The position numbers and the translations under genes were made by a program. Source: Gammaproteobacteria bacterium (lineage in GTDB: Bacteria > Pseudomonadota > Gammaproteobacteria > GRL18). Taken from it: a stretch of 32,529 nucleotides of DNA. The stretch spans positions 1-32,529 of the forward strand of contig JALTKC010000545.1 in NCBI GenBank assembly GCA_027076245.1, given 5' to 3'. Below are positions 1 through 32,529 of this stretch, piece after piece (within the stretch, counting starts at the first letter, position 1; each line of letters opens with the position of its first letter). Below the pieces are notes generated by a model. That model saw only the letters and a list, made by a program, of their open reading frames with translations. It was not told the DNA's origin and searched no databases.

Positions 1-434
1 ATTTTGAACGTTATCCCGGTGTTAAAGTGTATATGGAGCGCATGCGGGAACTGGCCAGAGAACAGGGTTATGTAGAAACCGTGTTTGGCAGGCGACTGTA
101 TATTCCTGAAATCAATTCACGCAATGGCCAGCGCCGGCAATACGCGGAACGTACTGCCATTAATGCGCCGATGCAGGGCAGTGCAGCCGATATTATTAAA
201 CGTGCAATGCTGGATATGGATCGCTGGCTGTGCCAGGAAGCATCAGAAGGTCAGCCATTTGACGGTATTTTAATGACCATGCAGGTGCATGATGAGCTGG
301 TATTTGAAGTTCCGCAAGGCATACTTGAACCGTCAGTGGAAAAAATAACGTCCATTATGAGTCAGGCCGCCAGCCTGAAAGTGCCACTGATTGCCGATGC
401 CGGTATTGGTGATAACTGGGATGAAGCGCATTAA
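1..434 (+). CDS. polA: DNA polymerase I, C-terminal fragment (5' truncated by window edge)
   Basis: Frame is open from base 3 (FERYPGVKVYMERMRELAREQGYVETVFGRRLYIPEI...); family A polymerase motifs including MQVHDELVFEVP near the C-terminus; stop at 432-434. Confidence 0.95.
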   Translation, partial: FERYPGVKVYMERMRELAREQGYVETVFGRRLYIPEINSRNGQRRQYAERTAINAPMQGSAADIIKRAMLDMDRWLCQEASEGQPFDGILMTMQVHDELVFEVPQGILEPSVEKITSIMSQAASLKVPLIADAGIGDNWDEAH

Positions 435-485
435 CCGTACCGATAATAATTACAGCAACTACTATAACCGTTTAAGAAAAACAGT

Positions 486-1601
486 ATGAGTGAAGAACAC
501 GACAATTCTCAGATAGAAAACAGCCTTGAGCAGGATAACAGCCTTGAGCCAGAAAACAGCCCTGAGCCAGAAAACAGCCCTGAGCCAGAAAACAGCCATG
601 AGCCAGAAAACAGCCATGAGCCAGATAAAAGCGCTGAGCAGACGCCAGTATCAGCAACAGATGATCCGTCAATTCAGGCATCCCTGCAGCAACTGGCAGA
701 AACCGAACAGGCTGAAAAACAATCCATTAGCCGTGTGCATACCGTTGACAGTGTAAAACATATTGTTGAAGGCGCTATTCATGCGGCAGGTAAGGCGATA
801 TCTATTGATAAACTATTAAGTCTTTTCCCGGATGATGAAGTGGTTGAAAAAACGGTGCTGCGTCAGGCCATTGAACAGTTAATGCAGGATTATCAGAACC
901 GGGGGGTGGAACTGGTGGAAGTCAGCAGCGGTTTTCGCTTTCAGGTGGCCCAGAGTGTTGCCCCCTGGGTGGCGCGCTTATGGGAAGAAAAGCCGCAGAA
1001 ATATTCCCGTGCCTTGCTGGAAACGCTGGCACTGGTCGCCTACCGTCAGCCCATTACCCGGGGAGAAATTGAAGACATCCGTGGAGTCAGTGTCAGCAGT
1101 CAGATCATTCGAACCCTGGTAGAACGTGAGTGGATACGGGTTATAGGCCACCGGGATGTACCGGGAAAACCGGCCATGTACGCGACCACCCGCCAGTTTC
1201 TGGATTATTTTGGGCTTAAAAAGCTTGATGAACTGCCCAGTCTGTCGGAAATACGGGATCTGGACGTTATTAATGCAGAGCTGGATTTCGGTACAGAAGC
1301 GCCGCAAGATGTTGAAACAGTGCAGACAGAAGATGATGCTGCACAACAGGGCGAAGAACAGGATTTATTTACAGCGGATGAAGATGAATCTGCAGATAAT
1401 GAATCGGAAGATAATGTTACAGACAACAATGAAACAGAAGAACGTATTGATATTGATGTGGAACTGGCTGCATTAAAAGAAACCTATCAGCAGATTGATT
1501 CACTCAATAAACAGGAACAGGAAATTATTGCCGAAGCACAACAGAGTATCGGGCATAGTCAGGATAATAAGCCGGATCCGGAAAACCAATCAGATGAGTA
1601 A
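486..1601 (+). CDS. scpB: Segregation and condensation protein B (ScpB) with low-complexity acidic N- and C-terminal extensions
   Basis: Core HIVEGAIHAAGKAISIDKLLSLFP...RFQVAQSVAPWVARLWEEKPQKYSRALLETLALVAYRQPITRGEIEDIRGVSVSSQIIRTLVEREWIRVIGHRDVPGKPAMYATTRQFLDYFGL is characteristic of ScpB; followed by rluB, a common arrangement. Confidence 0.93.
   Translation: MSEEHDNSQIENSLEQDNSLEPENSPEPENSPEPENSHEPENSHEPDKSAEQTPVSATDDPSIQASLQQLAETEQAEKQSISRVHTVDSVKHIVEGAIHAAGKAISIDKLLSLFPDDEVVEKTVLRQAIEQLMQDYQNRGVELVEVSSGFRFQVAQSVAPWVARLWEEKPQKYSRALLETLALVAYRQPITRGEIEDIRGVSVSSQIIRTLVEREWIRVIGHRDVPGKPAMYATTRQFLDYFGLKKLDELPSLSEIRDLDVINAELDFGTEAPQDVETVQTEDDAAQQGEEQDLFTADEDESADNESEDNVTDNNETEERIDIDVELAALKETYQQIDSLNKQEQEIIAEAQQSIGHSQDNKPDPENQSDE
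513..638 (+). repeat. 18-bp tandem repeat (about 7 units, consensus CCAGAAAACAGCCCTGAG) inside scpB
   Basis: Read directly: units at 513-530, 531-548, 549-566, 567-584, 585-602, 603-620, 621-638; the central four differ only at one position (CCCTGAG/CCATGAG). Encodes PENSPE/PENSHE repeats. Confidence 0.95.
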
Positions 1602-1610
1602 CAAAATACC

Positions 1611-2654
1611 ATGACAAATTATTACCGATCCTCACCAAAACCTTCTTCAAAAGAAGGGGGAGCCAAACGTAAACCGGGGAAACCTCAGAACTCTGAGCGA
1701 ATTTTCAGTGAACACCTGGATACTATGGATACCGGGAATGAACATCCTGTAAATCAGCCAAAAATAGCTCCGGCCCCGGAAGGTGAAAAACTGCAGAAGG
1801 TTATTGCCCGTTCAGGTCATACTTCCCGGCGTGAAGCTGAGCGCCTGATCGCCCAGGGCCGGATTAAAATAGGAGAACGGGTAGCTCAGCTGGGTGATCG
1901 GGTAGCCGGTGACGATGCAATTTTTCTGGATGATAAGGAACTCTTTATTGCCTGGGAAAAGCCCCGTCAGAGAGTACTGGTGTATAACAAACCTGAAGGT
2001 GAGATTTGCAGTCGTAAGGATCCCGAGCACCCTAATACTATTTTTGATGATCTGCCTAATCTTAAAATCGGCCGCTGGATTTCTGTTGGTCGGCTGGATA
2101 TTAATACCACCGGTTTGATTTTGCTAACCAATGACGGTGAACTGGCCAATCTGTTAATGCATCCTTCCAGTGAAATAGAACGGGAATATGCGGTACGGGT
2201 GCTGGGTGAGGTAACAGACGATGATATTGAACAGCTAAAATCCGGTGTGCAACTGGAAGATGGTGTGGCCAGTTTTGATAAAATTACCTATATCGGCGGG
2301 CAGGGAGCCAACCACTGGTATCATGTCACCCTTAAAGAAGGGCGTAATCGTGAAGTCCGCCGGATGTGGGAATCTCTGGGAATTACTGTCAGTCGCCTGT
2401 CTCGTATTCGTTATGGTGTGGTAGAACTGCCCAGAGGACAGAAGCCTGGTCGCTGGGAAGAGCTGGATGAAAAGGGTATGCAGGAACTGTATGCCAGTGT
2501 GGGGCTGAAAGTACAGCGCCCTAAAACCGATCATCGCGGCAGAATCATATCACCTAATAATCAGCGTCAGCGTAAAGGTAAGGCTAAAAAGCGTCTGCTT
2601 ATGCCGGATAATCGAAGAAAGTCTCAGAAACTTAAAAAACGTAAAGGCCGCTAG
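1611..2654 (+). CDS. rluB: 23S rRNA pseudouridine synthase B (RluB/RsuA family)
   Basis: S4 domain (EKLQKVIARSGHTSRREAERLIAQGRIKI) followed by catalytic GRLDINTTGLILLTNDGELANLLMHPSSEIEREYAVRV and EGRNREVRRMWESLG; Lys/Arg-rich tail. Confidence 0.93.
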   Translation: MTNYYRSSPKPSSKEGGAKRKPGKPQNSERIFSEHLDTMDTGNEHPVNQPKIAPAPEGEKLQKVIARSGHTSRREAERLIAQGRIKIGERVAQLGDRVAGDDAIFLDDKELFIAWEKPRQRVLVYNKPEGEICSRKDPEHPNTIFDDLPNLKIGRWISVGRLDINTTGLILLTNDGELANLLMHPSSEIEREYAVRVLGEVTDDDIEQLKSGVQLEDGVASFDKITYIGGQGANHWYHVTLKEGRNREVRRMWESLGITVSRLSRIRYGVVELPRGQKPGRWEELDEKGMQELYASVGLKVQRPKTDHRGRIISPNNQRQRKGKAKKRLLMPDNRRKSQKLKKRKGR

Positions 2655-3097
2655 GCAATCTGGTTCAGTTCATGTTCGGCTTTGACATCAGGCTCCTGGG
2701 TGATCAACAGATTGCCCATGATTTTATGCGGGTACTCAAAGTAGTGATCCACCAGAACAATGGTTTTATTGCCTTTTTTCTGTTGAATAATCTGATCCAG
2801 AACCGGGATAAGGTTGCGGTCTTTTAGTTCGGTACTGAAACCCACCAGCAAATAAATACCAAATAATTTACTTTGACGTATATGGTTAATAACCATTTCC
2901 GGTGTTGTAGTATTCGGTATTTTAATATGGGAAGCTTCCATTCGGTACAGGCCGACTCCTTTTTCCCAGATATAAATGGCCTTGCCTTCTCTGCCCAGAG
3001 GACGGAAGTCATTTATGGTCTGCTCGGGATTATTGGTTTCCAGAGCAATAAGTTTGTATCCGGTTTGGAGAATTTTTTCCAGATTTTCCTGCTGCAT
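2651..3097 (-). CDS. Hypothetical 148-aa protein; resembles the N-terminal, non-ATPase region of Ycf46-like AAA proteins
   Basis: Start reassigned from the ORF track (3388) to ATG at 3097 to avoid overlap with the GGDEF gene; a GAGG-like RBS precedes it. MQQENLEKILQTGYKLIALETNNPEQTINDF...AIYIWEKGVGLYRM...GIYLLVGFSTELKDRNLIPVLDQI. Similarity is by eye only. Confidence 0.6.
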   Translation of the reverse strand: MQQENLEKILQTGYKLIALETNNPEQTINDFRPLGREGKAIYIWEKGVGLYRMEASHIKIPNTTTPEMVINHIRQSKLFGIYLLVGFSTELKDRNLIPVLDQIIQQKKGNKTIVLVDHYFEYPHKIMGNLLITQEPDVKAEHELNQIA

Positions 3098-3212
3098 GTC
3101 AACCTCGGAAGAAAAATAACGGCTGTTGTTTGATGGTTCTTTAATTAAAAGTATAACAGCTATACCAGAATAAACTGTGAACCAGATAGAAGATTTAGTT
3201 GGCAGGTAAAAT

Positions 3213-4127
3213 TTACTTGCAAACCACCTGATTACGGCCAGACTTTTTGGCCTGATATAAAGCCTGATCCGCTCTTTCAAACAGGCTGGTCTGACTGTCT
3301 TCAGGCTGAAACAGACTGATCCCCATACTGACCGTAACATATATGTTCTGACCATTGCAGATGCAGGGAGTGTCCTGTACAGTTTCACGAATACGTTCAG
3401 CTAACTGACGGGCACCATCAAAAGAAGTGTTGTTTAATAACAGAGTAAATTCTTCACCTCCGTAACGGAACAGGGCATCGGTAGTACGGGTGCATTGCCG
3501 TACACATTCGGTCAGGTGTTTTAAAACACAGTCACCGGTGGCATGGCCGTAGGTATCATTAACCTGTTTAAAAAAGTCAATATCCAGTGCAATCAGGCTT
3601 AAAGGGGTTTTGTTCCGGTTGCTCAGTTCCATTTCCCGGTTAAAAATATTGTCCATAGAGAAACGGTTTAAAGCGCCGGTCAGCGGATCGTGCAGGGCTG
3701 ACTGTATGGCCTGATTGTAATCCAGAGCATTTTTTAAAGGTAGTAATACTGCCACCAGTGTTTTTTCAATAAATTTCTGTTCTTTTGCGGTAAAACGGGT
3801 ACGGCGAACCAGGGCTATTTCACCCAGTTCTTTTTTATGCAGCACCAGCTGATAGGACACCATGTGACGTCCCCGGCTGTCCATTTCTTTCTGTTCGTTG
3901 GGTGGCAGATAAAGAATATCATCCAGATTTAGAATGGGGGAGACTTCCAGTTTGAACAGGGTAATGAGTTTATCCAGTTCCAGGGTGGAATGCAGCTTGT
4001 TTGCCAGCTCCAGTAATACCTGTTTATCCGCATTAAGATTATCAATGGTTTTACTGATTTGGCTGCTGTCGTGATTCATTGCAGCATTAGTAGAACCTTT
4101 TACAATAGATAATGTTGGATTTGCCAT
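3213..4127 (-). CDS. GGDEF-domain diguanylate cyclase with N-terminal sensory-type region
   Basis: DPLTGALNRFSMDNIF...LIALDIDFFKQVNDTYGHATGDCVLKHL...RTTDALFRYGGEEFTLLL: intact GGEEF active site plus an RxxD (RTTD) I-site five residues upstream. Confidence 0.93.
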   Translation of the reverse strand: MANPTLSIVKGSTNAAMNHDSSQISKTIDNLNADKQVLLELANKLHSTLELDKLITLFKLEVSPILNLDDILYLPPNEQKEMDSRGRHMVSYQLVLHKKELGEIALVRRTRFTAKEQKFIEKTLVAVLLPLKNALDYNQAIQSALHDPLTGALNRFSMDNIFNREMELSNRNKTPLSLIALDIDFFKQVNDTYGHATGDCVLKHLTECVRQCTRTTDALFRYGGEEFTLLLNNTSFDGARQLAERIRETVQDTPCICNGQNIYVTVSMGISLFQPEDSQTSLFERADQALYQAKKSGRNQVVCK

Positions 4128-4433
4128 TTTCTTTTACCCGTTTAACAATTTATAACAGGTTATGCTTATTTCGTGCCAATTATATTGGTGTGTTAAAAAT
4201 AATATAAAAAACAACAAGATATATTAATTCTGTTTTTGCTTTAAGAAAGGATGACTGCTTTTTGACACAGGGGGAGGAGAAAGCTTGCCTGTTTGAAAAA
4301 TAAATGTGATGGAAATTTGACCATCTTTGAGATAGAACTGATTAAATTTTTATTGGTCTATCTATAAAGCTTAAAGCATTTCTAAACCGACAAAAAACAA
4401 AATATAATTAAAAATAAACCTGGAAGAATAATA

Positions 4434-5534
4434 ATGAAAAATAGTTTACTACCGACATACCTGAAAACATTACTCTTACCACTGATGTTTTTTATCAATC
4501 CGGTCAATGCCGCTGGTGAGGGACAGCTTAAAGAGGGACTGGTTAATCCCGGCTTTTATGACAAGCCGGCCTGGTTTAAACAGAGCTTTCTGGATCTGCA
4601 GGATGATCTGGAAGACGCAAATGCCAGTAATAAAATAATTTTTTTATACTTTCATCAGGATGGCTGCCCATACTGTAAAAAAATGCTGGAAGTTAATTTT
4701 ACCGACAAAGATATTGTCAATAAAATGAAACAGCATTATGACGTGCTGGAAATCAATATGTGGGGTGATCGGCCGGTGACCTTAATGGACGGCACCGAAG
4801 TGACTGAAAAAGAATTTGCCCGCCGGATGAAGGTTATGTTTACGCCCACTCTGGTGGCACTGGATCCCCAGGGTAAACCCATGTTCCGTATAAATGGATA
4901 TTATGCGCCCGACAAGTTTACCGTGGTACTGGATTATTTATTACTAAAAAAACAAAAACTGGCCAGTGGTGAAAAGAATATCCCGACGTTTAAAGATTAT
5001 TATCAACAGAAAAAAAACGAGCAGAAAACCGCCAAACCATCGTCTGGACTGTTTACAGAAAAGTTTATTGTTAAAACAGATAATCTTAAACAGCTGATAG
5101 AATCCAGTCAGCGTCCGGTCATGATTTTATTTGAACAGGCTGATTGTGCTGAATGTAAGGAACTGCATGGTGATGTGTTCAGGCGCTTGCCGGTTTATCA
5201 GAAGTTAAAAAAATACACCATTGCTCAGGTGGATATTAATTCCCCGGAGCAGATAACTACCCCGGATGGCCGAAAAATATCTCAGCAGGACTACGCTATA
5301 GAACTGGGCATACAGTACACCCCCTCCATTTATTTTTATCAGCCGGGTCAGAAGGGCGCCGAACATAAACCGGTTTTTAAAGCCGAGGCCTATTTAAAAT
5401 CCTTTCATATGCAGGTTCTGTTTGATTACGTACTGCAGCAGGCTTATCTTGAAGAACCAGAATTTCAGCGTTATGTTCAGGATTATGCGGAGAAGCTACG
5501 GGAAGAAGGCAAGGAGGTGGACCTGTGGAAATAG
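4434..5534 (+). CDS. Exported thioredoxin-fold protein with two thioredoxin-like domains (SoxW/thioredoxin_2-like)
   Basis: N-terminal signal-like segment (LLLPLMFFINPVNA); first CxxC FLYFHQDGCPYCKKM, second CxxC ILFEQADCAECKEL; each followed by a cis-Pro-type TPTLVA / TPSIYF strand. Confidence 0.85.
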   Translation: MKNSLLPTYLKTLLLPLMFFINPVNAAGEGQLKEGLVNPGFYDKPAWFKQSFLDLQDDLEDANASNKIIFLYFHQDGCPYCKKMLEVNFTDKDIVNKMKQHYDVLEINMWGDRPVTLMDGTEVTEKEFARRMKVMFTPTLVALDPQGKPMFRINGYYAPDKFTVVLDYLLLKKQKLASGEKNIPTFKDYYQQKKNEQKTAKPSSGLFTEKFIVKTDNLKQLIESSQRPVMILFEQADCAECKELHGDVFRRLPVYQKLKKYTIAQVDINSPEQITTPDGRKISQQDYAIELGIQYTPSIYFYQPGQKGAEHKPVFKAEAYLKSFHMQVLFDYVLQQAYLEEPEFQRYVQDYAEKLREEGKEVDLWK

Positions 5535-5544
5535 GCCGGTCACA

Positions 5545-6087
5545 TTAATAGTTCTTTCTGATTAAAATATAAACGGCTCCGGTTCCCCCGTCTCTGGGCT
5601 GGGCAGATGAAAAAGCCAGCACATCGGGGTGCTGTCTCAGCCAGCTGTTAACCTTGTTTTTTAATACTGGCTGTTCAGAATCGGCCCGGTAGCCTTTGCC
5701 ATGTACCAGCAGGACACAGCGCATCTGTTGCTGCTGGGCAAACTGAATAAAGGCCTGCAGATCGTCCCGGGCATCATCACTGGTTAAACCGTGCAGATCA
5801 TGATGGTCTTCAATGGGCAGTTTGCCCTGGCGAAGCTGTTTCTGAAGTTTTAACTGCACACCGGACCGGGCAAAAAAGATAAATTCTTCACCGGTAACAT
5901 TAGCTGTTTCCCAGGCATCAGAGAGCATACTGTTCTGCTGGGGTTCGGAATAATCATTTTTATCTCGAAATGGCCGGGTATTTCGATTATGCGCATAGAG
6001 GTCAATACGGTCTGTTTTAAGCGGTTTTACCCCTTTTATCGCCTCCTGAAAACTGAAATCCTCATCATCTGCGTGTTTTTTGCTCAT
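5545..6087 (-). CDS. Smr domain protein (SmrA/MutS2 C-terminal-like)
   Basis: DHHDLHGLTSDDARDDLQAFIQFAQQQQMRCVLLVHGKGYR...LKNKVNSWLRQHPDVLAFSSAQPRDGGTGAVYILIRK: LHG and HGKG signatures. Confidence 0.92.
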   Translation of the reverse strand: MSKKHADDEDFSFQEAIKGVKPLKTDRIDLYAHNRNTRPFRDKNDYSEPQQNSMLSDAWETANVTGEEFIFFARSGVQLKLQKQLRQGKLPIEDHHDLHGLTSDDARDDLQAFIQFAQQQQMRCVLLVHGKGYRADSEQPVLKNKVNSWLRQHPDVLAFSSAQPRDGGTGAVYILIRKNY

Positions 6088-6205
6088 AATTTCGTAAAAT
6101 ACCTGAAAAATATCATGTAAATGTATGAAAAAAGTCTGTTTTTAAGTATTATCTCATGTGGTTTGAGCAAAATAAAATAATTATCGACATAATATATACA
6201 ACTCT

Positions 6206-7033
6206 ATGCACATTCTTGTAAGTAATGATGATGGTTACCTGGCTGAGGGGCTGGTTTGCCTGGTGGAACATCTGCAGAAAATTGCCCGGGTGACAGTGGT
6301 TGCACCGCAGGCCGATCGCAGTGGTGCCAGTAATTCTCTGACTCTGGACAGACCCTTATTACCGGAACAGGCTGCAAATGGTTTTATTGCCATTAACGGT
6401 ACTCCAACGGATTGTGTCCATATCGCTATTACAGCCATATTGAGAAATGATCCCCCGGATATTATTGTTTCGGGAATCAATCGCGGACCTAATCTTGGGG
6501 ATGATATTCTGTATTCCGGTACTGTAGCCGCCGCAACGGAAGGGCGCTTTCTGGGCTTGCCGGCTATTGCGGTTTCACTGGGCAGTTTTGAGGGTAAGTA
6601 TTTTTCTACGGCAGCACAGGTGGTAGTAGAGATTATTGAGAAACTGCAGCAGGAACCCCTGAACGCGGATACCATTTTAAATATTAATGTGCCGGATATT
6701 GAATATTCGCAACTGGAAGCATTTCAGGCTACCCGGCTGGGCAAGCGGCATAAGGCAGAACCGGCAGTGGAAGCCGTCGATCCTCGTAATAGAAAAGTGT
6801 ACTGGCTGGGGCCGGTTGGTGATGAAGCGGATGCCGGGCCGGGCACGGATTTTTATGCGCTTAACAACAACCGGGTATCCATTACACCCATCAAAATTGA
6901 TCTGACCAATTATGAGCTGTTAAATTCTGTTGAACACTGGCTGAAGACTTTAAATAACACGGATAAGCATAATAAGGCTATTAATAATAGTAATAGCAGC
7001 GATAATAAAAAAGGACGGGATAAAGCACAATGA
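6206..7033 (+). CDS. surE: 5'/3'-nucleotidase SurE
   Basis: MHILVSNDDGYLAEGLVCLVEHL...VVAPQADRSGASNSLTLDRPL...NGTPTDCVHIAI...DIIVSGINRGPNLGDDILYSGTVAAATEG. Confidence 0.97.
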   Translation: MHILVSNDDGYLAEGLVCLVEHLQKIARVTVVAPQADRSGASNSLTLDRPLLPEQAANGFIAINGTPTDCVHIAITAILRNDPPDIIVSGINRGPNLGDDILYSGTVAAATEGRFLGLPAIAVSLGSFEGKYFSTAAQVVVEIIEKLQQEPLNADTILNINVPDIEYSQLEAFQATRLGKRHKAEPAVEAVDPRNRKVYWLGPVGDEADAGPGTDFYALNNNRVSITPIKIDLTNYELLNSVEHWLKTLNNTDKHNKAINNSNSSDNKKGRDKAQ

Positions 7034-7692
7034 GTCTATCCATTCATGGTGTAGGGATGACATCACAACGTACCAGGGACAGATTAATTGATATTTTAAG
7101 ACAGCAGAATATTAAAAACGAAACCGTTCTAAGCGTTATTTCAGAAATGCCCAGACACCTTTTTGTTGACGAGGCGTTGGCCAGTCGGGCTTATGAAAAC
7201 ATTTCGTTACCCATCGGACATGGTCAGACAATTTCTCAGCCCTATATGGTGGCAAAGATGACAGAACTGCTCCTGGAGGACGGTGATATTAACCGGGTGC
7301 TGGAAGTGGGTACTGGTTCAGGCTACCAGACGGCTATTTTGTCCAGACTGGTTAGACAGGTATTCAGTGTGGAACGGATCAAACCCCTGCTGGATAATGC
7401 CAGGGACAAGTTTCGTCAGTTCAGGTTAAACAACGTACTGACCCGTTATAGTGACGGCGGCTGGGGGTGGCCTGAAAAAGCACCTTTTGATGCCATAATT
7501 GTCACCGCCGCCCCTGAAGAACTGCCTATGTCCCTGCTCGAACAACTGACGGACGGAGGCAGGCTTATTATTCCCATGGGCAGAAAAGGGGAACAGGAAT
7601 TATTATTTTTTAGGAGGCTAGGTAACAAGTTTCATAAAAAAACGATAGAAAAAGTAAGTTTTGTGCCTCTGCTCAAGGGTAAAAGCGGGTAA
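7030..7692 (+). CDS. pcm: Protein-L-isoaspartate O-methyltransferase
   Basis: MSLSIHGVGMTSQRTRDRLIDILRQQNI...FVDEALASRAYENISLPIGHGQTISQPYMVAKMTELL...VLEVGTGSGYQTAIL; ATGA overlap with surE stop. Confidence 0.97.
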   Translation: MSLSIHGVGMTSQRTRDRLIDILRQQNIKNETVLSVISEMPRHLFVDEALASRAYENISLPIGHGQTISQPYMVAKMTELLLEDGDINRVLEVGTGSGYQTAILSRLVRQVFSVERIKPLLDNARDKFRQFRLNNVLTRYSDGGWGWPEKAPFDAIIVTAAPEELPMSLLEQLTDGGRLIIPMGRKGEQELLFFRRLGNKFHKKTIEKVSFVPLLKGKSG

Positions 7693-7738
7693 ATCTATAT
7701 TTTTATAACTCAGGTATTAATTCAGGATATTGCGATTA

Positions 7739-8320
7739 ATGAAATTTTTTTCCAGGCTCTATGACAAGGTTATGCAGTGGTCAAAACATCCTCATGCAGA
7801 ACGCTATCTGGCAGGATTAAGCTTTGCAGAATCATCTTTTTTCCCTATCCCTCCGGATGTGATGCTGGCTCCAATGGCACTTGCCAGAACGGACAGAGCT
7901 ATACGTTATGCCCTGATAACCACTGTGGCATCGGTTGCGGGTGGTATGCTGGGTTATGCGATTGGTTTCTGGTTTTTTGATATAATACAACCACTTATTA
8001 GTGAAGGTGGGCGATGGGAACAGCACTATACAACCACTAAAGATTGGTTTGACAAGTGGGGTTTCTGGGCCATATTTATTGCCGGTTTTTCTCCAATACC
8101 CTATAAGGTTTTTACCATTACCGCGGGTATTATGGGGATGTTTTTTTTACCTTTTGTTATTGCCTCTGCTATAGGACGGGGGTCACGTTTCTTTCTGGTT
8201 GCCGGATTAATGAAATGGGGCGGACAGGAGATGGAGCAGAAGTTAAAGCATTACATTGACTTTTTGGGCTGGTTCGTTGTATTTATTGGGGTAATTGCTT
8301 ATATTATTTACAAATTATAG
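7739..8320 (+). CDS. YqaA family (DedA/SNARE-associated type) membrane protein
   Basis: MKFFSRLYDKVMQWSKHPHAERYLAGLSFAESSFFPIPPDVMLAPMALAR...; sits between pcm and nlpD, a recurrent arrangement. ORF track starts at TTG 7730; ATG 7739 preferred. Confidence 0.88.
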   Translation: MKFFSRLYDKVMQWSKHPHAERYLAGLSFAESSFFPIPPDVMLAPMALARTDRAIRYALITTVASVAGGMLGYAIGFWFFDIIQPLISEGGRWEQHYTTTKDWFDKWGFWAIFIAGFSPIPYKVFTITAGIMGMFFLPFVIASAIGRGSRFFLVAGLMKWGGQEMEQKLKHYIDFLGWFVVFIGVIAYIIYKL

Positions 8321-8413
8321 GTGTAATATAAACTGAAATGATGCAAAACCTGTCTTGCTCATGTGCTTACTGCTGCTTCAGTAGCTTTTTCTGTATAAGT
8401 TGCCGGATTATCA

Positions 8414-9403
8414 TTGATAATGAATAGTCCTATAAATCCCGGGGTTTTTTTAAAAAAACGGGAGGCAGAATACAGTCAATTCATATTGATACAGGAGTTC
8501 GGTGCGCAGCGACTGAATGGGTTTTCAGGTTTTTTACTCATCATTCTGACGGCTTTTTTTTTATCGTCCTGTACATCGACCTATGCGCCGGTGGAACAGC
8601 GGGGTTCGAAGTATAGCAGTAAAAGTCACTACAGCGGCCCTTTACCGTATTATCATACGGTAAAAAAAGGAGATACTTTATATTCAATAGCCTGGAAATA
8701 CGGGCTGGATTATAAACAGATTGCCTATAGCAATCATATTAAACCTCCCTATAGAATATATACAGGACAGAAGTTACGTTTAAGAAGGTCAAACACAGGC
8801 AGTTCAAAAAAATATGCCTCTAAAAGCAGTACAAAATACAGTTCCAGAACTAAAGTTTCGGGCAGTTCGGGACGCAATAAGAGTAGCAGTAAATATAAAC
8901 AAAAGTCTTCCAGCAAAAAAACAATAACGAGTACTAAAACTCGAAGCAGTAAAAAAAGTACAGGCAGCCGTGCAAAACATGGCAGTACGACAAAAGCGGT
9001 AAGTAAAAATAAAACCGCAGCGTTTAAGGGAAATAAACGATTAAAGTGGATATGGCCAGTAAAAGGAAAAATCATTCAGCGCTATTCACCAGGAAGTGGC
9101 AAAAAGGGCATTGATATTAGTGCTCCCAGGGGAACCCTGATCAAGTCTGCAGAAGCTGGAAAAGTGGTTTACAGCGGACAGGGTTTAGTCGGATATGGCC
9201 GGCTTATTATTATCAAGCATAATGATACCTATTTGAGTGCATATGCCCATAACCAGCAATTACTGGTTAATGAGGGTCAGTTAGTTAAAAAAGGGCAGAA
9301 TATTGCCCGCCTGGGTCGCTCAGGAACCAATCGGTATAAGCTGCATTTTGAAATACGCAAAAATGGCAAGCCAGTCAATCCGATCAGTTACCTGCCGCGC
9401 TAG
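8414..9403 (+). CDS. nlpD: Murein hydrolase activator NlpD (LysM + M23 peptidase lipoprotein)
   Basis: Lipobox-like FFLSSC; LysM YHTVKKGDTLYSIAWKYGLDYKQIAYSNHI; Ser/Lys linker; M23 domain KWIWPVKGKIIQRYSPGSGKKGIDISAPRGTLIKSAEAGKVVYSGQGLVGYGRLIIIKH...LHFEIRKNGKPVNPISYLPR; directly upstream of rpoS. Exact start uncertain. Confidence 0.95.
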   Translation: MIMNSPINPGVFLKKREAEYSQFILIQEFGAQRLNGFSGFLLIILTAFFLSSCTSTYAPVEQRGSKYSSKSHYSGPLPYYHTVKKGDTLYSIAWKYGLDYKQIAYSNHIKPPYRIYTGQKLRLRRSNTGSSKKYASKSSTKYSSRTKVSGSSGRNKSSSKYKQKSSSKKTITSTKTRSSKKSTGSRAKHGSTTKAVSKNKTAAFKGNKRLKWIWPVKGKIIQRYSPGSGKKGIDISAPRGTLIKSAEAGKVVYSGQGLVGYGRLIIIKHNDTYLSAYAHNQQLLVNEGQLVKKGQNIARLGRSGTNRYKLHFEIRKNGKPVNPISYLPR

Positions 9404-9431
9404 TTTTTAATAACTGTCAACTTCCACCAGT

Positions 9432-9459
9432 TTTGGCAAAAAACCGGTTTTTTGCCAAA
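9432..9459. repeat. Perfect 28-bp palindrome in the nlpD-rpoS intergenic region
   Basis: TTTGGCAAAAAACC|GGTTTTTTGCCAAA, each arm 14 bp, no mismatch and no spacer. Confidence 0.97.
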
Positions 9460-9527
9460 CTGAATCTGATGTCAGAATGTTGTGTGTCGTTCTGGTATCT
9501 GCCAAACCATTAATAAGGGGTGATTTA

Positions 9528-10619
9528 ATGGAATCTATGGAATCTAAAGATCATGGTCTGGATACAATAAGTACATTGTCTTCAGATACACTGATTGAAG
9601 TGTTTGATACTGAGGATAATGACCTGGCTGTGCAGGCAACTAATATGACGGTTGAACCCGATGCTTTTAATCTTACGGACACGCTTTCCAGTCCTGCATC
9701 AAAAGCGGCGGTAAAGCCTAAAACAAAAAAGAGAACAGTGATTGCTGACAAAGAAACTTCCGGGCGCTCCCTGTCCAGAGGTGATATGGATGCAACCCGT
9801 CTATATCTTAATGAAATCGGCTTTGCCTCACTGCTCACTGCAGAAGAAGAAGTCAAGTACGCCAGAATGGCTCAACAGGGTATAGAAGAAGGCCGTAAGC
9901 GTATGATTGAATGTAATCTGCGCCTGGTGGTTAAAATTGCCCGACGCTACCTCAATCGAGGTCTGCCCTTGCTGGATCTGATTGAAGAAGGCAACCTGGG
10001 CTTAATCCGTGCAGTGGAAAAATTTGATCCTGAACGGGGTTTCCGTTTTTCTACTTATGCGACCTGGTGGATCCGTCAGACCATAGAACGTGGACTGATG
10101 AACCAGACCCGAACCATACGCCTGCCTATCCATGTGGTTAAGGAAATCAATATTTACTTACGGGCTGCCCGTGAACTGACTCAGAAACTGGATCATGAAC
10201 CCACTCCGGAAGAAATTGCGGATGCTCTGGACAAGCCGGTTGAAGATGTTCAGAGAATGTTTAATCTGAATGAACGTATCTCCTCTATTGATGTACCCAT
10301 GGGAACAGATGCTGATCGCCCCTTACTGGATGCCATTCCTGATAATATAAATCCTGAGCCCTTTGCTTTTCTGCGCGATGAAAATATGCGCGACAATCTG
10401 GATAAATGGATGCTCCAGCTTAATGATAAACAGAGGGAAGTGGTAGAACGTCGCTTTGGGCTGCATGGTTATGACACGGCAACCCTGGAAGAAGTGGGTA
10501 ATGAAATCGGGGTAACCCGTGAACGAGTCCGTCAGATCCAGCTGGAAGCCCTGAAACGACTGCGGGAAATTCTGGAAAAAGACGGTTATACCAGCGAAAA
10601 CCTTCTGCACCATGATTAA
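9528..10619 (+). CDS. rpoS: RNA polymerase sigma factor RpoS
   Basis: [33 protein letters not shown]...[59 protein letters not shown]...; ATG at 9528 with AAGGGG RBS preferred over 9477. Confidence 0.96.
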
Positions 10620-10653
10620 GCTGAATTAACTCTTCAGTCTTTGTCTCTGGGAG

Positions 10654-10672
10654 TGCGGGCATCTTGCCCGCA
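10654..10672 (+). terminator. GC-rich hairpin downstream of rpoS
   Basis: TGCGGGCA-TCT-TGCCCGCA perfect stem, immediately upstream of a second hairpin with T-run. Confidence 0.7.
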
Positions 10673-10674
10673 TT

Positions 10675-10708
10675 AAAAAAGCACATCAATAATGATGTGC
10701 TTTTTTTT
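10675..10708. terminator. Intrinsic terminator after rpoS, potentially bidirectional
   Basis: AAAAAAGCACATCA-ATAA-TGATGTGCTTTTTTTT: 8-bp GCACATCA/TGATGTGC core extended by A6/T6 pairing, T8 tail. Confidence 0.9.
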
Positions 10709-10768
10709 GGCTCAATGTTTGCATTATTCAAACTAGAATAATTAATCCGAACTGAAACGAGCTAAATT

Positions 10769-11308
10769 ATGGAACTGCAGTCTCTTCTAACCTATATTTC
10801 TCAAATTTCCCGTTCGCTTACTGAAAAACCGGCGCAAAAAGATGAGCCGTTCTGGGGAAATGACGGCTTTGATTTTGCCGATATTCTGGATATTATCAAC
10901 CCCCTGCAGCATTTACCGATTATTTCCAAATTCTACCGTCAACAGACAGATGATGAAGCCAGTGAAGGTTCCAGGCTGCTGGGCGGGGTGGTTTTCGGAG
11001 GTTTACTCGGGGGACTGGGTGGTGCCCTCAGTGCGCTGACCAATTCGGTTGTCAGACATGAAACGCGGCAGGATCTGGGGGATTATTTAATTGCTGAAAT
11101 AACCCGCAGTAATGTTAATAGCAATCATATTAATAAAAGTGAAGCACTGACAAACAGACAGGACGGTTTGCAGTCAGAGGAAAATCCTTTTTTTGCTCAA
11201 CTGCTGGAACTGGAGCAGGGGAGCCAGCAATACCTGGAATATGCTCCGGAAACTGAGCTGGCAAGAGAGCAAAAAAAACAGAGAATAACACAATGGGGTA
11301 AAGTTTAA
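10769..11308 (+). CDS. Conserved hypothetical protein with Gly-rich hydrophobic segment
   Basis: FWGNDGFDFADILDIINPLQHLPIISKFYRQQTDDEASEGSRLLGGVVFGGLLGGLGGALSAL; coding-like composition; hydrophilic tail. No function assigned. Confidence 0.75.
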   Translation: MELQSLLTYISQISRSLTEKPAQKDEPFWGNDGFDFADILDIINPLQHLPIISKFYRQQTDDEASEGSRLLGGVVFGGLLGGLGGALSALTNSVVRHETRQDLGDYLIAEITRSNVNSNHINKSEALTNRQDGLQSEENPFFAQLLELEQGSQQYLEYAPETELAREQKKQRITQWGKV

Positions 11309-11342
11309 CGGCAACTTTTTGCCGTATAGCGGGTAATTAAAA

Positions 11343-12086
11343 ATGGCTTTATTTGATTTTTTAAATTTAAAACTATTTCATAAAGAACGCGCTGCTGAGA
11401 GCCTGGAAAAACTGCTCAGAGAAGAGCTGATCTACCAGCTTACTGATAATAACAGCCTGACCATTTATTCTACTGACGGCAAACCCGTGTTAACCCGTGC
11501 GGTGACACTGGATAAAAAACACGGCAGTCTGATAGTGGCTGAGCAGTCATCGGATGGTCTTTTAATTTTGGAGCGCAATGACCCGGTTTTTGTGGAAACT
11601 CAGGCTAATAAAGACCATGAAGTGTATTCTTTTCACTCCAGAGTCCGTAATATTATCCTCGATGAAGGGGATATTCTGTATGAAATTCAGATCCCTGCCC
11701 GTATTGAAAAAGGCCAGCGCCGTAAAGGTTTCCGGGTCAGTATTGATTCTCCCTCCATGGTCACTATCAGTGATTCTGTGTATCAGGGGCAGGTAAGCAA
11801 TCTGTCCACCAACGGCATCTTATTTACCGTAGAAGGTTACTGGCCGCAACCAATAGATGAAAATCCGCTGGTGCCCTGTCATATTGATATGGGTTTCCTG
11901 CAGCTCGACTGTCATGTGGATGTTCGATATATTCATTTTGAACCCTATCCTGCACGATGTACCTATATCGGAGGTGAGATAAAACACCTTAACCCCAGGC
12001 AGCAGCATCAACTGGACAATTACCTGCATGCCCAGCAGCGCATCTCGCAGCGCCAGAAAGCGGAGCTCAAGTACTCTATGATTTAA
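11343..12086 (+). CDS. PilZ-domain c-di-GMP-binding protein (YcgR-like architecture)
   Basis: PilZ signature RRKGFRVSIDSPSMVTISDSVYQGQVSNLSTNGILF (RxxxR and NxSxxG) after an N-terminal beta-rich region. Confidence 0.85.
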   Translation: MALFDFLNLKLFHKERAAESLEKLLREELIYQLTDNNSLTIYSTDGKPVLTRAVTLDKKHGSLIVAEQSSDGLLILERNDPVFVETQANKDHEVYSFHSRVRNIILDEGDILYEIQIPARIEKGQRRKGFRVSIDSPSMVTISDSVYQGQVSNLSTNGILFTVEGYWPQPIDENPLVPCHIDMGFLQLDCHVDVRYIHFEPYPARCTYIGGEIKHLNPRQQHQLDNYLHAQQRISQRQKAELKYSMI

Positions 12087-12141
12087 ACCGTGATTGTAAT
12101 ATACTTAAGTGCTTTATTGCGGGATTTTATAGAGTGTAGAA

Positions 12142-12429
12142 ATGAAGAAAAGTATCTGGTATTACCTTTCTCTGGTACCTCCTTTTGCGGCGGTTATAGG
12201 TTTAACTCTGGCCTGGCTGTCCTATACCCAGCAATGGGGCGGCGGGGTAAAAATTGCGACGGTTATAGCCGTTTTTTTCTGTGAAATTGTCATGGTTATT
12301 TCCGCTTTTGGTGCTTTAACCTATATGAAACAGGAAAAAACACCCACTACACGAAAAATACTGTTTATGAATCTCAGTATCGCAGTAACCGGTGCTGTAC
12401 TCGGTATCTATCTGTTTCTGTCTCAATAA
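12142..12429 (+). CDS. Small multi-pass membrane protein, hypothetical
   Basis: 95 aa with three hydrophobic stretches (LSLVPPFAAVIGLTLAWLSY; IATVIAVFFCEIVMVISAFGALTYM; ILFMNLSIAVTGAVLGIYLFLS). Confidence 0.7.
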   Translation: MKKSIWYYLSLVPPFAAVIGLTLAWLSYTQQWGGGVKIATVIAVFFCEIVMVISAFGALTYMKQEKTPTTRKILFMNLSIAVTGAVLGIYLFLSQ

Positions 12430-12496
12430 TCCGCTTGTTGAGTAATATTATTTTTAAAATTAACCCTCAGAAAAGCCCTCTTAAAAAGTATTCTTC

Positions 12497-13522
12497 ATGT
12501 CCTTAAGTTATACTCTGATTCGTCGCCTTTTTTTCAGTATCGACGCTGAAAAAGCACATTTGCTCGGTTTGAAAATGATTAAACTGGTGCATACTATGGG
12601 TTTATCGTCGTTGATTTTTGGTAAACCGGTGTATGCTCCGGTCAAAGTTATGGGGCTGACATTTCCTAATCGTGTAGGGCTGGCTGCAGGTCTGGACAAA
12701 AATGCTGATTATATTAACGGCTTATCTTCAGTCGGTTTTGGCTTTATTGAAGTGGGCACCATAACCCCCAGGCCACAGCCGGGTAATCCTCGCCCCCGTT
12801 TATTTAGAATTCCAGAAGCCAGGGCCATTATTAACCGCATGGGGTTTAATAATAAAGGTGTAGAACATTTAATTGAGCAGGTAAAACAGGCAGACAGAAG
12901 CAATATTATCCTGGGCATAAATATCGGAAAAAATTTTGATACACCTGTGGAATCGGCTGTGGATGATTATAAGCACTGTCTGCAGGCAGTTTATCAATAT
13001 GCCGACTACATTACGATTAATATATCTTCCCCTAATACCCCGGGATTAAGAACACTGCAGTTCGGTGATGAATTAAAACATTTACTGGAAACACTTAAAA
13101 CCGAGCAGATTGCTCTGGCAGAGCAAACGGATCGCTATGTACCCCTGGCAGTAAAAATAGCCCCGGATATGGAGGATAATGATATTAAACTGATTGCAGA
13201 TTTATTACTGGAAAAAGGGATTGATGCGGTTATAGCGACCAATACTACTGTTTCCAGGGGTGCAGTAAAAGGTCTGCCCAATGCTGAAGAGCAGGGTGGT
13301 TTAAGCGGAGTACCGGTTTATCAACAGTCCACTCATGTAGTAAAAGTCCTGGCTGAACAATTACAGGGTAAAATTCCTATCATTGCTGCAGGCGGTATTT
13401 TTTCTGCACAGGATGCCCAGGAGAAAATCGCGGCGGGTGCTCAACTGGTGCAGATTTATACGGGCTTTATATACCGGGGACATGAATTAATTAAAGAATG
13501 TGCTGAGGCACTTTCCAGCTGA
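12497..13522 (+). CDS. pyrD: Dihydroorotate dehydrogenase (quinone), class 2
   Basis: [75 protein letters not shown]...[16 protein letters not shown]...[33 protein letters not shown]. Confidence 0.97.
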
Positions 13523-13598
13523 AGGCTTTTTATAAAGCTGAAGGCTCATTACTCAAAGTTTGTTTAAAAAACTGAAAAAAATTATAAAAGAGGAAATA

Positions 13599-14087
13599 AT
13601 GAAAAGATCAATTAATACTGTATTGACGCTGACAATATTAACGGTACTGCTAATTCTTTCTGCCTGCGCATCGGTTGATTATTCTCAGGAAAAGGTATTT
13701 CCTGAGGCAAAGCCCGATCAGGCGCTGATTTATTTTTACCGCACTCCCGGCTTTATTGGTTCTACCTATCGCTTTAATGTTTCAGAAGGAAAAGAGGTCG
13801 TGGGTGCTATGGCTCAGGATAGTTATTTTTATGTTTTTGCTGCGCCTGGTAAGCATACTTATATAGTGGATGACCGTAATGAGGAACAGGGTTCTTCAAT
13901 CACTCTGGATGTTCAGGCCGGCAAAACCTATTATGTGCGGGTGGATGTTGAATACGAAGTGCTGGGGGGTAAGCCGATATTTACTGAAGTCTCTAAAGAA
14001 GAAGCCATGAAACTGCTGCCTGGCAGAAAATATGTGGTACCGGCCAAAGTGAGTCCTTCGACCTATAATGTTCATGCGGAACAATAA
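13599..14087 (+). CDS. DUF2846-type lipoprotein
   Basis: MKRSINTVLTLTILTVLLILSACAS lipobox; PDQALIYFYRTPGFIGSTYRFNVSEGKEVVGAMAQDSYFYVFAAPGKHTY; AGGA RBS before ATG 13599. Confidence 0.8.
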   Translation: MKRSINTVLTLTILTVLLILSACASVDYSQEKVFPEAKPDQALIYFYRTPGFIGSTYRFNVSEGKEVVGAMAQDSYFYVFAAPGKHTYIVDDRNEEQGSSITLDVQAGKTYYVRVDVEYEVLGGKPIFTEVSKEEAMKLLPGRKYVVPAKVSPSTYNVHAEQ

Positions 14088-14095
14088 GCACGGAT

Positions 14096-15472
14096 ATGCA
14101 TAAAAAAGCCATGCAAAAAGAACTGCAAAAAAACGCACAGATTGACCCACTGGAACTGACTAATTTTAATCAGGGGTTATTTAATTTTCTTGATGCTTCA
14201 CCAACTCCGTTTCATGCTGTACAGCAGCAGATCCAGATGCTTGAAAGCTATGGCTTTAAGGCATTAAGCGAATCTGAACAATGGCAACTTGAACCGGGTG
14301 AACGTTATTATGTCACCCGCAATGGCTCGTCTATTATTGCCTTTGTTTATGGTAAAAAAGACATTACAGAAACCGGTATTCGTATGCTGGGGGCACATAC
14401 TGACAGTCCCTGTCTGAAAGTTAAGCCAAATGCTGAAATTTCCAGTCAGTCCTGTTTAAAACTGGGGGTCGAAGTTTATGGCGGTGCATTGCTAAACCCC
14501 TGGTTTGATCGTGACCTGTCCCTGGCCGGGAAGGTGGTTTATCAGGATTCACATCGGCAGGTTAAATCTGTACTGGTTGATTTTAAAAAAGCCATTGCCA
14601 GTATTCCCAGTCTGGCCATACATCTGGATCGGGATGCCAATAAAAACCGCTCCATCAATGCCCAGACAGATATACCGCCAATAGTTCTGGTACAGGATTC
14701 AGAGCAGAAGAAAAACACCGGTTTAAATGACTTTCTTCTGACTCAACTAAATAAACAGGATGCACAGCTGGATATTATCAAAATCCTGGATTATGAACTG
14801 AGTTTTTATGATACCCAGCACACGGCCTATGTCGGGTTGGAGGATGATTTTATTGCCGGCAGTCGATTGGATAATCTACTGAGCTGTTATGTAGGCACCC
14901 GCTCATTAATGAGTGCTGATAATGCGGTTACCAGCCTGTTAATCTGCAGTGATCATGAAGAAGTGGGCAGCACCTCCAGTGCCGGTGCCCAGGGTCCGTT
15001 TTTAAAGTCTGTACTGGCACGTTTGGTCGATACTAATGAACAGTTAAGTTGTCTGATTGACCGTTCCATGCTCATTTCTGCGGATAATGCCCATGGTATA
15101 CATCCTAATTTTTCTGATAAACATGATGCAAATCACGGCCCTCTGATAAATCATGGCCCGGTCATTAAAATCAATGCAAACCAGCGTTATGCCTCCAATA
15201 GCGAGACCAGTGCTTTGTTTAAAGTCATGGCGGCCGCGGCGGAAGTTCCTTTACAGAATTTTGTGGTACGCACTGATATGGGCTGCGGCAGTACCATCGG
15301 CCCAATTACGGCCGCAGAAATTGGTGTAAAGACACTGGATATAGGTGTCCCGACCTTTGCCATGCATTCCATTCGAGAACTGGCTGGCAGTAAGGACAGC
15401 TGGTACCTGTATAAAACCCTGCAAAACTTCTTTAACGCCAACTACCCAATTACAATAACCACTAAAACCTAA
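14096..15472 (+). CDS. apeB: M18 family aminopeptidase (aspartyl aminopeptidase type)
   Basis: FNQGLFNFLDASPTPFHAVQQ...MLGAHTDSPCLKVKP...GGALLNPWFDRDLSLAGKV...SDHEEVGSTSSAGAQGPFL...DNAHGIHPNFSDKHDANHGPLINHGPVIKINANQRYAS...DMGCGSTIGPI. Confidence 0.96.
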   Translation: MHKKAMQKELQKNAQIDPLELTNFNQGLFNFLDASPTPFHAVQQQIQMLESYGFKALSESEQWQLEPGERYYVTRNGSSIIAFVYGKKDITETGIRMLGAHTDSPCLKVKPNAEISSQSCLKLGVEVYGGALLNPWFDRDLSLAGKVVYQDSHRQVKSVLVDFKKAIASIPSLAIHLDRDANKNRSINAQTDIPPIVLVQDSEQKKNTGLNDFLLTQLNKQDAQLDIIKILDYELSFYDTQHTAYVGLEDDFIAGSRLDNLLSCYVGTRSLMSADNAVTSLLICSDHEEVGSTSSAGAQGPFLKSVLARLVDTNEQLSCLIDRSMLISADNAHGIHPNFSDKHDANHGPLINHGPVIKINANQRYASNSETSALFKVMAAAAEVPLQNFVVRTDMGCGSTIGPITAAEIGVKTLDIGVPTFAMHSIRELAGSKDSWYLYKTLQNFFNANYPITITTKT

Positions 15473-15473
15473 C

Positions 15474-16496
15474 ATGCTAATCCATAATTTTATAATACAT
15501 CAGCTTGATAAGCAGGCTGATCAGGGGGCATCCACCCTGTCACTGAAATCTGAAACCATTGCACCTTCAGAATCACTGGAAACTTTTCTGGCAGATTTAA
15601 ATAAAGTTTATAATAGTAAGCCCAGCAAGGTTTTCGGCGCTTTTTTAAATATGGAGCAGGAAGATAAAGAGCAGGATAAACCAGAAAGTTTGCAGGCTTT
15701 GCTGTCTTCTTATCTTGATAAACGCATTGATTTTGTGGAATTGACACAGCAGTCTATGCAGTTATTAAAGCATTATATTGATCAGGCCAGTAAGGCCGCC
15801 GGCGGTTATCTGGTATTTACCCACTATACCTTGTTCGGCAGTGAATTTTTAATGATAAGCATGCTTAATAATGCTTGTGGAGTGGCGGTTAATTCCAATC
15901 TGGGCATTGATCCGGTTGATTATCTGGAACTGAGTAAACTTCATCTGGCAGCTCGTATTGATTTAAGCGACTGGCAGGATGATGAGCAGTCCGACCGTTA
16001 TATATCGATGATCCGTGGTAAGGAAAGCCATAAACTTTCCGAATATTTCAGAAAATTTATCGGCAGTGATGAAGCCATCAGTTCAAAGCAGGAGACCAGC
16101 GAATTATTTAATGCGGTCAGCCAGTTTTGTGAAGAAAAAATTACCGATGAAGAACAGAAATCTCAGATTAAGCATAAGGCATCGGAATATTGTCTGGAAC
16201 AGGCTGATAAAGGTCAGAATGTGGATATTAAAGATTTTTCCAACTATGCGGCTGAAGGGGTTGTGGATGATTTTTTAAACTATGTTAACAGCGAACAGTT
16301 TAAGTTGAGTCAGGAAATTGCGCCTAATAAAACGGTGATCCGTCGCTTTAATAAACTCAGTGGGCGAAATGACCGGATCAGTATTACAATTAATGAAGAA
16401 GCCATTGGTGATTCAGTTATATTTGATGCAGATAAAGAGACTTTAACCATTACTGATTTACCTGCCAGTTTAAAAGCACAATTGCTCAATCGTTAA
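15474..16496 (+). CDS. yejK: Nucleoid-associated protein YejK/NdpA family
   Basis: FIIHQLDKQADQGASTLSLKSETIAPSESLETFLADLNKVYNSKPSKVFGAF...GGYLVFTHYTLFGSEFLMISMLNNACGVAVNSNLGIDPVDYLELSKLHLAARIDLSDW. Confidence 0.92.
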   Translation: MLIHNFIIHQLDKQADQGASTLSLKSETIAPSESLETFLADLNKVYNSKPSKVFGAFLNMEQEDKEQDKPESLQALLSSYLDKRIDFVELTQQSMQLLKHYIDQASKAAGGYLVFTHYTLFGSEFLMISMLNNACGVAVNSNLGIDPVDYLELSKLHLAARIDLSDWQDDEQSDRYISMIRGKESHKLSEYFRKFIGSDEAISSKQETSELFNAVSQFCEEKITDEEQKSQIKHKASEYCLEQADKGQNVDIKDFSNYAAEGVVDDFLNYVNSEQFKLSQEIAPNKTVIRRFNKLSGRNDRISITINEEAIGDSVIFDADKETLTITDLPASLKAQLLNR

Positions 16497-16555
16497 AGCA
16501 TTAATTATTGAGTGTAAGCTGAGCATAAGCTGAATATAAGAACCAGGAATAAAAG

Positions 16556-16867
16556 ATGAAAAAATTATCACTAGAAGATATTTCACGTTTAAACCAGTTA
16601 CTGGATGAGTCTTTACAGCAGGCCAGTAAGGAGCAACTGGCTACCTGTATACGTCTGCTGGGTACCTCTCTGGCCCAGTTAAAATTAAAACACAAGGTTG
16701 ATGATGATCAAAATGCCAGGGATTTCAGCAGCTTTGTAGAGGAACTGGAAAATGATGCGCTCAGTGATGAGTTTAATGAACTGGCTGCAAAAACTATTGT
16801 AGAATGTGCAACCGCTATGGCTGTCGCAAAAGAAGGTATGCAGGCCAGAGATAATAGCGACGAATAA
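16556..16867 (+). CDS. Hypothetical protein (103 aa, acidic, helical)
   Basis: Complete ORF with coding-like composition downstream of yejK. Confidence 0.6.
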   Translation: MKKLSLEDISRLNQLLDESLQQASKEQLATCIRLLGTSLAQLKLKHKVDDDQNARDFSSFVEELENDALSDEFNELAAKTIVECATAMAVAKEGMQARDNSDE

Positions 16868-17033
16868 CTTTGACTTTCTAATGGATCTATATTACCTTCC
16901 TTACAGGGTCTTTGTTACAAATTTATGACATGGCTATTCTGTAATAGCATTTATGTAATAGAATTTATAACTCGGCATACTGTCTATTTTGTATTTAGCA
17001 TATAAACAACATAACGATATAAGGAGTTGAATC

Positions 17034-17252
17034 ATGGCTAAAAAAGACAAGAAGAAAAAAGACGACAAGAAAAAGTCCAAAAAAGCATTATTAAAACTGG
17101 CTAAGAAAAAAGCAGATAAGAAAAAAACCAAGGCGAAAGCAAAAAAAGCAAAAATCAAGAAGGACAAAGCCAAAAAAGCAAAAGCAAAAAAAAATAAAAA
17201 CTCAGGTAAGAAAAACAAGAAAAATAACAAGAAAAAAAAGTCTAAAAAGTAA
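17034..17252 (+). CDS. Extremely lysine-rich small protein (72 aa, 42 Lys)
   Basis: AAGGAGTTGAATCATG gives a strong Shine-Dalgarno; MAKKDKKKKDDKKKSKKALLKLAKKKADKKKTKAKAKKAKIKKDKAKKAKAKKNKNSGKKNKKNNKKKKSKK; both AAA and AAG codons used. Confidence 0.75.
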   Translation: MAKKDKKKKDDKKKSKKALLKLAKKKADKKKTKAKAKKAKIKKDKAKKAKAKKNKNSGKKNKKNNKKKKSKK

Positions 17253-17262
17253 GTAGCAATAT

Positions 17263-17297
17263 CATAATTATGCCTCCTTCATGGAGGCATAATTATG
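17263..17297. repeat. Perfect 15-bp inverted repeat with 5-nt loop downstream of the Lys-rich ORF
   Basis: CATAATTATGCCTCC-TTCAT-GGAGGCATAATTATG; no T-run follows on the + strand. Confidence 0.95.
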
Positions 17298-17404
17298 CCC
17301 ACCTATAATATTTTATAATAATTTCCCGAACCCTGATCTATTGCTGTAGTCAAATATTGCTTATAAAAGAATACTCATAATTTTACCGGTATAAAGGACT
17401 GTCA

Positions 17405-18769
17405 ATGGCTAACAATAACGATGACTCAAAAAACTATAAAAAAACTTCCCTGGAAAGAGCATGGCATGATGCTCTGACACCGTTTGAAGAGTTTGTCCAT
17501 GATGAAGCTTCATCAGGGCTGCTATTGATGGCCTGTGCCATTCTGGCCATGGTAGCAGCTAATACCGGACTGGTGCATTTTTATGAGGCGGCTCTGCATA
17601 CCGAGCTAAGTATTAATGTCGGCCCCTATAGTATGAGTCGGAGTATCCATCACTGGATTAATGATGGCCTTATGGCCCTGTTTTTTTTAATGGTTGGGCT
17701 GGAAATCAAAAGGGAAGTGCTGATTGGGGAACTGGCTGAAATTCGTAAGGCCATTTTACCCATTGGTGCCGCTATCGGCGGTATGGTTATTCCCGCACTG
17801 ATTTATATCTCTATTAATAGCGGTACCGATGCCAGCGGCGGCTGGGGTATTCCAATGGCAACCGATATTGCTTTTGCGGTGGGTGTACTCGCTCTGCTGG
17901 GTAACCGGATCCCTAAACCGTTAATCGCTTTTCTGCTGGCACTGGCCATCGTTGATGATCTGGGGGCTGTTATCGTTATTGCCCTGTTTTATACCGCAGA
18001 AATTAACCTTCTGGCTCTGGGATTTGCCGGCATTGCCCTGGTTATGCTGATAGGGATTAATGTTCTGGGTGTCAGAAAACCTCTGCCTTATATGCTGATT
18101 GGTTTTTTTATGTGGCTGGGTATGATGGAGTCAGGTATCCATGCGACCCTTGCCGGTGTACTGACGGCTCTGACTATACCGGCGGATTCGCGTTTTAAAG
18201 GCGCCGATTTCAGTGAAAAAATTACTGCCTTAATGGCACGCTTTAAAAAAGCCGATCATCCCCAGCGCAGCATACTGGAAAATTCTGAACAGCAGGCGAT
18301 TATGCAGACCATGGAAAATTATGTACATAATATGGAAAGCCCCCTGCAGAGGGTAGAGCACGGTATGCATCTGTGGGTATCCTTCCTTATTGTGCCTTTA
18401 TTTGCACTGGCTAATGCCGGCATCACCCTCAATTTCAGTGAACTGGGTAATATGATAGCGCATCCGGTCACCATGGGGATTTCAATTGGCCTGGTGGCTG
18501 GTAAAGTGCTGGGCGTGTTCGGTTTTTCCTGGATTGTGGTAAAAATGGGCTGGAGTACCTTACCTGATAAGGTAACTATGCCCATGATCGGCGGGGTTTC
18601 TCTGCTGGCAGGTATTGGTTTTACCATGTCTATATTCATTGCCGGGCTGGCATTTTCTGAACAGATGAATTACTTGCTAAATGCCAAGGTAGGCATTATC
18701 CTTGCCTCTTTAATCTCAGGTGTAGCAGGCTATCTGGTGTTACGCAAAGTAACCAGTACCGCTGTTTAA
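17405..18769 (+). CDS. nhaA: Na+/H+ antiporter NhaA
   Basis: WINDGLMALFFLMVGLEIKREVLIGELAEIRKAILPIGAAIGGMVIPALIY...GWGIPMATDIAFAVGVLALLGNRIPKPLIAFLLALAIVDDLGAVIVIALFY. Confidence 0.97.
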   Translation: MANNNDDSKNYKKTSLERAWHDALTPFEEFVHDEASSGLLLMACAILAMVAANTGLVHFYEAALHTELSINVGPYSMSRSIHHWINDGLMALFFLMVGLEIKREVLIGELAEIRKAILPIGAAIGGMVIPALIYISINSGTDASGGWGIPMATDIAFAVGVLALLGNRIPKPLIAFLLALAIVDDLGAVIVIALFYTAEINLLALGFAGIALVMLIGINVLGVRKPLPYMLIGFFMWLGMMESGIHATLAGVLTALTIPADSRFKGADFSEKITALMARFKKADHPQRSILENSEQQAIMQTMENYVHNMESPLQRVEHGMHLWVSFLIVPLFALANAGITLNFSELGNMIAHPVTMGISIGLVAGKVLGVFGFSWIVVKMGWSTLPDKVTMPMIGGVSLLAGIGFTMSIFIAGLAFSEQMNYLLNAKVGIILASLISGVAGYLVLRKVTSTAV

Positions 18770-18811
18770 GTATATGTTTAATCATAAGCAGCTTTTAACA
18801 TAGGACATTTT

Positions 18812-20044
18812 ATGGAACTGACGGACAATATTCTCAATTTTACTTCTTTTTATTCGGTAACCATTGCCATTATTGTATTGTTTATTGGTAAGGCATTAAA
18901 TTTTAAATTCACCGTTTTACGTGATTTTAATATACCGGAACCTGTAGTCGGCGGTCTGCTGTTTTCCATTATTTTTGCTCTGGTGCATTTTACCCTGGGT
19001 GTTTCTGTAGAATTTGACCTGGCAGCCAGAGACATTATGCTGGTTTACTTTTTTACCACTATTGGCTTAAATTCCAATATTATGGATCTGGTTAAAGGTG
19101 GCAAGCCTCTGATTATTTTATTAACGGCTACTATTTTATATATGATCCTGCAGAATCTGGTAGGGGTTTCCATTGCTTCAGTATTTGGCCTTGATCCCGT
19201 TATCGGTATGCTTGGAGGTACAGTTTCACTTATTGGCGGACACGGTACTGCTATTGCCTGGGCACCAACTTTTGCTGAAAAATTCGGTATCCAGAATGCT
19301 ATGGAAATCGGTATAGCCTGTGCTACTTTCGGCCTGATTTTTGCCAGTTTAATGGGTGGACCGATTGCCAGTTACCTGATTAAGAAGCACAATTTAAAAC
19401 CTGAAAATGATACGGTACAGGAAGTGGGTATTCCTTTTGAAGAAGAAGGGGCCAAAATTGATTATATGGGCTTTTTACATGCCATATTAGGTATTCATTT
19501 CAGTATTATGATAGGTATGGCACTTAATGAAAGTCTGGAAGAAATGGGGCTGAAACTGCCTTTATTTGTGACCTGTCTGTTTGCCGGTATTCTTATTTCA
19601 AGCTTTTTGACACCTAATGTTTCTAAAAAAATCAAATGGCTGGACTGGAATACCCGTAAAAAAGCCCTGGCACTGGTAGCTGATATTTCTCTGGGTATTT
19701 TCCTGGCCATGTCCTTAATGAGTATGCAGTTATGGGTTATTGTGGATCTGGCCGGCCCAATTATCACCATGGTTGTTGCCCAGTTTGTTATTGCTGCATT
19801 AATTGCCCTGTTTATTATTTTCCGGATTATGGGGCGTAATTATGATGCTGCTGTTATCTGCTCCGGCTTTGGCGGTATTTCATTAGGGTCTACGGCAACC
19901 GCTATGGCGAATATGACTGCAGTTACCCAGCGCTATGGCGCATCGCATCTGGCCTTTGTTATTGTCCCACTGGTGTGTGCCTTTTTTATTGACCTGGTTA
20001 ATGTGGTTCTCATTCAGTCTGCCCTGGGGTATTTTAGCAGCTAA
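18812..20044 (+). CDS. gltS: Sodium/glutamate symporter GltS family
   Basis: PEPVVGGLLFSIIFALVHFTLGVSVEFDLAARDIMLVYFFTTIGLNS...GTVSLIGGHGTAIAWAP...GGISLGSTATAMANMTAVTQRYGASHLAFVIVPLVCAFFIDLVNVV. Confidence 0.95.
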   Translation: MELTDNILNFTSFYSVTIAIIVLFIGKALNFKFTVLRDFNIPEPVVGGLLFSIIFALVHFTLGVSVEFDLAARDIMLVYFFTTIGLNSNIMDLVKGGKPLIILLTATILYMILQNLVGVSIASVFGLDPVIGMLGGTVSLIGGHGTAIAWAPTFAEKFGIQNAMEIGIACATFGLIFASLMGGPIASYLIKKHNLKPENDTVQEVGIPFEEEGAKIDYMGFLHAILGIHFSIMIGMALNESLEEMGLKLPLFVTCLFAGILISSFLTPNVSKKIKWLDWNTRKKALALVADISLGIFLAMSLMSMQLWVIVDLAGPIITMVVAQFVIAALIALFIIFRIMGRNYDAAVICSGFGGISLGSTATAMANMTAVTQRYGASHLAFVIVPLVCAFFIDLVNVVLIQSALGYFSS

Positions 20045-20093
20045 AGCAATAATGGCTGTAGATGGCTGTTTTAGTCATGAGAATAAAACACTT

Positions 20094-20118
20094 AAGCCCC
20101 TATAAAGGGGCTTTTTTT
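20094..20118 (+). terminator. Intrinsic terminator after gltS
   Basis: AAGCCCC-TATAAA-GGGGCTTTTTTT hairpin plus T-run. Confidence 0.93.
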
Positions 20119-20163
20119 GTGCATTTAAATTTTTTTTGCTAACACTAAGCTGTAATTTTCCTA

Positions 20164-20180
20164 TTAAAGTAGTACTTTAA
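20164..20180. repeat. 17-bp near-spacerless palindrome
   Basis: TTAAAGTA-G-TACTTTAA, perfect 8-bp arms, single central base. Confidence 0.9.
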
Positions 20181-20333
20181 GATTGTTTTTACAATATTAC
20201 AGTCTTTAGTTAATGTATATTATAAGAAGTTATAATAACTCGTTGAATAATAAGAAGAATGTGAAGTGGTTAAAAATTAATCAATTTATGCATCTTTCAA
20301 TGTTAATGCTGTTTCTAGGAAGATATTAAAAGC

Positions 20334-20379
20334 TTATTCACAGACTTATCCACAGCTTTTGTGGATAAAATTATACATA
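20334..20379. promoter_or_regulatory. DnaA-box cluster
   Basis: TTATTCACA (20334-20342), TTATCCACA (20346-20354), inverted TGTGGATAA (20360-20368), all matching TTATNCACA; plus TTATACATA (20371-20379), one mismatch. Confidence 0.75.
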
Positions 20380-20631
20380 ATTATTTGAATTAATCTAAAA
20401 CTTGTCCTTTTTTACTATAACGACTAAATTTATTATAAAGCCTGTATTTTTTATGGTTTACTTTTACTGTACTGTTTGTTTATCAGGCAGGGTTCTGGGT
20501 ATAAAAAGCTATAGAGTTTTTTGTAAAATACAGCTAAAATCCATGTTTTCTGATTTTCTGTTTCATTTGCAAACTAAAAAATTAATGAACCAGAAACCGC
20601 TTAATTTTCTAAAACTGAGGGTCTTAATAAA

Positions 20632-20934
20632 ATGTCAGTTCTTACCAGCATGTCAGATGATGGAGATATTTTGACAATAAAAGTGATTGGTAAGTTTCAG
20701 TTTCCCCTCGCTTCAGAATTTCGTCGAGCTTATACGGATATTGATCAGGTACAGAACTATGTTCTGGATTTACAGGATTCAGAATATCTGGATTCTTCCG
20801 CCCTGGGAATGATCATTGCTCTGTGGGAATTTGTAGAACGGGACAAGGCCCGCATTAAAATTATTAATGCCAATACTGAGGTGACTCAAATCCTGCAAAG
20901 TGCCAACTTTGATCAACTGGTTACTTTACCCTGA
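20632..20934 (+). CDS. STAS-domain protein (anti-sigma factor antagonist-like)
   Basis: DILTIKVIGKFQFPLASEFRRAYTDIDQVQNYVLDLQDSEYLDSSALGMIIALWEFVERDKARIKIINANTEVTQILQSANFDQLV: typical DSSALGM phosphoserine motif. Confidence 0.9.
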   Translation: MSVLTSMSDDGDILTIKVIGKFQFPLASEFRRAYTDIDQVQNYVLDLQDSEYLDSSALGMIIALWEFVERDKARIKIINANTEVTQILQSANFDQLVTLP

Positions 20935-21066
20935 TTTTTCTGGTCAGTCTCTTTACCGGATCTGCCTATCGGCATTTTACTGGCTACAGGCGTTTTACTG
21001 TTTATAGCGTTAAGCATTGTCATTATTCCTTAATTAACTCCATCTGAGAAATATCAGCGAAATTAT

Positions 21067-22026
21067 ATGCTTGATACTTTACCCCTTTTAAAAGCTATAA
21101 ACTTTCCTCATATCAGGCGTAAGCAGCTGGATATACTGCAGATTAATCTGGGTTACCGCTGTAACCAGCAGTGTCAGCACTGCCATGTCAATGCCGGGCC
21201 TAAACGAACGGAAACGATGTCTGTTGAAGTTCTGGCCGATATTCTCCGCTTTATTAAAACCAATGGTATTAAAACGGTGGATCTGACCGGTGGAGCACCG
21301 GAAATGCATCCTGAATTTTTATCCCTGATAAAGCAGCTTAATAAGATGCAGGTGCATATTATTGATCGCTGTAACCTGACAATACTCAATGAACCGGGTT
21401 ATGAATCCCTGGTGGAAAAGCTGGCAGAAAATCGTGTTGAAATTGTGGCTTCCTTGCCCTGTTATATGGAAGAAAATGTGGATAAACAAAGAGGTAACGG
21501 GGTATTTAAAAGTAGTATCGAGGCTTTGCAGAAACTTAATCAACTGGGCTACGGGCAACCCGACAGCCCGTTAACTCTTAATCTTGTTTATAATCCACAG
21601 GGTGCGGTACTGGCCCCTTCACAGGAAGTACTTAAAACGGATTACAAGAAATTTCTGGCACAACAGTTTGGTATTGTGTTTAACGAACTCTTTACCATTA
21701 CCAATGTCCCGGTTAAACGTTTCGGCAGTCTGTTAATATCCAGGCAGGAGTTTCAGCCCTATATGGAATTATTGCAGCAATCTCATACTGATGCTAATCT
21801 GGACGGTGTTATGTGCCGCTATCAGTTAAGCGTGGACTGGCAGGGTTATTTATATGACTGTGATTTTAATCAGATGCTGGGGTTGCCCTTAACCAGAACA
21901 ACAGAAAAACTGCATATTTCCAATGTCAGTCTGACTGAACTGAATAATAAGGATATTATCGTTGCAGGTCATTGTTATGCCTGTACCGCAGGGCAGGGCA
22001 GCAGTTGCGGTGGTGCCCTGAGCTGA
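21067..22026 (+). CDS. Radical SAM protein of the ArsS / radical SAM-Cys-rich domain family
   Basis: INLGYRCNQQCQHCHVNAGPKRTETMS (CxxxCxxC), VDLTGGAPEMHPEF, ASLPCYMEENVDKQRGNGVF, LNLVYNPQGAVLAPSQEVLKTDYKK, C-terminal GHCYACTAGQGSSCGGAL. Confidence 0.92.
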   Translation: MLDTLPLLKAINFPHIRRKQLDILQINLGYRCNQQCQHCHVNAGPKRTETMSVEVLADILRFIKTNGIKTVDLTGGAPEMHPEFLSLIKQLNKMQVHIIDRCNLTILNEPGYESLVEKLAENRVEIVASLPCYMEENVDKQRGNGVFKSSIEALQKLNQLGYGQPDSPLTLNLVYNPQGAVLAPSQEVLKTDYKKFLAQQFGIVFNELFTITNVPVKRFGSLLISRQEFQPYMELLQQSHTDANLDGVMCRYQLSVDWQGYLYDCDFNQMLGLPLTRTTEKLHISNVSLTELNNKDIIVAGHCYACTAGQGSSCGGALS

Positions 22027-22718
22027 TGTCATGGCAACTGCTTTCCATTATCGTTCCCGTGCTTAATGAGGCCGATAATATAGAAGCCTTTTTAAAGCAT
22101 TTACAGCCTTTTAGAGAGCGGGGGCATGAAGTGGTACTGGTGGACGGTAAAAGCTCTGACAATACCTGTCAACTGGCCAGACCCTGGGTGGATCGTATGA
22201 TGTCTGTGCACAAAGGACGGGCTCGGCAGCAGACCATTGGCGCCAGAATCGCCACCGGGCAGATATTTCTGTTTCTGCATGCTGATACACGCTTGCCCGA
22301 GCAGGCCGATCAGCTTATTTTCCAGGCTCTGGAGACAGGAGGACAATGGGGGCGCTTTAATGTCCGCTTGTCGGGTTCAGCCATTATGTTCAGAATGATT
22401 GCGTCCATGATGAATGTACGTTCCTGTCTGAGCGGGATTGCTACCGGTGATCAGGCTATTTTTGTCACCCGAAGCCTGTATCATAACAGCGGCGGTTTTC
22501 CTGATATTCCATTAATGGAAGATATTGAGTTTTCCCGACACCTGAAAAAATTTTCCCGGCCCTGCTGCATAAAAACACCAGTCTGCACCTCATCACGGCG
22601 CTGGCAGCAGAATGGTATAGTTAAAACTATATTGTTTATGTGGTTATTGCGTCTGCAGTATTTTTTTGGTGTCAGCCCGGCAAAGTTACACCAAAAATAT
22701 TACCCTCCCAATGACTAA
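22026..22718 (+). CDS. TIGR04283-type family 2 glycosyltransferase (often named arsenosugar biosynthesis glycosyltransferase)
   Basis: MSWQLLSIIVPVLNEADNIEAFLKHLQPFRERGHEVVLVDGKSSDNTCQLA...HKGRARQQTIGARIATGQIFLFLHADTRLP...SGIATGDQAIFVTRSLYHNSGGFPDIPLMEDIEFSRHLKK; start 22026 overlaps upstream stop (TGATG). Confidence 0.9.
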   Translation: MSWQLLSIIVPVLNEADNIEAFLKHLQPFRERGHEVVLVDGKSSDNTCQLARPWVDRMMSVHKGRARQQTIGARIATGQIFLFLHADTRLPEQADQLIFQALETGGQWGRFNVRLSGSAIMFRMIASMMNVRSCLSGIATGDQAIFVTRSLYHNSGGFPDIPLMEDIEFSRHLKKFSRPCCIKTPVCTSSRRWQQNGIVKTILFMWLLRLQYFFGVSPAKLHQKYYPPND

Positions 22719-23403
22719 AGGTGGTTTAAGTTCAAAAAGGCTGCAATACTCTGATACGCAGATCATTATTTTTGCCAGGGAGCCGGTTTACGGGCAGGTT
22801 AAAACCCGGCTGATCCCGGCACTGGGTGAAGCCGGGGCCACAGAACTCTATACGGCTTTGCTGGATTTTACACTGAATAAACTCCATAGCTATCATCTTG
22901 CCCCGGTTATGCTGTGTATTACCCCTGAAAGCAGAACTGAATTTTTTCTGCGACGGTATTCTTTTACAGAATTACTGATCACAAAACAAAAGGGTGATGA
23001 TCTGGGTCAGAGAATGGTTCATGCCCTGAAACAGTCACTCAGTCATTTTTCCAGAGCCCTATTGATTGGGACTGACTGCCCTTTTTTTAACCGGAGTGAC
23101 CTGGAACAGGCCATAATAGCTCTGGATAGTCATGAAATGGTATTTGCACCTGCCTATGACGGAGGCTATGTACTGGTTGGTGCCAGACGTTTCGTTCCCG
23201 ACAGTTTTACCGGTATTGACTGGGGCAGTGAACAGGTCATGGAGCAGACTCGAAAACGCCTGAAGAAGTTAAAAATCAGCTGGCAGGAGATAGCTCAGCA
23301 ACAGGATATTGATGATGAGAATGATTTGAAGTATTTACAGCATGTCCATGAATTTTCTGATGCCTTTCCCTATATTCTTAATATCATTAACAGGTACTCT
23401 TAG
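22711..23403 (+). CDS. TIGR04282-type (DUF2064) glycosyltransferase
   Basis: IIIFAREPVYGQVKTRLIPALGEAGATELYTALL...LIGTDCPFFNRSDLEQAIIALDSHEMVFAPAYDGGYVLVGARRFVPDSFTGIDWGSEQVMEQT; start at ATG 22711 overlaps upstream stop. Confidence 0.9.
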   Translation: MTKGGLSSKRLQYSDTQIIIFAREPVYGQVKTRLIPALGEAGATELYTALLDFTLNKLHSYHLAPVMLCITPESRTEFFLRRYSFTELLITKQKGDDLGQRMVHALKQSLSHFSRALLIGTDCPFFNRSDLEQAIIALDSHEMVFAPAYDGGYVLVGARRFVPDSFTGIDWGSEQVMEQTRKRLKKLKISWQEIAQQQDIDDENDLKYLQHVHEFSDAFPYILNIINRYS

Positions 23404-23910
23404 CATATCAAACTCCTGTTCCCGATGTGCAGCACCCACATATTCTATTTTTACATTCAGACTGGTTTGTCTGAAATCAACCTTTGTCTGGCCCAGCCGA
23501 TAAGTCTGAGAACTGTTTGCAGGAAGAAAAATACTCCGAGAAGAATAAGGCAGTTTATTCTGATCCAGTACCACGGCCAGTAACTCCAGATTAACCGGTT
23601 TATCAGACGTATTTCTTAAATACAGGGTTGCATCATTGTCCACCATATAATCTTCAGGTAACAGGCGCCGGGTATATTTTTTAATGGAATAAGTGCCGGG
23701 TATGGTTTCCTTGTGCAGATGAGACACTAAAATTAACTCAAGTCCAGGAACCAGCTGGGTTTTTAACTGGTAATAAGGAGAAAATTCAATTTTTTCGATT
23801 TTCTGAGTATCCGGGTTGTAATTATCGTCTTTTGTCCAGGTGGATGTGGAGCAGGCCGTAATCAGGACAGTAAAGACTAAAACAACAAAAGCACCGCTAA
23901 TATTTCTCAT
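23335..23910 (-). CDS. Putative lipoprotein, hypothetical
   Basis: MRNISGAFVVLVFTVLITACSTS lipobox; beta-rich mature region; convergent with upstream gene and overlapping it by 69 bp. Confidence 0.75.
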   Translation of the reverse strand: MRNISGAFVVLVFTVLITACSTSTWTKDDNYNPDTQKIEKIEFSPYYQLKTQLVPGLELILVSHLHKETIPGTYSIKKYTRRLLPEDYMVDNDATLYLRNTSDKPVNLELLAVVLDQNKLPYSSRSIFLPANSSQTYRLGQTKVDFRQTSLNVKIEYVGAAHREQEFDMLRVPVNDIKNIGKGIRKFMDML

Positions 23911-24024
23911 AAAAAATTCTCTGGCCGAATTAAGATAACTTATTATTTATTATAGACTGATTTCATCAAGAAAGTTTAGGTATAATAGCCTCCTTTTAAT
24001 TTACTCGGATTGAGCCATAAATCT

Positions 24025-25929
24025 ATGTCCATTTTTTCCATTGATGATCTCAGCCTGGCATTTGGTACTCATGTGCTGCTGGATCATGCCAGTTTTTCCC
24101 TGGATAGAGGGGAGAGAGTCTGTCTGATTGGGCGTAATGGTACGGGTAAAACCACCTTAATGCGTTTAATTCAGGGTGAAATGCAGCCTGATGAAGGGGA
24201 TATTCGTAAGAAAGACGGCCTGGTGGTGGCATCACTGTCTCAGGAAGTGCCCCATGAAGCGACTGGCAGCGTGTTTGACATTGTCAGCTCCGGTCTCGGC
24301 AATGCGGCGCAGTTATTACAGGATTACCATCATGTGCTGCATGAAGTCAGTCAGGGCGATGAGCTGGCCTTAAAAAAAATGGAGACCATTCAGCATGATC
24401 TGGAAGCGATTAATGGCTGGTCCATGGTGCAGCGAGTGGAAGAAACCATTTCCCGTCTGCAGCTTAATGGGGATGATTTAATTGAAAATCTGTCCGGTGG
24501 TTTAAAACGCCGGGTCATGCTCGCTAAGGCCCTGGCTAATGAGCCGGATATTCTGATGCTGGATGAGCCGACCAACCACCTGGATATAGAATCCATTCTC
24601 TGGCTGGAAAATTTCCTTAAAAGTTACAGCGGCTGTGTACTGTTTATTACCCATGACCGGATATTTCTGCAAAATGTGGCTACCCGTATTCTGGAGCTGG
24701 ATCGAGGCAAGCTGGTGTCTTTTCCCTGTGATTACCAGACTTATTTGCGTCGCAAGGAAGAACTGCTGCATGCGGAAGCAAAAGCCAATGAACTGTTTGA
24801 TAAAAAGCTGGCGGAAGAAGAAGTCTGGATCCGTCAGGGCATTAAAGCCCGTCGTACCCGTAATGAAGGCCGGGTAAGAGCTCTTAAGGCCATGCGGGAT
24901 GAACGTAGCCGGCGCAGAAATCTGCAGGGCAAAGCCAGACTGGAAGTGGATGATCAGAAAAAATCTGGCAAGCTGGTGATTGAAGTGGAGAACATCAGCT
25001 TTAAATATGAAAACCATTACCTGGTTAAAGATTTTTCAACCCTGATTTTACGCGGTGACCGCATTGGGATCATCGGCCCTAATGGGGTGGGTAAAACTAC
25101 CCTGTTAAATTTACTGCTGGGAAAACTGGTACCACATAGTGGTACCGTCAAACTCGGCACCAAACTGGAAATTGCCTATTTTGACCAGCTGCGTGATCAG
25201 CTGGATGAAGACAAAAGTATTCTGGAAAATATCGGGCAGGGAAGGGAATATGTGTCCATTAACGGTCGGGATCGTCATGTATACAGTTATTTAAGGGATT
25301 TTCTGTTTTCCTCACAGCGGGCCAAGGTGCCTGTTCGGGCCTTATCAGGGGGTGAACGTAATCGTCTGTTGCTGGCCAAGCTGTTTACCAAACCGGCTAA
25401 CTTAATGGTACTGGATGAACCCACCAATGATCTGGACAGTGATACCCTGGAACTGCTGGAATCCCTGTTAATGGAATACCAGGGCACCCTGATTATTGTC
25501 AGCCATGACCGGGCTTTCTTAAATAATGTGATCACCAGTTCCCTGGTGTTTGAAAACGGGGAATTAAATGAATACGTCGGCGGCTATGACGACTGGCTCA
25601 GACAACGCAAAGACCCTGTGGACAGCAAAGACACAGGCAAAAAAACACAGCAGAAAAAAACGAATTCTGATAAAGAATCAAAGGCATCAGGCAATAACAA
25701 TACTGCTGCCAAACTGACTTTTAGTGAACAGAAAGAACTGGAAAAACTGCCAGCTAAAATCGAGCAACTGGAAGAACAGCAGACAGAATTAGAAGCTGAA
25801 ATAGCCGAACCTGACTTTTACCAACAGGAAAAGTTTTTTATTAATAAAAAACTGGCGGAACTGGAAGACCTTAACAGGGAACTGGAAAAAACCTATGAGC
25901 GCTGGGAACTTCTGGAAGCAAAAAAATAA
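24025..25929 (+). CDS. uup: ABC-F ATPase Uup
   Basis: Two ABC domains (GRNGTGKTTLM, NLSGGLKRRVMLAKALANEPDILMLDEPTNHLD; GPNGVGKTTLL, ALSGGERNRLLLAKLFTKPANLMVLDEPTNDLD), linker and C-terminal coiled-coil. ATG 24025 preferred over TTG 24010. Confidence 0.95.
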   Translation: MSIFSIDDLSLAFGTHVLLDHASFSLDRGERVCLIGRNGTGKTTLMRLIQGEMQPDEGDIRKKDGLVVASLSQEVPHEATGSVFDIVSSGLGNAAQLLQDYHHVLHEVSQGDELALKKMETIQHDLEAINGWSMVQRVEETISRLQLNGDDLIENLSGGLKRRVMLAKALANEPDILMLDEPTNHLDIESILWLENFLKSYSGCVLFITHDRIFLQNVATRILELDRGKLVSFPCDYQTYLRRKEELLHAEAKANELFDKKLAEEEVWIRQGIKARRTRNEGRVRALKAMRDERSRRRNLQGKARLEVDDQKKSGKLVIEVENISFKYENHYLVKDFSTLILRGDRIGIIGPNGVGKTTLLNLLLGKLVPHSGTVKLGTKLEIAYFDQLRDQLDEDKSILENIGQGREYVSINGRDRHVYSYLRDFLFSSQRAKVPVRALSGGERNRLLLAKLFTKPANLMVLDEPTNDLDSDTLELLESLLMEYQGTLIIVSHDRAFLNNVITSSLVFENGELNEYVGGYDDWLRQRKDPVDSKDTGKKTQQKKTNSDKESKASGNNNTAAKLTFSEQKELEKLPAKIEQLEEQQTELEAEIAEPDFYQQEKFFINKKLAELEDLNRELEKTYERWELLEAKK

Positions 25930-25982
25930 CAATATCCTTGATTTTATACCCCAAGTAGTTTATTCTGCCCGACTTAATTCGT

Positions 25983-26070
25983 GGAGAGGTGGCCGAGTGG
26001 TCGAAGGCGCACGCCTGGAAAGTGTGTAAACCGAAAGGTTTCGGGGGTTCGAATCCCCCCCTCTTCGCCA
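25983..26070 (+). tRNA. tRNA-Ser (anticodon GGA)
   Basis: GGAGAGGTGGCCGAGTGGTCGAAGGCGCACGCCTGGAAAGTGTG...GGGGGTTCGAATCCCCCCCTCTTCGCCA: paired acceptor stem, CT-GGA-AA anticodon loop, long variable arm, encoded CCA. Confidence 0.96.
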
Positions 26071-26129
26071 TTAATTTTAAGTCTCTTTGTTTATTCTGAA
26101 AAACTCCCCAAACAATTATTGTTTCAGCT

Positions 26130-26627
26130 TCACATGGACATTTCAAGATCATCAAGCACTGCATTTATTCCTGCCTGAGCACATTGTTCGTCTGTTTTTC
26201 CAGAAGGTGCGCCACTGACACCAACCCCTCCGAGTAATGAGCCACCGGCCTGGACAGGTAAACCTCCGGCAGACATTATGATGCCGGGGGTACGGCCAAT
26301 GGGACCATTAGCTCTGTCTCCAAGAGCCGACGTGGGCGCATTAAAGTTAACTGCTGTATAAGCTTTGCCTTTACTGATAGTCAGGGTGATAGGAGCTGCA
26401 ATGGTATCACGCAGGGAAACCTGTACAATACCCTGCCGGTCAACTACTGTTACACCAATTTGAATGCCTTTTTTGGTGCATTCGGTAATGGCAGCCTGGG
26501 CAATTCTTATGGCCGTGGATAAGGTCAGATTTCTGGAATTAACCATTAAATCATCCTCTGCATAAGCGGGTACCGAGAGAATCAGACCGGTAAAAAAGCT
26601 GAACAGCATTGGGGGAATCAATTTCAT
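26130..26627 (-). CDS. GlcG/HbpS family protein with signal peptide
   Basis: MKLIPPMLFSFFTGLILSVPAYA signal; LSTAIRIAQAAITECTKKGIQIGVTVVDRQGIVQVSLRDTIAAPITLTISKGKAYTAVNF...GGLPVQAGGSLLGGVGVSGAPSGKTDEQCAQAGINA. Confidence 0.9.
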   Translation of the reverse strand: MKLIPPMLFSFFTGLILSVPAYAEDDLMVNSRNLTLSTAIRIAQAAITECTKKGIQIGVTVVDRQGIVQVSLRDTIAAPITLTISKGKAYTAVNFNAPTSALGDRANGPIGRTPGIIMSAGGLPVQAGGSLLGGVGVSGAPSGKTDEQCAQAGINAVLDDLEMSM

Positions 26628-26660
26628 TGTCTTATTCCTGTTGTTTGTTTTATTAGCAAG

Positions 26661-27959
26661 CTACATATTAACAGTTTCAGGCCCCATCAATAAATTGGGC
26701 AGAAAAATGGATACCTGGGGAATATAGGTAATAATCATCAGGAAGCTGAGCAGTAACAACAGCCAGGGATAAGTGGCTTTAATGACTTCAATCATGCTCA
26801 TTCCAGTGATACCCGAGGTAACAAATAAATTAAGTCCTACCGGTGGGGTGATCATGCCTATTTCCATATTAACTACCATAATAATCCCCAGGTGAATGGG
26901 GTCAATTCCCAGCTGGATGGCAATAGGGAATAAAATAGGAGCCATAATCAGCAGAATACCGGAAGGCTCCATAAAATTACCGGCTATCAGCAGCATAATA
27001 TTGACTATCAGTAAAAATCCCCAGACCGGCAGACCGATAGAAACAATCCACTGGGCAATTTCATGGGGGATGCGTTCTGCAGTCAGTACAAAGGCGAACA
27101 GCATGGCATTGGCAATAATAAACATCAACATAACACTGGTTTTGCCTGCATCTACCAGTACTTTGGGGACATGACGTAGTTTAATATCCCGATAGGCAAA
27201 GACTGAGATAAAAAAAGCATAGACGGCGGCCACTGCAGCGGCTTCAGTTGGAGTGAATATACCGCCGTATATGCCGCCCATAATAATCACAATCAGAAAC
27301 AGGCCGCCGGCGGCACTGAACGCAGAGCGGCTTAACTGAGCTATGCCTTTAAAGGGCACACTGGGAAAATTCTTTTTTCTTGCAACAAAATAAATGGTGA
27401 TCATCATAAGAACGCCAATGAGCAGACCAGGAATGACACCGCCAATAAACATTCGTCCTACGGAGACATCGGTAGCCGCCGCATAAACCACCATGACAAT
27501 GGATGGCGGGATCAGAATACCCATGGTGCCGGCAGTACTGATCACACCGGCCGCAAAAGACTGGGTATATCCTTCGCGTACCATGCCGGCAATCACAATA
27601 GAACCAATGGCTACCACTGTAGCGGGAGAGGAACCGGACACTGCTGCAAACATCATGCAGGCCAGTACCGAAGCCATGGCCAGCCCGCCGCGCAGCCAGC
27701 CGACACTGTCAACGGCAAAGTCCACCAGTCGGCGGGCGGCTCCGCCGGTGGTTAAAAAGGCTGAAGCCAGAATAAAGAAGGGGATGGCCATAAGAGTGTA
27801 ATGCTCCATGGAGGTAAAAATCTTACCGGCCAGAGAGGCCATAGAGTCATTGGAAAAAAACAAAATGGTCAGGGTGCTGGACAGCCCCAGTGAAAAAGCA
27901 ACGGGAACGCCGATCAGCATAAATAGCAATAGCATAATAAACAGGGAAGCGGCTATCAT
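26661..27959 (-). CDS. TRAP transporter large permease (DctM family)
   Basis: LLLFMLIGVPVAFSLGLSSTLTILF...YTLMAIPFFILASAFLTTGGAARRLVDFA...GTMGILIPPSIVMVVYAAATDVSVGRMFIGGVIPGLL...GMITPPVGLNLFVTSGI; 1-nt TAATG overlap with dctQ. Confidence 0.96.
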   Translation of the reverse strand: MIAASLFIMLLLFMLIGVPVAFSLGLSSTLTILFFSNDSMASLAGKIFTSMEHYTLMAIPFFILASAFLTTGGAARRLVDFAVDSVGWLRGGLAMASVLACMMFAAVSGSSPATVVAIGSIVIAGMVREGYTQSFAAGVISTAGTMGILIPPSIVMVVYAAATDVSVGRMFIGGVIPGLLIGVLMMITIYFVARKKNFPSVPFKGIAQLSRSAFSAAGGLFLIVIIMGGIYGGIFTPTEAAAVAAVYAFFISVFAYRDIKLRHVPKVLVDAGKTSVMLMFIIANAMLFAFVLTAERIPHEIAQWIVSIGLPVWGFLLIVNIMLLIAGNFMEPSGILLIMAPILFPIAIQLGIDPIHLGIIMVVNMEIGMITPPVGLNLFVTSGITGMSMIEVIKATYPWLLLLLSFLMIITYIPQVSIFLPNLLMGPETVNM

Positions 27960-28504
27960 TATTTTGCCCCCTGTTCTGGTTTGGGCGAGTGATTAATCTC
28001 TTCCAGTAATTCCCGGGTTTCATTGACAAAGTGCATACTGTCCACCTCGCCTTTTATGACCTTCCAGGCCACTTCTATTAAGCGGTAGAAGATCAGGGCA
28101 AAGCCAATGGGCAGGATAATTTTTATCTGCCATTCCAGTATCGGCATATCTTCTGCTTCCAGGCCGATTTTTTTTAGCTTGGCCACATAGTCCCAGCTGC
28201 CTTTAAACAGAATACCACAATAGAGCATGCACAAAGTGATGGACAGCAGGGTAATATAACGGCGGACTTTAGCAGCAAATAAATTAATAAAGGCATCAAT
28301 GCCGATGTGTATGCCTTTTTTTACGCAATAGGCAGCTCCAAACATGACCAGCCAGGCAAACAGGTAGGTACTTAATTCCAGAGCCCAGACTGCTCCGGAG
28401 TTAAATATATAGCGGGCCACGACCTGAGAAAAGGTGACGACAGTCATGGCGGTCAGTAACAGGGCAATAAAACCTTCTTCAATATAATCAATAATTTTGC
28501 TCAT
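27959..28504 (-). CDS. TRAP transporter small permease (DctQ family)
   Basis: MSKIIDYIEEGFIALLLTAMTVVTFSQVVARYIFNSGAVWALELSTYLFAWLVMFGAAYCVKKGIHIGIDAF; adjacent to dctM. Confidence 0.94.
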   Translation of the reverse strand: MSKIIDYIEEGFIALLLTAMTVVTFSQVVARYIFNSGAVWALELSTYLFAWLVMFGAAYCVKKGIHIGIDAFINLFAAKVRRYITLLSITLCMLYCGILFKGSWDYVAKLKKIGLEAEDMPILEWQIKIILPIGFALIFYRLIEVAWKVIKGEVDSMHFVNETRELLEEINHSPKPEQGAK

Positions 28505-28532
28505 ATAATAACCTGACCTGCAAAAATTGAAT

Positions 28533-28587
28533 AAAAAAATCCCCGGCTATTATTACACAATTTGTATTGTGTAATAATAGCCGGGGA
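28533..28587 (-). terminator. Hairpin + T-run (intrinsic terminator/attenuator) between dctP and dctQ
   Basis: On + strand TCCCCGGCTATTATTACACAA-TTTGTA-TTGTGTAATAATAGCCGGGGA (21-bp perfect stem, 28540-28587); on the minus strand it is followed by TTTTTTT. Confidence 0.9.
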
Positions 28588-28603
28588 CAGAGGACAGTAC
28601 AGA

Positions 28604-29590
28604 TTAATTATTGCATTTCAGTGCGGCATCAATATTTTCCTTGCCGATATCCGCTTCAAACTTTTTCCACACCGGCTTCATGACTTCTGCCCATTGTTCA
28701 AGCTGCTGGTTGGTTAAAGTGTGGACTTTGGTGCGGCCGGAGGCAATAATAAACTGTTTGTCTTCTTCTGCCGCTTCCAGTGCCCAGCGGGTTTCCTTAG
28801 CGGTAACCTCCTTGATAATGGCACTCAGTTCTTTCTGAATATCTTCGGGTAAACTGTCCCAGAACTCGGTGCTGGTCACCAGAACATATTCCAGAACGCC
28901 ATGGTTGGACTCGGTAAAGTCACTCTGAACTTCATAAAACTTTTTGGTGCGGATGTTGGACCAGGTATTTTCCTGACCGTCTATAACTCCGGTGGACAGG
29001 GCATTATAAACTTCAGAGAAGGACATTTTCTGAGGATTGGCTTTAACGGCCTTAAACTGTGCTTCCAGAACGTCAGAACTCATAATACGGAATTTTTCTC
29101 CGGCGGCATCATCAGGTACCAACAAGGGTTTATTGGCAGATAACTGCTTCATGCCGTTTAGCCAGTAGGCCAGTCCCTTAAGGCCCTTATCTTCAGCAGC
29201 ACCCAATAAAGCCTGTCCCTGTGGACTATTGGTAAAACACTCAACGGAACTGGCATCCTTAAACAGGAAAGGCAGATCAAAGATCCCCCATTTTTTGGTG
29301 TATTTACCGAATTTAGACAGAGAAGGGGCGGCCATCTGCACATCACCGAGCAGCAGTGCCTTTAGGACTTCTTTATCATTATAAAGCTGGGAATTAGGAA
29401 AAACTTCTACTCTGACTTTACCCTTTAGCCGTTGTTCCACCAGTTTTTTAAAATAATTGGCAGCCTTTCCTTTAGGTGTTTTTTCTGTGGTGACATGAGA
29501 AAACTTTATCACGATCTCCCTGGCAATTGCAGTTTGTGAGAAGGTTAGACTAAGTAAAATTAAAATTGCGGCTGTTTTAATCAATGACAT
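28604..29590 (-). CDS. TRAP transporter substrate-binding protein (DctP family)
   Basis: Signal peptide; IVIKFSHVTTEKTPKGKAANYFKKLVEQRLKGKVRVEVFPNSQLYNDKEVLKALLLGDVQMAAPSLSKFGKYTKKWGIFDLPFLF...GVIDGQENTWSNIRTKKFYEVQSDFTESNHG. Confidence 0.95.
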   Translation of the reverse strand: MSLIKTAAILILLSLTFSQTAIAREIVIKFSHVTTEKTPKGKAANYFKKLVEQRLKGKVRVEVFPNSQLYNDKEVLKALLLGDVQMAAPSLSKFGKYTKKWGIFDLPFLFKDASSVECFTNSPQGQALLGAAEDKGLKGLAYWLNGMKQLSANKPLLVPDDAAGEKFRIMSSDVLEAQFKAVKANPQKMSFSEVYNALSTGVIDGQENTWSNIRTKKFYEVQSDFTESNHGVLEYVLVTSTEFWDSLPEDIQKELSAIIKEVTAKETRWALEAAEEDKQFIIASGRTKVHTLTNQQLEQWAEVMKPVWKKFEADIGKENIDAALKCNN

Positions 29591-29648
29591 TATTTATCCT
29601 TTTTTAACGTTAATGTTTCTGATAACTACAAAATATGATTTATTTAAC

Positions 29649-29960
29649 TTAAAAGTCGGGGAAAGATGAACGACTTCTATACATGGGACGAGAACCGTAA
29701 CCGTATCCGGATGAACGTCCACGGTATTGATCACTCTGGTAAATGGGATCTCTGCGTCCGTATGTATCCATCCATAAGGAGTTATTGGCTCTGCGGCGAG
29801 CCTGATCCAGCTCTCTTCGGCTATAACGTCTTTCTGGTGAGGGATATTTTCTTTCCAGATCATACCAGGCATCGCCAAAGCTTCGTTGTCCGTCAGCTGA
29901 GACATTGGTAAGGGCAGACATAGCTATAGAAGTAATCGTGGTCAATAACAGAGTTTTCAT
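29649..29960 (-). CDS. Small secreted Arg/Tyr/Ser-rich protein, hypothetical
   Basis: MKTLLLTTITSIAMSALTNVSADGQ signal-like N-terminus; mature SFGDAWYDLERKYPSPERRYSRRELDQARRRANNSLWMDTYGRRDPIYQSDQYRGRSSGYGYGSRPMYRSRSSFPDF. Confidence 0.6.
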   Translation of the reverse strand: MKTLLLTTITSIAMSALTNVSADGQRSFGDAWYDLERKYPSPERRYSRRELDQARRRANNSLWMDTYGRRDPIYQSDQYRGRSSGYGYGSRPMYRSRSSFPDF

Positions 29961-30069
29961 AATTGGCTGCTCTTATGATTAAATTTTAAATAACAGGCTT
30001 TTCTAAGCATAGTAAAAATAACTCATATTGAAAAGTTTTAACCGCTGTTTTTGAGAAGGCTGTTTAACT

Positions 30070-32529
30070 TTACTTCGTTTCTTTGGTCTGTCTGTTTTTT
30101 TTATTTTTTAATTGCGGCTTCTTATATTGGTTCAGAAGTTTTGAGTAATCCGGCTGGGTACCTGCCCAGCGATACTTAAAATTGCCCACCAGGCCGGAAA
30201 ATGGATTAGTTATACCACCTGCCAGGGTGCCTTCTTTTGCTTTGTTTATTATTTCATCAAAATTATCATCCATATTGCTGATGGAACCCCAGAATTTAAT
30301 GGTAGGACCTTTCCAGAAACCGTATTCATCCTGTTCGTCCTTTAATAGTCCAAGCCCGTAAAAAATAGCGGCACCTTCTCCGGACAGGTTTAAATCCGCC
30401 TGCATTTTAAGATCCTGATCCATTAGCCTGGTATCAGGTGCAAAAGTAATATCGCCATCCGCAATTAAATGCAGTTCGGGACTGAGTATTTCAAAAATAT
30501 CAATATGGGTATTTAGATCCTTCTGGCGGGACATGCTCATACGGATTAGGTCATATTCTATGTCTTTGGCAAAGCGTACCACGCGGTTAATAATACCCAG
30601 ACCAAAACCTGATGTAGGTAGTACGGATACCACTTCACCCACTACGGCCATGGCCTGGCCGCCGGAACGTGCCATGATATTGTCGGCCGGGATTAAATGA
30701 TAGACTCCATCGACACCGCTGATATCAATTTTAAACATCAGTTCATTACGGATCTGGGTTAAATTGCTTAAAGGACCATAAAAGAGTAAATCTACATCAA
30801 AAACTCCGTCTGCCCTGGGCACATGATCGGGTTTTAATTCTTTTAGAAAGCCGCCTACATTAAATTGGCTTAAAGCAGTATTAAGACGGATGTCATAGGG
30901 CTGTTTTCTTTTGGGCGTAAATTTAAAATCGGCATCCAGAGTCATGGGGCTGTCATGAAAACGAATTTCAAAGTTTTTAGCAATTAAATGTTTCCTGTTA
31001 ATATCAAGCTGACCCCTGATATTGTGATAGGACATATAATCGGAATAATACAGTCTCTGTATATCCAGATGAGCCAGTATATCCAGTCCGGTAGGCCAGA
31101 AGGGTGTTAGTGCAGGCGTATTATCCGGTGCAGCAGGCAAGGATGTTTGTTCTGTCTTTGCTGTTGATTCTATTTCCTTTTCAAGTTTTGACAGTTCAGA
31201 ATCCGGGTTAATGGCGGCCAGCAGTTTTAATATATCGTTTAAAAATATTTCCTTGCCATGGACATCAATAGCCACAGAAGGGGTATCGTTTTTAATCTGG
31301 ATATGATTTTTCAGGATTAACTCAGTTGTACCTGACTGGCTTTGCATAATCAGAGGAAATTCCAGGAACAGATCCTTAAGGTTCTTAATTTTACCTGTAC
31401 CGTCAATTAATACAGATTGAATTAATTGCTGCTTATTATTATCACCCAGATCATTGATCTGCCATTTATGTTTTAACTGGTGAGCATTATCCAGCGAAAT
31501 ATCAGCCGTCAGTGTCCCCCTGGTCAGAGTATTGTCAGGCATAATACCCGGCTGACTGAACCATTGTGTCAATAAAACATTCAGATCGGCATTTAAACTG
31601 GTAAGGGGCATGGTCTTTCCGGTATGGTATTTTAAATCGGCATTAAGAGCCAGAGCCCTGTTTTTCTGTCCTTTAAACTGCAGTGCTAACTGTTTAATAC
31701 GGGCCGTGGTTTGCTTGCCTGACTGTACGGCCTGTATATCAAGTATTACATCAAAAGGATTAAGCAGGGCGGTTTTGGGATTTTTGTAATGAACATTGTG
31801 CAGGCGTAAAGGCTGCTCAAACTTAATAGTCTGTTTCCTGTTTTTTTGTACCAGATTAATTCTTGCACTGGCTGAATCAAAGGTTATGGGTAGCTCAGGG
31901 AACAGCACTTCATAAGGACTGATATCAAAATTTTTAAGCTTCAGGCTTAAATGTCCGTTTTGAGCAAAATTATTTTTTGCATCACTTAGTGACAGTTTAA
32001 TTGGGCTATGGGTTTTAAGATCCAGACGGCCCTTGCTGAGTGGGTGGAATACTGATAAAAACAGCTCTGAAATATCCAGCTGATTATTATGCAGACTCAG
32101 CTGATATTGAGTATCCAGGATTGAAGGCTTACGGATGGTTTTATGGGTAAACTGATTAACCAGCCTGAGCTTCATTAACTGATGTATATGGCCATTCAGA
32201 TTGCCTTTTAAATAAATAGCGGGGTCAGTTTTATCCAGATGAGTAACAATGACAGAGCCTTTATTGTTTAGCAGGCGGCTGCCGGATTGGGTAATGGACA
32301 GTTGAGGATAATTAACCGTTATTTTGTCCGGGGTATAATTTATCCTGGCATTAAAGTTAAGACCCAGACGATTGAATAAAGCCTGCTGCTCATCAGATAG
32401 TGCCAGGTTGGAAAAACCAAGTTGCTGAATATGCAGATTATATTGATCACTGGATGTACTGCCCAGGACAGCCTTTAATCTGCTCAGTTTACCGGAAATC
32501 TGATACGGTGCCGCATATTGTCTGATAAC
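30070..32529 (-). CDS. AsmA-like family protein, 5' end beyond window
   Basis: ORF track starts at an internal ATG (32175), but the frame stays open upstream at least to about 32330 (read by eye: ...KITVNYPQLSITQSGSRLLNNKGSVIVTHLDKTDPAIYLKGNLNGHIHQLMKLRL). C-terminal FDVDLLFYGPLSNLTQIRNELMFKIDISGVDG... resembles AsmA C-terminal regions. Confidence 0.8.
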   Translation of the reverse strand, partial: VIRQYAAPYQISGKLSRLKAVLGSTSSDQYNLHIQQLGFSNLALSDEQQALFNRLGLNFNARINYTPDKITVNYPQLSITQSGSRLLNNKGSVIVTHLDKTDPAIYLKGNLNGHIHQLMKLRLVNQFTHKTIRKPSILDTQYQLSLHNNQLDISELFLSVFHPLSKGRLDLKTHSPIKLSLSDAKNNFAQNGHLSLKLKNFDISPYEVLFPELPITFDSASARINLVQKNRKQTIKFEQPLRLHNVHYKNPKTALLNPFDVILDIQAVQSGKQTTARIKQLALQFKGQKNRALALNADLKYHTGKTMPLTSLNADLNVLLTQWFSQPGIMPDNTLTRGTLTADISLDNAHQLKHKWQINDLGDNNKQQLIQSVLIDGTGKIKNLKDLFLEFPLIMQSQSGTTELILKNHIQIKNDTPSVAIDVHGKEIFLNDILKLLAAINPDSELSKLEKEIESTAKTEQTSLPAAPDNTPALTPFWPTGLDILAHLDIQRLYYSDYMSYHNIRGQLDINRKHLIAKNFEIRFHDSPMTLDADFKFTPKRKQPYDIRLNTALSQFNVGGFLKELKPDHVPRADGVFDVDLLFYGPLSNLTQIRNELMFKIDISGVDGVYHLIPADNIMARSGGQAMAVVGEVVSVLPTSGFGLGIINRVVRFAKDIEYDLIRMSMSRQKDLNTHIDIFEILSPELHLIADGDITFAPDTRLMDQDLKMQADLNLSGEGAAIFYGLGLLKDEQDEYGFWKGPTIKFWGSISNMDDNFDEIINKAKEGTLAGGITNPFSGLVGNFKYRWAGTQPDYSKLLNQYKKPQLKNKKNRQTKETK

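Follow-up and report, generated by a model that had tools for sequence, protein, structure and literature searches.

The gltS-STAS intergenic region and its DnaA boxes

The window (the whole stretch of DNA analysed here, 32,529 nucleotides in length) carries a 587-bp intergenic stretch between gltS and a gene for a STAS-domain protein. The G+C content of this stretch (20045-20631) is 26.9% compared with 43.1% for the window, and a terminator-like hairpin is visible behind gltS. Both the AT-rich gap and the gltS terminator had been described in an earlier note made from the DNA letters alone. The features of the region are listed in Table 1.

Table 1. Features of the gltS-STAS intergenic region and the gene downstream of it (positions in the window).
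Feature	Position	Strand	Sequence	Remarks
Terminator-like hairpin and T-run after gltS	~20094-20118	+		Read directly from the sequence
IHF consensus (TAAnnnnTTGATW, 1 mismatch)	20236-20248	+	TAACTCGTTGAAT	Predicted; starts 98 bp before box III
Fis consensus (GnnYAnnnnnTRnnC, 0 mismatches)	20268-20282		GGTTAAAAATTAATC	Predicted; starts 66 bp before box III
Conserved block of roughly palindromic sequence	20299-20329		AATGTTAATGCTGTTTC...GATATTAA	Lies between Fis consensus and core; 15-orthologue alignment
DARS-type core (DnaA boxes III, II, I)	20334-20368	+		Geometry as in the E. coli DARS1 and DARS2 cores
DnaA box III, exact	20334-20342	+	TTATTCACA	Position kept in 15/15 orthologues
DnaA box II, exact	20346-20354	+	TTATCCACA	
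DnaA box I, exact	20360-20368	-	TTATCCACA	Head-to-head with box II, 5-bp gap
One-mismatch box	20371-20379	+	TTATACATA	Not conserved even within the genus
STAS-domain gene	20632-20934	+		Downstream of the element; Pfam PF01740, E 1.3e-10

The same note had reported a tight cluster of DnaA boxes at this place, and its three exact boxes, two of which (II and I) form the perfect inverted pair, were all recovered. The fourth box that it had added, TTATACATA, is indeed present, but the relatives do not share it. As a possible symmetric arm of the array, this box has two mismatches in the reverse pattern and is not conserved, and it was rejected in that role; it probably lies outside the element. A lone perfect TTATCCACA is found on the minus strand at 21477-21485, within the radical SAM gene approximately 1.1 kb from the core.

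The core of the E. coli DnaA-reactivating sequences (DARS) consists of DnaA boxes I, II and III, which are equally spaced in DARS1 and DARS2, with box I oriented opposite to boxes II and III (PMC5742627). The core in the window has the same number, orientation and spacing of boxes. As expected of a DARS, it is intergenic and probably lies away from oriC. The candidate IHF and Fis sites are both in the flank that adjoins box III; it should be noted that their consensus sequences are short and AT-tolerant.

Copies in the source genome and conservation in the family

The source genome, that of an uncultured gammaproteobacterium, is an incomplete 3.2-Mb draft in 590 contigs. The earlier note had proposed that TTATNCACA be counted genome-wide and its local clustering examined. 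The count of TTATNCACA was 158 against 54 for the reversed control, which indicates that single boxes are enriched and tight clusters are rare. As TTATNCACA occurs only about once per 20 kb, three boxes within 35 bp are not a matter of chance. Among these matches, the three-box spacing of the window core (plus strand, 12 bp, plus strand, 14 bp, minus strand) recurred elsewhere in the genome, and it was then searched directly as TTATNCACA-3-TTATCCACA-5-TGTGGATAA. The full 35-bp geometry without mismatch was present exactly three times, namely in the window and on contigs C52 and C257, and its reversed control gave no match in the same genome. The box cluster is real and far from chance.

The three exact copies sit beside unrelated genes: the C52 copy adjoins a gene for a MOSC-domain protein, and an HD-domain gene starts about 0.4 kb from the C257 copy on its box III side. 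The same 5-kb contig C257 also carries, at 57-77, boxes II and III at the correct 12-bp spacing without box I. An origin as a mobile repeat or MITE was considered and rejected, as only the binding sites, and not the flanks, are common to the copies, and the synteny of the window copy extends over two genera. A search for near-identical plasmid DNA gave no match.

Conservation in relatives, another check that the note had suggested, was confirmed for the core, which stands upstream of the STAS, radical SAM and glycosyltransferase genes in a further 14 genomes from this family. The gltS gene lies upstream in those same-genus genomes for which this flank is present in the data, and not in the other genus. 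An alignment of the 15 orthologous intergenic regions showed a conserved, nearly gap-free block upstream of the core, followed by a poorly conserved stretch of 163 to 373 bp between the core and STAS. The Fis consensus starts exactly at -66 relative to box III in all 15 orthologues (13 perfect, two with one mismatch), and the IHF consensus (TAAnnnnTTGATW) is at -98 in all of them with 0-2 mismatches. A perfect Fis consensus at -66 is also found in the C52 and C257 copies and in most other copies of the relatives. In these copies, the IHF consensus mostly falls at -108 or -109, roughly one helical turn farther from the core than in copies of the STAS type.

The synteny with the STAS and radical SAM genes in the family could be read as the sign of a DnaA-controlled promoter, in which repression or activation of these genes by DnaA would be the selected function. 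E. coli offers a parallel, since DARS1 overlaps the promoter uvrBp3, which is repressed by DnaA (PMC6015884). However, the distance from the core to the gene start varies within the range given above, while the IHF-Fis-core spacing is fixed; one genome retains the core before the radical SAM gene with no STAS gene between them; and the copies of the same architecture adjoin unrelated genes. We consider the promoter reading unlikely as the main explanation. As the case of DARS1 shows that DARS and promoter functions can coexist, DnaA control of STAS may be a side effect of the element.

An origin of chromosomal replication (oriC), which the earlier note had left open in a non-canonical form, would account for the presence of DnaA boxes in AT-rich DNA between genes. 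Against this, the locus is not unique, with three equivalent copies per genome. The dnaA gene is absent from the incomplete draft and present in relatives of the same genus, and none of the 15 dnaA-region loci of the family contains such a core. The E. coli oriC region has no match to the DARS-type core either. This option hardly deserves credence, and we return to the element as a DARS candidate.

Comparison with the E. coli sites and with other genomes

The closest comparison is with DARS2 of E. coli, which lies upstream of mutH and has the same III-II-I spacing and orientation. Its IHF and Fis sites, too, flank the core on the side of box III. DARS2 requires both proteins on this side, and shifting their sites by 5-10 bp lowers its activity (PMC4245941). 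Nevertheless, the two loci differ in several respects. In DARS2 the IHF site is the nearer one (59-87 bp before the start of box III) and the Fis site the further one (111-125 bp), whereas in the window Fis is at 52-66 bp and IHF at 86-98 bp, so that the order is core-Fis-IHF and not the core-IHF-Fis order at E. coli distances. Moreover, the boxes of DARS2 are imperfect, while all three core boxes of the window are perfect, and the neighbouring genes are different. Because the same proteins would act from the same side in the opposite order, we regard the element as a DARS variant distinct from DARS2.

DARS1, located between bioD and uvrB, shares the core geometry with the window as well. Its flank contains a degenerate IHF-like sequence, TAACCAGTTAAAA, near -99, and, unlike the window, it lacks a strict consensus for either Fis or IHF at the offsets conserved elsewhere. 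DARS1 is active in vitro without IHF or Fis (PMC5742627). Its neighbouring genes also differ from those of the window. Orthology with DARS1 or DARS2 by neighbouring genes was rejected, as none of the fetched loci had a match to uvrB, bioD, mutH or rppH. Relative to the class-wide core pattern, the MG1655 cores of DARS1 (TAATACACATGGTTATCCACAGGAATAGTGGATAA) and DARS2 (TTCTTCACAACTCTATCCACAGAAAAGGTGAATAA) have two and three mismatches, respectively. The DnaA ChIP-seq peaks at both sites list the III-II pairs as double boxes (PMC11317965).

The locus also resembles datA of E. coli, which is intergenic too and combines DnaA boxes with an IHF site. The IHF consensus near the boxes of the window could suggest a datA-like site promoting the IHF-dependent hydrolysis of DnaA-bound ATP, an effect opposite to that of DARS. 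In datA, however, the IHF site is between DnaA boxes 2 and 3 (PMC5742627), whereas here the IHF consensus is outside the box cluster, about 86 bp from the core. Furthermore, datA has no counterpart of the inverted box I and matches the DARS-type core with six mismatches at best. A datA-like function is very improbable. Thus, among the options raised by the earlier note, the DARS-like one was upheld by the core geometry, copy number, synteny and fixed IHF and Fis consensus sites, and the oriC and datA ones were not.

The core was then searched for beyond the family. With at most one mismatch, it was present in 125 of 369 genomes of the class, while the reversed pattern was found in none of the 369. 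A chance origin of the core was rejected, as the reversed pattern had no match in sets of 76, 369 and 160 genomes. When TTATCCACA followed by its inverse within 20 bp was searched for, pairs were found in 86 of 185 genomes; among the matches listed, with III-I pairs set aside, all but one have the 5-bp gap between II and I. In a sample of 29 cores, 26 are outside open reading frames of at least 100 aa, as compared with approximately a quarter expected for random positions. In a phylum-wide sample, a core-like match occurred in 16 genomes outside the class (control, 0).

The positions of the flanking sites were measured in 120 cores outside the family, some of which come from one genus and are not fully independent. 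A perfect Fis consensus at -67 to -65 was present in 50 of these 120 cores, exactly at -66 in 37 of them (shuffled sequences: mean 0.3, maximum 2). The IHF consensus with at most one mismatch was found at -100 to -97 in 69 (shuffles: mean 0.5, maximum 3), and both sites together in 35 (shuffles: 0). The flanks were also scored with a weight matrix built only from the sequences of other families. The z-score was 6.6 for the window copy and 4.9 and 5.0 for the other two copies of the same genome; E. coli DARS1 and DARS2 scored 4.2 and 1.7.

These regularities bear on the possibility that the site serves in DnaA titration only, its high-affinity boxes soaking up DnaA without nucleotide exchange. 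Perfect boxes with a high expected affinity and several copies per genome would suit such a role. Titration, however, requires neither an inverted pair with a fixed 5-bp gap nor fixed offsets of the IHF and Fis sites, and we judge titration alone to be quite improbable.

Several other observations were made during this survey. Some 11 bp ahead of box III, many of the class-wide cores L146-L265 have a weak box similar to TTTACCCCA, and in many a TTAG/GTTAGC motif follows box I at a distance of about 25-35 bp; TCATCCACA is a frequent form of box III in these cores. Pairs of cores 0.4-2.3 kb apart within one genome were seen in G254:C209, G089:C3 and G220:C15. Outside the class, two cores overlap at G424:C13:38655-38701 and make up a symmetric array of four boxes. 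A Methylococcales MAG (L071, JAPLRW010000292.1) carries at 5485-6624 a tandem array of 3.5 copies with a period of 322 bp and 79% matches, in which whole elements are repeated head-to-tail; it contains four DARS cores, and every one of them has its IHF consensus at -96. An exact core is also present in seventeen contigs of the IMG/VR viral collection (L089-L105), most of which lack the Fis/IHF flank. Seven short contigs of that collection (about 4-8 kb) have an identical 35-mer, TTATCCACATACTTATCCACAGAAACTGTGGATAA, in common and may represent a phage or plasmid replicon with a DARS-like core.

A probable DARS-type element and its significance

Taken together, the comparison with E. coli and the sequence patterns suggest that the element is a DARS, probably controlled by IHF and Fis; we put the probability of this at roughly 0.75. 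The genes of the proteins it would need are at least partly in view in the draft. It encodes a Fis protein with 59% identity to that of E. coli and an IHF-beta subunit scoring above the curated cut-off, and a partial match to the DnaA family has the size expected for Hda and is a candidate for it.

In E. coli, the DARS core converts ADP-DnaA to ATP-DnaA by means of a head-to-head contact between the DnaA molecules on boxes I and II and DNA bending by IHF and Fis (PMC4245941, PMC8682772). By analogy, we infer protein binding, ADP release and a role in initiation timing for the element described here. Boxes III, II and I would be bound by ADP-DnaA, and the molecules on II and I would meet head to head. 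DnaA on box III, in tandem with that on box II, would stabilise the assembly. Bending of the flanking DNA by IHF at -98 and Fis at -66 would then remodel the assembly so that ADP is released, and the freed apo-DnaA would take up ATP and become able to start the next round at oriC, located elsewhere.

According to reviews, sequences similar to DARS1 and DARS2 exist in many proteobacteria (PMC10380432). DARS-like sequences were reported in V. cholerae (PMC6090056), and DARS2 flanks of the E. coli type have been described for its close relatives (PMC4245941, PMC8682772). In the literature that was searched, we found no report of the layout with IHF at -98 and Fis at -66, of its recurrence across the class or of the STAS locus. 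As DARS-like sequences were already known, the site is best described as a probable DARS element with an IHF-Fis-core layout for which we found no earlier report.

We tentatively propose, at somewhat less than even odds, that the DARS of Gammaproteobacteria ancestrally had, and most commonly still have, the arrangement IHF(-98)-Fis(-66)-box III-II-I, with one to four copies per genome, and that DARS1 and DARS2 of E. coli are derived. If this is true, DARS1 would be a copy in which the Fis consensus was lost and the IHF site weakened, and DARS2 a copy in which the order of the two sites is reversed.

Most of what is known about the mechanism of DnaA reactivation comes from E. coli. An element that is defined by its sequence, has rigidly spaced IHF and Fis sites and occurs in many Gammaproteobacteria would be recognisable even in unannotated drafts. 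With it, one could test which bacteria rely on a DARS-type ATP/ADP switch and how many sites they need, as well as whether it is the geometry of bending or the order of the proteins along the DNA that matters.
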